Shown here: in pieces, positions 1 to 64,000 of the stretch
Position numbering within the stretch: position 1 is the stretch's first letter
Layout: each line of letters opens with the position of its first letter
From: Kineococcus sp. NBC_00420
Lineage (GTDB): Bacteria; Actinomycetota; Actinomycetes; Actinomycetales; Kineococcaceae
Length of the DNA: 64,000 nt
Direction: 5' to 3'
NCBI RefSeq assembly: GCF_036021035.1
Contig: NZ_CP107930.1
Coordinates: 1,674,001-1,738,000, forward strand
Notes under the pieces: generated by a model
What the model was told of the DNA's origin: nothing
The model's input: the letters and a program-made list of their open reading frames with translations, nothing else
The model's database searches: none
Program-made: the position numbers and the translations under genes

Positions 1-150
1 CGCCGGATCGCCGTCCTGGTCCTGATCCTCCGAGCCCTCGTCGTCGCGCGCTCCGTCGCCGGACTCCTCGTCCCGGAGGTCGCGGGGGTTCAGCATCCCC
101 GGGTCCGCGTCGGCGTCCGGCACTTCCGGGTTCTCTCCTGGTTCCTGCAT
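1..150 (-). CDS. acidic hypothetical protein, N-terminal part
   Basis: An open frame runs from an ATG at 150 leftwards off the window, so only the first 50 residues are visible. The piece is strongly acidic and polar (many Asp, Glu, Gly and Pro) and begins MQEPGENPEVPDADADPG. It shows no signal peptide or membrane segment. It looks like the disordered N-terminal tail of a longer protein. It diverges from the OsmC gene, with 84 bases between the start codons. No function can be assigned from this fragment; the acidic low-complexity composition fits many unrelated families. Confidence 0.5.
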   Translation of the reverse strand, partial: MQEPGENPEVPDADADPGMLNPRDLRDEESGDGARDDEGSEDQDQDGDPA

Positions 151-221
151 GGCCCCACTGTGCGCCGCGCACGGTCCCGGCGCGCGGGGAACTCCAACGC
201 GCGGCCCCGGTCACCGGCTCG

Positions 222-234
222 TAGCGTCGCCACC
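222..234 (+). promoter_or_regulatory. leaderless-type promoter -10 for the OsmC gene
   Basis: The hexamer TAGCGT (222-227) fits the actinobacterial TANNNT -10 pattern. It lies 7 bases before the ATG at 235, so transcription would begin at or next to the start codon. No Shine-Dalgarno sequence precedes this ATG, which agrees with a leaderless message. Confidence 0.5.
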
Positions 235-633
235 ATGCCCACCGACCTGTACACGGCCGACGTCACGGCGTCCGCCGGAACCGCCCGCTCCGACGACGGT
301 CTGCTGGAACTCGACGTCCGCGAGGCGACGTCGAGCGACGACTCCGGCGCCACGAACCCCGAACAGCTGATGGCCGCGGCGCTGAGCACGTGCCTGCTGG
401 AATCCCTGAAGATCGCCACCAGCACCGCCGGGGGCAGCACCGAGGGCGCTCAGGTGCGTTCCCGGGTCACGCTGGCCCAGGACGACGGCCCCGGGTACTC
501 GGCCCGCTACGAACTCCTGGTCACCCTCCCCGACGCGGGCGCCGAGCCGGACGACGTCCTGCAGCAGGCCCTCTCGATCTGCCCCTTCACGAAGACGATC
601 GACGCGACGAGCCTCGACGTGCACCTCGTCTGA
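235..633 (+). CDS. OsmC/Ohr family peroxiredoxin
   Basis: A 132-residue protein of the OsmC/Ohr fold, which reduces organic hydroperoxides in the cytoplasm with a pair of cysteines. The family signatures are visible: NPEQLMAAALSTC places the first Cys at residue 53, and the CPFTK motif places the second at about 116. Length matches single-domain OsmC proteins (about 130-145). The ATG at 235 is chosen over an upstream start at 160 because homology begins here and a TANNNT hexamer sits 7 bases upstream. It stands alone on the plus strand, 24 bases before the deacetylase-like gene. Which hydroperoxide or thiol partner it uses cannot be read from sequence; in mycothiol producers a dihydrolipoamide or mycothiol system is usual. 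Confidence 0.85.
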   Translation: MPTDLYTADVTASAGTARSDDGLLELDVREATSSDDSGATNPEQLMAAALSTCLLESLKIATSTAGGSTEGAQVRSRVTLAQDDGPGYSARYELLVTLPDAGAEPDDVLQQALSICPFTKTIDATSLDVHLV

Positions 634-657
634 CGCGTTCGACGCCTGACGCGCTCG

Positions 658-1668
658 ATGTCTGACGTGCTCGATCCCGGGGAGGTCCGCCGGGCCGCCG
701 CCGCGATCGCGGCCGAGGACGAGGAACGGGCCGGGGTGGCGATGTTCCTCGGGTTGCAGCCCCCACCGCCCCGTCGCGACGACCCGGCGCACGCCGACGT
801 GGACCTCGGTCGTCGCCTCGGCGTCGTCTGGGACGTCCTGGCCGCGGCGGATCCCGACGTCACCGTGCAGGACGCCCTCGCGGTGCTCGCCGACCTGGAG
901 TTCCGGCCCGTCCGCGCCCGGGCGGGGAACGAGGTCCCGGGGCGGTTGGCCGCGTGGCGTCCCGAGGGGTGGCGGACACCTCCCCGGGCCGAACGCGACG
1001 CCGAGGCGGCCCGGGTCCGGGACGCCCTCGTCGGGGGGCGCCTCCTGCGCGTCGTGAACTACCACGACACCCCGCTCTCGCGGCAGGAGGAGTTCCGGGT
1101 GGAGCTCCAGGGCTACGCCGCCCGCTTCGATCCCGTGTCCGCCGCCGACGTCCTCGAGTTCTTCGCCACCGGACGGTGGCGCACCGGGCGACCGGGGATC
1201 GTCCCGGCGTTCTTCGACGGTTTCGCCAGCGCGGTGCGCTGCGCTGCCCCGCTGCTGGCCGAGACGGGACTGACCGGCTGGTTCTACCCGCCCACGGAGT
1301 TCCTGGACGTGCGCCCGGGCGACCAGCAGGAGTTCGCCCGTACCCACGACTACGGCGTGCTCGAAAACCCCGGGGACCGGCTCGCCATGACCTGGGACGA
1401 ACTCGCCCACCTCGCCGAGGACCACGAGGTGTGCGGGCACACGGCCACCCACGCGGCGTCGCCCGACGTGGTGAGCGACGACGACGTCGACCGGCAGGTG
1501 CGTGAACCTGTCCGTCGGCTCACCGAGGTCTGCGGGCGGACGCCCGCGGCGTGGGCCTGGCTGGGCGGTACCCCCTTCGACCCCGGTGCGCCCGGGGACC
1601 GCGCGGTGCTGGCCGCGGGGATCCCGTTGCTGACCTCGAACACGACGCTGGAACGCCTACCGTCCTGA
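658..1668 (+). CDS. polysaccharide deacetylase-like protein with altered motif 1
   Basis: A 336-residue protein whose C-terminal two thirds resemble the NodB (carbohydrate esterase 4) domain. The zinc motif HxxxH is present as HTATH (about 261-265). Motif 1, normally TFDDG, reads AFFDG (184-188), so the first Asp, the catalytic base in active enzymes, is lost while the metal-binding Asp remains. The N-terminal 125 residues are Ala/Arg-rich and match nothing I recognise. There is no signal peptide, so it is probably cytoplasmic. The ATG at 658 has no clear ribosome binding site and follows the OsmC stop by 24 bases. It may be an inactive or repurposed deacetylase. The fold call is fairly secure, the activity is not. 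Confidence 0.65.
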   Translation: MSDVLDPGEVRRAAAAIAAEDEERAGVAMFLGLQPPPPRRDDPAHADVDLGRRLGVVWDVLAAADPDVTVQDALAVLADLEFRPVRARAGNEVPGRLAAWRPEGWRTPPRAERDAEAARVRDALVGGRLLRVVNYHDTPLSRQEEFRVELQGYAARFDPVSAADVLEFFATGRWRTGRPGIVPAFFDGFASAVRCAAPLLAETGLTGWFYPPTEFLDVRPGDQQEFARTHDYGVLENPGDRLAMTWDELAHLAEDHEVCGHTATHAASPDVVSDDDVDRQVREPVRRLTEVCGRTPAAWAWLGGTPFDPGAPGDRAVLAAGIPLLTSNTTLERLPS

Positions 1669-1688
1669 CGGCCGGACGACCGGAGGGT

Positions 1689-2564
1689 TCACTTCAGCCC
1701 GCTGCGGGAGATGCCGGCCACGAACTGCCGTTGGGCGACGCCGAAGAGGACGAGCACGGGCAGGATCGAGACCAGCGCGCCGGCCATCAGCGCCGGGTAG
1801 TCCGTCGTGTACTGCCCCTGCAGGAACGACAACCCCACCGGCAACGTGTACAGGTCGGGGTCGCGCAACGCGACCAGCGGCCAGGCGAACTCGTTCCACC
1901 GGTACATGAACGTCATGACCAGCAGCACCGCGATCAGCGGCCGCGACAACGGCAGCACGATCGACCACAACGTGCGGAACTGTCCCGCCCCGTCCAGCTG
2001 CGCCGCCTCGAGCAGTTCGTCCGGCAGCGACAGGAAGTACTGCCGGGCCAGGAACACCCCGAAGGCCTCCGCGGACCGCGGGACGATGACGGCCCAGTAG
2101 GAGTTGATCCAGCCCAGGTCGTTGACCAGGTCGAACTGCGGGATGAGCAACGTCTGGATGGGGATCATCAGGGTCGCGAGGATCAGGAAGAACACCACCG
2201 AGCGGCCGGGGAACCGGTGCTTGGCCAGCACGTACCCGGCTGTGACGTCCACGACGATGGTGATCACGACAGCCACCACGGCGATCGCGAACGAGTTCTG
2301 CAACCACTGCAGGACGGGGAAGTCCGTCAGCGCCCGGCGGAAACCCCCGAGGTCGACGCCGTGCGGCAGCAGGGAGACGCGGCCGGCGACGAGGTCGGCG
2401 CGGGAGGAGAGGGCCGTGACGACCATCCAGTACAGCGGGAAGACCCACACCAGGGCCAGGACGAGGACGACGACGAACCGCGGCCACCGCCTGGCCGGTC
2501 CCCGCGCGGTCGTCGTGGCCGAGCGCTGGACCCGCAGGTCGTGGGTGCGCGTGGAGGTGCTCAC
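1689..2564 (-). CDS. carbohydrate ABC transporter permease (MalG-like), operon 1
   Basis: A 291-residue inner-membrane permease of the MalG/UgpE type, third gene of a sugar importer operon. Six hydrophobic segments are visible, the first near residues 27-46. The cytoplasmic EAA loop that docks the ATPase is present as ELLEAAQLDGAGQFRTLWSI with the conserved Glu-Ala-Ala and Gly. The GTG start at 2564 overlaps the stop of the upstream permease by 4 bases and has a GAGGAGG ribosome binding site. The gene ends 20 bases from the stop of the convergent deacetylase-like gene. The operon has no ATP-binding gene; the UgpC-type ATPase at 53.7 kb is a likely partner. The transported sugar is unknown. 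Confidence 0.9.
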   Translation of the reverse strand: MSTSTRTHDLRVQRSATTTARGPARRWPRFVVVLVLALVWVFPLYWMVVTALSSRADLVAGRVSLLPHGVDLGGFRRALTDFPVLQWLQNSFAIAVVAVVITIVVDVTAGYVLAKHRFPGRSVVFFLILATLMIPIQTLLIPQFDLVNDLGWINSYWAVIVPRSAEAFGVFLARQYFLSLPDELLEAAQLDGAGQFRTLWSIVLPLSRPLIAVLLVMTFMYRWNEFAWPLVALRDPDLYTLPVGLSFLQGQYTTDYPALMAGALVSILPVLVLFGVAQRQFVAGISRSGLK

Positions 2565-3484
2565 GACTCCTCCTCGCTCCGGGCCTGGATCCGCCACCAC
2601 AGCAGGGTGGCGAGCAGGATCACGAGGAAGACGACGACCCCGATCGCGGAGCCGTAGCCCTGACGACGGGCCTGGAAACCCTGGGTGTAGGCGTAGGTGA
2701 CGAGGATGTCCGTCGCTCCCGCCGGCCCACCCCCGGTCATGACGCGGACGACGTCGAACACCTGGAACACCTCGATCACCATGAGGACCGTGACGAAGAA
2801 CGTGGTGGGGCGCAGCAGCGGCCAGCTCACGAACCGGATCCGTTGCCACCGGGAGGCTCCGTCGAGTTCCGCGGCCTCCAGGAGGTCCCCGTCGATGCCC
2901 TGCAGAGCGCTGAGGTAGAGGACCACGACGAGTCCGGTGCGCGCCCAGAAGAGCATCACGAACACCGAGACCGCCGCGGCGGTCCCGCCCGACTGCCAGT
3001 CCGGGGCGGGCAAACCCCAGCCGGAGAGGGTGCGGTCGACGATGCCGACGTTCTCGTCGAAGATCCAGCGCCCGGCCATCGCGACCACGACCCCCGAGAT
3101 CACGTAGGGGGCGAGGAACAGCGCGCGGAAGATCCCGCGGGCCGGCAACCGGTCCCGCAGCAGCAGCGCGATGCCGAACCCGGCCGCGATGCTCGTCGGC
3201 ACCGAGACGAGCGCGAGCAGACCGGTGTTGCCCGCGGCCCGCCAGAACGACGGGTCGCCCACCATCCGGGTGTAGTTCTGCAGGCCGACGAAGTCGGCGG
3301 TGCCGATGCCCGTCGAGTTCGTGAGCGAGATCCGCACGGCCTGCACCAACGGCCAGAGCACGAACAGACCGAACAGGACGAGCGCCGGCGTGAGCAGCGC
3401 GTAGGAGACCCCCCAGCGCCGGACGGCGGCCGCCCGGCGCCCGCCCGCCGGCCGGACCGCGAGCGGAGCGACGCTCTGGCTCAC
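2561..3484 (-). CDS. sugar ABC transporter permease (MalF-like), operon 1
   Basis: A 307-residue permease of the MalF/UgpA type, second gene of sugar ABC operon 1. It has a short positively charged N-terminus, a first membrane helix near residues 27-47 (ending LVLFGLFVLWPLVQAV), five further helices, and the EAA docking loop DLLEAAELDGASRWQRIRF. The GTG at 3484 overlaps the stop of the binding-protein gene by 4 bases, and its own stop overlaps the next start by 4 bases, so the three genes are probably translated as a coupled unit. It forms a heterodimeric channel with the downstream permease. Confidence 0.9.
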   Translation of the reverse strand: MSQSVAPLAVRPAGGRRAAAVRRWGVSYALLTPALVLFGLFVLWPLVQAVRISLTNSTGIGTADFVGLQNYTRMVGDPSFWRAAGNTGLLALVSVPTSIAAGFGIALLLRDRLPARGIFRALFLAPYVISGVVVAMAGRWIFDENVGIVDRTLSGWGLPAPDWQSGGTAAAVSVFVMLFWARTGLVVVLYLSALQGIDGDLLEAAELDGASRWQRIRFVSWPLLRPTTFFVTVLMVIEVFQVFDVVRVMTGGGPAGATDILVTYAYTQGFQARRQGYGSAIGVVVFLVILLATLLWWRIQARSEEES

Positions 3485-4794
3485 GACGTGAGGACCGACT
3501 GCACGCCGGCGACGAGCTGCGCCAGGGCCGCCCGGTCGTCGTCGCTGCCGAGGAAGACGGCGTCGAGGCGGTCGGCGAGCTGGCCGTTGATCGCGCTGAA
3601 GTCGGGGACGACGACCTGCTGGACGAGCTGCTCGCGGATGGTGGTCGCCTGCTCCACGAACAGCGGCATCAGGTCGGGGCGGACCGTGTAGTCGAGGGTG
3701 GCCGGGTCCACGTCGGTCCGGGTGGGCAGGACGGTCGCGGCGGCGCAGAACGCACCCATCTGCTCCGCACCCGCGCAGTAGGCCAGGAAGTCCAGGGCCG
3801 CGTCCTTGCGCGGGCTCGCCTCGACCGCGACGAGGGCGTTCCCGCCGAGGTCGGCGGAGGCGTTGACGTCGCGGGGCAGGAACGTCGCCTGGTAGTCGAA
3901 CCCGGCGCCGTCGATCTCCTCCAGCAGGAAGTCCCCGGCGAAGACCATGGCGACGGTCTGGTTCACGAAGAGGTCGCTGGCCGGCTGCCCACGGGAGGAC
4001 GAGGCCTGCGGGACGAGGCCCCGGCGGAAGAAGTCCCGGGTGTGGGTGAGGGCCTTCAGCATCCCGGGGTCGTCGGGCGCGACGCCCTTCAGGTCCTCGG
4101 TCAGCAGCCGGCCCCCGGCCTGGTCGACGAAGTTCAGCCAGCGGTAGGCGCCGGCGTTCTGCCAGTTCACCGCGAAGGCGTAGGTGTCCGCGCGCGAGGG
4201 CTGCACCCGGCCGGCGGCGTCGAGGAACTGCTCCCACGTCCACGCGGTGTCCAGCGTGCTCGGCAGCGTCCCGAGCCCGGCCGAGGCGACCGCGGCGGTG
4301 TTCACCAGGACCATGGAGGTGTCGGTGTGGTGCGGGACGCCGAACGTGCCGTCGTCGTCGCTGACGGCGCTCCAGAACGCCGGGAGGAACGACTTCTCCA
4401 GGCTGGACGCGTCCTTCAGGTCGGCCAGCACGTTCTGCGCCCGGTAGGCCGCGACGTCGGTGTAGCTGACCCGGAAGAGGTCCGGCGGACTGTCGGTGCG
4501 CAGGCCGGTGTCGACGGCGGTCAGGACCTCCGAGTACGGCACGACCTGCAGCTTCACGGTCGGACCGCCCTGGGCCTCGAACCCGTCGGCGAGGGTCTGG
4601 AACGCCTTGAGCTCGGCGTCACCGGCCCACGTGATCATCGTCAGGGTGCTGTCGTCCCCGCCCGAGGGCGGGTCGTCGGAACCGGTCGAGAACCCGCCGC
4701 AGGCGCTGAGGCCGAGGGCGCCGGCGGTGCCGGCGCCGGCAGCCAGGACCGACCGTCGGGTGGGCCGTCGGGTGGGAGTGGTGGAACGCGACAT
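3481..4794 (-). CDS. sugar ABC transporter substrate-binding lipoprotein, operon 1
   Basis: A 437-residue extracellular solute-binding protein of family 1 (MalE/UgpB type), first gene of operon 1. The N-terminus has twin arginines (TRRSVLAAGAGT) followed by a lipobox LSAC near residues 28-31, so the mature protein should be a lipid-anchored receptor on the outer face of the membrane, possibly exported through Tat. The mature part begins with a Gly/Ser/Asp linker and then LTMITWAGDAE, typical of the first lobe. The ATG at 4794 has a GGAG sequence upstream; an in-frame start at 4905 would put a useless Pro-rich extension before the signal peptide. The ligand cannot be deduced. No regulator lies next to this operon. 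Confidence 0.9.
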   Translation of the reverse strand: MSRSTTPTRRPTRRSVLAAGAGTAGALGLSACGGFSTGSDDPPSGGDDSTLTMITWAGDAELKAFQTLADGFEAQGGPTVKLQVVPYSEVLTAVDTGLRTDSPPDLFRVSYTDVAAYRAQNVLADLKDASSLEKSFLPAFWSAVSDDDGTFGVPHHTDTSMVLVNTAAVASAGLGTLPSTLDTAWTWEQFLDAAGRVQPSRADTYAFAVNWQNAGAYRWLNFVDQAGGRLLTEDLKGVAPDDPGMLKALTHTRDFFRRGLVPQASSSRGQPASDLFVNQTVAMVFAGDFLLEEIDGAGFDYQATFLPRDVNASADLGGNALVAVEASPRKDAALDFLAYCAGAEQMGAFCAAATVLPTRTDVDPATLDYTVRPDLMPLFVEQATTIREQLVQQVVVPDFSAINGQLADRLDAVFLGSDDDRAALAQLVAGVQSVLTS

Positions 4795-5018
4795 CAGGAC
4801 TCCGGGGGGCTGCGCGGGCGCTGGGGCACTCGCTGGGTGAGGCAGCGGGGGGAAGGGTGGCGTCACCGTATCGGCGTGCCCTCGGCCGGGCGCGGTCAAA
4901 CCCACAGGAGTTTCGAGATGCGACGCCGGCCGTCTCGCGGTCCGATGGCGGGGTAGGGCTCGCGCGGGCGAATCCCCGCCCGGTCAGCGCCGTGCCCACC
5001 GACGACGAGGAGAATCCT

Positions 5019-5231
5019 GTGATCAAGTACCTGCACGACGCCGGTGTGAAGTCCGACTGGGCCTACACCGCCGGTTTCGCGAGCATCGGCCTCTCGTTCC
5101 TGGCCTGGGGGATCTCCCGTCAGGCGGAGGACGCCGGGACCGACCGCGCCGACCGTTGGGGCATCTTCGTCGGCCACTGGGCCCCCACCTTCTTCGGCGT
5201 CGGGCTGGCCCTGCACACGTACGAGAAGTGA
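5019..5231 (+). CDS. small two-helix membrane protein
   Basis: A 70-residue protein starting at a GTG with a strong GAGGAG ribosome binding site eight bases upstream. Two hydrophobic segments are visible: residues about 13-33 (WAYTAGFASIGLSFLAWGIS) and 49-67 (WGIFVGHWAPTFFGVGLALH), joined by a short charged loop containing EDAGTDRADR. Similar short proteins of unknown function occur in other actinomycetes. A perfect hairpin follows the stop, so it is probably a monocistronic gene. The function is unknown; a longer in-frame start at 4857 is rejected because the ribosome binding site and hydrophobic pattern point to 5019. Confidence 0.75.
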   Translation: MIKYLHDAGVKSDWAYTAGFASIGLSFLAWGISRQAEDAGTDRADRWGIFVGHWAPTFFGVGLALHTYEK

Positions 5232-5236
5232 TCCGC

Positions 5237-5265
5237 GGGCGTCACCCGGTCCCCGGGTGACGCCC
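5237..5265 (+). terminator. hairpin terminator after the small membrane protein
   Basis: Perfect 13-base arms GGGCGTCACCCGG (5237-5249) and CCGGGTGACGCCC (5253-5265) with a 3-base loop, 5 bases after the stop codon. There is no T tract, which is usual for high-GC actinobacterial terminators. Confidence 0.7.
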
Positions 5266-5383
5266 TCACCGCACCGGACGGTCCCACCCGGGGCGCAGGA
5301 GGCTTCGCCTCGCGCGTTCGCGCCGCTCCCGTAGCCTCACCTGCACATCGGCGCCACCCGGGCCGTCGTCAGGAAGGTGCAAC

Positions 5384-6256
5384 GTGCAGTCGTGGATCGA
5401 ACTCCTCGCAGCGACCCGGCGGACGGCGGTGGTCGACATCGGGGCGAACCCCATCGACGGTGACCCGCCCTACGCCCCGATGCTGGCCGCGGGGTTGTGC
5501 ACCGTGGTCGGGTTCGAACCTCAGGCCGACGCGCTGGCGAAGTTGCACGCGGCGGCCGGTCCCCACGAGCGCTACCTGCAGCACGCGGTCGGTGACGGTG
5601 GCGGCCACGAGCTCAAGGTCACCTGGATGAACGGGATGACCAGTCTCTTCGAGCCGGACGTCGCCCGCCTGTCGGCCCTGAATGAGTTCGCCCGCTACGG
5701 CCAGGTGCTGGAGCGCATCCCGGTCGCGACGACGCGACTCGACGACGTCCCCGACCTCGGACCGCTGGACCTGCTCAAGATCGACGTCCAGGGTTCGGAG
5801 CTCATGGTGTTCCAGAACGGCCGGAGGACCCTCGCCGACGCCGTCGCGGTGCACACCGAGGTCTCCTTCGTCCCGCTCTACCAGGACCAGCCGTTGTTCG
5901 CCGACGTCGACGCGGAACTGCGCGCCCAGGGTTTCCTGCCGCACGCCTTCGCCGCCGTCAAGCGCTGGCCGATCTCCCCCGGGGTCCTGGACGGGAACAT
6001 CTTCGCGACCCACCAGCAGCTCCTCGAGGCCGACGTCGCCTACGTCAAGGACTTCGGCCAGCTCGGGGAGCTCTCGACGCAACAGCTCACCCACCTCGCG
6101 CTGCTCGCCCACCACGTCTACGCCTCGCCCGACCTGGTGGTGCGCTGCCTGGTGGAACTGGTGGGCCGGGGTGACGTGGACGGTGAGGTCGTGCCGGCCT
6201 ACGGCCGCGAGCTCGGGGTGTCGCTGGGCACGAACGGGGTCCGCAGCGACGTGTGA
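5384..6256 (+). CDS. FkbM family methyltransferase
   Basis: A 290-residue SAM-dependent methyltransferase of the FkbM type, which O-methylates sugars or other hydroxyls. The SAM-binding motif is VVDIGANPID (16-25), followed by the acidic motif VVGFEPQ and the post-motif PLDLLKIDVQGSELMVFQNG (about 127-146), a hallmark of FkbM enzymes. The GTG start at 5384 has AGGAAGG seven bases upstream, and a TAGCCT hexamer at 5333 could be the -10. It opens the glycan cluster and converges on the next glycosyltransferase gene, with the two coding regions overlapping by 58 bases. A role in methylating a surface glycan is likely but inferred. Confidence 0.85.
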   Translation: MQSWIELLAATRRTAVVDIGANPIDGDPPYAPMLAAGLCTVVGFEPQADALAKLHAAAGPHERYLQHAVGDGGGHELKVTWMNGMTSLFEPDVARLSALNEFARYGQVLERIPVATTRLDDVPDLGPLDLLKIDVQGSELMVFQNGRRTLADAVAVHTEVSFVPLYQDQPLFADVDAELRAQGFLPHAFAAVKRWPISPGVLDGNIFATHQQLLEADVAYVKDFGQLGELSTQQLTHLALLAHHVYASPDLVVRCLVELVGRGDVDGEVVPAYGRELGVSLGTNGVRSDV

Positions 6257-7470
6257 GGGCGGGGACGCCGGTGGTCCTCGCGGCCCCACGTCCGCTGCAG
6301 GTCGCTGTCGACCGCCTCGGCCGCCGTGACGCCGGGGACGTCGAGGACCTCGGCCCCCTCGCCGCGGGCCAGGTCCCGGCTGCGCCGGACCACGAGGTGC
6401 TCCCCGACCCGCGCGGGGGCCACGTCCGCGAGGTCGCGCAGGGTGCTCCCCGACAGCAGGACGGGGACGTCGAGGTCGACCCGGAACCGGCAGCGGCGCA
6501 GCACGTCCCACGGCGGGCGGCCGCGGTGGACGCGCGGGTCGTCCAGCAGGTCCGCCGCCTCCCCCGAGACCAGCCAGACCCCGGCGTCGGAATCCCGCAG
6601 CAGCGAACGGACCGACGCCACGACGTCCGCCGGTTCGCGGCCGCGGTCCTCGAGGGTGACGACGACGTCGGGGTGGGACCAAATCAGGCCCTCCCCGCGG
6701 GCCGCGGGGTCGGGGACGAACCGGGCGAGCGTCAGACCCTCGAGGTTGCGCGAGGACCGCGCCTGCGCCTCGTCGGTCCGCCCGGCGAAGTCCGGGCCGT
6801 CGTGCCAGGCCACGGCGTCACGGGCGTGCACGAACCCGGCGCCCGCGACCCAGCAGCGGTGGGCGAACTCCCAGTCCTCGCCCCCGTAGGCGGTGAACGC
6901 CTCCTCGAACCCGGAGACCTCCTCGAACAGTTCCCGCGTGACGCTGAGCACCGCGGAGATGACGAACCGGTAGGCGTCGTCCCCGGCGGCGCGCAGGTCG
7001 TCGGTGCGTTCGTAGGCCTCGACCAGCCAGGCGGGTTCGGGGAACTCCCGCGCGGCCGGGACGCCCGTCGCGAACCAGGCGCGGAGCTCGCCCGGGGTCG
7101 TCGACGCGAGGTCGGCGTGGCGTCGACGCCCCACCACGAGGTCGGCACCGCCGGCCACCGCACGCACCACGGCCGAGACGTACCCGGGTTCCGGCACGGT
7201 GTCGGCGTCGAGGAAGCAGAACAGCGAACCCCGACCGGCCGCCGCCCCGAGGTTGCGGGCGGCCGCGGCCCGGAAACCCCGGTCCGGCTGGGACACGACC
7301 CGCACCGGGTAGGGACGTGGCCCGGGCTGCGGCTCCACCCGGGAACCGTCGTCGGCGACGACGACCTCGAGGGAGGGGTGGTCCTGGAGTTCCAGCGCGG
7401 TCAGCACGAGGTCCAGACCGTGCGGGTCCTCGAAGTAGGGCACCACGACCGTGACGAGCGGGATCCTCAC
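6199..7470 (-). CDS. family 2 glycosyltransferase
   Basis: A 423-residue GT-A glycosyltransferase. The N-terminus VRIPLVTVVVPYFEDPHGLD is the usual GT2 first strand, VVVADDGS (37-43) is the nucleotide-binding motif, and LDAD (87-90) supplies the metal-binding DxD. The motif YGGEDWEFAHR (about 184-194) is the ED box of the galactosyltransferase-type C-terminal region. The last 170 residues form a second domain that I do not recognise. The GTG at 7470 overlaps the upstream stop by 4 bases. The 3' end runs 58 bases into the convergent FkbM gene. No membrane helix is seen, so it probably acts in the cytoplasm on a lipid-linked or peripheral acceptor. Confidence 0.85.
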   Translation of the reverse strand: MRIPLVTVVVPYFEDPHGLDLVLTALELQDHPSLEVVVADDGSRVEPQPGPRPYPVRVVSQPDRGFRAAAARNLGAAAGRGSLFCFLDADTVPEPGYVSAVVRAVAGGADLVVGRRRHADLASTTPGELRAWFATGVPAAREFPEPAWLVEAYERTDDLRAAGDDAYRFVISAVLSVTRELFEEVSGFEEAFTAYGGEDWEFAHRCWVAGAGFVHARDAVAWHDGPDFAGRTDEAQARSSRNLEGLTLARFVPDPAARGEGLIWSHPDVVVTLEDRGREPADVVASVRSLLRDSDAGVWLVSGEAADLLDDPRVHRGRPPWDVLRRCRFRVDLDVPVLLSGSTLRDLADVAPARVGEHLVVRRSRDLARGEGAEVLDVPGVTAAEAVDSDLQRTWGREDHRRPRPHTSLRTPFVPSDTPSSRP

Positions 7471-8459
7471 GCGGGCAACCGGTCCGCGATCGCCAGCAGT
7501 TCTTGGACGGTCTCCTCCAGCGTCGGTCCGCCCGGGCCGTCGGCCCAGCTGAGTTCCGGTGTCGACCAGACCTCGAGCAGGGCGCTCGCCAGGTCGTCGT
7601 AGACCCGGACGCAGTCGGGGTGACGCTCCAGCAGTTCCGTGACGTAGTCGCTGCGCGGCACCAGCGGACGTCGCCCGGCCCCGATCCAGGCGTTGATGGA
7701 ACCCGAGGCGGAGAGGTGCTCGTGCGGGGCGACCGGAACCACCGCGGAACGCAGCAGCGCGGGGAGCTCCGCGTCGGGCACGTACCCGGTGACCTCGAAG
7801 CTGCGTCCCTTCGCGTGGGCCCGGCGGGTGAGTTCCGCCACGAGGTCCTCGTGCCCGTCGGAGGGCCGGCCGAGGGCGGACAGCCCGACCCCGGCGGGCA
7901 GGCCGTCGAGGGCGTCCAGGACGAGTTCGTGCCCCTTCCCGGGGTAGAGGAAACCCAGGACGGCCACGGCCACGGGTCGCGCCCACGGGTCCGCCGCGGG
8001 CGAGGGGGCGAACCGCGGAACGGGCAGCGGCACCACGTCGGCCAGCCGGCTGACCCCGCAGGCCGCGAGCAGGCGCTGCTCGTGCCGGCTGGACACCACC
8101 ACGGCGGAGGCCGCCTCCGCCATCCGCCGGTAGGCCCGCGCCCGGCGGGGGTGGTTGACCGGACCGTCGCTGGGTTGCGGCAGGTCGTGCAGGGTCACCA
8201 GCAGGTCCCGCGCCGACGCCAGCCCCTCGACGAACGCGGCCGCCTCGTCGGCGTCCCGGCCGAAGAGCCGGTCGGTGACGTGCACCAGGACGGGTCCGGG
8301 CCCCACCCCGTCCAGCTCCCGCAGGACGTCGGGGAGGTCGGGACGTCCCCCCCGCCGCACGAGCCGACGGCCGGGATCGCCGCCCACGACCCCCCACTGG
8401 GCCAGCGCCGCCGCCGTCACCCCGTGCTCGGCCGGGCCGACGACCAGGGACACCGTCAC
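7467..8459 (-). CDS. GT4-like glycosyltransferase
   Basis: A 330-residue protein with a GT-B layout. The N-terminal half has alternating hydrophobic strands (SLVVGPAEHG, VLVHVTDRLF, LLVTLHDLPQ) and a stretch VVVSSRHEQRLLAACG typical of donor-independent domains. The C-terminal half begins at AVAVLGFLYPGKGHELVLDAL (written here in part), which is the GT4 G-K motif region. The family Glu-x7-Glu is weak, so it may be a diverged member. It is translationally coupled to the next gene by a 4-base overlap. The GTG at 8459 is one of two closely spaced possible starts (the other is 8453) and lies inside a short duplicated sequence. Confidence 0.75.
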   Translation of the reverse strand: MTVSLVVGPAEHGVTAAALAQWGVVGGDPGRRLVRRGGRPDLPDVLRELDGVGPGPVLVHVTDRLFGRDADEAAAFVEGLASARDLLVTLHDLPQPSDGPVNHPRRARAYRRMAEAASAVVVSSRHEQRLLAACGVSRLADVVPLPVPRFAPSPAADPWARPVAVAVLGFLYPGKGHELVLDALDGLPAGVGLSALGRPSDGHEDLVAELTRRAHAKGRSFEVTGYVPDAELPALLRSAVVPVAPHEHLSASGSINAWIGAGRRPLVPRSDYVTELLERHPDCVRVYDDLASALLEVWSTPELSWADGPGGPTLEETVQELLAIADRLPA

Positions 8460-8500
8460 GACAGCACCCTCACGACAGACAGCACCGTCACGACAGCACC
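8451..8500 (+). repeat. duplicated 18-base junction between two coding regions
   Basis: The 18-base word CACCGTCACGACAGCACC occurs at 8451-8468 and again at 8483-8500, separated by a diverged third copy (CTCACGACAGACAG). On the minus strand one copy carries the stop codon of the WcbI gene (8488-8490) and the other the start of the GT4-like gene (8457-8459). Confidence 0.75.
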
Positions 8501-9384
8501 GCCGCGACCTCCGCGTGCCGGGCCAACCCCGCCTCCGCCACCCCCGGGTGCTCCCGGTACCAGCGCAGGTGGGCTTCGCGGACCTCCGCGTCAGCGACCT
8601 CGCGCCCGGCCACGGTCCAGCCCGGCCGCCCGCTCCCCGCCAGCCCCAGGGCGGACAGGACCTCCGGCAGCACCGGGGCGTGGACGCTGTCCAGCAGGGT
8701 GCGGCCCGGATCGTCGACCGCGGCGGGCAGCCCGCAGGCCCGCAGGACCCGTTCGGCCAGACCGCGAAGGACGTCGTTGCCGGGGTGGTTGATCGTCTGC
8801 GTCGCGCGGGCGCCGGCGGCGAGCAGCAGGTCCGCGACCTCGAGCGCCCCGTGCCGGGCGCAACGCTCCTGCAGTTCCCGCACCGACACCGCGCGCACCT
8901 CCCGCACCGCCTCGGGCGAGGGGACCTCGGGCAGCGGTGGACGCCCGGCGGCCAGCGTCAGGGAACGCAGGTCGTGGTAGGGCACGACCGGTGGTTCACC
9001 GGACTCCGGACTGCGCACGATCACCTGGAACGGGTGCAGCGCAGCCCACCTCAGCACCGGTACGACCACCACCCGCGGGGTGCGCGGGGCACGCGCGGCC
9101 AGCTGCGCCGTGCCCAGCGGCAGGTCGCGGTAGCCGTCGCGCACCGGTTGCGACACGAGGACGTCGACGTGAGCCAGCAGCCGGTCCAGGTGGGGCAGGT
9201 CCGCGGCGGTCAGCTCGTGGACCGGCGGCACCCGCACGGTGCGGACCGGGGAGGAGGGCGTTCCCAGCAGGACCCGCAGGGACTCCGCCTGGCAGTTGCC
9301 GTGGACGAGCACCAGCGGTCGGCCGTCGTGGACGGGCAGGGGCACCAGCCCGTAGAACCCTCCGTAGTGCTCCTCCCTCGTCAC
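8488..9384 (-). CDS. WcbI-type polysaccharide biosynthesis protein
   Basis: A 298-residue protein resembling WcbI, a capsule biosynthesis protein with an acetyltransferase-like fold that binds CoA. The N-terminal motif LVLVHGNCQAESLRVLL (residues about 24-40) with the GNCQ signature is the family hallmark. A second conserved piece, TINHPGNDVLRGLAERVL (about 193-210), has the His-Pro-x-Asn of the family. The GTG at 9384 is preferred over an upstream in-frame ATG at 9537 because it begins at the homologous region and lies 6 bases after TATTGT. It is divergent from the GT4 gene at 9459 and heads a minus-strand run with two glycosyltransferases. Its catalytic role is not settled even in characterised systems. 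Confidence 0.75.
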   Translation of the reverse strand: MTREEHYGGFYGLVPLPVHDGRPLVLVHGNCQAESLRVLLGTPSSPVRTVRVPPVHELTAADLPHLDRLLAHVDVLVSQPVRDGYRDLPLGTAQLAARAPRTPRVVVVPVLRWAALHPFQVIVRSPESGEPPVVPYHDLRSLTLAAGRPPLPEVPSPEAVREVRAVSVRELQERCARHGALEVADLLLAAGARATQTINHPGNDVLRGLAERVLRACGLPAAVDDPGRTLLDSVHAPVLPEVLSALGLAGSGRPGWTVAGREVADAEVREAHLRWYREHPGVAEAGLARHAEVAAVLS

Positions 9385-9396
9385 GGGTTGACAATA
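9385..9396 (-). promoter_or_regulatory. leaderless-type promoter -10 for the WcbI gene
   Basis: On the minus strand TATTGT (9396-9391) is followed by six bases and then the GTG at 9384. There is no ribosome binding site, so the start codon is probably at the 5' end of the message. Confidence 0.5.
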
Positions 9397-9458
9397 GAGG
9401 GACCAGCCCCCGGGGGCCCCCGGAAGCGGAACCGCGCTGGGCGTGCTGTCATCCTCCT

Positions 9459-10691
9459 GTGCTCGACACCCACGCCTCCTCCCACCGGTTCCCGGGAGGA
9501 CTGACCCGTCACCCGGCGCGTCGGACGGCGCAGGCACGGCGCGGACCCTCGGAGCCGCTGCGGATCGCCGTGCTCGGACCGAGCCGTCACCCCGTCGCCG
9601 AGCCGTACGCGGGCGGGCTCGAGTCCTTCGTGGGCACGCTCGTCGACGGGTTGCGCGCCCGGGGTCACCAGGTCATCCTCTTCGCGGGCGCCGGCTCACC
9701 GGGGGTCCAGCCCGAGGTCCTCGGGGGTGGGTCGTGGGCGGCGGACGACCTCGCCCGCACCGACTCGTCGATGCCGGCCGCGGAGTTCATGACCGAGCAC
9801 CACGACCACCTCCGCGTCATGACCGCCCTGCGCACGACCTACGCCGGTCACGTCGACGTCGTGCACAACAACTCGCTGCACTACCTCCCCCTCGCCCTGG
9901 CCGACACGCTGCCGGTACCGGTCGTGACGAGCCTGCACACCCCGCCGACGCCGTGGCTCACGTCCGCGCTGGCCGCGGGCGGCGGATCGGCCGCGTTCAC
10001 CTGCGTCAGCGGTTTCACCGCCGCCCAGTGGTCACCGCACGTCCCGTCGGTGCAGGTCGTCCCGAACGGGGTCGTCCCCCGCCGTTGGCGACTCGGTCCG
10101 GGACGCGGTGGACTCCTCTGGTTCGGCCGGATCGTGCCCGAGAAGGCCCCGCACCTCGCCCTGCGGGCCGCGGCGCTCGCCGGCCGGCACCTGGACCTCG
10201 TCGGACCCGTCGCCGACCCCGCGTACTTCGCCGCCGAGGTGGAACCCCTGCTGGGCCCGGACGCCACCTACCGGGGGCACCTGGGCGGTCACGACCTCAG
10301 CCGGGCGGTCGGCAACGCCTCGGCGGTCCTGGTGACCCCGGTCTGGGACGAGCCGTTCGGGCTGGTCTGCGCGGAGGCGGCCATGTCGGGGACGCCGGTG
10401 GTGGCCTTCGACCGGGGTGGGATCCGTGAGGTGCTGAGCCCGGGCGGAACGACCGCGATGGGTCGCGTCGTGCCGGCCGACGACGTGGCCGCGCTGGCCG
10501 CGGCCGTCGACGACGTCCTGGTGCTGGACCGACGTGAGGTCCGGCGCCACGCGCTGGAGCACCTGTCCTTCGACGGGGTGGTCGACGCCTACGAGCGCCT
10601 CTACGCGAGGGTGCTCGGACGCTGGTCGGACACCACCGAGGGCCGGGTCGAGGGCCGGGTCGAGGACCAGGTCGAGGTCGCCGCGTCGTAG
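9459..10691 (+). CDS. GT4 family glycosyltransferase
   Basis: A 410-residue GT-B glycosyltransferase. After a basic 30-residue leader come the strand RIAVLGPSRHPVAEPYAGGL with the Gly-Gly loop of GT4 enzymes, then VVTSLHTPPTPW and VVPNGV. The donor-binding C-terminal domain has WFGRIVPEKAPHLAL and the family motif WDEPFGLVCAEAAMSGTPVV with its two Glu residues (about 302-310). The GTG at 9459 has no obvious ribosome binding site, so the precise start is less certain than the family. The gene ends in a 12-base tandem repeat encoding EGRVEGRVEDQVEV. Its 3' end overlaps the convergent glycosyltransferase gene by 91 bases. Confidence 0.85.
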   Translation: MLDTHASSHRFPGGLTRHPARRTAQARRGPSEPLRIAVLGPSRHPVAEPYAGGLESFVGTLVDGLRARGHQVILFAGAGSPGVQPEVLGGGSWAADDLARTDSSMPAAEFMTEHHDHLRVMTALRTTYAGHVDVVHNNSLHYLPLALADTLPVPVVTSLHTPPTPWLTSALAAGGGSAAFTCVSGFTAAQWSPHVPSVQVVPNGVVPRRWRLGPGRGGLLWFGRIVPEKAPHLALRAAALAGRHLDLVGPVADPAYFAAEVEPLLGPDATYRGHLGGHDLSRAVGNASAVLVTPVWDEPFGLVCAEAAMSGTPVVAFDRGGIREVLSPGGTTAMGRVVPADDVAALAAAVDDVLVLDRREVRRHALEHLSFDGVVDAYERLYARVLGRWSDTTEGRVEGRVEDQVEVAAS

Positions 10692-11533
10692 GCGGCCAGT
10701 CCCCTCTCCTGGAACTCCGCCAGCCAGCCCTCCATCGGGAACCACCCCCACCGCCGGTGGAACACCGCGGCGTTGCGCAGGACGGCCTCCAGGTGCTGGA
10801 CCGGTGGTCGCTGCGTGGGGTGGTGCTGGTGGTAGGCCTGCGCCCCGCCCACCCAGTGCAGCGCGCCGCCCATCGACCGCACCGTCGCGGCGACGTCGGT
10901 GTCCTCACCGCCGTAGCCGCGGAACTCCTCGCAGAAACCCCCGAACCGGCGCCAGTCCGCCGCCGTCGTGGCGAAGGAGAGCGACCAGAACAACCACCAC
11001 TGCGACTCGTCGGCGAGGACCACCTCACCGGCCGCCGGGACGGGTCGCGCCGGGTGCGGATCGGCTGCGGCGGAGAGGCCTTCGAGGTCGCGGACGGACC
11101 GCACCACGACACCGGGCGGGAGGTAGGCGACGGTCCCGCACCACAACGCGGGCCCCGCGTCGGCTGCGCCGCGGGCGACCGCCCGTTCGTAGGCGGCGAG
11201 AGTGCCGGGCGCCGGGACGCAGTCGACGTCCAGCAGGACCAGGAGTTCCGCACCCCGACGGACGGCCTCGGCCGCGGCGGCGTTCCGCGCCCGGGCCAGC
11301 GGGAGTTCCCCGTCCGGCCCGACGGGGACGTCGACGACGACGACCTCGCAGGTCCCGGGCCGGTCGAACTCGGCGACGACCTCGCCCACGGCCGGGTCAC
11401 CCATGGCCGCGACGACGTGCCAGCGCGGCGTGGAGGTGCTGCGCTGCAACCCGATCAGCTGACCGCGGAGGTGGTCGTGGCGACCCGCGACGATCGTGAG
11501 GACCGCGGTGGCCAGGACGGCGGTGGCGTTCAC
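10601..11533 (-). CDS. family 2 glycosyltransferase, galactosyltransferase-like
   Basis: A 310-residue GT-A enzyme. The DxD is in LLVLLDVDCVPAPGTL (residues about 95-110), and the acceptor-side ED box is FRGYGGEDTDVAATV (about 212-226), the same YGGED motif as in the gene at 6199. The region FWSLSFATTAADWRRFGGF is typical of the galactosyltransferase C-terminal family. The GTG at 11533 overlaps the upstream stop by 4 bases and has a GGGAGGG ribosome binding site. The last 30 residues (Ser/Thr/Arg-rich, TSTWSSTRPSTRPS) come from the strand opposite the tandem repeat in the convergent gene and are probably dispensable. Confidence 0.85.
   Translation of the reverse strand: MNATAVLATAVLTIVAGRHDHLRGQLIGLQRSTSTPRWHVVAAMGDPAVGEVVAEFDRPGTCEVVVVDVPVGPDGELPLARARNAAAAEAVRRGAELLVLLDVDCVPAPGTLAAYERAVARGAADAGPALWCGTVAYLPPGVVVRSVRDLEGLSAAADPHPARPVPAAGEVVLADESQWWLFWSLSFATTAADWRRFGGFCEEFRGYGGEDTDVAATVRSMGGALHWVGGAQAYHQHHPTQRPPVQHLEAVLRNAAVFHRRWGWFPMEGWLAEFQERGLAAYDAATSTWSSTRPSTRPSVVSDQRPSTLA
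10638..10673 (+). repeat. 12-base tandem repeat in overlapping gene ends
   Basis: Three consecutive 12-base units (GAGGGCCGGGTC twice, then GAGGACCAGGTC) at 10638-10673. They encode the repeated tripeptide-like end of the plus-strand GT4 protein and Ser/Thr/Arg-rich sequence on the other strand. In-frame unit gain or loss would change both proteins. Confidence 0.85.
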
Positions 11534-12510
11534 GCGCCACCCTCCCGGTCCGCGAGGTCGTCGAGGAACCGCGCCGCCCGGGCCGCCCCGTCGCCGGGCG
11601 CCCAGCGCTTCCAGGGTCCCGCGCCGACGGCGCGGGCCTCGACCAGGAGTTCCGGCCAGGCTCGGGGTTCCGGCCACTCGTCGAGGGCCGTGATCCCTTC
11701 GGCGCGCAGGAGTGCCGCCCGGCGGCGCTGTTCACCGAAGGGACGTTCCTGGGCCACGACGACGGCCGCCCGCCGCGCGGCCGCGACCTCCGCCACCGCG
11801 TTGTGACCGCCGTGGACGACGACGACCTCGTTGCGCTGCAACGCGTCCCAGACGTCGACCGGCCGGTCCCCACGACCGGGGACGAGGTACTCCCAGGTCC
11901 AGCCCGGCGTCGCCTCGCGGGCGCGCCGGAAGTCGTCGTCGCTGACGTCGCGGCCTCCGCTGCCCCAGAGGACGAGCACGGTGCCCGGAACGGGTTCGAC
12001 GGTGGGGCGCCCGTCGAAGCGCGAGAACGCGCCCACGTGCACGACCGGGGTCCCCGACCCCGGGGACGGGTCCGCGGGTTCCGGCCACGGGGCCAGCAGG
12101 GCCCGGGCGACGTCGCGGCCCAGCCGGTGCGCGGGGTCGTCACGGTCCCCCAGCATCGCCGCCACGACGACGGGGACCCCGCACAACCGGGCCAGCAGCG
12201 CCACCTCGACGGAGACGTCGACGACCACGAGCGCCGGCCGGGCCGTCGCGATCCACGTCGCGATGCGGGCGGTGCGCGCGGCCAGCCCCGGGTGGTGCGC
12301 GGGAACCCAGTGCAACCGCCCCCCGGCGTCGACGCGGCTGCGGTCGAGGGGTTCGGTGTCGTCCCGTTCGAGCTGCACCCACTCCCCGTCCCAGTCCGCC
12401 GGCCGCGGGGCCGAGGAGAGCGCCGTCACCGGGGTGCGCAGGTGCCCGGCGACCGCCCGCAGCCGCTGCACGTGGCCGGAACCCTGGTGGTGGGCGTACC
12501 AGCCGATCAC
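11530..12510 (-). CDS. MurG/GT28-like glycosyltransferase
   Basis: A 326-residue protein with a two-domain GT-B layout. It begins VIGWYAHHQGSGHVQRLRAV, the Gly-rich N-terminal loop with GSGH seen in MurG-like and related predicted glycosyltransferases. The C-terminal half has VVVVHGGHNAVAEVAAARRA (about 249-268), the GGH/GHN motif that binds the donor sugar, followed by VAQERPFGEQ. The GTG at 12510 overlaps the preceding stop by 4 bases. No transmembrane segment is seen. It belongs to a four-gene coupled minus-strand run (13607 to 10601). Donor and acceptor are unknown. Confidence 0.75.
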   Translation of the reverse strand: MIGWYAHHQGSGHVQRLRAVAGHLRTPVTALSSAPRPADWDGEWVQLERDDTEPLDRSRVDAGGRLHWVPAHHPGLAARTARIATWIATARPALVVVDVSVEVALLARLCGVPVVVAAMLGDRDDPAHRLGRDVARALLAPWPEPADPSPGSGTPVVHVGAFSRFDGRPTVEPVPGTVLVLWGSGGRDVSDDDFRRAREATPGWTWEYLVPGRGDRPVDVWDALQRNEVVVVHGGHNAVAEVAAARRAAVVVAQERPFGEQRRRAALLRAEGITALDEWPEPRAWPELLVEARAVGAGPWKRWAPGDGAARAARFLDDLADREGGA

Positions 12511-13607
12511 CGCGTCACCCCGACCCCACCCTCGACGACCCCACTCGTGACACGCTCCCGGACGGCCCGGTACAGGTCCCGGTGCGCGCGTGCGATCTCC
12601 AGCCGCTGCGCCGACCGACCCGCCGCGGTGGCCCCGGGAACGCCCGCGAGCGCGCGCCGCAACCCCGTCAGCACGGACTCCACGTCGTGCAGGTCCACCT
12701 GCTCCAGCGGGTGCTGCTCGGCGAGGAAACCCGCTCGGCCGGCCAGGACGGCGACCCCGAGGTCGTGGCAGAGTTCCAGCCAGCCCGAATGGGTCCCGTG
12801 GCCGTAGGCGACGACCGAGACGTCGAGGTCGAGCAGGTAGTCGAGGAGTTCCTCGTCGTCGAAGCGTCCGTGCACCCGCAGGTCGATGCGTCCCTGCTCC
12901 GCGGCGGCCCGCAACCACGCCGTGAGTTCCGCGTCGTGGCGGGGGAAGTCGGGGCGCAGCGCCTCGTCGTGGACGTCGACGCGCAACCGGGCCCCGGGAA
13001 CCCGGGCCACCGCGTCGGCCAGGGTCCGCACCGCGGGCAGGGCCAGCAGGTTCGCCCGCAGGCTCTTGAGGTGCAGCCCGACCACGGGTGCGGGGTGGGC
13101 GGGACGCGGGGTCCCGATGCGTTCCGGCGGCGCGAGGTGCGGGTGCGGGACGACCACCGGCGTGCGACCCCACCGGTCCTGGACCGCCTGCGCCGCACCG
13201 GGCGTCAACGTCAGGACACCGTCGGCGGCCGGGACCAGGACGTCGAGCAGGCGGTGGTACCCGGACTGGTCCAGGAGGTGCGGGTTCTCCAGGTCGTGCA
13301 CGGTGAGGACGAGGGCCTTCCCGGTGCCCCGCAGCGCGTCCACCAGGTCCTGGAGCTGCGCCGGGGTGCGCGACTCGAACCCGAAGTGCAGGTGCAGGAC
13401 GTCGAACTCCTCGGCGTGCCCGACCACCCACGCGGCGTCGAGCGCCCGCGACGGTGCCCAGACGCCCGACGGCGCGGGTTCCGGTACCACGGTGACGTCC
13501 GGGACCCGTGCGTCCTGCACGTTGGCGACGTAACCGTGCCCACCCGGGACGTGCAGCACCCGGACGGCCCGCGCGGTCGTCGCCTCGTTGATCTCCACGG
13601 CAGTCAT
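12507..13607 (-). CDS. glycosyltransferase (GT-B, GT4-like)
   Basis: A 366-residue protein. The N-terminus RAVRVLHVPGGHGYVANV is followed by VLHLHFGFE and LVLTVHDLENPHLL, a pattern common in GT4 enzymes. The middle has VVVPHPHLAPPERIG, the linker between the two domains. The C-terminal domain contains DLDVSVVAYGHGTHSGWLEL (about 276-295), equivalent to the donor-binding segment, with GTHSGW in place of the usual Glu-containing motif. The ATG at 13607 is preferred to an in-frame start at 13856, which would overlap the next gene. It is coupled to the MurG-like gene by a 4-base overlap. Glycosyltransferase is likely; the substrate is unknown. Confidence 0.75.
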   Translation of the reverse strand: MTAVEINEATTARAVRVLHVPGGHGYVANVQDARVPDVTVVPEPAPSGVWAPSRALDAAWVVGHAEEFDVLHLHFGFESRTPAQLQDLVDALRGTGKALVLTVHDLENPHLLDQSGYHRLLDVLVPAADGVLTLTPGAAQAVQDRWGRTPVVVPHPHLAPPERIGTPRPAHPAPVVGLHLKSLRANLLALPAVRTLADAVARVPGARLRVDVHDEALRPDFPRHDAELTAWLRAAAEQGRIDLRVHGRFDDEELLDYLLDLDVSVVAYGHGTHSGWLELCHDLGVAVLAGRAGFLAEQHPLEQVDLHDVESVLTGLRRALAGVPGATAAGRSAQRLEIARAHRDLYRAVRERVTSGVVEGGVGVTR

Positions 13608-13639
13608 GGTGCGGGTTCCCGGGCGCTCGCGCGAGCTCG

Positions 13640-14287
13640 TCAGGCGGTGCGGCAGGGTGCGGGACAGGAGGACAGAGCGTCGATCAGCTTGCTGATGCGG
13701 CGGACGTGGTGCAGCGTCACGCCGTGCGCGAGGAGCGCCGTCGGCAGCAGGGTCCGGCGCTCCGGGGCGATGCGCTCCAGGACCGCGAGGGTGTGCTCCG
13801 GTGCCGCGAGCAGACCGTGCTCCTCGGAGGCGAGCAGCGCGACGGTGTCCAGCCACGGCTCGTCGGCGGGTTCCGTGCGCCCGGCGGGTGCTCCGGGGTC
13901 GCCGAGGTCCAGGGGCGCCACCACCGAGGCCCAGCCGCGCAGCTGTCCCGCGGCACCCTCGACGACGACCAGCGACGCGCCGTGGGCCCGCTGGACGGCC
14001 AGGTGCAGGGCGGCCGGGTCGGGGCAGTAGGCGAGGACCGGCACCCCCCGGGCCCCACCGGTGCTCATCCGCGGCGTCGCCGCGGTGTGCCGCCGGGCGA
14101 AGGCGAGCAGACGCTGGTTGACCGTCACCGTGACCTTGTCGTTGGTCACGAGCAGGCTCCGCGCACCGGACTCGGCGCCGCGCTGCTCGATCCAGGCGAT
14201 CGCCGCGTCCGCGGCGGCGTCCCGTGGCCCGGCCTCGCGGAAGGGGACCCAGGCCGCGCGGTAGGTCGGCGGGATCCGGATCGGCAC
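13640..14287 (-). CDS. conserved actinobacterial protein of unknown function
   Basis: A 215-residue cytoplasmic protein. The first third (PIRIPPTYRAAWVPFREAGP and RSLLVTNDKVTVTVNQRLLAF) looks like a P-loop-free alpha/beta fold, and the centre has VPVLAYCPDPAALHLAVQRA and SLVVVEGAAGQLRGWASVVA, two buried strands with short loops, which suggests a Rossmann-like sheet. I do not recognise a family. It is the first gene of the minus-strand glycan run, 32 bases ahead of the GT-B glycosyltransferase, so a supporting or regulatory role in that pathway is possible. The GTG at 14287 lies six bases after TAGGTT and has no close ribosome binding site, suggesting a leaderless message for the operon. Confidence 0.7.
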   Translation of the reverse strand: MPIRIPPTYRAAWVPFREAGPRDAAADAAIAWIEQRGAESGARSLLVTNDKVTVTVNQRLLAFARRHTAATPRMSTGGARGVPVLAYCPDPAALHLAVQRAHGASLVVVEGAAGQLRGWASVVAPLDLGDPGAPAGRTEPADEPWLDTVALLASEEHGLLAAPEHTLAVLERIAPERRTLLPTALLAHGVTLHHVRRISKLIDALSSCPAPCRTA

Positions 14288-14299
14288 GAAGTCAACCTA
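14288..14299 (-). promoter_or_regulatory. leaderless-type promoter -10 for the glycan run
   Basis: On the minus strand TAGGTT (14299-14294) is followed by GACTTC and the GTG at 14287. It would drive the unknown gene and the glycosyltransferases downstream to 10601. Confidence 0.5.
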
Positions 14300-14416
14300 A
14301 CCTCCGCCCGGACCGGCCGCACCCACGACTCACGCGTCCGGCGGCGCGCGCAGGGCGGGCCGGGGACGGGGCGAGCGGTAGCCTCGCGCCACCAGTCCGC
14401 GGCTCGAGGGGAACCA

Positions 14417-15601
14417 GTGCAACTCGCGCAACGCGCCGAGACCGTCCAGCCGTTCCACGCCCTGGCCTTCGGCGAGCAGGCGGCGGTCCTCGAGGCGCAG
14501 GGCCACCACGTGGTGCGGCTCAGCATCGGGGAACCGGACTTCGGGGCCCCGCCGGCCGTGCGCGAGGCCATGCGGCAGGTGATGGACGGCCGTCCTCTCC
14601 CCTACACCCCGTCGATGGGTTCTCCCGCGCTGCGCCGGGCGATCGCGGGCTTCTACCGGGACCGGCACGGCGTCGAGGTGGACCCCGCGCGGATCGTCGT
14701 CACCTCCGGCGCGTCCAGCGCCCTGCTGCTGGTGCTGGCCGCGACGACCGACCCGGGGTCCGAGGTCGTGATGGCCGACCCGTCCTACCCCTGCAACCGG
14801 CAGATGGTGGAGACCTTCGGCGGGGTCGTCGTCACGGTGCCCACCACCGCGGCGTCGCGCTACCAGCTCGACCCGGGCGGCGTCGAGCGGGCGTGGACCG
14901 AGCGCACCCGCAGCGTCATGGTCGCCACGCCGTCCAACCCGACGGGGACGTCGATCCCGTTCGCGCAGTTGAGCGAGATCTGCGAGCAGGCGCGGGCCCG
15001 GGGGGCCTGGCGGATCGTCGACGAGATCTACCTCGACCTCTCCGACCCGGCGCCCGACGGCGCGGCGCCGCGGACGGTGCTCTCCGTCGACCCGGACGCG
15101 ATCGTCGTCAACAGCTTCTCCAAGTACTTCGGCATGACCGGTTGGCGGCTGGGCTGGGCGGTCCTGCCGGCCGGGCTCGTCCCCGCGGTCGAGAAGCTCG
15201 CGATGAACTACTTCCTCTGCGCCTCCGCACCCGCGCAGCAGGCGGCGCTCGCCTGCTTCACCCCGGAGACCCTGGCCCTGTGCGAGGAGCGACGCCTCGA
15301 GCTCGGGGAGCGCCGCCGGATCGTGCTGACCGGGCTGGCCGGGATCGGGCTCCCCGTCCCCGTCGAACCCGACGGCGCGTTCTACGTCTACTTCGACGTC
15401 AGCGGGACCGGCCTGGGCGCCTGGGAGTTCTGCGAGCAGGCCCTGCAGCGGGCGCACGTGGCGCTGACGCCGGGTCGTGACTTCGGGGAGGCGACCGCCG
15501 AGACCCACGTCCGGTTGTCCTACGCCGCCTCGCGCGAAGAACTCCGTGAGGGCATCAGCCGACTGGGACGGTTCCTGGGTCTCCTCGGCGACGCCTCCTG
15601 A
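14417..15601 (+). CDS. PLP-dependent class I/II aminotransferase
   Basis: A 394-residue fold-type I aminotransferase. Visible landmarks are the N-terminal LSIGEPDFGAPPAVREAM, the cofactor-phosphate region TSGASSALLL, the substrate motif MVATPSNPTGTS with Asn (about 176-187), the Asp-x-x-Tyr of WRIVDEIYLDL, and the Schiff-base lysine in NSFSKYFGMTGWRLGW (about 236-251). A C-terminal Arg is in HVRLSYAAS. The GTG at 14417 has GAGGGGAA seven bases upstream. The pattern fits aspartate or aromatic aminotransferases of the AspC/DapL-like group; the amino donor cannot be fixed. It is divergent from the unknown gene at 14287 and is probably unrelated to the glycan run. Confidence 0.85.
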   Translation: MQLAQRAETVQPFHALAFGEQAAVLEAQGHHVVRLSIGEPDFGAPPAVREAMRQVMDGRPLPYTPSMGSPALRRAIAGFYRDRHGVEVDPARIVVTSGASSALLLVLAATTDPGSEVVMADPSYPCNRQMVETFGGVVVTVPTTAASRYQLDPGGVERAWTERTRSVMVATPSNPTGTSIPFAQLSEICEQARARGAWRIVDEIYLDLSDPAPDGAAPRTVLSVDPDAIVVNSFSKYFGMTGWRLGWAVLPAGLVPAVEKLAMNYFLCASAPAQQAALACFTPETLALCEERRLELGERRRIVLTGLAGIGLPVPVEPDGAFYVYFDVSGTGLGAWEFCEQALQRAHVALTPGRDFGEATAETHVRLSYAASREELREGISRLGRFLGLLGDAS

Positions 15602-15758
15602 CCACCGGGTCCAGCCCACTGCCGAGGGGCGGGACCGGGAACCGCCGGGGCTGGGTCCCGCGCACCCGGCGTTGCCGGGCTGCCGCCTCGCGCTCGGCGA
15701 GGAGCAACGCACGCCGCACGGCCCTCCCGGGGTCCGGCGGGGGCGGGATCGTCAGCAT
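15555..15758 (-). CDS. possible small basic protein
   Basis: A 67-residue open frame beginning at an ATG with a good GGAG ribosome binding site six bases upstream. It reads MLTIPPPPDPGRAVRRALLL and ends in an Arg-rich stretch (VVRRRRRGD). The last 47 bases overlap the 3' end of the aminotransferase gene. It is the only plausible gene in the 335 bases between the aminotransferase and the peptidase; the rest (15759-15936) shows no clear signal. Composition is close to that expected of a chance frame at this GC, so the call is weak. Confidence 0.3.
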   Translation of the reverse strand: MLTIPPPPDPGRAVRRALLLAEREAAARQRRVRGTQPRRFPVPPLGSGLDPVVRRRRRGDPGTVPVG

Positions 15759-15936
15759 CGTTCTCCACAGGTGCGGTCGGGCGTGGTCACCGAACGGTAG
15801 GACGACTTCGGCTCTGCCGCAGGCCGAACGCTCCTGCGTACCAGCCCGGTCACGGAACGCGACGAACACCTCTGGAGTGGTGCGCCGCCCGGGGGCACAG
15901 CATGCTCGATCCCGTGACGAACCCTGTGATGCTCCC

Positions 15937-16842
15937 GTGAGGTACCGCGGCGACGCCCGCCTCGACACCGGCAACGTGCAGGACCGCCGCGGCGGCGGGG
16001 GCGGGCGGGCCGTCGCCCTGGGTGGGGGTGGGCTGGGGATCGTGGGCGTCCTCGTCCTCGTCCTGTTCCAGGTCCTCGGCGGGCAGGGCGGCTCGTCGCC
16101 GCAGTCGGCGAGCGTGCTGGACGGGCTCGGGTCGGGGCAGAGCGCCGACGGGTCCGAGCTCGCGGCGTCCTGCCGCACCGGCGAGGACGCGAACCAGAAG
16201 GAGGAGTGTGCCCTCGTCGCCGACATCGACTCGATCCAGACCTACTGGGGCGGGGTGCTGGGCGGCAACTACACGGAGACCGACACCGTGTTCTTCTCCG
16301 GGTCCGTCTCGACGGGGTGCGGGGCGGCGTCCTCGGGGACCGGCCCGTTCTACTGCCCGGCCGACCGGCTCGTCTACGTGGACCTGTCCTTCTTCGACGA
16401 ACTGCGGACCCGGTTCGGCGCCGAAGGCGGGACGTTCGTGAACGCCTACGTCCTCGCCCACGAGTACGGGCACCACGTGCAGGACCTGCTGGGCACCAGC
16501 GACTCCGTCCAGGCCGGGGTGAGCGGACCGGACAGCGGCAGCGTCCGGCTGGAGCTGCAGGCGGACTGCTACGCGGGGACGTGGGCCAACCACGCGACGA
16601 CGGTGCCGGACGACTCGGGCGGCCCGCTCATCGAGGAACTCACCGACGACGACGTCGCCCGCGCCCTGGACACGGCGGCACGCATCGGCGACGACTTCAT
16701 CCAGACGAACCTCGGCGACGGCAGCACCGACCCCGGCTCCTACACGCACGGCACCTCGGAGCAGCGGCAACGCTGGTTCACCACGGGTTTCCGGGGTGGG
16801 GACCCGGCGCAGTGCGACACGTTCGCGACGACGACGCTCTGA
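15937..16842 (+). CDS. neutral zinc metallopeptidase (YpfJ type), membrane-anchored
   Basis: A 301-residue protein of the YpfJ/KPN_02809 zinc peptidase family. A short basic cytoplasmic N-terminus is followed by one membrane helix (about 28-47) and an extracytoplasmic catalytic domain. The zinc motif HExxH is HEYGHH at about 175-180, preceded by FVNAYVLA, and the third ligand region is LELQADCYAGTWA (about 205-217) with its Glu/Asp. Four cysteines at 79, 91, 128 and 140 may form disulfides. The GTG at 15937 is chosen because the family starts with the VRYRGDARLDTGNVQDRR segment; no good ribosome binding site is seen. The natural substrate is unknown. Confidence 0.85.
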   Translation: MRYRGDARLDTGNVQDRRGGGGGRAVALGGGGLGIVGVLVLVLFQVLGGQGGSSPQSASVLDGLGSGQSADGSELAASCRTGEDANQKEECALVADIDSIQTYWGGVLGGNYTETDTVFFSGSVSTGCGAASSGTGPFYCPADRLVYVDLSFFDELRTRFGAEGGTFVNAYVLAHEYGHHVQDLLGTSDSVQAGVSGPDSGSVRLELQADCYAGTWANHATTVPDDSGGPLIEELTDDDVARALDTAARIGDDFIQTNLGDGSTDPGSYTHGTSEQRQRWFTTGFRGGDPAQCDTFATTTL

Positions 16843-16849
16843 ACGACGG

Positions 16850-17095
16850 CACCACTCCGACGGTCTCCGGGTCCACGGTGACGTCGAACTCGACGAGGTC
16901 GCCCCGGCGCACCACCTCGACCCGGTCGCAGGCCCGGCGAACGACGGCCGGGTCGTGGGAGATGAACGGACGGCTCAGACCAACCTGCTCGTTCATCGTG
17001 CGCAGCCGATCGCGCACAACGCCGAGAACGACGAACTCGCTGCACTCATTCGACGAACCGAGCCGACGGGCTCTGGGTCGGAGTGAGCAACCGAA
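16850..17095 (-). pseudogene. fossil of an oligopeptide-type ABC transporter ATPase
   Basis: Read on the minus strand, this stretch holds FVVLGVVRDRLRTMNEQVGL and then FISHDPAVVRRACDRVEVVR with GDLVEFDV. That is the region after the Walker B of Dpp/Opp ATPases, including the switch histidine (FISHDLAVVR in intact proteins). An adjacent frame holds EPVGSV, the remains of the DEPTSALD motif, so there is at least one frameshift. Walker A and the ABC signature are absent. It is therefore a short 3' relic and cannot make a functional protein. It marks the left edge of the lower-GC island. Confidence 0.6.
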
Positions 17096-17144
17096 CTGGA
17101 ACGGGCCTGTCCCTACTTCGGTGGAGCCTGGTGGGTAGGGGTGG

Positions 17145-17370
17145 TCAGGCCGCATGAGCGGCTTGGATCAGTGTCTCGTACCCGATCGGTGTCAGTCGAC
17201 CTAGCCTGCTGACGACGCCGGCGGTGACAAGTCCCCTCGATCCAGATGACGATCGCCAGTCGTGGTCCTTCGTGGTGCAACCAGCACCGGCAGGACACAG
17301 GGATACCTCTCACCGTGCGGTTCGAAGCATGACGAGTTCTTGGCCGCGAAGGACTTGCTACACCGGTTCA
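17145..17370 (-). mobile_element. IS3-family transposase C-terminal fossil
   Basis: Three minus-strand frames together spell the end of an IS3-type integrase: a piece with SKSFAAKNS, then AIVIWIEGTCHRRRRQQ (equivalent to the WIEGWYNRRRLHS of intact copies), and finally SRLGRLTPIGYETLIQ followed by AAHAA and a stop at 17145. Each piece sits in a different frame, so at least two frameshifts have broken it. No terminal inverted repeats or target duplication could be recognised. Its upstream end abuts the MMPL gene. Confidence 0.65.
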
Positions 17371-19571
17371 GGTAGGGGCTCAGATTCAACCGGGCGTCTC
17401 GTCATCGCTTCACCCTCGATGTCCAAAGCAGGCAGGATTCGATCCAGCCACCGCGGGAGCCACCAGGCGTGCCGCCCCAGCAGACCCAGCACCGCTGGCA
17501 CGAGGGTCATGCGCACGATGAAGGCATCCACCAGCACGCCTACTGCCAGCGAGAAGGCGATGGGTTGCAACGTCGGGTTGGGGCTGAGGCTGAAGGCCAC
17601 GAAGACACCGACCATGATGAGGCCGGCGGCGACCACGACTCGCGCGGCGTGCCGGGCGCCGATGCCGATGGCTTCACGGGCCTCAGTACCGTGGGCCACC
17701 GCTTCGCGGATGCGCGAGACGAGGAAGACCTCGTAGTCCATCGCCAGCCCGAACAAGATCGCTAGCAGCATGATGGGGACGAAGCTCACGATGGGACCTA
17801 CCGCGCTCACCCCGATGAGATCGGATAGCCACCCCCATTGGAAGACGGCGACGGTTGCGCCGAGGGCTGCCGCCACAGACAGGACGAAACCCGCGGCCGC
17901 CTTGAGCGGGACGGCGATGGAACGGAAGACGGCGATCAGGAGGATGACGGAGAGCCCGACCACGACCATGGCGTAAGGCACCAAGGCCGCGCTCAGGGTG
18001 TCGGACACGTCGATCTGAACAGCCGTCGTACCCGTGACCGCGATCTGCGCTCCGGTAGCCTCGGCGATGGCGCCCTCCTGCTCCCGCACGTCGCGCACGA
18101 GGTCGGCTGTCGCGACATCCGAGGGGCCAGTGGTGGGAACGACCTGGATGAGGGCAGTGCTCCCATCCGCTGACACCTGCGGTGCACCGACCGTGGCAAC
18201 GCCCTTCGTCGCGGCCAGAGCTTGTCGGACCTCGACGGCTGCTCCCTGCGGATCGCTGGTGGTAGTGACGTCGGCGACCACGAGGAGTGGTCCGTTGACC
18301 CCGGCGCCGAAGTTCGCCTCGATCAGTTCATACGCCTCGCGCTGCGTCGACCCTTCCGCGCTCATGGCATTCGTGGGAAGCGCCAGTTGCAGCTGGGTGG
18401 CGGGTACGGCCAGCGCGCCCAGCAGCAGGAGAGCTGCACTCAGCACGCGGACGGGGTGGGTGCTGGCCCACCGGACCCACCGTTCTCCCCACGAGGGCCG
18501 AGGCCGACGGTGAGCTTTCGCAGCCTCGCCTCTGGCGGTGACATTGCGCACACCCCTGGTAGCTGGACGCGGTGTGGGACGCAGGCGTTCCCCGCTCAGG
18601 CGCAGGACGGCCGGCAGCACCGTGACCGCTCCCAGGACGGCGATGGCCACCGCGCCGGCACCGGCGATTCCCATTGTCGACAGGAAGGGAATCTTCACGA
18701 CTGCCAGACCCAACAGGGCGATGATGACCGTGACACCGGCGAAGACCACGGCGGTGCCGGCGGTGCCGTTGGCACGGGCCACTGCCTCCTCGACTCCGGA
18801 ACCGGTTGCTAGTTCGGAGCGGAACCGGGACACCACGAAGAGGGCGTAGTCGATGCCGACGGCCAGGCCGATCATCAGGGCCAGGGAGGGTGCCGTGCTG
18901 GAGATCGTGATCGTGTGTGACAGCAGGCCCACGGCCGAGATGGTGATCCCGATACCGAGTAGCGCGGTCAGCAGCGGAATGCCGGCGGCCAGCGCGGATC
19001 CAAAGGTGAGGACGAGGATGAGCAGAGCGAGCAGGATCCCGGCGATCTCGGCGGCGTGTGCTGACTCCCCGGTGGTGTCGTAGGCACTGCCGCCGACCTC
19101 GACGGTCAATCCGGCGCCACGGGCGGGGTCGAGGGCATCCTCGATGTCAGTCAAGGTGTCAGGGTCGAGGTCCGATCGGGATACGGGGAGAGCGGCGGTG
19201 GCCAGAGCCGCCGCTCCGTCGTGACTGATGTTCTTCTTCGGATCCGACACGCCGTCGACCTGTTGAACATCGAGGACGGCCTGCACGCTGGCGGCGATGG
19301 CCGTTTGGTAGCGGGGGTCGGTCACCGTCTGCCCCTCAGGGGCCTGGAAGACGATCTGCGCACTGACCCCGCCGGCTTGGGGGAACTGGTCTCGTACAAC
19401 TTCTCGGGCTGTGGACGACTCCGAGCCGGGAATGCTGAACTCGTCGTCGTAGGCGGTTCCGGTACGCGCAGCACCTAGCCCCAGGCCCACGACGAGCAGC
19501 AGCGAGACGAGAAGGACCAGTTTGTGGTGGCGGCTGCAGAAGCCGCCGAGTCGAGATAGTACGAGAGCCAC
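17358..19571 (-). CDS. MMPL family RND-type exporter
   Basis: A 737-residue inner-membrane transporter with the two-fold MMPL layout. Each half has one helix, a large extracytoplasmic loop and then a block of five helices. The first block starts near 175 (AGILLALLILVLTFGSALAA), and the second half starts with VRVLSAALLLLGALAVPATQ near 380 and continues from about 545. The family motif GIDYALFVVSRFR (about 238-250) and its counterpart GLAMDYEVFLVSRIRE carry the Asp-Tyr pair used for proton relay. The GTG at 19571 has AAAGG nine bases upstream. It exports lipids, drugs or pigments; the nearby TetR gene and glycosyltransferase suggest efflux of a toxic small molecule, which is an inference. Confidence 0.85.
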   Translation of the reverse strand: MALVLSRLGGFCSRHHKLVLLVSLLLVVGLGLGAARTGTAYDDEFSIPGSESSTAREVVRDQFPQAGGVSAQIVFQAPEGQTVTDPRYQTAIAASVQAVLDVQQVDGVSDPKKNISHDGAAALATAALPVSRSDLDPDTLTDIEDALDPARGAGLTVEVGGSAYDTTGESAHAAEIAGILLALLILVLTFGSALAAGIPLLTALLGIGITISAVGLLSHTITISSTAPSLALMIGLAVGIDYALFVVSRFRSELATGSGVEEAVARANGTAGTAVVFAGVTVIIALLGLAVVKIPFLSTMGIAGAGAVAIAVLGAVTVLPAVLRLSGERLRPTPRPATRGVRNVTARGEAAKAHRRPRPSWGERWVRWASTHPVRVLSAALLLLGALAVPATQLQLALPTNAMSAEGSTQREAYELIEANFGAGVNGPLLVVADVTTTSDPQGAAVEVRQALAATKGVATVGAPQVSADGSTALIQVVPTTGPSDVATADLVRDVREQEGAIAEATGAQIAVTGTTAVQIDVSDTLSAALVPYAMVVVGLSVILLIAVFRSIAVPLKAAAGFVLSVAAALGATVAVFQWGWLSDLIGVSAVGPIVSFVPIMLLAILFGLAMDYEVFLVSRIREAVAHGTEAREAIGIGARHAARVVVAAGLIMVGVFVAFSLSPNPTLQPIAFSLAVGVLVDAFIVRMTLVPAVLGLLGRHAWWLPRWLDRILPALDIEGEAMTRRPVESEPLPEPV

Positions 19572-20286
19572 GGCAGAAACCTTTGATCAGGGTGGGAGGC
19601 CAGAAGCAGAGAGGCCAGGAACTGAAGTTCGCGAGCTGGGAGTTCGAGAGGAAGGGGAAGGCGCAGCCTGGAGCCAGGAACGGAACGGCGGCGATCGTCG
19701 TGATCACCTCGGCAGTCGTGCACATCAGCGCCCGTCCCGGTGCGGTCGGCGTCACATCGGGAACAGCAGGCACGTCGTGTCGAGTTCGCGATACTCCGAG
19801 GAGGGCGATGACGGCGATGGGAATCAGCCGACTGTCGTCGCCGGTTGTCGAGTGCTCTTCGCGCACGCAGTGGCGGTTCTCTGGCGTGTCGACGAGGTAG
19901 TCCCCTACTCGTCGTCCATGGCCAGGGACCCGGAAGCCTCACCGGGCGATGAGTGTCCCGTCACGGGAGTCAGGGTGTGACGCGGCTCGGAGGCAGCGGT
20001 CGTCTCCCACCGCCTCATGGGCGCGGGATGGGCGATGTCCTGCGGACTCTTGTCCGGCGACGCTCAGCTCGGGGTAGCACTCGATGAGTCGTCTCCGTCA
20101 CCGGAGAATCCATGCTCTCCCGACGTGACTAGCTCGTGGTCGGGAGGGGCCGCAGCGCTGTCTGGCGATGATGGCGGCGTGAGGTAGCCAGACGTGCGGG
20201 ATGCGGAGGCCTCGGCGGGTGCCCCGGGTCCAGGGTGATGTCAGAGGTGCAGTTGTCGAGCGAGGCATGCAGCCAACATACCCTTG
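19572..20286 (+). other. gap with no convincing gene
   Basis: About 715 bases between the MMPL and TetR genes. All six frames are short or have poor codon use. A minus-strand frame holds TRGTRRGLRIPHVWL near 20200, which recalls the PG-R-PHVWL end of FAD-dependent aromatic hydroxylases, but it is too short to call. The word ATACTCC at about 19794 also occurs in the TetR promoter region. Confidence 0.5.
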
Positions 20287-20299
20287 GGTATTCGATACC
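20287..20299 (+). promoter_or_regulatory. candidate TetR operator upstream of the TetR gene
   Basis: Perfect inverted repeat GGTAT-TCG-ATACC, 39 bases upstream of the proposed -10 of the TetR gene. A related palindrome, CGATAC-TTTTGG-GTATCG, lies before the island glycosyltransferase. TetR proteins commonly bind such sites at their own promoter. Confidence 0.45.
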
Positions 20300-20337
20300 G
20301 CAAGGTTTTCAATACTCCAGGCTTTCGATTCCCGCGG

Positions 20338-20349
20338 TAGCATGACGAG
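20338..20349 (+). promoter_or_regulatory. leaderless-type promoter -10 for the TetR gene
   Basis: TAGCAT (20338-20343) followed by GACGAG and the ATG at 20350. GACGAG could also serve as a weak ribosome binding site, so leaderless initiation is likely but not exclusive. Confidence 0.45.
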
Positions 20350-20973
20350 ATGAACACTCCACCCGCCGGCCCCGTTCCTCGCGTACCCCGCGAGGAGGTC
20401 CGGCGACGCCTGCTGGAGGCGGCCTGGCAGGTCTTCGCCACCAAGGGTTACGCCAACGCCCGCTTGGACGAGATCGCCTACGCTGCAGGGTTTACCAAAG
20501 GAGCCGTGTACTCCAACTTCAGCAGCAAGCACGCACTGTTGGCCCACCTCATCCAGGAGCGGGTGCGCGAGTACTCCGCGGAGCAGGTTCGCTCGATTCG
20601 CAGCCAGAGACGTCCGGTTCACGTCCTGGAGGATGCAGCTGCGGCCTTCGCCCACGCGGTCGTCCACCAGCAGGTATGGACTCGCCTGTTGGTCGAGATC
20701 GGCCAGCAGGCCGCCCAGGACGAGGAAGTGCAGGCGCTCTACGTCAACGTGAGGCGGCAGTTGCGCCAAGACCTGACCGACGTGCTGTCGCGCGCCTTCG
20801 CCGCGCTGGGGTTGCGGTCCGTGGTGACCCCAGAGCAGTTGTCCCTGACGTTGCAGTCCTTGACCCTAGGGCTGACGGTGGAGCACGGTACCGATCCGCA
20901 AGAAGTGGATGAACAGACCGTGACCGCAGTCTTCACCGCTGTGCTGCGCTCCCTGGTGCACCGTCCCGAGTGA
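20350..20973 (+). CDS. TetR family transcriptional regulator
   Basis: A 207-residue regulator. The DNA-binding domain is residues about 14-60: REEVRRRLLEAAWQVFATKG leads into the helix-turn-helix LDEIAYAAGFTKGAVYSNF, closed by SSKHALLAHL. The C-terminal ligand-binding part is all-helical (about 75-205) and contains LVEIGQQAAQDEEVQALY. The ATG at 20350 fixes a short Pro-rich N-terminal arm. It is divergent from the MMPL exporter and upstream of the UGT-like gene, and ATAC/GTAT palindromes lie by its own promoter and before the glycosyltransferase, so it probably represses a small efflux and modification regulon. The inducer is unknown. Confidence 0.85.
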   Translation: MNTPPAGPVPRVPREEVRRRLLEAAWQVFATKGYANARLDEIAYAAGFTKGAVYSNFSSKHALLAHLIQERVREYSAEQVRSIRSQRRPVHVLEDAAAAFAHAVVHQQVWTRLLVEIGQQAAQDEEVQALYVNVRRQLRQDLTDVLSRAFAALGLRSVVTPEQLSLTLQSLTLGLTVEHGTDPQEVDEQTVTAVFTAVLRSLVHRPE

Positions 20974-21608
20974 GCCGCGGCCCGCCAAGCGGACTGGACG
21001 GGGCAACCGTGCTGACACGCTCTTGAACACGACGGTTGCTTGTCGTGGACACGAACGGTTCTCTCGGGATACTGGGGATCAGTATGACGACGTCCGACGA
21101 ACTGGTCCCCCCAACGCTGGCGTTCGCCCTCATCAGATGTGACCACCACGACGTCAGCCAACTCTCGTGGTCGACACGAGTCCCGCAGAGCGTGGTGTCC
21201 GCGGCCGTTCCCGCTGAACTCGAACCATCTCTCCTACGCCGGGATACCAGCCGGACCACGACGACGACGTCCGCCGCTGGGCGCTGCGATGCCCTGGCAC
21301 TGTCCCGTGCAGCGCCCGTCGCGGGATGGTTCGCAGATCGGGCCCGGGGCGCACGTGAAGGACCCAGGAGCCGCACCCTCACCGGTCACGTCGAAGTGGG
21401 CCCTGACGGATCTGCCACGAGGTCATCGCCGATCTGCATCGTGAGCTGCCGCAGTCAGCTCGCGCTAGTGGCCGACGATCCTCAACGCGGCGACCTGTGG
21501 GCGTTGAAGTGTGCGTCGCACAGCAGCAGCTGGGCCCGATCGACAGGTGGGGACGGACGGGCCCCGATGTGACGCGCACCCCACGAGACGGCTGTCCCTT
21601 GAACATTT
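20974..21608 (+). other. gap with no convincing gene
   Basis: About 635 bases between the TetR and glycosyltransferase genes. A plus-strand frame begins at an ATG at 21084 (MTTSDELVPPTLAFAL) and runs to 21572, but its later part is Ser/Arg-rich frame noise without a ribosome binding site. An inverted repeat ATACT-N7-AGTAT (21069-21085) resembles the operators on either side. The region may be the remains of a lost gene. Confidence 0.45.
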
Positions 21609-21626
21609 CGATACTTTTGGGTATCG
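21609..21626 (+). promoter_or_regulatory. candidate TetR operator before the glycosyltransferase
   Basis: Inverted repeat CGATAC-TTTTGG-GTATCG, 36 bases ahead of the start codon and just before the GGAGG ribosome binding site region. It contains the TGGGTATC word seen, slightly altered, as TGGGTATTC before the TetR gene. Confidence 0.45.
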
Positions 21627-21661
21627 TACTTTTCGAACCAGTCCGATCTTGGAGGATGACT

Positions 21662-22804
21662 ATGCGTCTCTTGTTCACCAGCGTCTCCGCACACGGGCAC
21701 CTGCTCCCCCTGGCGCCACTCATGCAGGCCGCCCTCGACGCCGACCACCAGGTTGCCGTCATGGTCAGCGTCGATCTCAGCGACACGGTTCGCACGGAAC
21801 TTCCCGACGGTGTCGAGTTTCTCCCCGCCGGCCCGATGCCCCTGCAGCTGGCGACTGAGGCTGCTCGTCGCACCGGCGGCGACGTCATGCAGCCCACCAT
21901 TGCCGGGATCGGTGAGACCTTCGGCGGCGTTCTCCTCGACCTCTCGATCGAACAAGCCCTACCGGCCGCCCGCGAGTGGGGTGCTCAAGCCGTCATCGCG
22001 GACATGTACAGCACCCTGGGTGAGTTTCTCGGCGCCGCCCTCGACATCCCCTGGTACCGCTTCGTGATGTCTGTTCCTTTGCCGCCTGAATGGTCCGCAG
22101 CCATCCAGTCCGCTCGAGACCTACGCCTGACCCAGCACGGTCTGACGACTGTACCCCCCGCCGGAACGTTCGACATCTGGCCGGCAGAGCTTGCGGATCC
22201 CGGTGAGGAGGCCCCCACATCGCAGCAACCGCCGACGTTGCAGGTTCAGGCCGAAGCCCACGGTGGCCGAGTTCATGAAGAGGGGCCTCGAGTCCAAGCA
22301 TTCCCAGATCGGCCCCGAGTGCTCGTCACCCTCGGCACGACGTTCTCCGACGCCGGACTTCTCGAGCGATTCGTGCACGAGGTCGCCGCCACCGAGGTGG
22401 AAGTCATCGCCACTCGCGGAATGCTTCTCGGTGTCACCGAGGTAGTAGAGGCACAGCGCGACCAGAACCATCCCCACGTGACCTGGGTCCCGTTCACGCC
22501 CATCGCGTCCCTGCTCGACGGCGTCTCCGCCGTTGTCAGCGTCGGTGGCGCGGGAACAGTTCTCGCCGCCCTCAGCCGGGGCCTACCCCTCGTACTGTGG
22601 CCCCAAGGCGCAGACCAACCGCGCATCGCCGCGAGCGTTGCCTCCGCCTCAGCAGGCGTGGTGTTGACCACTCCGGATGACCTCCAGGTAGCTGTGAAGT
22701 CCGTTCTGACCGAAGCGACCTACCGAGACGGCGCCCAAGCCGTAGCGGCCAGGATCGCCGCAGCCGCAACCTTCGAACAGGCTGTTGCACACTTCTTCGG
22801 GTAA
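21662..22804 (+). CDS. UGT/macrolide-type glycosyltransferase (GT1)
   Basis: A 380-residue GT-B glycosyltransferase of family 1, related to enzymes that glycosylate macrolides and other small molecules. The N-terminal acceptor domain starts MRLLFTSVSAHGHLLPLAPL with the catalytic His of the HGH motif at about residue 11. The C-terminal donor domain has RPRVLVTLGTTFSD (about 219-232) and the nucleotide-sugar motif VSVGGAGTVLAALSRGLPLV followed by WPQGADQP, a form of the plant PSPG box. The ATG has a strong GGAGG. The stop is followed within about 25 bases by the broken end of a dicarboxylate symporter gene. With the exporter and TetR gene it may form a drug-tolerance set. Confidence 0.85.
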   Translation: MRLLFTSVSAHGHLLPLAPLMQAALDADHQVAVMVSVDLSDTVRTELPDGVEFLPAGPMPLQLATEAARRTGGDVMQPTIAGIGETFGGVLLDLSIEQALPAAREWGAQAVIADMYSTLGEFLGAALDIPWYRFVMSVPLPPEWSAAIQSARDLRLTQHGLTTVPPAGTFDIWPAELADPGEEAPTSQQPPTLQVQAEAHGGRVHEEGPRVQAFPDRPRVLVTLGTTFSDAGLLERFVHEVAATEVEVIATRGMLLGVTEVVEAQRDQNHPHVTWVPFTPIASLLDGVSAVVSVGGAGTVLAALSRGLPLVLWPQGADQPRIAASVASASAGVVLTTPDDLQVAVKSVLTEATYRDGAQAVAARIAAAATFEQAVAHFFG

Positions 22805-22824
22805 TCCCCGACTGTGCCCACGTT

Positions 22825-23447
22825 CCGACCCGGACGACAGTGAACAGCACCGCGCCGACCGTCTCAACGGCGGCCGCGACCGACCGGGCCCGTTCACCGA
22901 TGACGACGAGGGCGATCCCGAAGAGGATGGCAAACAACAGGATCGGCAGCACCGCCCCCTCTGCGAAGCTCTGCACGATGGTGGACGGGAAGACTTGGGT
23001 GAGGTGGTCGTGCCACTCCAGGGCCGCTCCAGCATCGGCTCCCTCGGCCGCAGAACCGCTGAGGGTCAGCTCTGCGGGGTCGGCCCCGACGCCACGACCC
23101 GGGCCCACGACGTTGACCACGACGAGACCCAGGACCAGAGCCGCGGTGGTGACCACCTCGAAGTACACGATCGACCGGAGGGCCACCTTGCCGATGCCGC
23201 GGAGGTCGGCGATCGAGGCGATACCTGCTACGACCATGCAGAAGACGATGGGGTCGAGCACCATCGTCAGCAGGCTGACGAAGGTGTCACCCAGGGGGCG
23301 CAGAGCCACGCCGACGTCGGGGGCGAGAAGTCCGGTGGCCGCGCCTAGCACCATGCCGACGGCCACCCACACGTAGAGCTGCTTCCACCGGGCCCGGCGT
23401 GCGGGCGGGGCCGTTCTGCCGGGTCTGCGCCTGCCCTGAACGTCCAT
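22825..23447 (-). pseudogene. truncated dicarboxylate/cation symporter (DctA-like)
   Basis: The minus-strand frame from the ATG at 23447 encodes about 207 residues of a DAACS-family (DctA/GltP) symporter: KQLYVWVAVGMVLGAATGLL, then LGDTFVSLLTMVLDPIVFCMVV as helices 1-3, and PILLFAILFGIALVV. Homology stops at about 22825, after VGAVLFTVVRV, in the middle of the fold. The frame then runs into random Arg-rich sequence opposite the glycosyltransferase gene. Intact members have about 420 residues, so roughly half, including the substrate-binding hairpins, is missing. The junction marks a deletion or insertion end. Confidence 0.75.
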
Positions 23448-23669
23448 CAGTCATCGGGCCCCACAGGTAACGCGGGATTGAACGAAGATGAACGCACGAT
23501 GTGGGGAGATCAACCCATCGATGGACCCCATCGAGACTCGCGATGACTGCGACCCCGGTACCTGAGCGCGGTCGAGGGATCTGCCGCGTAGGCAGGTGGA
23601 CAACGCGGCCAGGTCCGACATGACCGCCTCATCCCAGCGTCACGGGGCCCAGTGGCAGAACTCCAAGCA
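23448..23669 (+). other. gap with no recognisable gene
   Basis: About 220 bases between the DctA fragment and the IS256 relic. No frame has coding character. It may include a decayed part of the insertion element. Confidence 0.4.
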
Positions 23670-24205
23670 CAACACGCGCGGTCATCGGCGTAGGCGCGGT
23701 TGGTGTGAGGAGCGCCCTGGAGGCAGGTGAAGGCCTGGTCGGCCCTCGAGCAGAGAACGGCCGGGGGGACCTGGTGGCGCTGCTTGGTCCACTTCATGCG
23801 CAACGTGTTGTCGCGTGTCGCCAAGGTCGAGGCGAAGGCGGTCGCGGTGATGGTCGCATCATGTTCACCCAGCCTCTCGCCGCGGCCGTCGGCGAGCAGG
23901 TACCGGTGGTCGCCGAAAGCCTCCCCGCTGAGTTCTCCGCCCTCGCGAGCCTGCTGAATGAGGCTGGGCCGGATGTGACGGCCTTCACCCTCCTTCCTGG
24001 GGAGCGTGGGAGGAAGATCTGGTCACTGCATCCGCCTGAACGGGCGAACCGGGTGGTCAAGCACCGGACCGACGTGGTTGGTGGTTGGGATCTCCCCCAC
24101 GCCAAGGCCTTGCTCCGCCTGGGCAACTGCGTGCTCATCGAGACGCACGACGAGTGGCAGTCCAGGGGACGGTGTTCCTCTCGTAGTCGTCGAGGGCATC
24201 GCTGA
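23670..24205 (+). mobile_element. IS256 (mutator) family transposase fossil
   Basis: Two plus-strand frames carry pieces of an IS256 transposase: WWRCLVHFMRNVLSRVAK (about 23780-23833; intact copies read CRVHFMRN), then after a frameshift FTQPLAAAVGEQVPVVAESL, AFTLLPGERGRKIWSLHPPE, RANRVVKHRTDVVGGWDLPH and LLRLGNCVLIETHDEWQ to a stop at 24205. These follow the order of the C-terminal half of the family, including the catalytic-region W-S-x-N-P-x-E-R as WSLHPPER. The N-terminal half is missing. The right end, up to about 24420, shows the accaccccc-rich sequence often seen near IS256 ends but no clean inverted repeat. Confidence 0.75.
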
Positions 24206-24422
24206 CCCCGCCAAAGCCGACCGTCGTGTCGACGTCCGCGCTGTGCGCAGACGTCGACACGACCGCCACCCTCCACGCTTCCGCCGCCCTCGACACGGCC
24301 ACAACGCTCACGGGGCAGTCCGAATTCGCAGCGCTTCACGTCTGCAGAGTTGCACCACCCCCGGCAACGTCGTACGGAAGAGCCTGTTGTCGGCGCGGCT
24401 CGGTCCTGTTCGAGCTTCTCCG

Positions 24423-25079
24423 TCAGCGACCGGCGACGGCGAGCTCGACTGCAGGGAGCAGCTGCATGCCGAGCTGGATCGACTTCGCGTCGTTCGAGGC
24501 TCCGCCGAACGCGAAGCCGATCCGGCCGTCACCCTCGTCCGAGGCGAGGGCGACCTCCGTGACGCCTTCGGCCTTCAGGCGTGCGACGACCGCCTCCGCG
24601 AAGGCCAGCCCGTCGGGGTTGGCCCGGTCCAGCTCCCAGGCGGGCTTCGGCACCAGTGGCGCGCAGTAGCGCTCGATTGCGTCCGCACGCGCCGCTTCGG
24701 CCGGCGATGCGGCGCGTGTGAGTGGCTGCCCGGCGGTGACGCTCGTCGCCGGACCAGCCTGATCACTGATGCAGCGGTCGAGCAGCGCGTTCGCCGGGTC
24801 CTGCGCAGGCTGCAAGCCGAGGGTCTCGCGCTGCGGGGTGCCATAGCGCTGAAGAGCGGGCGCCGTCGTTGCCTCCGGCGCCGTCTGCGTGTTCTGCGTC
24901 GGGATCGGTGCGTGCACGGCCCCACGGGCCACGGCGGAGGTACTCACCGAGCTGGAAGCCGTCGTCGGGTGGGAGGTCCCCGTGTCGGCGTTCGCGACCG
25001 AGGCGAAGACGCCCACGGCGAGTCCGATGCTCAGCAGGCCACCAGTGGCCGTGACGGTGGTGATGGATCTGCGATTCAT
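24423..25079 (-). CDS. secreted hypothetical protein
   Basis: A 218-residue protein with a clear Sec signal peptide: basic MNRRS, a hydrophobic core (about 10-27) and a likely cleavage after FASVANA (about 31). The mature part starts with a Thr/Ser-rich stretch and a Gln/Thr/Pro-rich linker, then a globular region with two cysteines (LLDRCISDQ and IERYCAPLV) and EGVTEVALASDEGDGRIGFA near the end. The ATG at 25079 has GAGGAG upstream. It is divergent from the response regulator gene, with 134 bases between starts. The family is unrecognised. It may be the partner or target of the two-component system. Confidence 0.7.
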   Translation of the reverse strand: MNRRSITTVTATGGLLSIGLAVGVFASVANADTGTSHPTTASSSVSTSAVARGAVHAPIPTQNTQTAPEATTAPALQRYGTPQRETLGLQPAQDPANALLDRCISDQAGPATSVTAGQPLTRAASPAEAARADAIERYCAPLVPKPAWELDRANPDGLAFAEAVVARLKAEGVTEVALASDEGDGRIGFAFGGASNDAKSIQLGMQLLPAVELAVAGR

Positions 25080-25201
25080 GTGCCTCTCCTCTGCGTTGGT
25101 GGAACTCCCACGGTGACGGGTCATCGTGAAGAACCAGTGCGATCGGAATGCGGACCCTGCGCGGGGAACGCATTCGCGGACCCGACCGGATACGGCTGCT
25201 C

Positions 25202-25213
25202 TAGGGTCAGGAC
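25202..25213 (+). promoter_or_regulatory. leaderless-type promoter -10 for the response regulator gene
   Basis: TAGGGT (25202-25207), then CAGGAC, then the ATG at 25214. The six-base gap is the same as at several other genes here. CAGGAC gives a partial ribosome binding site. Confidence 0.45.
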
Positions 25214-25915
25214 ATGGCCAGGATCGTTGTCGCCGAGGACGACGCCCTCCAACAGGAGCTCCTCCACCGCTACCTCACCCGCGAAGGCCACGACGTCGTC
25301 ATTGCTTCCGACGGCCCCAGCGCCCTCGCGCAGGCCCGTGAGGCCGACACGGCGCTGCTGGTGCTCGATGTCATGCTGCCCGGGCTGGACGGGCTGCAAG
25401 TGTGCAGCCGGCTCCGGGAGGAGGGGTCCGAGCTGCCGGTCATCATGCTCACCGCGCGATCGAGCGAGGCCGATGTCCTCATCGGGCTGGACGTCGGCGC
25501 CGACGACTACGTCATCAAGCCCTACCGGCCTCGCGAGCTCGTGGCGCGCACGAGGACCCAACTCCGTCGCACCGCCGCACGACGCCAGGAGAGGCAGTTG
25601 CGCGCCGGTGACGTCGTGGTGGACGCGCAACGTCACGAGGCCCTCCTGCGTGGTCGGGTGCTCGACCTGACCCGAGCCGAGTTCGCACTCCTGCACACCC
25701 TCCTGCGCAACCGCGGCATCGTTCTCAGTCGTCAGCAGCTGCTCGAAGGCGTGCACGGCGACGGACGCTTCATCACGGAACGCACCGTGGACGCACACGT
25801 CAAGAACCTGCGCACGAAGCTGGAGGACGATCCGCGCCGGCCGCGATACGTCCAGACCGTCTACGGCGTCGGATACCGCTTCGACGGGTTCGTCGACGGC
25901 GCGGATGCGTCGTAG
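25214..25915 (+). CDS. OmpR family response regulator
   Basis: A 233-residue response regulator. The receiver domain (1-115) has the acidic pair EDD (8-10), the phospho-acceptor Asp at 52 in LVLDVMLPGLDGL, Thr 80 in IMLTARS and Lys 102 in DDYVIKPYRPREL. The C-terminal OmpR/PhoB winged helix (about 130-228) ends RRPRYVQTVYGVGYRF, the usual motif. It is followed by a histidine kinase whose ATG overlaps its end by 11 bases, so the two are co-translated. The divergent gene at 24423 encodes a secreted protein and may be a target. Confidence 0.9.
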   Translation: MARIVVAEDDALQQELLHRYLTREGHDVVIASDGPSALAQAREADTALLVLDVMLPGLDGLQVCSRLREEGSELPVIMLTARSSEADVLIGLDVGADDYVIKPYRPRELVARTRTQLRRTAARRQERQLRAGDVVVDAQRHEALLRGRVLDLTRAEFALLHTLLRNRGIVLSRQQLLEGVHGDGRFITERTVDAHVKNLRTKLEDDPRRPRYVQTVYGVGYRFDGFVDGADAS

Positions 25916-27653
25916 CCTCCTCGTCCGCTTCCTCGTCATCGCGATCGTCATCGTGACAGCGTCGATCGCGGGCACGGCCTGGATCGTCACCAGCGCGGTC
26001 TCCCGACGCGACGCCTTGCGGATCGACGGCAACGCCAGGACCGATCAGCGCATCGTGACCGCGGTGCAGCAGTGGGCCGGCGGTGAGCGATCGTGGGACG
26101 GTGTCACACCGCTGCTCATTCGGCTCTCTGAGGAAGATCACCGGCGCATCGCGCTCATGGACGAGAACGGACGGGTGCTCGCCGACACCGATCGCGACCT
26201 ACCGCCCCCACAGAGTCCCGGCGTGCCGGTCGATCCGCTCACTCAGACCTACGCCGACACTTTGAGCCCGATCAGTACGACAGTCTCTGGCGCCTTCGCG
26301 CTCACACCCGCCGAACGGGCACAGTCCAGAGCACGGGCCGAGGCTGCCCTCGCATGCTCGGCGGGCAGACCCCAGGATCTGCGGACGTGGCCGAACGGCC
26401 GCGTCGTCCTGCCGAACGTGCCCGGTGAGTGCCAGGGGAGGAACGACGGGGCCCCCTTCCCGTCCGAGCAACTGGCCCTCGACACGCTGACCCGGATGAC
26501 CAACACCTGCCTGCAGGCGAAGTCGCTCGAGACGCTCAGTTCGATCGAACTCGATACGACCTCGGCCGGTGCCGCCGCTGGAATCTCCCTGCGTCTGGTC
26601 GGCGACGATCACCCGGTAGCGGTGCAGGCGGCTCAGCTGACGCGAACCTGTGTGACCGACGCCTGGCTCGCGCTGAACGAGAACCTCGTACCACCGCGCG
26701 CCTACCTCATCACGACCGACCTGCAGGGTGACCGCCCATCTCTCGCATCGCTGACGACCGATTCACTCGCACGGATCGCCGCGGTCGTCCTTGGGCTCAT
26801 CGTCCTCAGCAGCATGCTCGTCCTGGTGTTCAGCTGGCGCGCTGTCCGGCGGATCCGGACGCTCCAGGCAGTCACCGACCGTCTGCGGCGAGGGCATCAG
26901 GCGACGAGGGCCGTGGAGGACGGGCACGATGAGATTGCGCAGCTCGGTTCAGCCATCAACCAGCTCGCCGATCAGTTGCAGCACGTGCAGCGCCAGCGCG
27001 ACCAGTTCACCGCCGACATCGCCCACGACCTCCGAACGCCTCTGACGAACATCCGCGGTTGGATCGAGGCGTGGCGTGATGGTGTCGCTCGACACGAGTC
27101 CGAAGTGCTCGACATCGTCGACAGTGAGGCGGAGCACCTTCAACGACTCGTCACCGACCTGCAGACCGTGGCCCTCACCGACGCGCGCGAACTCTCGATG
27201 AACCCGGAGCTGTTCGACCTCGCCTCGATGCTTCGCACCGTCGTCGCAGCACGGCGAACCGACCACCCGCGATTCGTCTACGAGGGACCAGGCTCGTTCT
27301 GGGTCACCGGCGACCGTGGGCAGCTCCGCCAGGTCGTCGACAACCTCCTTACCAACGCCGACGTCCACGCAGAGGCTTCGGCCGTCATCGTCCGACTCAC
27401 GCCGGAACGTGATCGCGTACGCGTGGACGTCGCGGACGACGGCGCCGGTCTACCGCCGGAAATGGCCGCGCGGATGTTCGACAGGTTGTGGCGAGCCGAT
27501 CCGGTACGAAGTCGGACCACCGGCGGGCACGGACTCGGACTGACGATCTCACGACGGCTCGTCGAACTGCATGGTGGACAACTCACGGTTTCGGCGGCAT
27601 CCCCCCACGGTGCCGTCTTCACGATGCGTCTTCCCATCAACGCCAGGAACTGA
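25905..27653 (+). CDS. sensor histidine kinase with large extracytoplasmic domain
   Basis: A 582-residue membrane sensor kinase. TM1 is about 6-28 (LLVRFLVIAIVIVTASIAGT). An outside domain of about 260 residues follows, with conserved-looking cysteines in LACSAG, GECQGR, NTCLQA and RTCVTD, then TM2 at about 288-310. A HAMP linker leads to the dimerisation box FTADIAHDLRTPLTNIRGW with the phosphorylated His at about 374. The ATPase has VVDNLLTNADVH, VADDGAGLPPEM and the G2 box GGHGLGLTI. The sensory domain is unusually long and matches no family I recognise. It partners the response regulator encoded just upstream. Confidence 0.9.
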   Translation: MRRSLLVRFLVIAIVIVTASIAGTAWIVTSAVSRRDALRIDGNARTDQRIVTAVQQWAGGERSWDGVTPLLIRLSEEDHRRIALMDENGRVLADTDRDLPPPQSPGVPVDPLTQTYADTLSPISTTVSGAFALTPAERAQSRARAEAALACSAGRPQDLRTWPNGRVVLPNVPGECQGRNDGAPFPSEQLALDTLTRMTNTCLQAKSLETLSSIELDTTSAGAAAGISLRLVGDDHPVAVQAAQLTRTCVTDAWLALNENLVPPRAYLITTDLQGDRPSLASLTTDSLARIAAVVLGLIVLSSMLVLVFSWRAVRRIRTLQAVTDRLRRGHQATRAVEDGHDEIAQLGSAINQLADQLQHVQRQRDQFTADIAHDLRTPLTNIRGWIEAWRDGVARHESEVLDIVDSEAEHLQRLVTDLQTVALTDARELSMNPELFDLASMLRTVVAARRTDHPRFVYEGPGSFWVTGDRGQLRQVVDNLLTNADVHAEASAVIVRLTPERDRVRVDVADDGAGLPPEMAARMFDRLWRADPVRSRTTGGHGLGLTISRRLVELHGGQLTVSAASPHGAVFTMRLPINARN

Positions 27654-28204
27654 AACTGCAGCTAGCCTCGATCGTTCACGCGATCTTCGGCTCGGGTGGT
27701 CGACATGAGCGGATCTGCTGCACGGATCGACGAACCGAGCTGATGTGCCCTGAGCCGAGGCAGGTATCCGACCTGGACCTGTTGGCGAAACCACCTGTTG
27801 AGGCTCCGCAACCACACCGAGCCCTCCTCCGCAGCGGCCCGGTCATCGCGTTGTGCGGTCGTGCTCGGAGATCCCGTGCGGGCAGGTGAGACGGTGACGT
27901 CAGTCACCCACGACCCGGGTCAGCGAGAACCTCGTGGCCGGCGTCGATGAACTCCCGCAGCGCGGACAAGAGGTCGAGGTGGTTCCGGGCGCAGGTGGTG
28001 TCCTGCTCCCGTCCGGGCCGGACGCGTGAAACCCGGATCGGCCAACGTCAGGAGCGGTGAGAACGCGAACGTTCCCGCCGTGGCGGTGGTGCTCGCCTGA
28101 CCACCCTCCCCCGTGAGCGGGTGGACACTCCGATGCCGTCGTGGCGGTTCAGGTTCACCATCCGGGAGGTGGGCAGGACGGCGGTGCAGGTGACAAGAAC
28201 AACA
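27654..28204 (+). other. gap with no convincing gene
   Basis: About 550 bases at the right edge of the island. Frames are short and broken. The word TCGACGAACCGAGC at 27727 is also found at 17050 in the left-edge ABC ATPase fossil. A minus-strand frame MVNLNRHDGIGVS directly follows the decayed SAM element and may be the start of a lost SAM-controlled gene. Confidence 0.4.
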
Positions 28205-28297
28205 CGATGGAGCCTGGCCGAGGCACCCGCGCCCGTGGCCGGGGAGGGGGCTGCGGCGTCGTCGAGCCAGGTCGCTCAGCCGCTCTGGACGGTGTTC
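28205..28297 (-). promoter_or_regulatory. degenerate SAM-I-like riboswitch copy
   Basis: The minus strand holds CCAGAGCGGCTGAG, CCTGGCTCGACGACGCCGCA and GGGTGCCTCGGCCAGG, close to the SAM-I element ahead of metF at 31720-31810. It has lost the GCAACC core (GCAGCCCCC instead). The closing stem no longer pairs: the 5' side still has CCGTCC but the 3' side reads CTCCATCG. It lies just after the metE stop, on the same strand. It is probably a non-functional duplicate. Confidence 0.65.
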
Positions 28298-28379
28298 TAC
28301 TGGAAGCAGAAGGCCCCCCGCCAGAACCACGACCCGGCTCGGCAGGTCGGCGGGAACACCTGCCGTACGAACGGGCACG

Positions 28380-30719
28380 TCAGCTCGTCGCGACGGCGTG
28401 CGCGGGGAGTTCCGCGCGGACGGTGCGGGCGGCCTCGACGAGGTTGCGCAGCGACTCGGTGGTCTCGGCGTAGCCACGGGTCTTGAGGCCGCAGTCCGGG
28501 TTCACCCAGACCTGACGCGCCGGGACCGCGGCGACGGCGGCGCGCAGCAACCCGGCGACCTCCTCGGTCGAGGGAACGCGCGGCGAGTGGATGTCGTAGA
28601 CCCCCGGCCCGATGCCCCGCGCGAAACCGGCCCGCGCGATGTCGCCGAGGACCTCCATGCGCGAGCGTACCGCCTCGATGCTCGTGACGTCCGCGTCGAG
28701 GCCGTCGATCGCGTCGATGACCTCGCCGAACTCCGAGTAGCAGAGGTGGGTGTGGATCTGCGTCGCGTCGGCGGCACCGGCCGTCGCCAGGTGGAACGAG
28801 TTCACCGACCAGTCCAGGTAGGCGGGCTGGTCCTGGGTGCGCAGGGGCAGCAGCTCCCGCAGCGCGGGTTCGTCGACCTGGACGATCCCGATGCCGGCGG
28901 CCTCGAGGTCGCTGACCTCGTCGCGCAGCGCCAGGGCGACCTGGCGGGCGGTGTCGCCCAGCGGCTGGTCGTCGCGGACGAAGGACCAGGCGAGGATCGT
29001 CACCGGGCCGGTCAGCATGCCCTTGACGGGCTTCGTCGTGCGCGTCTTCGTGTACCGGCTCCAGGGCACGGTGATCGGCGCCGGACGGACGACGTCACCC
29101 CAGAGGATGGGCGGGCGCACGCAGCGCGACCCGTAGGACTGGACCCAGCCGTGGGCGGTGACGGCGAAACCGTCGAGCTGCTCGGCGAAGTACTGGACCA
29201 TGTCGTTGCGCTCGGGTTCCCCGTGCACGACGACGTCGAGCCCGAGTTCCTCCTGCAGGTCCACGACGCGGTCGATCTCCGCCTTGAGGAACTCCTCGTA
29301 GGCGGCCTCCGTGAGCTCCCCCCGCGTCCACGCGGCCCGCGCCCTGCGGATCTCGCTCGTCTGCGGGAACGAGCCGATCGTCGTCGTCGGCAGCGCCGGC
29401 AGACCCAGCGCCTGCTCCTGCGCGAGGCGGCGCACGGCGTAGTCGCTGCGGCCGAAGGCCTCCGGGGTGAGCGCTGCGAGCCGGTCGCGCACCTCGGGAC
29501 GGACGACGCCGGGGGCACCGACGCGGTCGGCCCGGGCCTGCGCCGACGCGGTGAGCTCCGTCTGGACGGACGCCGCGTCCCCCAGCGCCTTGCCCAGGAC
29601 GACGACCTCGGCGACCTTCTGGTCGGCGAAGGCGAGCCAGCCGCGCAGGCGCTCGTCGAGGGTGGTCTCGCGGGTCACGTCGTGCGGGACGTGCAGCAGG
29701 GAGGTCGACGTCCCGGCGACGACGTGGGCGGCGGAACCCTCGAGGGTCCGCAGCCGGGCCAGCGCCTCGACGAGATCGGCGCGCCAGACGTTGTGCCCGT
29801 CGACGACGCCGCCGACGACCGTCTTGCCGTGCAGCAGTTCCGGACGCGCCGGCGTCGCGCCGCGGACGAGGTCGAGGGCGAGACCCTCGACCGCCGTGGC
29901 GACCAGGGGTTCCAGGAGATCACCCGGGTCGCCGTAGGGCGTCGCGACCAGCAGACGCGGACGGCCCTCGAGCGCCGCGAGGCGGTCGTAGGCGCGGCGG
30001 ACGAGGTCGGCGAGACCTTCGACGCCGTTCGTCGCGGAGTCGCTGACGAGCGCCGGTTCGTCCAGCTGCACCCACTCCGCCCCCGCTGCCGCGTAGGCGG
30101 CGAGGAGTTCCTCGTAGGCGCCGAGCAGGTCGTCGAGCCGGGAGATCGGGGCGAAACCCGCCGGGGCGTCGTCGGTCGCCTTGGCCAGCAGCAGGAACGT
30201 CACGGGCCCGACCACGACGGGACGGGTCAGGAACCCGTCGGAGAGCGCCTCGGCGAACTCCCGCACCCCACGGTCGTCGGCGAACCGGAAGGCCGTCGAC
30301 GGGGAGATCTCGGGGACGAGGTAGTGGTAGTTGGTGTCGAACCACTTCGTCATCTCCAGCGGGGCGTCCGCACCGCGACCGCGGGCGATCGTGGAGTACC
30401 CCACGAGGTCGACGCGGCCGTCCTCGCCCACGACGTCGGCGAAGCGCGGCGGGACGGCGCCGAGGGCGACGGCGGCGTCGAGCACCTGGTCGTAGGCCGA
30501 GAACGCGCACGGGATCGACGCGTCGTGCGCCGGCAGGCCGAGGGAGTTCAGCCGGCGGACCGTGGCGGCACGGACCCTGGCCAGGGCGGCCTCGGTGGTG
30601 TCGCGGTCGGCGCGACCGGCCCACAGGGCCTCGAGGGCCTTCTTGGCCTCGCGGTCGGCGCCGATGCGGGGGTAGCCGAGGACGGTGGCGGTCCAGGTGG
30701 GGAAGTTCTCGGTGCTCAC
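28380..30719 (-). CDS. metE: cobalamin-independent methionine synthase MetE
   Basis: A 779-residue zinc enzyme that transfers the methyl group of 5-methyltetrahydropteroyltri-glutamate to homocysteine to make methionine. The N-terminal half begins [20 protein letters not shown]. The C-terminal catalytic half has [39 protein letters not shown] and the zinc-ligand motifs [12 protein letters not shown] and [13 protein letters not shown] (Cys about 743). Length is standard (about 750-790). The GTG at 30719 overlaps the metF stop by 4 bases, so both proteins come from one message under the SAM-I riboswitch at 31.7 kb. There is no obvious B12 riboswitch. Confidence 0.95.
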
Positions 30720-31657
30720 GGGGTGGGACCTCCTACCGCAGCGATGCGGCTCTGGATGGATCGGGGCAGGTTCAGGTGGTCGAGCAGGTCGAGCGCGGGT
30801 TCCGCCGCGTTGAACGTGTAGAGGTGCAGTCCGGGGGCGCCGGCGTCGAGCAGTCCCGCCGCGAGTCCCGACGAGAACGCCGTCGACGCCCGGCGGCGCT
30901 GGGCGGTGTCGTCGGTGTCGAGCGCCGCGAGCAGCTGTTCCGGGGCCGGGACACCGGCCAGCTCGCCGATGCGCTGCAACCGGCGGGCGTCGTCCGTCAC
31001 GGCGATGCCGGGCAGCAGCGGGATGCTCACCCCGGCGGCGCGCGCCCGGCGCACGAAGGTCGCGTACTCCTCCGCCGAGAACGTCACCTGGCAGATCGCG
31101 AAGTGCGCACCGGCGTCCTGCTTGGCGCGCAGGGCCGCCAGTTCCGCGTCGCGACCGCGGGGGAAGGCCGCCACGGCGAGGGTCAGGGGACCCTCGTCGA
31201 CGGGGACGCGGCCGCCCCGCAGCGCGGAGCGCCGCCGGTCGGCGACCTGGAGCAGTTCGACCAGGTCCCGCGCGGTCGCCAGACCGTCGGGGTGCGGGGT
31301 CCAGTCCGCGCTCCCGACCGGCGGGTCGCCCCGCAGCGCGAGGACGTTGCGGACACCGGCGTCGAGGAACTCGCCGGCGAGTTCCACCACCTCACGTCGC
31401 GAGGACCCCACGCACGTCAGGTGGGCCATCGCCGGCACGGCCGTCGAACCCAGGACGTGGGCCAGCAGTTCCCGACTCGGTCCCCTCGTCGCGCCGGCCG
31501 CCCCGAAGGTGACCGAGACGAAGTCGGGGTGCGTGTCGAGGAGATCGGAGAGCCTGCGCCACAACGACTCCCGCCCGATCTCGGAACGGGGCGGGAAGAG
31601 TTCGAAACTGACGGTGGGCCTCCCGGTCGCGGCGGCGACGAGGGGAGCCAGCGTCAT
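30716..31657 (-). CDS. metF: 5,10-methylenetetrahydrofolate reductase MetF
   Basis: A 313-residue FAD-dependent TIM-barrel enzyme that reduces methylene- to methyltetrahydrofolate, the methyl donor for MetE. Landmarks are [11 protein letters not shown] with the catalytic Glu (about 18), [37 protein letters not shown] and [12 protein letters not shown]. The length is typical of bacterial MetF (about 290-315). The ATG at 31657 follows a leader of about 60 bases after the SAM-I riboswitch. The coupling to metE by a 4-base overlap puts substrate supply and methionine synthesis under a single switch. Confidence 0.95.
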
Positions 31658-31719
31658 CGCGGCCGGCCCCGGTCCGGAACCGGGTACGCGTCAGGAACAT
31701 CGGTGGGGCGCATCACGAA

Positions 31720-31810
31720 CTCCATCGGCCTGGCTTTAGCACCCTCGCCCGGGCTCGGGGGGTTGCTGCGGCGTCGTCGAGCCAGGACTCTCGGCCGCTC
31801 TGGATGGTGT
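31720..31810 (-). ncRNA. SAM-I (S-box) riboswitch ahead of metF-metE
   Basis: On the minus strand the P1 stem is CCATC (31807-31803 as template GATGG) with GATGG (31726-31722 as template CCATC). Inside are the S-box core elements AGAGCGGCCGAGAG, CCTGGCTCGACGACGCCGCA, GCAACC and GGTGCTAAAGCCAGG. It lies upstream of metF, so high S-adenosylmethionine should switch off metF-metE. The mode (terminator or sequestration of the start) is not resolved from the sequence. Confidence 0.85.
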
Positions 31811-31966
31811 TCACCGAATGTAGACCGGGGTCGACGCGATCCACAAGTGCTGTTCCGGGGTTCCCCCGAACGGAGGAACTACCCGACACGTGGGGTTCTG
31901 GAGGGAGTTCCGACGGGTTCGCGACACGCCGATCTTGCTCAGCGGGGTCCGACGTGACAACCTCAG

Positions 31967-32080
31967 CGCAGGTCATGAGCGCCAGCGACAAGCCCCGGCT
32001 CGCTGGCCGGCAACCCTCCCTCCGCGGCGGGGTGCCCCGGGTGACGACCTGGTCGACGCCGCAGTGGCGCCGGCAAGCGC
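31967..32080 (+). ncRNA. SAM-IV riboswitch ahead of the class V aminotransferase gene
   Basis: P1 is CAGGTC (31969-31974) with GACCTG (32046-32051). P2 is GCCAGCG (31981-31987) with CGCTGGC (32001-32007) around the loop ACAAGCCCCGGCT, which can form a pseudoknot with CCGGG at 32037. The core GGCAACCCTCC and TGCCCCGGGTGACGACC follow, and a 3' arm ends in GGCAAGCGCGG. This is the actinobacterial SAM-IV arrangement. The element is 62-175 bases upstream of the GTG at 32142 and should lower expression when S-adenosylmethionine is plentiful. Confidence 0.85.
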
Positions 32081-32141
32081 GGACCTCGCCGGGGCGATCC
32101 CGGTCCTCCCGGCAGGGTCCAGTTCCTCCAGGAGACTCCTC

Positions 32142-33488
32142 GTGACGCTCAGCACCCTCTCCCCCCTCCGCTGCCCGGCGCCCGTCGCGCCGCTGCTGCC
32201 CGTGGTCGGCCGGGACACCCGCGTCCCGCTCGCCCAGGGCGGGTCGACCACCTACGCGAACCTGGACAACGCCGCCAGCGCACCCGCCCTCACCTCGGTC
32301 GCCACCCGCGTCGCCCAGGTCCTCCCCCACTACGCCAGCGTCCACCGCGGCGCCGGGTACCTCTCGCGCGTCTCCACCGCCCTGTTCGAGCAGGCCCGGG
32401 CCGAGGTCGGGACCTTCCTGGGGGCACGCCCCGACGACGTCGTCGTCTTCACCCGGAGCACGACCGACGCGCTCGACCTGCTCGCCCGGGCGGTCCCGCA
32501 GGGCTCCAGGGTCCTGGTGGCCGACGTCGAGCACCACGCGAACCTGTTGTCGTGGCAGCGCTCAGCCCTGACCACGGTCCTGCGCGGCGGGTCGGACGCG
32601 GAGGAGACCGCGACGCTGCTGGAGGCCGAGCTCGCCCGCGGCGGGTACGCGCTGCTGGCCGTCGCCGGTGCCTCCAACGTGACCGGTGAGGTGCTGCCGC
32701 TGCGTCGGCTGGCCCGGGCCGCGCACGCGGCCGGCGCCCGCATCGCCGTCGACGGGGCGCAGCTGCTCCCCCACCGCCGGGTGGACCTCGGTCGCGACGG
32801 GATCGACTGGATCGCGCTGTCCGGGCACAAGCTCTACGCCCCCTACGGAGCGGGCGCGCTCGTCGGTCGTCGCGACTGGCTCGACGCCGCTGATCCCTAC
32901 CTCGCGGGTGGGGGCGCCACCCTCGACGTGCGCCACGACGCGGTGCGGTGGGCCACCGGGCCCGACCGCCACGAGGCGGGTTCCCCGAACGTGCTCGGCG
33001 CCGTCGCCCTCGCCCAGGCCTGCAGCACGCTCGCGACGCTGGCCCCCGGAGCGCTCGAAGCGCACGAGGAGGCGCTGCGCGAACGGCTCGTCGGCGGGCT
33101 GACGGCGCTGGCCGGCGTCGAGGTCGTGCGCCCGCACCCCGACGACGCCGTGGGGGTCGTGACCTTCACCGTCCCCGGTCGCTCGGTCTCCGAGGTCGCG
33201 GCCTTCCTCTCGGCCGAGCACGGGATCGGTGTGCGCGACGGACGGTTCTGCGCCCACCGGTTCGCCGACTCCCTCGGTCTGGCCGACGGCGGTCTGAGGG
33301 TCTCCACCGGGGTCGGAACGGGATCGGCCGAGGTCGAACGGCTGCTGGCCGCGGTCGAGCAGTTCGTCGGTGCCGGGCCGGAGCTCGAGTACGGGATCGT
33401 CGCGGGGCACTGGGGTCCCACGACCGACGCTCGCCCGGAACCCGCGTCCTTCCTGCCCGCGCCCGGTGCGGACGCGGACCTGGGGTGA
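32142..33488 (+). CDS. class V aminotransferase, SufS/CsdA-like cysteine desulfurase family
   Basis: A 448-residue PLP enzyme. The Schiff-base Lys is 230 in IALSGHKLYAPYGAGAL, with His 131 (DVEHHANLLSW), Asp 204 (IAVDGAQLLPH) and the entry motif LDNAASAPAL. The mobile-loop cysteine that carries persulfide in desulfurases is present (GRFCAHRF, Cys 370). The N-terminus has about 37 extra residues, and the C-terminal tail (from about 415) is Pro/Ala-rich. The GTG at 32142 has AGGAG upstream. It is followed by a rhodanese gene and preceded by a SAM-IV riboswitch, so it is a sulfur-handling enzyme tied to methionine status. The actual substrate, cysteine or another sulfur compound, is not certain. 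Confidence 0.8.
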   Translation: MTLSTLSPLRCPAPVAPLLPVVGRDTRVPLAQGGSTTYANLDNAASAPALTSVATRVAQVLPHYASVHRGAGYLSRVSTALFEQARAEVGTFLGARPDDVVVFTRSTTDALDLLARAVPQGSRVLVADVEHHANLLSWQRSALTTVLRGGSDAEETATLLEAELARGGYALLAVAGASNVTGEVLPLRRLARAAHAAGARIAVDGAQLLPHRRVDLGRDGIDWIALSGHKLYAPYGAGALVGRRDWLDAADPYLAGGGATLDVRHDAVRWATGPDRHEAGSPNVLGAVALAQACSTLATLAPGALEAHEEALRERLVGGLTALAGVEVVRPHPDDAVGVVTFTVPGRSVSEVAAFLSAEHGIGVRDGRFCAHRFADSLGLADGGLRVSTGVGTGSAEVERLLAAVEQFVGAGPELEYGIVAGHWGPTTDARPEPASFLPAPGADADLG

Positions 33489-33571
33489 GCACCTCGCCGA
33501 CGCCTCAGCCAGCAGCGACGACGGACTCGCGCGATCGCCGGGGCCGACCGCACGAACCGAGGAGACACGAC

Positions 33572-33946
33572 GTGAGCGACACCCCCGCAGCACCCCAGGC
33601 ACCGCTCGTCGACGCGGAGACCGCCGGGCGCGCCGTCGCCGCCGGTGCGCTGTTCGTCGACGTCCGCAGCGACGCCGGGCGGGCCGCCGCCGGCGACCTG
33701 CCGCAGGCCGTCGTCGTGGCCAAGACCCAGGTGGCGGAGAAGTTCGCCCTCGGTTCCGACACCGCGCTGGCGGAACTCACCGGGAAGGACCAGGAGATCG
33801 TCGTGATCTGCGGTTCCCCCGCGGGCTCCGGCCCCGTCACTGCCGAACTGCTGGCGGCCGGCTTCACCGACGTCGTGCAGGTCGACGGCGGTTTCCCGGC
33901 CTGGAAGGCCGCGGGCCTGACCGTGGGCGAACCCGCCCAGACCTGA
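33572..33946 (+). CDS. rhodanese-like sulfurtransferase
   Basis: A 124-residue single-domain rhodanese. The active-site Cys 80 lies in EIVVICGSPAGSGPVTAELL, a six-residue loop with Gly-Ser-Pro-Ala-Gly-Ser. The domain starts with GALFVDVRSDAGRAAAGDLP and ends DVVQVDGGFPAWKAAGL, all typical. The GTG at 33572 has GGAGAC upstream. It follows the class V aminotransferase gene by 83 bases on the same strand. It probably accepts persulfide sulfur from that enzyme, under the same SAM-IV control if the message is shared. Confidence 0.85.
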   Translation: MSDTPAAPQAPLVDAETAGRAVAAGALFVDVRSDAGRAAAGDLPQAVVVAKTQVAEKFALGSDTALAELTGKDQEIVVICGSPAGSGPVTAELLAAGFTDVVQVDGGFPAWKAAGLTVGEPAQT

Positions 33947-33972
33947 TCCACCCCGGTCGACGGGACGGGACG

Positions 33973-34206
33973 TCAGGGCATCGGCTCGCTGCTGGGCCGG
34001 GACCCGTCGCCGATCCCACCACGTTCGGCCTCGGCGAAGAGCGCGCGCAGCTCCCCCTCGAACTGCGGCCAGCTCAGCTCACCGGGGGCCGGCTCGTCGT
34101 CCAGCGGCGACCAGGCGTACCCCCACTGCCCCTGCCCCGCGATGGCCAGTCCGGCCACGATCGACGACACCCAGTGCGCCAACAGTTCTCGTACCCGGTC
34201 ACGCAT
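33973..34206 (-). CDS. small hypothetical protein
   Basis: A 77-residue protein starting at an ATG with a strong GAGGAGG ribosome binding site. It reads MRDRVRELLAHWVSSIVAGL followed by an Ala/Gly/Trp segment (AIAGQGQWGYAWSPL) and an acidic, helical C-terminus with PQFEGELRALFAEAE. A single amphipathic or weakly hydrophobic helix may lie at 8-24. It converges on the rhodanese gene and diverges from the flavin monooxygenase, with 32 bases between starts. No function is recognised. Confidence 0.6.
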   Translation of the reverse strand: MRDRVRELLAHWVSSIVAGLAIAGQGQWGYAWSPLDDEPAPGELSWPQFEGELRALFAEAERGGIGDGSRPSSEPMP

Positions 34207-34238
34207 GGTCGCCTCCTCGTCGATCGGTGGAGAGCACT

Positions 34239-35327
34239 GTGACACAGACGACGGCTGCCGTACCCACCACTCAGGAGATTTCCGTGCCGCCCCCCTTCCA
34301 CGTGTTCCTCGACGTCGACGGCGGCGGGTGGCACCCCGCGGCCTGGCGCCGCTCCCGGGTCTCCCCCGACGCCGTGTTCTCCCCCGCGCGGTTGAAGGAG
34401 TTCGCCGTCACCGCGCAGGCCCAGGGCCTCACGGGACTCACCTTCGAGGACTCCACGCTGCCGGACCCCCGCAACCCCCACGGACACCTGGACGCGGTGC
34501 AGCGGGCGGCCTTCCTCGCCGGGACCACCGACACGATCGGTCTGCTGCCGGTCGCCGCGACCACCTACTCCGAACCGTTCCACGTGGCGGCGCAGATCGC
34601 GTCGCTGGACCACTCCAGCGCCGGCCGAGCCGGCTGGATCGCGACGACGTCCACCCCCGCCGTGGCCCGGACGGTGAACCTCCCCGTGCTCGACGACCCG
34701 CAGGCGGAACTCACCGACGTGGTCGGGGCCGTACGGAGGTTGTGGGACTCCTGGGAGGACGACGCGGTGGTCCGCGACGTCGCCACGGGACGCTACGTCG
34801 ACCGCGACCGGTTGCACCACGTCGACGTCGTCGCCACCAACTTCTCGGTCAAGGGCCCGCTCACCGTGCCCCGTCCCCCGCAGGGGCAGCCGGTCGTGGC
34901 CGCCCACGAACGCGACCTCCTCGACCCGGGCGTGGTCGACGTCGTCCTCACGGGCAGCGAGCGGACCCGGCGCAGCGCCGGTGGTCCGCTGGTCGTGCTC
35001 GAGGTCGAGTTCGCCCTCGACACCGCGGCCGCCTCGGGTGCGCAGCGGGTCGAGGCGCTCGACGCCGACGCCCCGGCTCCCGCACGGGGCCGGCTGCGCT
35101 GGACGGGGTCCGGTGAAGGCTTCGCGCGGTACCTCTCCGGTCTCGCGGGTTCCGTCGACGGTGTCCGGCTGCACGCCGCCGTCCTCGACGAGGACCTCCG
35201 CACGCTGCTGCGCACCACGTTCCCCGCCCTGCGCGTCGCCCGGCTGCTGCGACCACCCGCCGCCGGTGCGACGTTGCGCACCACCCTCGGCCGTCCCCGG
35301 CCGGTCAACCAGTTCGCGACGGCCTGA
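34239..35327 (+). CDS. luciferase-like flavin monooxygenase (LLM class), diverged
   Basis: A 362-residue TIM-barrel protein of the bacterial luciferase-like superfamily. It has HVFLDVDGGGWHPAAWRRS, the second-strand LTGLTFEDSTLPDPRNPHGH, then IGLLPVAATTYSEPFHVAAQ, DHSSAGRAGWIATTS and LPVPRPPQ-like PLTVPRPPQGQPVVAA. Later parts are more variable than in standard members. The GTG at 34239 has a well-placed GGAG and is preferred over a GTG at 34227. It is followed after 8 bases by a second, more typical LLM gene. The two may form a two-component or paralogous oxygenase for organosulfur or other compounds. Confidence 0.7.
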   Translation: MTQTTAAVPTTQEISVPPPFHVFLDVDGGGWHPAAWRRSRVSPDAVFSPARLKEFAVTAQAQGLTGLTFEDSTLPDPRNPHGHLDAVQRAAFLAGTTDTIGLLPVAATTYSEPFHVAAQIASLDHSSAGRAGWIATTSTPAVARTVNLPVLDDPQAELTDVVGAVRRLWDSWEDDAVVRDVATGRYVDRDRLHHVDVVATNFSVKGPLTVPRPPQGQPVVAAHERDLLDPGVVDVVLTGSERTRRSAGGPLVVLEVEFALDTAAASGAQRVEALDADAPAPARGRLRWTGSGEGFARYLSGLAGSVDGVRLHAAVLDEDLRTLLRTTFPALRVARLLRPPAAGATLRTTLGRPRPVNQFATA

Positions 35328-35335
35328 GGAGTCCC

Positions 35336-36586
35336 GTGACCGACCTGCGCTACCCGAACGCCGTCGTCCACTTCGGCGTCTTCTTCCAGGGCGTCAACCA
35401 CAGCACCATCTGGTCGGACCCCCGCAGCGGTTCCCAGATGAACCACTCCACCTTCACGCAGCTGATCCGGACCGCCGAACGCGGACTGCTCGACGCGTTC
35501 TTCCTCGGCGAGGGCCTCCGCCTGCGCGAACAGCGGGGCAGGATCCACGACCTCGACGTCGTCGGGCGACCCGACGCGCTGACCGAACTCGCCACGCTGG
35601 CGGGTCTGACCGACCGCATCGGTCTGGTCGCCACCCAGAACACCACCTACAACGACCCCGCCGACCTGGCCCGCCGTCTCGCGTCCCTGGACGTCCTCTC
35701 CGGTGGTCGCGCCGCGTGGAACGTCGTCACGACGGACAACGCCTGGACCGGGGCGAACTTCCGCCGGGGCGGCTACCTCGACCACGCCGACCGCTACGAG
35801 CGGGCCGAACGCTTCGTGAACCTGGCCCGACGGGTCTGGGACAGCTGGGACGGGTCGGAGTTCGCTCCCGTGGACTCCGACGACGGCTTCTTCGACGTCG
35901 AGATCGCCCCCACCGTCCCCCGCAGCCCGCAGGGTCATCCCGTGATCTTCCAGGCCGGCGACTCACCCACCGGCCGCGACTTCGCCGCCCGCTCGGCCGA
36001 CGTGATCTTCTCCGCGCACGGGAGCGACCGCCACGACGCGCTGGCGTTCGCCGACGACGTCCGCCGCCGCGTCGTGGCGGCGGGTCGCCCCGAGGACGAC
36101 GTCCTCACCTTCCCGGGGACCCAGATCGTCGTCGCCGACACCGAGGGCGAGGTGGAGGAGAAGGCCCGTTGGGTCCTGGAGCAGCAGGTGACCCCCGCGC
36201 CCGCGCACGACCCCGTCATCGCGGACATCGACGGGACCCGGGGCGCCGCGCGACAGGGTCACGACCCCCGGGCGATCGCCCAGGAGTGGCGCCGGGTGGC
36301 GGAGGAGAACAAGTTCTCGCTGCGCGAACTCGTGCTGCACACCTCGGCCCGGCGCGGTTTCGCCGGTACGGCCTCGCAGTTGGCCGACGAACTGACCCTC
36401 TGGGTACGCAGCGGCGCCAGCAGCGGGTTCAACGTCACGCCGTTCCTCGTCCCCAGCGGCCTGGACGACATCGTGGACCAGCTCGTCCCGGCCCTGCAGG
36501 AACGGGACGCCTACCCGACCGCGTACGTCGGGACCACGCTGCGCGAGCACCTGGGTCTGCGACCTCCGCTCACGCGTCGCCGCTGA
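35336..36586 (+). CDS. NtaA/DszA-family FMN-dependent monooxygenase
   Basis: A 416-residue LLM-class enzyme of the NtaA/SnaA/DszA group, which uses FMNH2 and O2 to cleave C-N or C-S bonds. Family markers are VNHSTIWSDPRSGSQMNHST, GLLDAFFLGEGLRLREQ, LVATQNTTYNDPADLARRLA, LDVLSGGRAAWNVVTTDN and HPVIFQAGDSPTGRDFAARS. The GTG start has GAGGAG upstream. It overlaps the convergent ATP-grasp gene by 17 bases at its 3' end. Lying 1.4 kb from a SAM-controlled sulfur operon, it may liberate sulfur from an organosulfur compound; this is an inference. No flavin reductase is seen next to it. Confidence 0.8.
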   Translation: MTDLRYPNAVVHFGVFFQGVNHSTIWSDPRSGSQMNHSTFTQLIRTAERGLLDAFFLGEGLRLREQRGRIHDLDVVGRPDALTELATLAGLTDRIGLVATQNTTYNDPADLARRLASLDVLSGGRAAWNVVTTDNAWTGANFRRGGYLDHADRYERAERFVNLARRVWDSWDGSEFAPVDSDDGFFDVEIAPTVPRSPQGHPVIFQAGDSPTGRDFAARSADVIFSAHGSDRHDALAFADDVRRRVVAAGRPEDDVLTFPGTQIVVADTEGEVEEKARWVLEQQVTPAPAHDPVIADIDGTRGAARQGHDPRAIAQEWRRVAEENKFSLRELVLHTSARRGFAGTASQLADELTLWVRSGASSGFNVTPFLVPSGLDDIVDQLVPALQERDAYPTAYVGTTLREHLGLRPPLTRRR

Positions 36587-37532
36587 GAAGCCCGCCGAGG
36601 TAGCGGGCGATGGCGCCGGGACCCGACACGGGGGCGACGGCCTCGACCGCGGGGTTGTAGTTGGTGTTGGTGTTGATGTCGTAGGTGACCGTCCGCCCGT
36701 CCGCCGTCTCGAGGAACTCGATGCCGGCGATCTCGACGCCGGCCGTCCGCAGCAGGTCCTCGTAGCGGCGGACGAGCGGGTGGTCTCCGGTGATCTCCGT
36801 GCGCAGCGCGAACGGGACCACGCCCGGCACCTCGCACGCGTCGGCAGGGCACAGTTCGAAGCTGCCCGCGGAGGTGTCCACGCGCACCGCGTAGACGAAG
36901 CGCCCGCCCACGAACTCGGCCCGGGTGACGAACGGTTCGGCCGAGCGGAGGAACTCCTGGAGCAGGGTGATCCCGTCGACCGGTTCCTCGAACTCCGGCG
37001 AGGCCACGTGGGCGTCGAAGTCCTCGTGGGAGTCGAAGCGCCGGACACCGAGGCCCTTGCCGCCCTGGTTGTGCTTGGTGATGAACGGCACCTGCAGTTC
37101 CCGGGAGCGTGCCGCCAGGTCCCCGCGGCCGAAGACGGCCAAGGTCCGGGGTACGTCGAACCCGTTGCGGCGCAACAGCGCGTGCTGGGCGACCTTGCTC
37201 ACCTCGAGCTCGACGACGTGGGTCCCCCCGACGACCCGGCGTCCCCAGCCCTCGAGCCAGGCGAAGAAGGCCCGGGTGAACTCCTTGGTCTGCCCGTGAC
37301 CTCGGGTGTGCGCGGACGCGCTGAGCCGCGACCAGTAGACGCCCGGGGCCGGTTCGGCGTCGAGGTCCAGGGACCCGTCGGTCAGCAGGACCTCCTGGAA
37401 CGGCACGCCCTCGGCGCGGAAGGCGGCCTCGAAGGGCGGGAACCACCCTGGGTTCTCGTGCACCACGTGGACGCGTGGCCCGGTGTCGGCCGTGGAGGTC
37501 CAGGCGCTGGTGGTCTCGGTCACGGTGGACAT
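36570..37532 (-). CDS. ATP-grasp domain protein, RimK-like ligase
   Basis: A 320-residue ATP-grasp enzyme that should join a carboxylate to an amine using ATP. The central domain has VPFITKHNQGGKGLGVRRFD, the Lys and Gly-rich loop of the fold (about 142-161), then EPVDGITLLQEFL and VTRAEFVGGRFVYAVRVD. The metal-binding end is VEIAGIEFLETADGRTVTYD followed by INTNTNYN (about 288-295). The N-terminal domain has VHVVHENPGWFPPFEAAF. The ATG at 37532 has AGGAGG eight bases upstream. It is divergent from the MpaB-type gene. Related ligases make peptides or modify proteins; the substrate here is unknown. Confidence 0.8.
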   Translation of the reverse strand: MSTVTETTSAWTSTADTGPRVHVVHENPGWFPPFEAAFRAEGVPFQEVLLTDGSLDLDAEPAPGVYWSRLSASAHTRGHGQTKEFTRAFFAWLEGWGRRVVGGTHVVELEVSKVAQHALLRRNGFDVPRTLAVFGRGDLAARSRELQVPFITKHNQGGKGLGVRRFDSHEDFDAHVASPEFEEPVDGITLLQEFLRSAEPFVTRAEFVGGRFVYAVRVDTSAGSFELCPADACEVPGVVPFALRTEITGDHPLVRRYEDLLRTAGVEIAGIEFLETADGRTVTYDINTNTNYNPAVEAVAPVSGPGAIARYLGGLLSGDA

Positions 37533-37665
37533 GGGCGTCCTCCTGCACTCGTGGGCGGTCGGCCCGGTGTCCCGGCGGCGTGTCCGGAACGAGCCGTGCT
37601 GCTGCGGCAACGGTACGACGAGGGCCGGCGGGCGCAGGAGGCGTTCAGGAGGCAGAGTCAGCGGG

Positions 37666-38760
37666 GTGAGGACCTCCAGCACTCCGCCGACCTCCCCCGC
37701 CCTCCCCACCGAGGCGGACCTCGCCGTCGCGGCGCACCGTTCCGACCCGCTCGCGGACGCCCTCGCCGACCGGGTCCTCGCCGATCCCACCGGCTGGCGA
37801 CGCTTCGACGAGGCGTTGCGCCACGGCGCCGACAGCGCCGTGGACCCGGCTGTGCACGACCTGGTGCTCGACCTCGAACGCACCTGCGCCGCAGCCGACG
37901 ACGAGGTCCTGGACGCGGCGGCCGAACCGACCTTCACGGCGTCGATGGGCGTCCACGTCTTCGACGTCGGGGCGGGAGCGCTCATCAGTTCCTACCGGCC
38001 GCCGACGACGTCCACGATCCTGGTCCGGACGGGGCGGCTCCTGGGGGAGAACGCCCACGCCCGGCTGCTGGAGACGGCGCAGTGGCTGACGGCCGCGTCG
38101 CTGCCCGGCGGGACCCGCCCCGGCCGGCGGGGTTTCGTCTCCACCGCCCACGTGCGCCTCGGCCACGCCGTCGTCCGGCGCCGCGTCCAGCGCGAGGACC
38201 CGCCCGCGGACGGGACCGTCCCGATCAGCCAGCTGGACCAGCTCCGCACCTGGCTCGACTTCACCTACGTCGCGCCGCAGTCCGCCGCGGTGCTGGGCAT
38301 CGACCTCACCCCTGCCGAGTACGCGCGCTTCCTCCGCTTCTGGCGCCACCTCGGAACGCTGCTGGGGGTCGAACCGGGCCTCACGGCGGGAGTGGTCGAC
38401 CTGGCCGGTGCGCGCACCCTGCACGACCGGATCGACGCCCGCACCGCGGCGCCCAACGACGACGCCCGCGCCCTCACGGCCTCGGGCCTGACCGTGCTGG
38501 CCACCACGCTGGCCGAACTCACCCCGATCCCGGCGCTCGTGGCGACCCCCCTCGTCGAGGTGGTCTCCCGGGCCATGCAGGGCGACCCGCTCGCGGACGC
38601 GCTGGGCATCCCGCGGCACCCGCTGCTGAGCCGGGCGGTGCCGGTCGTCGCCGCCGTGCAGCGGGCCCGTCGCGACCGGCTGCGGCGCAACCCCACGGCG
38701 TGGGCCGCGGCCATCGCGCGAAACACCGCCGCCAACCGGGAGTTCCTCGACGCCGGGTGA
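37666..38760 (+). CDS. MpaB/DUF2236 family oxygenase
   Basis: A 364-residue protein of the oxygenase MpaB (DUF2236) family, heme-containing in the best studied relatives such as the latex-clearing protein. The conserved block has LVRTGRLLGENAHARLLETA, then FVSTAHVRLGHAVVRRRV with the two histidines and Arg of the family (about 156-171). The central DQLRTWLDFTYVAPQSAAVL and EYARFLRFWRHLG are also typical. The GTG at 37666 has AGGAGG 13 bases upstream, somewhat far. It is divergent from the ATP-grasp gene. Proposed substrates range from rubber to mycophenolic acid intermediates; none is indicated here. Confidence 0.8.
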   Translation: MRTSSTPPTSPALPTEADLAVAAHRSDPLADALADRVLADPTGWRRFDEALRHGADSAVDPAVHDLVLDLERTCAAADDEVLDAAAEPTFTASMGVHVFDVGAGALISSYRPPTTSTILVRTGRLLGENAHARLLETAQWLTAASLPGGTRPGRRGFVSTAHVRLGHAVVRRRVQREDPPADGTVPISQLDQLRTWLDFTYVAPQSAAVLGIDLTPAEYARFLRFWRHLGTLLGVEPGLTAGVVDLAGARTLHDRIDARTAAPNDDARALTASGLTVLATTLAELTPIPALVATPLVEVVSRAMQGDPLADALGIPRHPLLSRAVPVVAAVQRARRDRLRRNPTAWAAAIARNTAANREFLDAG

Positions 38761-38832
38761 CGGGAAGCGCCGCGGGCGCGGTGACGTTCGCACCACGGGA
38801 ACGAGCACGACCACCGAGCACAGGAGGACACC

Positions 38833-39123
38833 GTGGCAACCGTCGACGACCTCGTCGTCACCCACGACGAGCAGGCCCACCGCTGGGAGGGCCGCCTCGA
38901 CGGCCAGGTCGTGGCGTTGGCCGACTACGTCCCGCAGGGCTCGTCGATCGCGATGGTCCACACCGAGGTCGTCCCGGCCCACGAGAACGAGGGACTGGCG
39001 ACGAAGGTCGTCGACGCCGCGTTGGTCGACGTCCGGGCGCGCGGGTTGCGCGTCGTCCCGGCCTGTTCCTTCGTCCGCCTGCACGTGCGGCGGCACGCCG
39101 AGGAGTACGCCGACATCCTCTGA
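38833..39123 (+). CDS. small GNAT-like N-acetyltransferase (YjdJ type)
   Basis: A 96-residue minimal GNAT-fold protein. The CoA-binding strand and loop are in MVHTEVVPAHENEGLATKVV (residues about 41-60), the Gln/Arg-x-x-Gly-x-Gly/Ala region, followed by the helix DAALVDVRARGLRVVPACSF. The last part, VRLHVRRHAEEYADIL, is typical of the YjdJ/GtnB family that acts as stand-alone acetyl-CoA-binding proteins. The GTG at 38833 has AGGAGGACACC upstream. It follows the MpaB-type gene by 72 bases. The acetyl acceptor is unknown. Confidence 0.8.
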   Translation: MATVDDLVVTHDEQAHRWEGRLDGQVVALADYVPQGSSIAMVHTEVVPAHENEGLATKVVDAALVDVRARGLRVVPACSFVRLHVRRHAEEYADIL

Positions 39124-39150
39124 GGCCCCCCGCACGGGAGGATGTGGCCC

Positions 39151-40227
39151 GTGACCCCCGATGCGCCCCGTCGACGTGCCCGCAGGTCCCGTCCCGACGG
39201 GCCCGTGACCCTCGACGACGTGGCCCGCGAGGCCGGGGTCTCGTTGGCGACGGCCTCACGCGTCCTCAACGGCAGTTCCCGGGTCGTCGGTGAGGCGCTG
39301 CGCGAACGCGTGCACGCCGCGGCCGCGCAGCTGGACTACAGCGCCAACGCGCAGGCGCAGGCGATGGCCCGGGGCCGCTCGGGAGTCGTCGGTCTCGTCG
39401 TCCACGACATCGCCGACCCGTACTTCTCCTCCCTCGCCGCCGGGGTGACGGCCCGGGCCGAGGCGTCCGACGTCATCGTCACCCTCGCCGTGACGGGAGG
39501 CGATCCCGTGCGAGAACTGCAGCACGTCGCGACGCTGCGCCGGCAGCGCGTCCGGGCCGTGCTGCTGGCCGGGTCGCGCTGGGCCGACGAGGAGTCGACG
39601 GACGCCCTGCGCGCCGAACTCGACGCGTTCCGCGCCAGCGGCGGGCAGGTGGCGGCCGTCACCCAGGACGTGCTGGGGGTCGACACCGTCCTCATCGACA
39701 ACGTCGGCGCGGCGCGACGTCTGAGCGAGGCCATGGTCGGGATCGGCTACCGCGAGTTCGTGCTGCTGGAGGGCCCCGAGGACCTGCTGACCGCACGGGA
39801 GCGGACGGCGGGGTTCCTGGCCGGGCTGAGAGCGCACGGGATCGAACCCGTCGCGCACCTGGCGGGCCCGTTCACCCGCGACGGGGCCTACGCGAGCACC
39901 GAGGAGTTCCTGGCCCGCGGTCCGCTCCCCCGGGTGGAGGGGCGTCGTCCGCTCCTGATGGCCGCGAACGACGTGATGGCCGTCGGTGCCCTCGCGGCCG
40001 CCCGCGACGCCGGCGTCGACGTCCCCGCGGACCTCGCGATCTCGGGCTTCGACGACATCCCCACCCTGCGCGACGTCGCCCCCGCCCTCACCACCGTCCG
40101 CTTGCCGTTGCGGGGCATCGGCGAGGCCGTCTTCGACCTCGTCGTCGCCGACGGGGACGGGCCGCTGCGCCGGGAACGGTTCGAGGGCGAGGTGCTCGTC
40201 CGCGCCAGCACACCGCCACAGACGTGA
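39151..40227 (+). CDS. LacI family transcriptional regulator
   Basis: A 358-residue repressor. The helix-turn-helix and hinge are VTLDDVAREAGVSLATASRV and LNGSSRVVGEALRERV (about 22-56). The periplasmic-binding-protein-like core begins RSGVVGLVVHDIADPYFSSL and includes DTVLIDNVGAARRL and DLAISGFDDIPTLRD. The GTG at 39151 has GGGAGG nine bases upstream; the ATG at 39142 would be too close to that site. It converges on the binding-protein gene of sugar operon 2, so it could regulate that operon, although the second LacI gene at 45995 is better placed. The effector sugar is unknown. Confidence 0.85.
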   Translation: MTPDAPRRRARRSRPDGPVTLDDVAREAGVSLATASRVLNGSSRVVGEALRERVHAAAAQLDYSANAQAQAMARGRSGVVGLVVHDIADPYFSSLAAGVTARAEASDVIVTLAVTGGDPVRELQHVATLRRQRVRAVLLAGSRWADEESTDALRAELDAFRASGGQVAAVTQDVLGVDTVLIDNVGAARRLSEAMVGIGYREFVLLEGPEDLLTARERTAGFLAGLRAHGIEPVAHLAGPFTRDGAYASTEEFLARGPLPRVEGRRPLLMAANDVMAVGALAAARDAGVDVPADLAISGFDDIPTLRDVAPALTTVRLPLRGIGEAVFDLVVADGDGPLRRERFEGEVLVRASTPPQT

Positions 40228-40251
40228 CGGTGTGCCGGCACGGACCGGCCC

Positions 40252-41592
40252 TCAGAGCATGCCCGCCGCGGCGGACACGACCTTCTTGGCGGCGTCGGCC
40301 GGGGTGCTCCGCCCGAAGATCTGCTCGGTCGCGATCGTGGAGTAGTCGGTGCTCCACGACGACGCGTTGGCCGGGGTCACCTGCGGCGGGTCGACCAGTT
40401 CCGGGGTGATCGCCTGGGTGAACTCCAGGGCGATCTTGGCCTGCGGGTCCAGGACCGGCTTGATGTCCTCCTGCACGGACGGGATCGCCGGGACCCCCCG
40501 CTCGGTGGTGAGGATCTTCGTCGCGGCGGGGTTGGTGAGCACGAAGGAGACGAACTTCGCCGCGTTCTCGCTCTGCTTCGAGCGCGCGGAGATCGACCAG
40601 TACATCGACGCCTTGTTCACCATCTTCGGGGACTCCCCCGCTGCCTTGGCGGGCAGCCGCAGCAGCTTCAACTCGTTGCCGCTGGCCGCTGCGAACGCCG
40701 AGATCTGCGTGTGGAAGAGCAGGTGGAACGCCGCCCGGTTGGTGGCGAACAGCGAGGCGTCGAGCGCGGCGGTCGAGTTCTCGCTCTGCATCGCGGCCGG
40801 CGGCGTCGCCCCGGAGGCGATGAGGGCGTCGGCGTACTCGAAGAAGTTGGTGACGGTCGCCTCGTCGGCGGGCTTCTCGTCGTCGCGGGGGAAGACCTCC
40901 TGGCCGCGCTGGCGGGCCCAGACGGCCACCTCGTTGGTGCCCACCCCGAACCCGTCGAAGCCGAAGACGCCCTGGGCGCTCAGCTTCGAGGAGATCTGGG
41001 TGGCGAGGTCGGCGAACTCGTCCCAGGTCCACTTGGTGTCGTCCGGCATCGCCACGCCGGCCTGCTCCAGCAGCTTCGGGTTGACCCCGAAGGAGTAGTT
41101 TCCGGTGCCGATGGGAGCACCGACGAACGTCTTGTCCACCATGCCGGTGTCGCGCACCTTCTCGTCCATCGCCGACAGGTCGAGCTGACCGGAGACGGAG
41201 CCGAGGTCGAGCAGGGCGCCCCGCGTCCCGTAGGCGGCGATGTAGGACTCGTCCATCTGGATGACGTCGGGCGAGTCGTTCGCGGCGGTGCCGGTGGCGA
41301 GCTTGTCCCAGTACGAGGTCCACTCGGAGTTCTCGACGGTGACCTTGATGCCCGGGTTGGCCTTCTCGAACTCCGCCACCGCCTGCTGGGTGAGCTTGAG
41401 CCGGGAGTCGTTGCCCCAGGTCGAGACGCGCAGGGTGCCGCCGCCCCCGGAGGCCTGCGAACCGCCGGAACTACCGGGCGCGCAGGCGGCGAGGGCGGCC
41501 AGCGACCCGACGGCGGCGAGGCCGGTGACGGCCTGGCGCCGGGACGGACCCCGGTGCGGGGTGGGAGAGGTGTTGGTGTCCGCGTGGTTCAT
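40252..41592 (-). CDS. sugar ABC transporter substrate-binding lipoprotein, operon 2
   Basis: A 446-residue family 1 solute-binding protein. After HRGPSRRQAVTGLAAVGSLA comes the lipobox LAAC (about 35-38), giving a lipid-anchored receptor; the twin Arg suggests Tat export. The mature domain begins TLRVSTWGNDSRLKLTQQAV and has TSYWDKLATGTAANDSPDVI, typical of polyol and sugar binders. The ATG at 41592 is the only start that leaves a proper signal peptide, though its ribosome binding site is weak. It is the last gene of the operon, 55 bases after the permease stop. The ligand is not evident; two Gfo/Idh/MocA dehydrogenases upstream point to a cyclitol or oxidised sugar. Confidence 0.9.
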   Translation of the reverse strand: MNHADTNTSPTPHRGPSRRQAVTGLAAVGSLAALAACAPGSSGGSQASGGGGTLRVSTWGNDSRLKLTQQAVAEFEKANPGIKVTVENSEWTSYWDKLATGTAANDSPDVIQMDESYIAAYGTRGALLDLGSVSGQLDLSAMDEKVRDTGMVDKTFVGAPIGTGNYSFGVNPKLLEQAGVAMPDDTKWTWDEFADLATQISSKLSAQGVFGFDGFGVGTNEVAVWARQRGQEVFPRDDEKPADEATVTNFFEYADALIASGATPPAAMQSENSTAALDASLFATNRAAFHLLFHTQISAFAAASGNELKLLRLPAKAAGESPKMVNKASMYWSISARSKQSENAAKFVSFVLTNPAATKILTTERGVPAIPSVQEDIKPVLDPQAKIALEFTQAITPELVDPPQVTPANASSWSTDYSTIATEQIFGRSTPADAAKKVVSAAAGML

Positions 41593-41647
41593 GTCAGCGA
41601 GGCCATTCTCGTCGAAGGTGCGCGGGTAGGAGCGGTCGTGCGGACGG

Positions 41648-42553
41648 TCACTTGCCACCGGTGGTGGAGATCCCCTTGACGAGGAAGCGCTGACCGAAGA
41701 GGAACACCACGAACAGCGGGACGAGGGTCACGATGGACATCGCGAACATCGCTCCCCAGTTGCTGCCGCTGGTGGCGTCGAGGAACTGCTTGAGCGCGAC
41801 CGGAACGGTGTAGGCGTTCGGGTCGGTCAGGTAGATCAGGGGGGTGAAGAAGTCGGACCAGGTCCAGATGAACGTGAAGATGGCGGTGGTGGCCAACGCC
41901 GGCCCCATCAGCGGGATCATCACGCGCAGGAAGATGCGGCCGTGTCCGCAGCCGTCGATGCGGGCCGCCTCGTCGAGCTCCCGCGGGATGCCGCGGATGA
42001 ACTGCACCATGAGGAAGATGAAGAACGAGTCGGTGGCCAGGAACTTCGGCAGGATCAGCGGGACGAACGTGTTCACCCAGCCGAGGTTGTTGAACAGGAT
42101 GTACTGCGGCACCAGGACGACGTGGACCGGGACCATCACGGTGATGAGCATGACGGCGAACCACAGCGTCTTGAACCGGAACCGGCAGCGGGCGAAGGCG
42201 TAGGCGGCCATGGAGCAGGCGAAGAGGTTCCCCGCGACGGCCCCGACGACCACGATCGCGGAGTTCACGATGTAGTGACCGAAGGGCTGCGCGAGGGCCG
42301 TCCAGCCGCCCGTGTAGTTGCTGGTGATCAGGTCGTTGAGCCACAGCCCGGGGGTCCGGAAGATGACGTCCGTGGGCCGGAACGAGGACACCAGCAGCCA
42401 CAGCAACGGGTAGATCATGATGACGCTCACGGCGATCAGCACCAGGTGCTTCACCACCGAGCGGGCGTTGCGGGACGCACGTCCCGCACCTTCCACGGGC
42501 TTCGGCCCGTGGGTCGCGACCTCGGGAGAGGCGGTCTCCTGCAGTTCAGTCAT
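41648..42553 (-). CDS. carbohydrate ABC transporter permease (MalG-like), operon 2
   Basis: A 301-residue membrane permease. The first helix is about 35-55 (HLVLIAVSVIMIYPLLWLLV), with five more following. The EAA docking loop reads IPRELDEAARIDGCGHGRIF (about 192-211). The C-terminus ends FGQRFLVKGISTTGGK, usual for MalG-type proteins. The ATG at 42553 overlaps the preceding permease's stop by 8 bases. With the gene at 42546 it forms the channel for the lipoprotein encoded at 40252. The ATPase must come from elsewhere, probably 53735. Confidence 0.9.
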   Translation of the reverse strand: MTELQETASPEVATHGPKPVEGAGRASRNARSVVKHLVLIAVSVIMIYPLLWLLVSSFRPTDVIFRTPGLWLNDLITSNYTGGWTALAQPFGHYIVNSAIVVVGAVAGNLFACSMAAYAFARCRFRFKTLWFAVMLITVMVPVHVVLVPQYILFNNLGWVNTFVPLILPKFLATDSFFIFLMVQFIRGIPRELDEAARIDGCGHGRIFLRVMIPLMGPALATTAIFTFIWTWSDFFTPLIYLTDPNAYTVPVALKQFLDATSGSNWGAMFAMSIVTLVPLFVVFLFGQRFLVKGISTTGGK

Positions 42554-43511
42554 CGTAGAACACCCAGAACTTCGAGAGGAGGAAGTTGACGGCGGTCAGG
42601 ACACCGATGATGAGGACCAGCAACCACGCCATCGCCGCGGCGTAGCCCATCTGGAACTGACCGAAACCCTTCTGGTACAGGTACAACGAGTAGAACAGCG
42701 TGGAGTCCGCCGGACCCCCGGTGCCACCGGAGACCACGAAGGCCTGGGTGAACGACTGGAACGCGTTGATCAGCTGCAGCACCAGGTTGAAGAACACGAT
42801 CGGCGACAACAGCGGAAGGGTGATCCGCCGGAACCGGGTCCAGCGGCTGGCACCGTCGACAGCGGCGGCCTCGTGGTACATGACGGGGATCTGGCGCAGG
42901 CCGGCCAGGAAGATGACCATCGGCGAACCGAACGTCCAGACGTGCAGCAGGATGATCGTCCACAGCGCGTAGCTCGGGTCGGAGACCCAGCCCGTCGTGG
43001 ACTGGATGCCCACGGCCCCCAGGATCTGGTTGACCAGGCCCTCGGTGCCGAACATCTGGCGCCACAGCAGGGCGATGGCGACGGAGCCACCCAGCATCGA
43101 GGGCAGGTAGAAGATGGAGCGGTACAGCGCCAGACCGCGCATCCCGCGGTCCAGGACGATCGCCACGGCCAGGGCGAACCCCAGCTGCAACGGCACCCCG
43201 ACGACCACGTAGATCAACGTGACCTTCAGCGAGTGGTGCAGACGCGAGTCGGTGAGCATGTCGACGTAGTTCTGCACGCCGATCCACTCCGGAGGCTGCA
43301 GCAGGCTGTACTTCGTGAACGAGAGGTACAGGCTGGCCAGCATCGGGCCGATGGTGATGACCACCAGGCCCAGGAACCACGGGGCCAGGAACAGGTACGC
43401 GGCCTTGTTGTCGCGGCCGTTCTCGCGCCGCAGGGCGGCCTTCTCCTCACGGGTCCGGGGACGGTCGCCCCGGGCGGTCCGGATGTTGGAGAGTTCGGAG
43501 ATCGCGCTCAC
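42546..43511 (-). CDS. sugar ABC transporter permease (MalF-like), operon 2
   Basis: A 321-residue MalF-type permease with a 35-residue basic N-terminus and six membrane helices, the first in AAYLFLAPWFLGLVVITIGP (about 37-56). The EAA loop is MYHEAAAVDGASRWTRFRRI (about 214-233). The GTG at 43511 has GGAAGG upstream. A short palindrome CCAT-CGAAC-ATGG lies at 43536-43548 between this gene and the dehydrogenase gene before it, so an internal promoter is possible, but the 87-base gap also allows a single transcript. Confidence 0.9.
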   Translation of the reverse strand: MSAISELSNIRTARGDRPRTREEKAALRRENGRDNKAAYLFLAPWFLGLVVITIGPMLASLYLSFTKYSLLQPPEWIGVQNYVDMLTDSRLHHSLKVTLIYVVVGVPLQLGFALAVAIVLDRGMRGLALYRSIFYLPSMLGGSVAIALLWRQMFGTEGLVNQILGAVGIQSTTGWVSDPSYALWTIILLHVWTFGSPMVIFLAGLRQIPVMYHEAAAVDGASRWTRFRRITLPLLSPIVFFNLVLQLINAFQSFTQAFVVSGGTGGPADSTLFYSLYLYQKGFGQFQMGYAAAMAWLLVLIIGVLTAVNFLLSKFWVFYDD

Positions 43512-43598
43512 CGCGGCGGCCTTCCGCCGTGGGGTCCATCGAACATGGGAACCACCTTCTCGGTCGTCGTTGAGTCGAGGGGGTGTTGCGGGTGGAGA

Positions 43599-44783
43599 CT
43601 ACGCCGGAGCGGACCGGCCGGAACCCAGCCGCGCCGAGACCTGCTGCGCGGGAAGTCCTCCGTCGAGGCTGCGGTAGAACTCCAGGTCGGGGGTCAGGTC
43701 CTGGCGGGCGATGCTGGTGCCCCCGAGAGCCGACGCGTAGAGCGCCGTCACGAACTCCATCGTCGGCCGCGTGCTGGCCAGGGTCGTGGCGTGCGGGCGA
43801 CCCGCGAGCAGGTCGTTCACGAGTTCGTCGATCTGCGCCGCGTGCTGCGAGGGCCGGTCCACCCCCGCCGACGCCGTCCACACGTCGGTGCCCCCGTCGC
43901 CCCCGGCGGAGTTCCCACCGGCAAGTTCCGGATCGCTCCCGTTGGCGGCGACCCGGTCGGCGCCCGGCAGCGGGAACCAGGACCAGTCCGCGTCGGAGTA
44001 GCCGTAGAGGTGGTCGACCTCGAGGGTCCCGGCGGTGGTGTCGATCCGGATGCGGCTGACCTCCTTGGGCGAGAGCAGGCTCGTCACGACCGAGGCCCGC
44101 GCACCGTTGGCGAAGGTGACCGTCGCCATCGCCACGTCCTCGAACTCGACCGGACGGGCGATGCGGGCGGCCGTGGCGTTCAGCGTCGTCCACTCCCCCA
44201 TGAGGTGCAGGAGCAGGTCGATCTGGTGGATGCCGTGCCCGAGGGTGGGGCCACCCCCCTCGCCGGCCCAGTTCCCCCGCCACTCGGGGTCGAAGTAGCT
44301 CTCCGGGCGGTACCAGAGCGTCTCGCACACGGCGACGCGCGGAACCCCCAGCGAGCCGTCGGCCAGCAGGCGGTGCGCCCGCTCGGCCCCGGACCCGTGC
44401 CGGTGCTGGAAGACGACGTAGACCGATCCCGTGCTGGCCGCCTCGGCCTGCGCGATGAGGTCCATGTCGGCCAGGTTGACCGTCGGCGGCTTCTCGAGGA
44501 GGACGGAGACCCCGAGTTCGAGCAGGGCCACGGTCGTCGCCGTATGCGAACCCGGTGGCGTGCAGACGGAGACGAGCTGCACGTCCTGGGCGACGAGGTC
44601 GGCCAGGCTGTCGCACGCGGCAGCGCCGAACTCCTCGGCGAAGCCCTTCGCCGACGCGGGGTTCACGTCGTGGGCCGCCACGAGCTGCACCCGGGGGTTG
44701 GCCGCGTAGGCCCGCCCGTGCGAGCGGGCGATGCCCCCGCAGCCCACGACACCGACCCGCAGGGCTCCCGGAACGGCGCTCAC
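43599..44783 (-). CDS. Gfo/Idh/MocA family oxidoreductase
   Basis: A 394-residue NAD(P)-dependent dehydrogenase. The Rossmann motif is LRVGVVGCGGIARSHGRAYA (about 8-27). The Lys of the EKP triad is in SVLLEKPPTVNLADM, and the catalytic His region is GGGPTLGHGIHQIDLLLHLM (about 178-197). The C-terminal sheet forms the substrate pocket. The GTG at 44783 overlaps the stop of the second dehydrogenase gene by 4 bases. A Gly/Ser-rich insertion (about 285-305) is unusual. It probably oxidises the imported sugar or cyclitol, as in inositol catabolism, but the substrate is not known. Confidence 0.9.
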   Translation of the reverse strand: MSAVPGALRVGVVGCGGIARSHGRAYAANPRVQLVAAHDVNPASAKGFAEEFGAAACDSLADLVAQDVQLVSVCTPPGSHTATTVALLELGVSVLLEKPPTVNLADMDLIAQAEAASTGSVYVVFQHRHGSGAERAHRLLADGSLGVPRVAVCETLWYRPESYFDPEWRGNWAGEGGGPTLGHGIHQIDLLLHLMGEWTTLNATAARIARPVEFEDVAMATVTFANGARASVVTSLLSPKEVSRIRIDTTAGTLEVDHLYGYSDADWSWFPLPGADRVAANGSDPELAGGNSAGGDGGTDVWTASAGVDRPSQHAAQIDELVNDLLAGRPHATTLASTRPTMEFVTALYASALGGTSIARQDLTPDLEFYRSLDGGLPAQQVSARLGSGRSAPA

Positions 44784-45841
44784 GCCGCGAACCCCTTCAG
44801 CGTGGCGTTCTGCTGCGCCGTGATCGCGAGACGCATCACCTCGAACGTGTGCCGCTGCGGGCAGGCCGTCTCGGTGCGGTGGCGCACGTCGTGCACGAGG
44901 GCCGGGTAGTACGGGAGTTCGACGTCGGAGCAGTCGATGCGTTCGGTCGTGCTCCCGTCGACGAGGAAGAGGTGGTCGCCCCCTTCGCGCCCGGCGAGGT
45001 CGACGTACTTGCGGAGTTCGATGAACCCCTCGGTTCCGAGGATCGTCGTGCGCCCGTCCCCCCAGGTGGGCAGACCCTGGGGCGTGTACCAGTCGACGCG
45101 CACGTAACCGTGGGCCCGTTCGGCGGCCAGGGTCAGCTCGCCGAAGTCCTGCATCCGGGGCGAGTCCTCGTGGGTGTAGTTCGCGACGGTGCTCGCCACC
45201 ACCTCGGCGGTCTCGGACCCCGTGTAGAAGAGGAACTGGTCGATCTGGTGGCTGGCGATGTCGGTGAGGATCCCGCCCGTGCGGACCCGGTCGTAGAACC
45301 ACGCCGGCCGCCCCGCGCCCCCGGCGAGGTGGGCGCGGTCCCCCTCGCGGTGCGGACCCAGCCCGATGGTCTGCACGACCTGGCCGATGCGACCCGCCTG
45401 GACGAGTTCGCCGGCCTTCACCGCGCAGCGGACCTCGAAGCGTTCCGAGAACGTGACCGACCAGAACCGGCCGGACTCCGCCACCGCCTTCTCGACCTCG
45501 TCGAGCTGTTCGAGGGAGATGCAGCCGGGTTTGTCGGCCACGACGTCCTTGCCGTTGCGCAGGGCCGTCACGGCGATCGGCCCCCGCCGGTCCGGGACGG
45601 CGGCGGTGACGATCAGGTCGACCGAGGGGTCGGTCAGGAGCTGATCGGGGTGCTCGGCCCAGGGGACGTCGGGCCAGCGTTCCGCGACGCCGCGGGCGAT
45701 CGCGGCGTCGCGGTCGTCCGTGGCGAGACCCACGAGTTCGCAGCCCTGCGCGAGCAGGCCCGCGATCTGACCGAACGCGTGGGCGTGGTCGAGCCCGACG
45801 GCCGCGAAGCGCACGGGCCGGTCTTCAAGAGATGTGCTCAC
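44780..45841 (-). CDS. Gfo/Idh/MocA family oxidoreductase, first gene of operon 2
   Basis: A 353-residue dehydrogenase of the same superfamily but distant from its neighbour. It begins VRFAAVGLDHAHAFGQIAGL, a Rossmann loop with His in place of the usual second Gly. The EKP motif is replaced by VVADKPGCISLEQL, and the active-site region is GGILTDIASHQIDQFLFYTG (about 190-209). The GTG at 45841 has GAGG seven bases upstream and is preferred to an ATG at 45853 that has no ribosome binding site. The start lies next to two LacI-operator-like sites. Two dehydrogenases in series suggest stepwise oxidation or epimerisation of one substrate. Confidence 0.85.
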   Translation of the reverse strand: MSTSLEDRPVRFAAVGLDHAHAFGQIAGLLAQGCELVGLATDDRDAAIARGVAERWPDVPWAEHPDQLLTDPSVDLIVTAAVPDRRGPIAVTALRNGKDVVADKPGCISLEQLDEVEKAVAESGRFWSVTFSERFEVRCAVKAGELVQAGRIGQVVQTIGLGPHREGDRAHLAGGAGRPAWFYDRVRTGGILTDIASHQIDQFLFYTGSETAEVVASTVANYTHEDSPRMQDFGELTLAAERAHGYVRVDWYTPQGLPTWGDGRTTILGTEGFIELRKYVDLAGREGGDHLFLVDGSTTERIDCSDVELPYYPALVHDVRHRTETACPQRHTFEVMRLAITAQQNATLKGFAA

Positions 45842-45874
45842 CGTTGACCTCATCTGTGGAAGCAGTGCGGACCA

Positions 45875-45930
45875 CGAAAGTGATCGATAATCTTCGTTGA
45901 CTTCGAGTACTGTAGTTATCGATCACTTCG
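45875..45930 (+). promoter_or_regulatory. pair of inverted LacI-type operator sites
   Basis: The site CGAAAGTGATCGATAA (45875-45890) recurs in inverted orientation as TTATCGATCACTTCG (45916-45930), with centres 40 bases apart. Each contains the palindromic core ATCGAT. They lie between the divergent dehydrogenase operon and the LacI gene, where a LacI dimer or tetramer would be expected to bind. Confidence 0.65.
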
Positions 45931-45994
45931 GGTGTCAACGATGACGCTCGACGGATCGACCACTCGATCCGCAGCACCTCCCGAGAGGCTGACC

Positions 45995-47044
45995 ATGACC
46001 CAGGAGATCTCGCCGGTGCGCAAGCGGGCGACCATCTACGAAGTCGCGGCCCTGGCCGGCGTCTCGCACCAGACGGTGTCGCGCTACCTGCGCAACAACG
46101 GCGGCCTGAAACCCACGACGACGGAGAAGGTCGCGGCGGCCATCCAGGAACTCAACTACCGCCCCAACCTCATCGCCCGCTCGATGCGGACCCGCCGGAC
46201 GGGACGGGTCGCGTTCCTGCTGCCGACGACCACGGCCACCCCCGCCCTCCCGCTGCGGCTGATCTCCGAAGCGGTGGGCGTGGCCCACGGCGCCGGCTAC
46301 ACCATCGACCTCATCGGTCGTGAGGGGTCGGCGGGCGAGCAGAGCGAGCGGGTCCAGGAGATCGCCGACTCCGGCGAGTTCGAAGGGATCCTCGCCCTCG
46401 GCACGGGAACGCAGGCGCCCACGCCCACGTCGGCCACCCCCGTCGTGACTATGTCGACCTACGACGCGGAACTGCGCGGCACGGGTGCCCTCGCCGACGG
46501 CACCGCCTGCGGGGAGATCGTGCGGATGCTGGTGGGTCTGGGACACCGGCACTTCCTGCACGTCAGCGGCCCGCTCACCTACACCTCGGCGCGCAACCGC
46601 CGCCAGACCTTCCTGGACGTCACCGCCGAGCTCGGGGTCGAAGCCACCGTCTTCCTGGGCGACTGGCAGGGCGAGTCGGGCTACGAGGCCATCGCCACCC
46701 TCCCCCGCGACAGCCCCGTCACCGCCGTCGTGGCGGGCAACGACTACTCCGCCATGGGCGCCATCCGCGCTGCGACGCAACGGGGGTGGCGGGTCCACCG
46801 CGACCTCAGCGTGTTCGGCTGGGACGACAACGGGCTGGGCCGGTTCTGCACGCCGACCCTCTCGACCGTCGCGAACGACCTCGAGCGGCAGGGCCGGGAG
46901 GCCATGGAGCGGTTGATCGCCCTGATGCGCCACGAAGAACCCCCGGCAGCGGACCCCCGGTCGCTGCACCGGGTCCTGCCGCGCGAGTCCGTCGGGGTGG
47001 CGCCGACGAGACGTCCCCGCCTCCGCGCCGTCCCGCGCTCCTGA
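45995..47044 (+). CDS. LacI family transcriptional regulator of the dehydrogenase/ABC operon
   Basis: A 349-residue repressor. The DNA-binding head is ATIYEVAALAGVSHQTVSRY followed by LRNNGGLKPTTTEKVAAAI (about 11-50) and the hinge LNYRPNLIARSM. The core has TGRVAFLLPTTTATPALPLR and VTAVVAGNDYSAMGAI. The ATG at 45995 has GAGAGG six bases upstream; two earlier in-frame starts (45932, 45941) would add 18-21 residues and overlap the operator region. It is divergent from operon 2 and its stop abuts the stop of the Ser/Thr kinase gene with no space. It very probably binds the paired sites at 45875-45930. Confidence 0.9.
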   Translation: MTQEISPVRKRATIYEVAALAGVSHQTVSRYLRNNGGLKPTTTEKVAAAIQELNYRPNLIARSMRTRRTGRVAFLLPTTTATPALPLRLISEAVGVAHGAGYTIDLIGREGSAGEQSERVQEIADSGEFEGILALGTGTQAPTPTSATPVVTMSTYDAELRGTGALADGTACGEIVRMLVGLGHRHFLHVSGPLTYTSARNRRQTFLDVTAELGVEATVFLGDWQGESGYEAIATLPRDSPVTAVVAGNDYSAMGAIRAATQRGWRVHRDLSVFGWDDNGLGRFCTPTLSTVANDLERQGREAMERLIALMRHEEPPAADPRSLHRVLPRESVGVAPTRRPRLRAVPRS

Positions 47045-48976
47045 TCAGTTGAACCAGTCGAGGGGCGAGGAGGACAACGGGCGCCAGTCCGGCGCCCCGC
47101 CACCGAGGACCATCAGGGCCGCGGCGAAGGCGATGAGCAGCAGCACGCCGATGGCGACGCCCGTCTCGCGCTCCCCGCGCAGGGTGCTGCGGACGGCCTT
47201 GCGCGCGCCGCGCTGCAACGACCGGCCACCGGGGCCGTGCCAGGCCACCAGCGTCCCGGCGAGACCACCGAGGGCGAGGGTCCAGGAGCTCTGGTAGTCC
47301 AGGGCCGCTCCCCGCCCGAAGGTCCCGACGATGAAGACGACGCTGATGCCCACCAGCAGCGGGATGATCGCCGAGAACACCGTGGAGACGGCCGCGCGGA
47401 ACGCGTGCCACGGGGTGGCCGCACCGACGGCGAGGGCGTCGGTCGCCCGGGGGCCCGCCTCCCACCGACGACGGAACAACCCCGCCGCCGCGCGGTCCAC
47501 GGTGCGGGCGACCGTGCCGCCCACCAGCGAGACGACCACGGCCGTGGCGGGCGCGACCGCGAACACGCCGACGAGGGCGAGCAGCGCGGCGAAGATCGTC
47601 CACGAACGTTGCGGGCGCGCGGGCTGACCGTTCGTCCCCGTCGGCGCCTGCGCGGCGGGCTGCGCGTTCGGGTACGGCTGGTTCGGGTACGGCTGGTTCG
47701 GGAACGGCTGGTTCGGGTACGGCTGGCGGTTGAGGACCCCGGGACCGGGCACGGTGGGGATCCACCCGGGCGGGGCCTGCTGCGCCGGCGGGTAGGTCGG
47801 CGCGGGCGGGTGGGCGAAGGGCGCCGTCGGCGGTGCGGGCTGCTGCGGCGGCAGGACGGTCGTGGACTCCGCGGGCGCCTCCCGGTGCGGCGCCGGGGCC
47901 TGCACGCGCGGCAGGGCCGCGGTCTCGTCGGCGATCAGCGACTCGAACCGCGACGGCGGCGCCGCCGGGCGGGAGGGGTCGGGAGCGGGGACGGCCGTGG
48001 TGGCCGCGACCGGATCGACGCGGCCCTGGCTGCCCGTCGTCGCGCCGTCGAGCGCGCGCAGCAGCGCGTCCGGGTGCGGCCGGTGGGCGGGGTTGACCGC
48101 GAGCGCCGCGAGGATCGGGCCGCGCAGGTCGGCGGGCACGGCGGAGAGGTCGACGTCGGCGCGGCGGACGCGGTCGAGGACGACCTCCATCGGGCCGGAC
48201 CCGTAGGGCGGGCGACCGCTGGCGGCGTAGGCGACGGTGGCGGCCCAGCCCCACCAGTCGGTGGCCGGGGAGACGAGTCCACCGGCGACGACCTCGGGCG
48301 AGAGGTAGCCGGGGGTCCCCATGACGAGGCCGGTGGAGGTGAGCCGGACGTCGTCGGCGACGTGGGCGATGCCGAAGTCGATGACGACGGGGAGGCCGTC
48401 GAGGAGGAGGACGTTGCTGGGCTTGAGGTCGCGGTGCACGACGCCGGCCGCGTGGATGGCGTGCAGGGCTTCGGCGAGGCCGTGGCCGAGGTCGCGCAAC
48501 CGGCTGCCCTGCAACGGTCCCCGGGTCTGGACGACGTGCTCGAGGGAGGGGCCGGGCACGTAGCGGGTGACCAGGTGCGGCCACTGCCCGTCGACGTCGG
48601 CGGAGAGCACCTCCGCGACCCGCGGCGAGCGGACGCGTTCGAGGGTGGACACCTCGCGGGCGAGGCGCTGTCGGGCCTGCGGATCGGCGGCGATGTGGGG
48701 TTTGAGGACCTTCAGCGCCACGGCGCGGTGCTCGTCGTCGAGTCCGAGGTAGACGATCCCCATGCCGCCCTGGCCGATCTCGCGGTCGAGGCGGTACCGG
48801 CCGAGCTTGTCCCCGGGTGAGGGTGCGTAGGCGTGCGGACGCCACGTCTGCTGGGGGGTCTGCTGAGGGGTGTGCTCGACGCGGAGCCCCTCGACCGCGC
48901 CGTCGGGGCCACCCGCGCCGGGCCCGACGGCGCGGGTCCGCGCGTCGCCGGAGGAGTGCGGGTAGGGGGTGACCAC
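47045..48976 (-). CDS. membrane Ser/Thr protein kinase with polytopic C-terminus
   Basis: A 643-residue Hanks-type kinase. The kinase domain (about 47-300) has the Gly loop IGQGGMGIVYLG, the Lys in VALKVLKPHIAA, the catalytic loop VVHRDLKPSNVLLL and the metal-binding DFG in VVIDFGIAHVA, with GTPGYLSPEV in the activation segment. A Pro/Gln/Ala-rich linker follows with four YPNQP-type repeats (about 417-436). After that come four hydrophobic segments (about 455-485, 536-560, 570-588, 615-635), unlike the single helix of PknB. There is no PASTA domain. The GTG at 48976 follows TACCGT by six bases. It diverges from otsA. The signal and targets are unknown. Confidence 0.85.
   Translation of the reverse strand: MVTPYPHSSGDARTRAVGPGAGGPDGAVEGLRVEHTPQQTPQQTWRPHAYAPSPGDKLGRYRLDREIGQGGMGIVYLGLDDEHRAVALKVLKPHIAADPQARQRLAREVSTLERVRSPRVAEVLSADVDGQWPHLVTRYVPGPSLEHVVQTRGPLQGSRLRDLGHGLAEALHAIHAAGVVHRDLKPSNVLLLDGLPVVIDFGIAHVADDVRLTSTGLVMGTPGYLSPEVVAGGLVSPATDWWGWAATVAYAASGRPPYGSGPMEVVLDRVRRADVDLSAVPADLRGPILAALAVNPAHRPHPDALLRALDGATTGSQGRVDPVAATTAVPAPDPSRPAAPPSRFESLIADETAALPRVQAPAPHREAPAESTTVLPPQQPAPPTAPFAHPPAPTYPPAQQAPPGWIPTVPGPGVLNRQPYPNQPFPNQPYPNQPYPNAQPAAQAPTGTNGQPARPQRSWTIFAALLALVGVFAVAPATAVVVSLVGGTVARTVDRAAAGLFRRRWEAGPRATDALAVGAATPWHAFRAAVSTVFSAIIPLLVGISVVFIVGTFGRGAALDYQSSWTLALGGLAGTLVAWHGPGGRSLQRGARKAVRSTLRGERETGVAIGVLLLIAFAAALMVLGGGAPDWRPLSSSPLDWFN
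47666..47725 (+). repeat. 15-base tandem repeat in the kinase linker
   Basis: Four consecutive units GTTCGGGTACGGCTG (third unit has one change, GTTCGGGAACGGCTG). On the coding strand they specify a repeating five-residue Gln-Pro-Tyr-Pro-Asn pattern. Copy number could vary between strains without a frameshift. Confidence 0.9.
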
Positions 48977-48988
48977 GTCCCCACGGTA
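48977..48988 (-). promoter_or_regulatory. leaderless-type promoter -10 for the kinase gene
   Basis: On the minus strand TACCGT (48988-48983), then GGGGAC and the GTG at 48976. GGGGAC might act as a ribosome binding site, so both modes are possible. Confidence 0.35.
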
Positions 48989-49128
48989 CGGCAGGGACGG
49001 GCTCCGGCCAGGGTGTGCACCGCTCCTCCACACGGTGGTGACCGGCCGGTGATCGCGATCACGACGGGTGTTCCGGCCCGGGTCCCGGTAGGGTCCGGCG
49101 GAGAGCAACCCACGAGGAGGATCACCCC

Positions 49129-50580
49129 ATGGCCGGCGATTACGACCTGGTGGTGGTGGCCAACCGGCTTCCCGTCGACCGTGTGGAGGAACCGGACGGC
49201 TCGACGTCGTGGCGCCGCAGCCCCGGCGGTCTGGTGACCGCCCTGGAACCCGTGATGAGGCGTGAGGACGGCGCCTGGGTGGGCTGGGCGGGGACGCCCG
49301 GGGACCCACCGGAGCCCTTCGACGCCGAGGGGGTGCGTTGCGTGCCGATCGGCCTGTCGGCCGAGGAGGTCCAGGACTACTACGAGGGCTTCTCCAACGG
49401 CACGCTGTGGCCGCTCTACCACGACGTCATCGTCGCGCCGGGCTACCACCGCAGCTGGTGGGAGGCTTACGTGCGCGTCAACGAGCGCTTCGCGGAGGCC
49501 ACCGCGGCGCAGGCCGCGGAGGGTGCGACGGTCTGGGTCCAGGACTACCAGCTGCAGCTCGTCCCCCGGATGCTGCGGCGACGTCGCCCGGACCTGTCCA
49601 TCGGGTTCTTCAACCACATCCCGTTCCCGCCCTTCGAGATCTTCGCGCAGCTGCCGTGGCGCAAGGCGATCATCGACGGCCTGCTCGGCGCCGACCTCAT
49701 CGGCTTCCAGCGGGCGGCGGACGCGAACAACTTCACCCGGGCCTGCCGTCGCGCCTCCAACCTGCCGGCGCGTTCGGGCCGGATCCGGCTCGACGCGGAG
49801 GGCGGGCGCGAGGTGCGGGCGGCGTCGTTCCCCATCTCCATCGACTTCAACGCCCTGGACGAACTCGCCCAGCGCGAGGACGTGAAGGCGCGGGCCGCGG
49901 AGATCCGCCGTGACCTCGGCAACCCCGAGCACGTCCTGCTGGGGGTGGACCGCCTCGACTACACCAAGGGGATCCTGCACCGCCTCAAGGCGTTCGAGGA
50001 GCTCCTGGACGACGGCGGGGTCAGCGTGGAGGAGGCCTCGCTCATCCAGGTGGCGACGCCGTCGCGCGAACGCGTCGAGCAGTACATCCAGCTGCGCCAG
50101 GACGTCGAGGTCACCGTCGGGCGCATCAACGGCACGCACGGGACCATCAAGAACACCGCGGTGCACTACCTGCACCACTCCTACGGCCGGGAGGAGATGG
50201 CGGCCCTGTTCCTGGCGGCGGACGTCATGCTCATCACGGCGTTGCGCGACGGCATGAACCTCGTCGCGAAGGAGTACGTGGCCGCCCGCCACGACGAGCG
50301 CGGGGTGCTGGTGCTGAGCGAGTTCACCGGCGCGGCCGACGAGCTCGGGCAGGCGTTGATGGTGAACCCGCACGACATCGACGGTCTGAAGGACGCGATC
50401 GTGCGGGCGTTGCGGATGTCGCCGCGGGAGGCGGGTCGCCGGATGCGGGCGTTGCGCCGTCGGGTCGGGGACCACGACGTGCAGCGCTGGGCGGCGTCGT
50501 TCCTGCAGGCGCTGGCCGAGCACCGCACCACCGAGGCGTCGGAGTCGGTCGCCGCGGCGGCCGAGGGGGCGGTGTCGTGA
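49129..50580 (+). CDS. otsA: trehalose-6-phosphate synthase OtsA
   Basis: A 483-residue GT20 retaining glycosyltransferase that joins UDP- or GDP-glucose to glucose-6-phosphate. It starts [17 protein letters not shown] and shows [67 protein letters not shown] and [18 protein letters not shown], all hallmarks of the family. Length is typical. The ATG has GAGGAGG upstream, and a TAGGGT at about 49088 may be the -10 of an otsAB promoter. The last 4 bases overlap otsB. The product supports osmotic, desiccation and oxidative tolerance. Confidence 0.95.
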
Positions 50581-51356
50581 GTCCCTCCCCCGAGGTCCTG
50601 ACGTCGCTGCGGGAGTTCGCCGCCCGCGGGCGCGTGCTGGTGGCCCTGGACTTCGACGGGGTGCTCTCCCCCCTCGTCGACGACCCGTCGGCCGCGCGGC
50701 CGTTGCCGGAGGCGAGCGCCGCGCTGGAACGACTCGTCGCGAGCACGGACGTCGCGCTGGTCTCCGGTCGCGACCTGGACGACCTGCGGGCGTGCGCGAA
50801 CCCGCCGGCCGGGGTGGTCCTCGTCGGGGGTCACGGGACCCAGAGCTCCCTCGAGGGTGCCGCCGGCGGTCAGAGCCTGAGCGGGGCGGAGACCGATCTG
50901 CTGCAGCGTCTCGGGGCCGCGCTCGACGAGATCGCCGCCGGGCGCGACGGGGTGCACGTCGAACGGAAACCGATGTCGGCGGTGCTGCACACCCGGCGCG
51001 CCTCCCGGCCCGACGCCGAGTCCGCGACGCAGGCGGCCCTGGCCGGCCCGGCGACGTGGGACGGCGTGCACGCGTTGCGCGGCAAGGAGGTCGTCGAGCT
51101 CGGGGCGGTGGAGCTGGGCAAGGGCGCGGGGCTGCTGCGGTTGCGCGAGCGGCTCACCGGCGAGGGCCCCGCGGTCGAGGCGGTGCTGTTCGCGGGCGAC
51201 GACGTGACGGACGAGAACGCGTTCACGGCCCTCTCCCCCGAGGGCGGGGACCTCACGGTCAAGGTCGGTGACGGCGAGACCGCCGCGGTCCTGCGGGTGG
51301 GCTCGCCGGTCGAGGTGGCCGAGCTCCTGAACGCGCTGGCGGACCTGCGTCCCTGA
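50577..51356 (+). CDS. otsB: trehalose-6-phosphate phosphatase OtsB
   Basis: A 259-residue HAD-superfamily phosphatase that releases trehalose from trehalose-6-phosphate. Motif I is [17 protein letters not shown] (about 22-38) with the nucleophile Asp, motif II is in [12 protein letters not shown], and motif IV is [13 protein letters not shown] (about 203-215). The cap region is shorter than in some relatives. The GTG start overlaps otsA by 4 bases, so the two enzymes are made together. A hairpin whose arm contains the stop codon follows directly. Confidence 0.95.
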
Positions 51357-51389
51357 GCGCCCGGCGCTCGACGGCTCCCCGGGCGCTCA
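51354..51389 (+). terminator. bidirectional hairpin between otsB and the small gene
   Basis: Perfect 11-base arms TGAGCGCCCGG (51354-51364) and CCGGGCGCTCA (51379-51389) around a 14-base loop. The first three bases are the otsB stop codon and the last three are the complement of the stop of the convergent gene at 51387, so one palindrome serves both. Confidence 0.7.
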
Positions 51390-51647
51390 GCCCTCGACGA
51401 CGCTCGCGAAGGCGTTGAGGGACTCGATGCGCGAGACGTCCACGTGGTGCACGGGTTCGTTCTCCCGCAGCGATCCGCGCACCGTGACGATCCCGCCCTC
51501 GACGCCGAGGACGAGGCCCTGGACCTTGTCACCGCTCACGGTGTGGATGGTCACCCCGGGGTTGTCCCCGTCCCCGGGGGCCCAGGTCTGCGCCGCCTGC
51601 GCAGCCGCGGTCAGCAGACGCACGAAGGTCTCGGTCGCGGGGTTCAC
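51387..51647 (-). CDS. small conserved-looking hypothetical protein
   Basis: An 86-residue soluble protein. The N-terminal helix TETFVRLLTAAAQAAQTW is followed by a beta-rich core with NPGVTIHTVSGDKVQGLV and GGIVTVRGSLRENEPVHHVD, a pattern like small barrel domains, and a short closing helix. The GTG at 51647 has GGAGGG eight bases upstream. It lies between otsB and the antiporter gene but is transcribed towards otsB. The family is not recognised. The barrel-like pattern could mean nucleic acid or ligand binding, but nothing confirms it. Confidence 0.6.
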   Translation of the reverse strand: MNPATETFVRLLTAAAQAAQTWAPGDGDNPGVTIHTVSGDKVQGLVLGVEGGIVTVRGSLRENEPVHHVDVSRIESLNAFASVVEG

Positions 51648-51707
51648 CCGACCACCCTCCCACCGCGCGGACGTCGCGGACAGTCCCCCGGAGCCGTTCT
51701 GGCAGGG

Positions 51708-52892
51708 TCAGCGGGCGGTGGTGGCGGCGCGTTCGCGCTGGCGACGCACGTAGGCGCGGGCCCACGGGTCGGCGAAGCGGGCGAGCACCGGTCCGAGGAC
51801 CGCCATCGCCAGCACGTAGGCCGCGGCGAGCGCCGCGAGCCGGGGGTCGACCCCGGCGGCCGTGGCGAGACCGGCGATGACGATCGAGAACTCGCCCCGG
51901 GGGATCAGCGCGGCCCCGGCCCGGATCCGACCCGGGATCGCGATGCCGGCGCGCTTGGCCGCGACCCACCCGGTGACGAGCTTGGTCAGGACCCCGACGA
52001 CGACGAGGGCGAGAGCCGGCAGCAGCACGGGCGGCAGGCTGCTCGGATCGGTCGAGAGGCCGAAGGACACGAAGAACACCGCGGCGAAGAGGTCGCGCAG
52101 GGGTTCGAGGCGCTGGTGGGTCTCCTGCTCGAGGTCGCTGGAGAGGCTGATCCCCAGCAGGAACGCACCCACGGCGGCGGAGACGTGCAGCTGTTCGGCG
52201 ACCCCCGCGACGAGCAGCGCGAGGCCGAGGACGCGCAGCAGCGTCACCTCGCTGGAGCCCGCCGAGACGAACTTCGAGATGAGCGAACCCCAGCGCAGCG
52301 CGACGACGAGAGCGACGGCGAGACAGGCCAGCGCGATGAGGACGGAGCCCGTCGCCTCCCAGACCCCGGACGCGGCGAGCACGGCGGTGAGGATCGGCAG
52401 GTAGACCGCCATGCCGAGGTCCTCGAGGACGAGAATGCCGAGGATCGAGGGCGTCTCGCGGTTGCCGAGGCGGCCCAGGTCGGCGAGCACCTTGGCGACG
52501 ATGCCGGAGGAGCTGACGGCCGTGATGCCGAACATGGCGAGCGCCCCGACGGGCCCGAAGCCGAGGAGCAACCCGAACGCGGCGCCCGGCAGGCCGTTGA
52601 GGAACAGGTCGAGGACGCCGACGGGTGCCTGTCGGCGGAGGTTGCCGAGCAGGTCCCCGGCGGAGTACTCCAGCCCCAGGAGCAGCAGCAGCATGACGAC
52701 GCCGATCTCGGAGGCGGCGTCGAGGAACGCGTCGGGCGCGTTCAGCGGGATGACACCGCCGGCCCCGAACGCCAACCCGGCCAGCAGGTAGAGCGGGACC
52801 GGGGAGATCCCCAGGCGTCCGGCGAGGCGACCGACGAGACCGAGCCCGAAGATGACCGCACCGAGCTCGATGAGCAGAGCAGCGGTGTGCAC
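51708..52892 (-). CDS. CPA2-family K+/H+ antiporter
   Basis: A 394-residue membrane antiporter of the KefB/CPA2 type with about twelve helices and no C-terminal TrkA-N domain. It begins LLIELGAVIFGLGLVGRLAG, and the ion-binding region is in VGIDP-like VSAAVGAFLLGISLSSDLEQ (about 229-248), with FFVSFGLSTDP after it. It ends with a short basic tail (YVRRQRERAA). The GTG at 52892 has a GGAAGGA upstream. The TrkA-C gene 70 bases upstream on the same strand encodes a likely regulatory subunit, as in the two-gene KhtTU-type systems. Confidence 0.85.
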   Translation of the reverse strand: MHTAALLIELGAVIFGLGLVGRLAGRLGISPVPLYLLAGLAFGAGGVIPLNAPDAFLDAASEIGVVMLLLLLGLEYSAGDLLGNLRRQAPVGVLDLFLNGLPGAAFGLLLGFGPVGALAMFGITAVSSSGIVAKVLADLGRLGNRETPSILGILVLEDLGMAVYLPILTAVLAASGVWEATGSVLIALACLAVALVVALRWGSLISKFVSAGSSEVTLLRVLGLALLVAGVAEQLHVSAAVGAFLLGISLSSDLEQETHQRLEPLRDLFAAVFFVSFGLSTDPSSLPPVLLPALALVVVGVLTKLVTGWVAAKRAGIAIPGRIRAGAALIPRGEFSIVIAGLATAAGVDPRLAALAAAYVLAMAVLGPVLARFADPWARAYVRRQRERAATTAR

Positions 52893-52961
52893 CTGTCGAG
52901 TTCCGTCCTTCCTCAGATCGCGTCGTCCGCACCGGGAGGGCGCGGGGTCGTCCGGGCCGCG

Positions 52962-53444
52962 TCAGCCCTGGTGCAGCAGTTCGGCGGTCGCCCGGACCCC
53001 TTCCTGGGTCCCGACGACCACGATCTTGTCACCGGAGAGGAACGCCTGGGACGGCGCCGGCGACGGCGTCACCTCGCCGTTGCGCACGAGGGCGACGACG
53101 GAGGCGCCGGTGCGACTGCGGATCGCGGCGTCGGCCAACGTCTTGCCCACGTAGGGCGAACCGTCCTCGAGGTAGATGCCCTCGGTGGCGAGGCCTTCGA
53201 TCTGCTCGCGCAGCCGGGCCAGTCGCTCGATGACCCGCGGCTGCCCGAGCAGCTCCGCCAGCACCTCGGCCTCGTCGCCGTCGAGGTCGATCACGGCGTG
53301 GCAGGCGTCGGGGTCGTCCTGGGAGTAGACGAGCAGCTCGCGCTCGCCACCGCGGGTCGAGATGACGCCGATGCGCCGACCGCGAGCGGTGGTGAAGTCG
53401 TGCCGCAGGCCCACGCCCGGCAACTTGGTCTCTTCCAGGTCCAC
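52962..53444 (-). CDS. TrkA-C domain regulatory subunit of the antiporter (KhtT-like)
   Basis: A 160-residue cytoplasmic protein. The first 75 residues (ETKLPGVGLRHDFTTARGRR, then LLVYSQDDPDACHAVIDLDG) match the N-terminal domain seen in KhtT-type subunits. The C-terminal half (about 78-158) is a TrkA-C (RCK-C) fold with YVGKTLADAAIRSRTGASVV and DKIVVVGTQEGVRATAELL. The GTG at 53444 has GGAGG 11 bases upstream and is preferred to a GTG at 53462. RCK-C domains bind nucleotides such as c-di-AMP and gate the antiporter. The ligand is not shown by sequence. Confidence 0.85.
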   Translation of the reverse strand: MDLEETKLPGVGLRHDFTTARGRRIGVISTRGGERELLVYSQDDPDACHAVIDLDGDEAEVLAELLGQPRVIERLARLREQIEGLATEGIYLEDGSPYVGKTLADAAIRSRTGASVVALVRNGEVTPSPAPSQAFLSGDKIVVVGTQEGVRATAELLHQG

Positions 53445-53734
53445 GATCTCAGTGTCCTCCACGATCGCGGGAGCCGACGACCAGGGCGCCAGCTGTCCCC
53501 CGGACGCCACGCCGTCGCGACGTCCTGCTCTCACAACACCGTGTGACGTCCAGAACATCCCGCGACGTTCGGGCGCGCGGCCCTTGCCCTCTCCCGGTTC
53601 GTCGTGCATGATCCGAGCACCGCGACGGAGCGACCCCTTCCTCCTTGGACCCGGCAGTGACGCCGCGGACAACTGAACACCTCGTTCCACAACGGATCGT
53701 CCGGCACGTACCTGCCGGTGGAAGGATTGACACG

Positions 53735-54811
<1,077 letters not shown>

Positions 54812-54829
54812 CGTCCGACGTCCACACGG

Positions 54830-54859
54830 GGGCCGTCACTCCTGCGGGAGTGACGGCCC
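54830..54859 (+). terminator. hairpin terminator after the shared ABC ATPase gene
   Basis: Perfect 13-base arms GGGCCGTCACTCC (54830-54842) and GGAGTGACGGCCC (54847-54859) with the loop TGCG, 19 bases after the stop. No T tract. Confidence 0.75.
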
Positions 54860-54907
54860 TCCGTCGTGGGTGGCGCGGAACGGTCCCGATGTTGAGAGGA
54901 TGAGCAC

Positions 54908-56167
54908 GTGAGCACCCCGACGGCGGCGTCCCTGCAGATCACGGCCGCCCGCCCGTACCCCGGACTCCTCGACCTCCCCTGGGAGATCCCGCTGGAGGAG
55001 TGGCCCGAGGAGCACCTCGCGGCCCTTCCCCGAGGCATCTCCCGCCACATCGTCCGCTTCGTGCGGATCGGGGGCCGCGTCATCGCGGTGAAGGAGACCA
55101 ACGCCGACATCGCGCACCGCGAGTACCGGATGCTGCGCATGCTCAACCGGCTCGACGTCCCCTCCGTGGCCCCGGTGGCCGTCATCACCGGCCGCGTCGA
55201 CGCCGACGGCGAGCCGCTGAACGCGGTGCTCGTCACCCGCCACCTGCAGTACTCGCTGCCCTACCGCGCCCTCTACAGCCAGACCCTGCGGCCCGACACC
55301 GCCAAGCGCGCCGTCGACGCCCTCGCGGTGCTCCTGGTGAAGCTGCACCTGCTGGGCTTCTACTGGGGCGACGTCTCGTTGTCGAACACCCTCTTCCGCC
55401 GCGACGCGGGGGCGTTCGCCGCCTACCTCGTCGACGCCGAGACGGGTGAGCTCTACGACGAGCTCTCCACCGGTCAGCGCGAGTACGACCTCGACCTCGC
55501 CCGCACCAACATCGCCGGCGAACTCATGGACGTCGTGGCCTCCGAGGCGCTGGACGCCGACATGGACGAGGTCATCGCGATCGCGGACCGGATCGTGTCG
55601 CGTTACCGCGCCCTGTGGGTGGAGCTCACCGAGGCGGAGTCCTTCGAACGGGGTGACCGCTGGCGCGTCGAGGCCCGCATCCGGCGCCTCAACGACCTCG
55701 GGTTCGACGTCGGGGAACTGGCGATCACGACCGACATCGACGGGACGTCGGTGCGCATCGAGCCGAAGGTCGTCGACGCCGGTCACCACTCCCGGCGTCT
55801 GCTGCGCCTCACCGGTCTGGACGCGGAGGAGAACCAGGCGCGTCGACTGCTCAACGACCTCGACTCCTACGCCGCGGCCACCGCCCGCCAGGGCGAGGAC
55901 GAGGAGATCGTCGCGCACGACTGGATGGCCGACGTCTTCGAACCCGTGCAGCGGGCCGTCCCCCGCGAGATGCGGGGCAAGCTCGAGGCTGCTGAACTGT
56001 TCCACGAGGTGCTGGAACACCGCTGGTACCTCTCCGAACGGGCCGGCCGCGACGTCGGCCTCGAGGAGGCGGTGAACTCCTACGTGGTGGGGGTGCTGCC
56101 GCAGAAACCCGACGAACGGGCCGTGCTGGGTGTGGACACCCAGTCGTTCCGGGTCATCGCCGACTGA
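54908..56167 (+). CDS. DUF4032 protein with kinase-like fold
   Basis: A 419-residue protein. The N-terminal half resembles the lipopolysaccharide-kinase/RIO-like fold annotated with DUF4032: IGGRVIAVKETNADIAHREY carries the conserved Lys and Glu (about 59-70), and LLGFYWGDVSLSNTLFRRD (about 149-167) is in the place of the HGDLxxxN catalytic loop, followed by AAYLVDAETGEL for the metal-binding Asp. The His of the classic motif is Trp here. The C-terminal DUF4032 domain runs from about 210 to the end. The GTG at 54908 has GAGG upstream. It precedes the epimerase by 18 bases. The biochemical role of this family is unknown. Confidence 0.75.
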   Translation: MSTPTAASLQITAARPYPGLLDLPWEIPLEEWPEEHLAALPRGISRHIVRFVRIGGRVIAVKETNADIAHREYRMLRMLNRLDVPSVAPVAVITGRVDADGEPLNAVLVTRHLQYSLPYRALYSQTLRPDTAKRAVDALAVLLVKLHLLGFYWGDVSLSNTLFRRDAGAFAAYLVDAETGELYDELSTGQREYDLDLARTNIAGELMDVVASEALDADMDEVIAIADRIVSRYRALWVELTEAESFERGDRWRVEARIRRLNDLGFDVGELAITTDIDGTSVRIEPKVVDAGHHSRRLLRLTGLDAEENQARRLLNDLDSYAAATARQGEDEEIVAHDWMADVFEPVQRAVPREMRGKLEAAELFHEVLEHRWYLSERAGRDVGLEEAVNSYVVGVLPQKPDERAVLGVDTQSFRVIAD

Positions 56168-56185
56168 AGCTCTGGAAGGACCCTC

Positions 56186-57073
56186 GTGCCTGCTGCCGAG
56201 AAACCCCGCGTTGCACTCACCGGCGCGGCCGGCAAACTCGGGCGGGTCGTCTTGCGCGATCTGCTCGACCACGGATACTCCGTCCTCGCCCTGGACCAGG
56301 TGCGCCCCGCGAGCCTGCTCGCGGGGGACGACGGGCAGTTCGTCAAGGTCGACCTCGCCGACCACGGCCAGGTCGTGGAGGCGCTGACCGGCCGGATCGA
56401 GGAACGCCCCGGCCCCTTCGCCGGGGTCGTGCACCTGGGGGCCATCCCCGCCCCCGGTCTCGCGTCCAACGCCGCGACGTTCCGCAACAACTCCGCCGCG
56501 ACGTGGAACGTCTTCGACGCGGCGCGCGTCGCGGGCATCGACAACGTCGTGTGGGCCTCGAGCGAGACCGTCCTGGGTCTGCCCTTCGACGCCGCTCCCC
56601 CGCCCTACGCCCCCCTCGACGAGGAGTACCGCGTCCGGCCGGAGTCGACGTACTCGTTGGTGAAGGCGCTCGAGGAGGAAATGGCGCACCACTTCTGCCG
56701 CTGGAACCCGTCGCTGACGATGACCGGTCTGCGCTTCTCCAACGTCATGCACGTCGAGGACTACGCCCAGTTCCCGTCCTTCGACGCCGACGCGACGCTG
56801 CGCAAGTGGAACCTCTGGGGCTACATCGACGCCCGCGACGGCGCCCAGGCCGTGCGCCTGTCGTTGCAGCGCAAGGGTCCCGGCGTCGAGGTGTGCATCG
56901 TCGCGAACGCCGACACCGTCATGTCGCGCACGTCGGCGGAGTTGATGGCGGAGGTCTACCCGGGGGTCGAGGTCCGTCACGAGCTCGGTGACCACGAGAC
57001 GCTGCTCTCGATCGACAAGGCCCGCCGGGTGCTCGGCTACGAACCCGAGCACTCCTGGCGCGACCACGTCTGA
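56186..57073 (+). CDS. NAD-dependent epimerase/dehydratase (extended SDR)
   Basis: A 295-residue Rossmann-fold enzyme. The nucleotide loop is RVALTGAAGKLGRVVLRDLL (about 8-27, GxxGxxG). The active site has Ser in VVWASSETVLGLP and the Tyr-x-x-x-Lys as YSLVKALEEEM (about 153-163). The C-terminal half (LRFSNVMHVEDYAQFPSFD) is that of sugar-modifying or uronate-type extended SDRs. The GTG at 56186 has GGAAGGA upstream and lies 18 bases after the DUF4032 gene, so they may be co-transcribed. The sugar or lactone substrate is unknown. Confidence 0.85.
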   Translation: MPAAEKPRVALTGAAGKLGRVVLRDLLDHGYSVLALDQVRPASLLAGDDGQFVKVDLADHGQVVEALTGRIEERPGPFAGVVHLGAIPAPGLASNAATFRNNSAATWNVFDAARVAGIDNVVWASSETVLGLPFDAAPPPYAPLDEEYRVRPESTYSLVKALEEEMAHHFCRWNPSLTMTGLRFSNVMHVEDYAQFPSFDADATLRKWNLWGYIDARDGAQAVRLSLQRKGPGVEVCIVANADTVMSRTSAELMAEVYPGVEVRHELGDHETLLSIDKARRVLGYEPEHSWRDHV

Positions 57074-57079
57074 CCCCGT

Positions 57080-57114
57080 CCGTGATCTTGCTGGGAGACC
57101 CAGCAAGATCACGG
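57080..57114 (+). terminator. bidirectional palindromic terminator
   Basis: Perfect 16-base arms CCGTGATCTTGCTGGG (57080-57095) and CCCAGCAAGATCACGG (57099-57114) with the loop AGA, between the epimerase stop and the MarR stop. It is related in style to the hairpin at 61981. Confidence 0.8.
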
Positions 57115-57119
57115 TTCGG

Positions 57120-57620
57120 TCAGGTCTGGCGGGCGAGAGCCGTCGCGGCGAACTTCGCGTCGGGGTCGAGGATGTCGAGCAGCTTTACCATCACCTCGTC
57201 GAGCGTGGCGAGGTCGCGCTCGTCGAGCGGGTCGAAGACCAGCTGACGGACCCGCTCGACGTGTCCGGGCGCGGCGGTGACGACCTTCTGGAAGCCGGCG
57301 TCGGTGAGGACGGCGACCTGACCGCGGCCGTCGTTGGGGCTCTTCTCGCGGCGGACCCAGCCGTCCTTCTCCAGCCGGCTCACCACGTGGGAGATCCGGG
57401 AGGGGCTCGCGTTGGAGCGGGCGCCGAGTTCGCTCATCCGCAGGCTGCGCCCCGGTTCCTCCGACAGCATCGCCAGCGTGAGGTAGGCCGTCTTGGTGAG
57501 GTCCGCGTCGCGTTGCAGCTGAGCGTCGAGGGCGGCGGGCAGTAGTTCCATGAGCGCGCTGAGCCGCAGCCACACCCGGCGTTCGTCGGTGGAGAGCCAG
57601 CGAGGCGTCTGCTCGGTCAT
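57120..57620 (-). CDS. MarR family transcriptional regulator
   Basis: A 166-residue winged-helix regulator. The DNA-binding part is LGARSNASPSRISHVVSRLE (about 67-86), preceded by LTKTAYLTLAMLSEEPGRSL, with the wing at EKSPNDGRGQVAVLTDAG (about 93-110). The terminal helices form the dimer. The ATG at 57620 lies six bases after TACGAT with no ribosome binding site. An inverted repeat lies just upstream. It converges on the epimerase gene. MarR proteins often sense phenolics or oxidants; no direct target other than its own promoter is evident. Confidence 0.85.
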   Translation of the reverse strand: MTEQTPRWLSTDERRVWLRLSALMELLPAALDAQLQRDADLTKTAYLTLAMLSEEPGRSLRMSELGARSNASPSRISHVVSRLEKDGWVRREKSPNDGRGQVAVLTDAGFQKVVTAAPGHVERVRQLVFDPLDERDLATLDEVMVKLLDILDPDAKFAATALARQT

Positions 57621-57655
57621 CCGGCCATCGTAGCAGATAGTTTCATCTTCAACTA
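57621..57655 (-). promoter_or_regulatory. MarR promoter with TAGTT-N8-AACTA palindrome
   Basis: On the minus strand TACGAT (57632-57627) is followed by six bases and the ATG at 57620, a leaderless pattern. Just upstream (57638-57655) is TAGTT-N8-AACTA, an interrupted inverted repeat covering the -35 region, suitable for autoregulation by MarR. Confidence 0.5.
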
Positions 57656-57815
57656 ACTCAGACGATGAGGTCCCGGTCGTTCACGGCGGGATCTGACCCA
57701 GTGAACACCCCGGACGGACGAACCGCACGTCGTCCCGACGACCCGGCCGGGCCGACGGCGGTGTCCCGCAGCGCGGCTCCGGGGCGGAGAGTGTCCTCTC
57801 CACCCCGGAGGAGGA

Positions 57816-58781
57816 TCAGCGGTGGCGCGCGACCTCGTAGAGGGCGATACCGGCGGCGACACCGGCGTTGAGCGACTCGAAGGCGCCGGCCATCGGGATG
57901 CTGACGACCTGGTCGCACTTCTCGCGCACGAGGCGCGACAACCCGGCGCCCTCGGCGCCGACGACGAGGACGATCGGGCCGTCGGCCAGCTTCAGCTGGG
58001 GCAGCAGGACGTCACCCTCGGCGTCGAGACCGACGACGAACAGACCGGCCTTCTGGTACTCCTCGATCGCGCGGACGAGGTTCGTCGCCCGCGCGACGGG
58101 GGTGCGGGCCGCGGCACCGGCCGACGTCTTCCACGCCGAGGCGGTCATGCCGGCCGCCCGACGTTCGGGGACGACGACACCGTGACCGCCGAACGCGGCG
58201 ACGGAACGGACGACGGCCCCGAGGTTGCGGGGGTCGGTCACGCCGTCGAGCGCGACGATCAACGCGGGACGTCCCGAGTGCGAGGCCCGGTCCAGCAGGT
58301 CCATCGGGTGCTTGTAGTTGTACGGCGGGACCGTGGCCGCCACGCCCTGGTGGACGGCGTTCTCGGTGTGGCGGTCGAGTTCCTGACGCGACGCCTCGAG
58401 CAGGGGGATGCCCTTGTTCCCGGCGGTGGAGAGGATCTCCTTGATCCGCTCGTCCGACTCGACCCCGGACGCCACGTAGATGCCGGTGATCGGCAGTTCC
58501 GCGCGCAGCGCCTCGACGATGGAGTTGCGGCCCGCGATCCACTCCGTCTCGCCGGAGGGTTTGCGCCGCGTCGGCGGACGACCGCCGGGACGGGCGTTCG
58601 TCGTCGCCGCCCGGTGGGCCGCCTTGCCGGCCGCCTTCGCCGCCGGGTGGTAGGGACGCTCGGTCGCCTTCGGCGTCGGCCCCCTCCCCTCGAGGCTTCG
58701 GCGGTTCTTGCCCCCGGAGCCCCCGGTCGGACCCTTCTTGCCCTTGCTGACAGCGCCGCGACGCTGAGAGTTCCCTGCCAC
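57816..58781 (-). CDS. rlmB: 23S rRNA 2'-O-methyltransferase RlmB
   Basis: A 321-residue SPOUT (TrmH/SpoU) methyltransferase that methylates the ribose of a 23S rRNA guanosine (G2251 in E. coli). The N-terminal 75 residues are a basic, Gly/Arg/Pro-rich extension. The RNA-binding domain begins [20 protein letters not shown]. The SPOUT motifs are [20 protein letters not shown] (about 192-211), [14 protein letters not shown] and [20 protein letters not shown], which form the trefoil knot. The GTG at 58781 overlaps the cysS stop by one base (TAGTG), so translation is coupled. The cysS-rlmB order is widely conserved. Confidence 0.9.
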
Positions 58782-60196
58782 TAGTGCTCACCCTCCAGAA
58801 CCCACCGAGCCCCGGTGGGGGTGTCCTCGATCACGATGCCCGCATCCTTCAGGGAATCGCGCACCGCGTCGGCGGTGGCGAAGTCCCGTGCGGCACGGGC
58901 GGTTGCCCGGTCGTCGAGCCGTGCGCGCACCAGCACGTCCAGTGCGGTGCGCGCGGTGTCCGTTCCGCCTGCCTGCGAGGCCCACGGTTCCGCGAACGGG
59001 TCCAGGCCCAGCACGTCCAGGCCGGCCCGGACCTGTTCGTAGGCGCTCCTCAGCGCCGCGTCGTCACCCGCCGCGAGGGCGGAGTTGCCCGCCCGCGCCG
59101 TGTCGTGCAGGACCGCGAGCGCCGCGGGGGTCGCCATGTCGTCGTCCATCGCCGCGGCGAACCCGGCGGAGACGTTCGCGACGGCGGTCCGGCCGAGGCG
59201 TTCGGCGGCCCGGCGCACGAAACCCTCCAGCCGCGAGTAGGCGGCCTCGGCCTCCACGAGGGAGTTCTCGGAGTACTCCAGGTGCGTGCGGTAGTGCCCG
59301 GCGACGAGGTAGTAGCGCAGCACGACCGCGCGGTGGGTCGCCAGCAGGTGCGGGACGCCGAGGACGTTGCCGAGCGACTTGCTCATCTTCTCGCCGGACA
59401 TCGTGACGAAGTAGTTGTGCAGCCAGTAGTTCGCGAACCCGTCGCCGGCGGCACGCGACTGGGCCTGCTCGTTCTCGTGGTGCGGGAAGCGCAGGTCGAG
59501 GCCGCCGCCGTGGATGTCGAAGCGGGGGCCGAGGTAGCGCCCGGCCATGGCCGAGCACTCCAGGTGCCAGCCGGGCCGGCCCGGGCCCCACGGCGTCGGC
59601 CAGGACGCCGTCGCGGGTTCGCCGTCCTTGCGTCCCTTCCAGAGGGCGAAGTCGCGGGCGTCGCGCTTGCCGCGGGGGTCGGCGTCGCCGGCCGGTTCCA
59701 TGTCGTCGAGCTTCTGGTGGGTGAGCTCGCCGTAGTGCGGCCAGGAGCGCACGTCGAAGTAGACGTCGCCCGAACCGTCGCCCGCGGCGTAGGCGTGACC
59801 ACGCTCGATCAGGCGCCCGATCAGCTCGACCATCTCGGTGACGTGGCCGGTGGCGCGGGGCTCGACCGTGGCGGGCAGGACGCCGAGGGCGTCGTAGGCG
59901 GCGCCGAACTCGCGCTCGAAGCGGTACGCGTGGGCCCACCACTCCGTCCCCGCCTCGGCGGCCTTGGTGAGGATCTTGTCGTCGATGTCGGTGACGTTGC
60001 GGACCATCGTCACGGCGTAGCCGCTGCGGGTCAGCCACCGGCGCAGGACGTCGAAGGCGACCTGGGCGCGGACGTGGCCGAGGTGGGGTGACCCCTGCGG
60101 CGTCGCGCCGCAGACGTAGATGCCGACCTGCCCGGGGACGAGCGGCGCGAACTCGCGCACCGCGCCGGCGGCGCTGTCGTGCAGGTGGAGGGTCAC
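58781..60196 (-). CDS. cysS: cysteinyl-tRNA synthetase
   Basis: A 471-residue class I aminoacyl-tRNA synthetase. The HIGH-like motif is [17 protein letters not shown] (about 35-51), and the KMSKS loop is [11 protein letters not shown] (about 267-277). Zinc ligands include Cys 29 (IYVCGATP), Cys 214 (HLECSAMA) and His 239-240 (LRFPHHENE). The length is that of CysS rather than the related MshC ligase, although both occur in mycothiol producers. The GTG at 60196 has GGAG four bases upstream and TATCCT just before it. It is divergent from the mycothiol formaldehyde dehydrogenase gene. Confidence 0.95.
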
Positions 60197-60209
60197 GGAC
60201 TCCAGGATA
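60197..60209 (-). promoter_or_regulatory. promoter -10 for cysS
   Basis: On the minus strand TATCCT (60209-60204) is followed by GGAGTCC and the GTG at 60196. The spacing fits a leaderless message; GGAG so close to the start would be of little use as a ribosome binding site. Confidence 0.45.
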
Positions 60210-60240
60210 CCGGGGCTCGCGCTGTCTCCGAGCCCGTCGT

Positions 60241-60253
60241 TAGTGTCCTTCCC
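60241..60253 (+). promoter_or_regulatory. leaderless-type promoter -10 for the formaldehyde dehydrogenase gene
   Basis: TAGTGT (60241-60246) followed by CCTTCCC and the ATG at 60254. No ribosome binding site is present. Confidence 0.5.
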
Positions 60254-61348
60254 ATGGCTTGGACCGTTCCCGGAGTGATCTCGCGCGCCAAGGGCGCCCC
60301 CGTCGAGACCGTCAACATCGTGGTACCCGACCCGATCGCCGGTGAGGTCGTCGTCGACGTCGCGGCGTGCGGGGTCTGCCACACCGACCTGCATTACCGC
60401 GAGGGCGGGATCAACGACGACTACCCGTTCCTGCTAGGCCACGAGGCCGCCGGCACCGTCTCCGCGATCGGCGAGGGCGTCACGAACGTCACGATCGGCG
60501 ACACCGTCGTCCTCAACTGGCGTGCGGTGTGCGGGCAGTGCCGCGCCTGCAAGCGGGGCCGGCCGCAGTACTGCTTCGCCACCCACAACGCGTCGCAGAA
60601 GATGACGCTGACCGACGGGACCCCGCTCTCCCCCGCGCTGGGCATCGGCGCCTTCACCCCCAAGACCCTCGTCGCGGCCGGTCAGGCCACCAAGGTCGAC
60701 GCCGGGATCGATCCCGCCGTCGCGGGGCTGCTGGGCTGCGGGGTCATGGCCGGGATCGGCGCGGCGGTCAACACCGCCCCCGTCCAGCGCGGCGACACCG
60801 TCGCCGTCATCGGCTGCGGCGGGGTGGGGTGCGCGGCGATCGCGGGCGCCGTCCTGGCCGGGGCCCGTCGGGTCATCGCCGTCGACCTCGACGACAAGAA
60901 GCTCGGGTGGGCGCAGCAGCTCGGCGCGACGCACACCGTGAACTCGCGGGGGCTCTCCGAGGACGAGGTCGTCACGGCCGTGCAGGACCTCACCGACTCC
61001 TTCGGCGCGGACGTCGTCATCGACGCCGTGGGCCGCCCGGAGACGTGGCGGCAGGCGTTCTACGCCCGCGACCTCGCCGGCACCGTCGTGCTCGTCGGCG
61101 TCCCGACGCCGGAGATGCAGCTCGAGGTGCCGCTGCTGGACGTGTTCGGTCGCGGCGGGGCGCTGAAGTCGTCCTGGTACGGCGACTGCCTGCCCGAGCG
61201 GGACTTCCCGCAGCTGCTGGAGCTGCACGCGAACGGCCGGCTGCCGCTGGACGCGTTCGTGTCCGAGCGGATCGGGCTCGGCGACGTCGAGGAGGCCTTC
61301 GCGACCATGAAGTCCGGTGACGTGCTCCGCTCGGTCGTGATCCTGTGA
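60254..61348 (+). CDS. mscR: S-(hydroxymethyl)mycothiol dehydrogenase
   Basis: A 364-residue zinc alcohol dehydrogenase of class III type that oxidises the formaldehyde-mycothiol adduct, and may reduce nitrosomycothiol. Catalytic zinc ligands are Cys 42 ([14 protein letters not shown]) and the GHE at 62-64 (LLGHEAAG). The structural zinc is held by the cysteines of [15 protein letters not shown] (93-107). The NAD-binding motif is [14 protein letters not shown]. The ATG at 60254 follows TAGTGT. It overlaps the downstream MBL-fold hydrolase by 4 bases, the same pair as mscR and its neighbour in mycobacteria. This supports a mycothiol-based detoxification pathway. Confidence 0.88.
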
Positions 61349-61971
61349 GCGCGCGGATCGAGCACCTCGTCACGTCCGGGACGTTCTCCCTCGACGGGCA
61401 GACCTTCGACGTGGACAACAACGTGTGGATCCTCGGCGACGACCGCGAGGTCGTCGTCCTGGACGCCCCCCACGACCCGGACGCCATCGCGGCCGCCGTG
61501 GGCGAGCGCACGGTCCTCGCGGTGCTGTGCACGCACGCTCACGACGACCACGTCCGGCAGGCACCGGCTCTCGCGCAACGCTTCGGTGCGCCGATCCTGC
61601 TGCACCCCGCCGACCGCGAGGTCTGGGAACTCACCCACCCGGGCGTCCCCACGACCGACCTGTCCAACGGGGAGATCGTCACCGTCGCCGGGACCGAGCT
61701 GCACGTCCTGCACACCCCCGGGCACACCCCGGGGGCGGTGAGCGTCTACGCACCCGAGCTGTCGACGGTCTTCACGGGCGACACCCTCTTCGCGGGCGGC
61801 CCGGGGGCGACCGGACGGTCGTTCTCGAGCTTCGCCACGATCATCGACTCGATCCGCGACGTGCTCTTCGAACTCCCTGCCGACACCCGCGTCCACACCG
61901 GCCACGGCGACGACACGACCATCGGCGACGAGTCCCCGCACCTGCAGGAGTGGATCACCCGCGGCCACTGA
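61345..61971 (+). CDS. MBL-fold metallo-hydrolase, partner of the mycothiol dehydrogenase
   Basis: A 208-residue metallo-beta-lactamase-fold hydrolase of the glyoxalase II type. The metal motif HxHxDH is THAHDDHV (about 59-66), followed by GHTPGA (about 128-133) and the bridging Asp in [10 protein letters not shown], with HTGHGDDT near the end (about 188-195). It is coupled to the dehydrogenase by a 4-base overlap, and probably hydrolyses the formyl-mycothiol product or a related thioester. A perfect palindrome follows 9 bases after the stop. Confidence 0.85.
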
Positions 61972-61980
61972 CCCCTCCGG

Positions 61981-62016
61981 CCTGCGATCGTGCCGAGGAC
62001 CCGGCACGATCGCAGG
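61981..62016 (+). terminator. palindromic terminator after the MBL hydrolase
   Basis: Perfect 15-base arms CCTGCGATCGTGCCG (61981-61995) and CGGCACGATCGCAGG (62002-62016) with a 6-base loop. It is a strong hairpin without a T tract. Confidence 0.8.
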
Positions 62017-62065
62017 TCGGGAGGTGCGGGGTGCCCAACCGTGCTTCTCCTGAGAGCATCCCCGG

Positions 62066-63292
62066 GTGAGTGATCAGCAGGACAGCCCGCCCACCGCCTC
62101 CTCGCGCGGTCCGCGGGAGCGCCCGACCCGGGTCGTCGAACGAGGGATCAACGAGGCGTCGCGCTGGGCGTTGCGCCTGCTGATCCTGGGCATCGGGTTC
62201 GCCGGCCTGATCTGGCTGCTCGGCAAGGGGTGGTCGCTGCTGCTGCCGCTGCTGCTCGCGATCCTGCTCAGCGCGATCCTGTGGCCGCTGGCCCAGGTGC
62301 TGCGCGCGGTGATGCCGCGCTCGCTGGCCGCTCTCGTCTCGATCGTGCTGCTCATCGCCGTGGTGGTCGGGATCTTCGCCGCGCTCATCCCCAACGTCGC
62401 CGGTCAGGCCGGGGACGTCGCCGACTCCGCGGTCGCCGGGTTGGACAAGGTGCAGGTCTGGGTCACCGGACCCCCGCTGAACCTGGGCGACGACCAGATC
62501 GGCAACCTCATCGACCAGGGCATCACCGAGCTGCAGACCAACGCGCAGAGCATCGCGCTCAGCGTCGTCGGCGGTGTCGGCACCATCGGGGCGAGCGTCG
62601 GGTCCGGGCTGGTGACGTTCCTGCTCGTCCTCGTCCTCGCGTTCTTCTGCCTCTCCGACGGCGACCGGCTGCTGCCGTGGTCGCGTCGGTGGCTGAGCGA
62701 GGGCGCGCACCGCCACGTCACCGCGCTGGGCGGCCGGGTGTGGGCGGCGATCCGCGGTTACATCCTGTCCCAGGCGGCCGTGGCCCTCGTGGACGCCGTG
62801 TTCATCGGCGTCGGGATGGCCATCGTCGGGGTGCCGTTCGCCCTGCCGCTGGCCGTCGCGATCTTCTTCGCCGCGTTCATCCCCATCGTCGGCGCCGTCG
62901 CGACGGGCGTGCTGGCCGTGCTCGTCGCCCTGGTCACCCTCGGCTGGGTGCAGGCGCTGATCGTCCTCGGGATCGTCCTGCTGGTCCAGCAGCTGGAGGG
63001 CAACGTCCTGCAGCCGCTGCTGGTCGGCCGTTCGCTCGCGCTGCACCCGGCGGTGGTCATCGGGTCGGTGACCGTCGGCGGGACCCTGTTCAGCATCACG
63101 GGGGCCTTCCTCGCCGTACCGGTCGCGGCCATCGTGACCGTGGTCCTGCGCTACGTGCACCACGAGCTCGTCCCCGACGAGCCGGAGAACCCGAACGTCC
63201 ACGAGGGCTCGAGGAAGCGACGACGTCGCGTCCCGTCGCCGGACGACGCCCCCACCGAGGCGACCACCCCGACGGAACCCGACCCCGCTTAG
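62066..63292 (+). CDS. AI-2E family transporter
   Basis: A 408-residue polytopic membrane protein of the AI-2E (PerM/TqsA) superfamily, with about eight helices. Helix 1 is near 41-58 (LLILGIGFAGLIWLLG), and a paired set follows with LLLPLLLAILLSAILWPLAQ. The family motif of the C-terminal half is IVGVPFALPLAVAIFFAAFI followed by PIVGA (about 253-277) and VQQLEGNVLQPLLVGRSL. The tail is charged and Arg/Pro-rich. The GTG at 62066 has no strong ribosome binding site. Members export varied small molecules or Na+/H+; the substrate is unknown. Confidence 0.85.
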   Translation: MSDQQDSPPTASSRGPRERPTRVVERGINEASRWALRLLILGIGFAGLIWLLGKGWSLLLPLLLAILLSAILWPLAQVLRAVMPRSLAALVSIVLLIAVVVGIFAALIPNVAGQAGDVADSAVAGLDKVQVWVTGPPLNLGDDQIGNLIDQGITELQTNAQSIALSVVGGVGTIGASVGSGLVTFLLVLVLAFFCLSDGDRLLPWSRRWLSEGAHRHVTALGGRVWAAIRGYILSQAAVALVDAVFIGVGMAIVGVPFALPLAVAIFFAAFIPIVGAVATGVLAVLVALVTLGWVQALIVLGIVLLVQQLEGNVLQPLLVGRSLALHPAVVIGSVTVGGTLFSITGAFLAVPVAAIVTVVLRYVHHELVPDEPENPNVHEGSRKRRRRVPSPDDAPTEATTPTEPDPA

Positions 63293-63957
63293 CGCAGCGA
63301 GCCGGCCAGCCCCGAACGCGCCCGGTCGCCGCCCCGAGCGGCGGCCGCGGCGCGTTCGCCGTGCAGGCCCAGAGCGCCGAGGCAGGTGAGCGCGACCTGC
63401 TCCGCGAGACCCGGCGTCGGGGGCAGCGTCGCCACCATCTCCACCAGGTGCAGGCAGGCGTGGCCGGCCACCTCCGCCGACACCGGGTGGCCGGCGGGCA
63501 GGAGCTCCCGCGCCAGGTCGCAGTAGACCGCCAGCAGCTGCCGGCGGTGCTCGCGGAACTCCTCGAACCGGGGCTGCTGCACCTCCGGCGCGACGTAGAG
63601 CGCCGCGATCCCCAACGGTCCCGCCAGCAACGTCGCGACGTCGACGACGACGAGGGCGTGCAGCGCCGCCGCCGGGTCCGGGGCCGCCGAACGCAACGCG
63701 TCGACGACGTCCAGGGTCGGGCGGACCGAGGCCTCCAGCAGTTCCAGCAGGATCTCGTCCTTGCCGGCGAAGTGGTAGTACAGCGACGCCTGCCGGATCC
63801 CCACCCGGTCGGCGATCGCCCGCGTCGACGTCGCCGCGTAGCCGGACTCCCCGAACAACGCCGCCGCCGCGTCCAGGATCTCCTGGCGCGCCGAGCGACC
63901 GGAACCGTCCCCCGCGCGGGTGCGCGGACGACCCACCCGACCCGCACCGCTGCTCAC
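63289..63957 (-). CDS. TetR family transcriptional regulator
   Basis: A 222-residue regulator. The DNA-binding head is RQEILDAAAALFGESGYAAT followed by STRAIADRVGIRQASLYYHF (about 25-65) and AGKDEILLELL. The ligand-binding domain has a His/Leu-rich C-terminal part (GHACLHLVEMVATLPP). The GTG at 63957 is near the window edge, so upstream control sequence is limited to 43 bases and cannot be judged. Its stop overlaps the AI-2E gene by 4 bases, convergently. The target is unknown. Confidence 0.85.
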   Translation of the reverse strand: MSSGAGRVGRPRTRAGDGSGRSARQEILDAAAALFGESGYAATSTRAIADRVGIRQASLYYHFAGKDEILLELLEASVRPTLDVVDALRSAAPDPAAALHALVVVDVATLLAGPLGIAALYVAPEVQQPRFEEFREHRRQLLAVYCDLARELLPAGHPVSAEVAGHACLHLVEMVATLPPTPGLAEQVALTCLGALGLHGERAAAAARGGDRARSGLAGSLR

Positions 63958-64000
63958 GGCGCCGATGCTGCCACCACCGCCCGCGACGCCGGGCCCCGGG

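Follow-up and report, generated by a model that had tools for sequence, protein, structure and literature searches.

Two SAM riboswitch classes stand back to back in a single intergenic region of Kineococcus sp. NBC_00420. The leaders to which they belong, each with a probable promoter of its own in the 160-bp gap between the aptamers, probably sense SAM and repress divergent sulfur operons when it is abundant, with metF being reached by a relay through a short upstream open reading frame (uORF). A cmscan search of the entire window (the whole 64-kb stretch of DNA that was analyzed) against the 4,227 families of Rfam 15 returned three matches at gathering level, two of which are the riboswitches claimed in the initial annotation. 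RF00162 (SAM-I, or S-box) covers positions 31719 to 31810 of the minus strand, ahead of metF (63.0 bits; E = 2.8e-12; gathering threshold, 44.4), whereas RF00634 (SAM-IV) covers positions 31971 to 32085 of the plus strand and leads the class V aminotransferase and rhodanese genes (107.1 bits; E = 9.4e-19; gathering threshold, 38). The alignments span the whole models (1 to 108 and 1 to 116, respectively), and both matches were recovered again on positions 31400 to 32400 with permissive filters. The central observation is thus confirmed, since both families proposed for the Infernal check score above gathering on opposite strands. The measured gap of 160 bp is close to the previous estimate of about 155 bases, although the exact figure differs. 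The description of the two architectures as unrelated does not hold: RF00162 and RF00634 both belong to Rfam clan CL00012 and have a common core. According to the SAM-IV cryo-EM report, the ligand pocket is likewise common and the peripheral parts are distinct (PMC6890682). As for SAM being the single controller of both arms, a SAM aptamer of a different class does lie at the 5′ end of each operon, and on this ground control of the two divergent sulfur arms by one metabolite is plausible. The pair combines known parts in a new way and, taken alone, is neat but modest. The initial annotation mentions neither the uORF that lies between the SAM-I aptamer and metF, nor the missing helix P4, nor the frequency with which the pair recurs.

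Both flanking gene sets look like sulfur metabolism operons, the extents of which are given here as predicted. The minus-strand set appears to make methionine. It comprises metF (methylenetetrahydrofolate reductase; 30716 to 31657; PF02219, E = 9.5e-58) and metE (cobalamin-independent methionine synthase; 28380 to 30719; TIGR01371, 940.7 bits against a cut-off of 929.95; PF01717/PF08267), which overlap by 4 nt. The plus-strand set starts with a class V aminotransferase or cysteine desulfurase-like gene (32142 to 33488; PF00266, E = 2.8e-73), the product of which has the SufS family as its best NCBIfam match at 253.6 bits, under the cut-off of 475.1. It continues on the same strand with a rhodanese-like protein (33566 to 33946, start approximate; PF00581, 43.7 bits; cut-off, 22.2), a luciferase-like monooxygenase (34227 to 35327; PF00296, 64.7 bits; cut-off, 27.9), and an FMN-dependent monooxygenase of the NtaA/DmoA family (35336 to 36586; TIGR03860, 319.8 bits; cut-off, 279.7; PF00296). 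The plus-side operon probably releases sulfur from organic compounds.

The SAM-I aptamer retains its core and lacks one canonical helix. In the Rfam alignment, P1 has one A-A mismatch, P2 has an internal loop of 3/6 nt of the kink-turn type, and P3 is present; there is one more non-standard pair, and the core motifs AGAG, GCAACC, and GGUGC are intact. No P4 helix is found in the SAM-I element of the window, where only 12 nt (TAAAGCCAGGCC) separate the J3/4 GGTGC from the 3′ strand of P1; P4 is part of canonical SAM-I at that position (PMC6890682). Among the 90 SAM-I sites found in Kineococcaceae, all have a GATGG-type P1 3′ strand no more than 16 nt from the core GGTGC, and the distance between the two is 12 to 14 nt in 87 (in 89 with another anchor). 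It is 12 to 13 nt at 28 SAM-I sites from three further families (those beside pairs, from a total of 128 sites), as well as in 14 of the 16 named mixed loci that were checked among 40; the remaining 2 (L130 and L141) are without the GATGG anchor. Because 12 to 14 nt stand where canonical SAM-I has P4, we refer to the element as a P4-less variant of SAM-I, the class to which Rfam assigns it. The SAM-I/IV variant model RF01725 had no match at an E value of 0.001 in the whole genome, and the P2 internal loop is present. Across six congeners, the mean column identity of the aptamer is 99%. The P4-less aptamer is predicted to bind SAM, and these counts suggest that actinobacterial SAM-I aptamers may do without P4.

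SAM-I appears to act on metF via a tiny upstream reading frame, which seems more unusual than the pair itself. The 3′ strand of P1 (GATGGAGT; 31719 to 31726, minus strand), as paired in the Rfam alignment, contains the Shine-Dalgarno (SD) motif GGAG (31723 to 31720). The ATG of a 19-codon uORF (31654 to 31713, minus strand) follows 6 nt past this motif, and its TGA stop and the metF start codon share the overlap ATGA. By inspection, metF itself has no good SD sequence, although it could possess a weak start of its own. At each of the nine SAM-I-metF sites of Kineococcus, a uORF of 18 to 22 codons overlaps metF as NTGA, while the sequence from the SD to metF varies and the uORF peptide is poorly conserved. 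The same overlap occurs in a genome of the sister genus (G011), with an 18-aa peptide, which makes 10 of 10 SAM-I-metF sites in Kineococcaceae; a search for the MetF N terminus behind the 90 SAM-I sites returned exactly those ten sites and no others. The G011 uORF (L242, C4 122255) reads MNCTCPAAGRACPREVRP, with three Cys residues and a 4-nt overlap with metF, whereas the window uORF has no Cys.

In the proposed mechanism, high SAM would close the P1 helix of the P4-less SAM-I, and with it the 3′ strand carrying the uORF SD. At low SAM, P1 would open and the 19-codon uORF would be translated; the ribosome would then terminate at the ATGA overlap, reinitiate on metF and, via the next 4-nt overlap, reach metE. 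Translation of the uORF, reinitiation, and the OFF logic of the SAM-I leader are all predicted here from the layout of the leader. ViennaRNA folding gave an ambiguous picture that speaks neither for nor against the switch. With P1 open, the SAM-I SD was unpaired with a probability of 0.05 to 0.54 in four leaders (0.05 in that of the window), and P1 was missing from the minimum-energy fold of each of the four full leaders; the folds show no clean switch. The parts of this relay have published precedents. The B12 riboswitch of Mycobacterium tuberculosis ppe2 likewise controls a short ORF (uPPE2) that hands over to the gene by reinitiation at an AUGA overlap (PMC11260477), and the window uORF shares the two marks of that relay, namely, an SD inside the switch and an NTGA overlap with the gene. 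There, however, the ligand is B12 and the aptamer is another one, whereas the Kineococcus case concerns SAM-I and metF and is a prediction only. An Mbox switch has also been described to control a uORF (PMC12810186). A ribosome binding site within the 3′ side of P1, occluded directly upon P1 formation, is a described SAM-I mechanism (PMC2258182), from which the Kineococcus leader differs in that the first start is that of the uORF and the aptamer lacks P4. If true, this direct hand-over from a riboswitch to a uORF or leader peptide would place SAM-I among the small number of riboswitches for which action via a uORF is known.

The coupling at metF belongs to a broader pattern of start codons behind SAM-I. 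At all 90 family sites a start codon lies 3 to 13 nt past P1; when the 60 nt behind P1 are shuffled, such a start appears in 25%. The ORF so opened is long at 39 sites (one runs off its contig), the Kineococcus metF uORF at 9, and a short leader at 42, a set that includes the G011 metF uORF. Cys is present in 40 of these 42 leaders and a VDL-type core in 41 (e.g., L201, L190, and L217). A pattern of 18 to 60 codons with R..VD[L/F/H] and Cys, which was drawn up after the peptides had been seen, is found at 39 of the 90 sites, in neither of the other frames, and in 13 of 18,000 Markov-resampled sequences. Matches to the NCBIfam family NF042934 (putative leader peptide; cis_reg_atten) at an E value of 0.01 or better were obtained for 28 of 40 distinct leaders that are 20 aa or longer; the consensus over the 40 is LxRRRHVDLxRxxSxxCR. 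When seven leaders, including one from G106 outside the family, were scanned singly against the 27-bit cut-off, two passed (39.5 and 30.9 bits), three fell below it (16.3 to 20.7 bits), and two had no match. The NF042934 scan took peptides of at least 20 residues, and the window uORF has 19; its 22-aa relative, the metF uORF of G009, had no match. Named by eye, the genes behind the leaders resemble MetY, thiosulfate sulfurtransferase, cysteine synthase, and transporter binding proteins. A minority of the 46 SAM-IV sites of the family are alike, with leaders of the RRHVDL or RRHIDL type at four and Cys peptides of 8 to 9 aa at five metN-type loci. In the latter, all five of the metN-type/monooxygenase pairs (L048, L057, L058, L062, and L064), the Cys peptide lies 10 to 12 nt past SAM-IV, as in MTKACRRSR or MSHQTCRR.

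These patterns would fit a design in which SAM-I is placed in series with a Cys leader peptide, so that an operon opens only if SAM is scarce and a shortage of cysteine also stalls the ribosome. We judge the chances that Kineococcaceae use such an AND gate to be evenly balanced, and the same holds for the metF uORF of the window as its coupling variant. Mycobacterial Cys-rich leader peptides (PMC4633059), like members of NF042934, are likewise short ORFs ahead of sulfur genes with Cys near the C terminus; in Kineococcaceae, by contrast, the leader opens directly behind a SAM-I aptamer at 42 of 90 sites. We found no description of SAM riboswitches gating Cys leader peptides in the open-licence PMC literature. 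If it exists, the arrangement would be a naturally occurring logic gate, with a single leader RNA sensing both SAM and the supply of cysteine.

On the opposite arm, the SAM-IV alignment has a P5 hairpin after P1, in which two positions form a non-standard pair, and no P4. By eye, the CGCGG 3′ of P5 can pair with the CCGCG of the P3 loop as PK-2, whose strands are defined for SAM-IV in PMC6890682. This aptamer is predicted to bind SAM and would control the SufS-like/rhodanese/monooxygenase operon through some expression platform. The SD of the aminotransferase gene (AGGAG; 32130 to 32134, plus strand) lies 7 nt ahead of its GTG, and its accessibility was alike in the two states modelled with ViennaRNA (0.21 to 0.50 and 0.14 to 0.48). 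A GC hairpin between the 3′ end of SAM-IV and the SD is common to the six SAM-IV leaders, with one exchange of G-C for A-T seen by eye in their alignment. Streptomyces lividans also has SAM-IV before a cysteine desulfurase gene, but its SAM-I is listed at another genome position, unlike in the Kineococcus pair (PMC8079986). Two Kineococcus genomes have a second SAM-IV about 1.4 kb downstream of the first, between the aminotransferase and monooxygenase-like genes (L056 and L066).

Alignment of the gap from six congeners showed good conservation only in the blocks adjoining each aptamer, the middle differing in both length and sequence. Candidate promoters were read by eye from these conserved blocks. 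The probable metF promoter (31817 to 31846, minus strand) has a -35 box TTGTGG (31846 to 31841) and a -10 box TACATT (31822 to 31817) separated by 18 nt, and the probable promoter of the SAM-IV operon (31935 to 31963, plus strand) has TTGCTC (31935 to 31940) and CAACCT (31958 to 31963) separated by 17 nt. A scan of positions 31640 to 32160 with the sigma-70 consensus returned no site, and the same interval has no terminator-like sites.

Other accounts of the locus have to be set against a uORF relay under two SAM-responsive leaders. The uORF could be incidental, with metF starting directly and SAM-I working through a distal sequester, as the foldable GC-rich stretch just 5′ of metF and the ambiguous folds would allow. 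However, the SD in P1 lies 6 nt from the start of the uORF, whereas no good SD is seen for metF by inspection, the frame-exact overlap is kept at every one of the ten sites, and the same SD directly faces a long ORF at 39 other family sites, all of which makes the incidental reading unlikely. Loss or change of the ligand by the P4-less SAM-I, leaving SAM to be answered by the SAM-IV arm only, would be in line with the missing helix and the A-A mismatch in P1, but is hardly to be believed of a form that recurs at 87 of 90 family sites (89 with the other anchor) and 28 sites of three other families and of an aptamer 99% conserved across six species. Divergent promoters within one intergenic region might also point to an operator shared by both arms, which would then be coordinated mainly at transcription, with the riboswitches being secondary. 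No such operator is visible, since the gap between the aptamer-side blocks is poorly conserved in the six congeners, and we consider this possibility highly improbable. Regulation by two SAM-sensing leaders remains our preferred functional reading and a likely one.

The pair is not a chance arrangement, as it recurs in five other Kineococcus genomes. Specifically, the metF pair is present in 6 of 11 genomes of the genus, some of the other assemblies being fragmented. The genome of the window has six SAM-I and four SAM-IV elements, and two of the latter face a SAM-I: that of the window and another (3825390/3825670) located between genes that look metN-like and luciferase-like by eye. The 12 Kineococcaceae genomes together contain 90 SAM-I (3 under the cut-off) and 46 SAM-IV elements, which form 16 pairs no more than 500 bp apart. 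Every one of these is head to head; 15 are mixed and 1 is IV/IV. At least 25 further close pairs, again all head to head, occur in 40 other genomes of the order (18 mixed, 4 I/I, and 3 IV/IV); these genomes, in which both classes are present, were selected by hand, in some cases on account of pairs already noticed, and are therefore a biased sample, and their pairs rest on the best 150 of 159 SAM-IV matches, so that pairs with weak scores may have escaped. When 84,980 species were scanned with a DNA pattern, at least 65 loci emerged, a lower bound because the pattern sets both the distance (155 to 215 nt) and the core of SAM-IV, and because entries close to the genome of the window were possibly omitted. 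By cmscan, SAM-I faces SAM-IV at gathering level in 40 of the 65, 1 is IV/IV, and 24 lack a second element at that level. Cellulomonas accounts for 34 of the 40 mixed loci, and the others belong to Sanguibacter suaedae, Kineococcus indalonis, Pengzhenrongella frigida, Cellulosimicrobium cellulans, a Promicromonosporaceae MAG, and Pseudonocardia sp. KRD291. The IV/IV pair of Kineococcaceae genome G007 (L067; C31 54637/54936) lies head to head between genes resembling, by eye, an acyl-CoA dehydrogenase and an MFS transporter.

We found no description of head-to-head SAM-I/SAM-IV pairs in the open-licence PMC literature. The tandem SAM-II/SAM-V and SAM-II/SAM-I-IV arrangements covered in a review similarly bring two structurally different SAM classes close together on sulfur genes (PMC9481103). 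Those tandems act in series on one transcript and one ORF, whereas in the Kineococcus pair each aptamer acts on a separate, divergent transcript. Neither "divergent" nor "opposite" occurs as a word in the text of that review.

The initial annotation had further suggested convergent pressure on a single intergenic region, an evolutionary reading that our counts leave unsupported. Among the matches listed for the 52 genomes, 33 of 41 close pairs are mixed, compared with 21.6 expected when class labels are shuffled within genomes, and only 1 in 10,000 shuffles reached the observed mixing. This apparently strong signal of selection for mixing faded upon collapsing orthologous loci to locus types, 10 of 16 of which are mixed (P of 10 or more, 0.22) against an expectation of about 50% derived from site frequencies (218 SAM-I of 414, among the matches listed). 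Mixing thus does not exceed chance, and same-class pairs exist. The 16 types are a judgement from flanking gene clusters and leader similarity, not a computed grouping. No gene was called on six sides of four pairs (G003 C401, both sides of G094 and of G194, and one of G320), and some calls are in the wrong frame or of a later gene, as happened for metF in G001 and G005. Ten types are mixed, namely, aminotransferase/metF, aminotransferase/rhodanese, metN-type/monooxygenase, the G001-G006 transporter pair, G003 C123, G065-G194-G336, G106 C31, G145 C5-G158, G145 C6, and G389, and the six same-class types are G106 C23, G007, G119, G133 C2, G217-G260, and G318-G362.

Mixing might nonetheless be selected if same-class copies lying head to head about 100 to 200 bp apart formed a long inverted repeat, or if the arms needed different SAM affinities. 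The excess over the shuffled expectation speaks for this, as does mixing in 15 of 16 Kineococcaceae pairs though SAM-I is twice as common there. These loci, however, are not independent, 40 of the 52 genomes were hand-picked, in part for known pairs, four I/I and four IV/IV pairs exist, and the figure for locus types is unremarkable, so that we hold selection for mixing to be distinctly unlikely. On the simplest reading, the class goes with the operon, and pairs arise as sulfur operons become neighbours; the classes would then differ since each operon kept its own switch, and not because mixing was selected. The aminotransferase leader is SAM-IV at all 15 pair loci where this gene was called, whereas its partner varies: metF with SAM-I in Kineococcus, rhodanese with SAM-I in the Cellulomonas group, and a luciferase-like gene (by eye) with SAM-IV in G106. 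Elsewhere in the window, the third Rfam match is an msiK RNA (RF01747; 53674 to 53733, plus strand; 60.6 bits; gathering threshold, 33).
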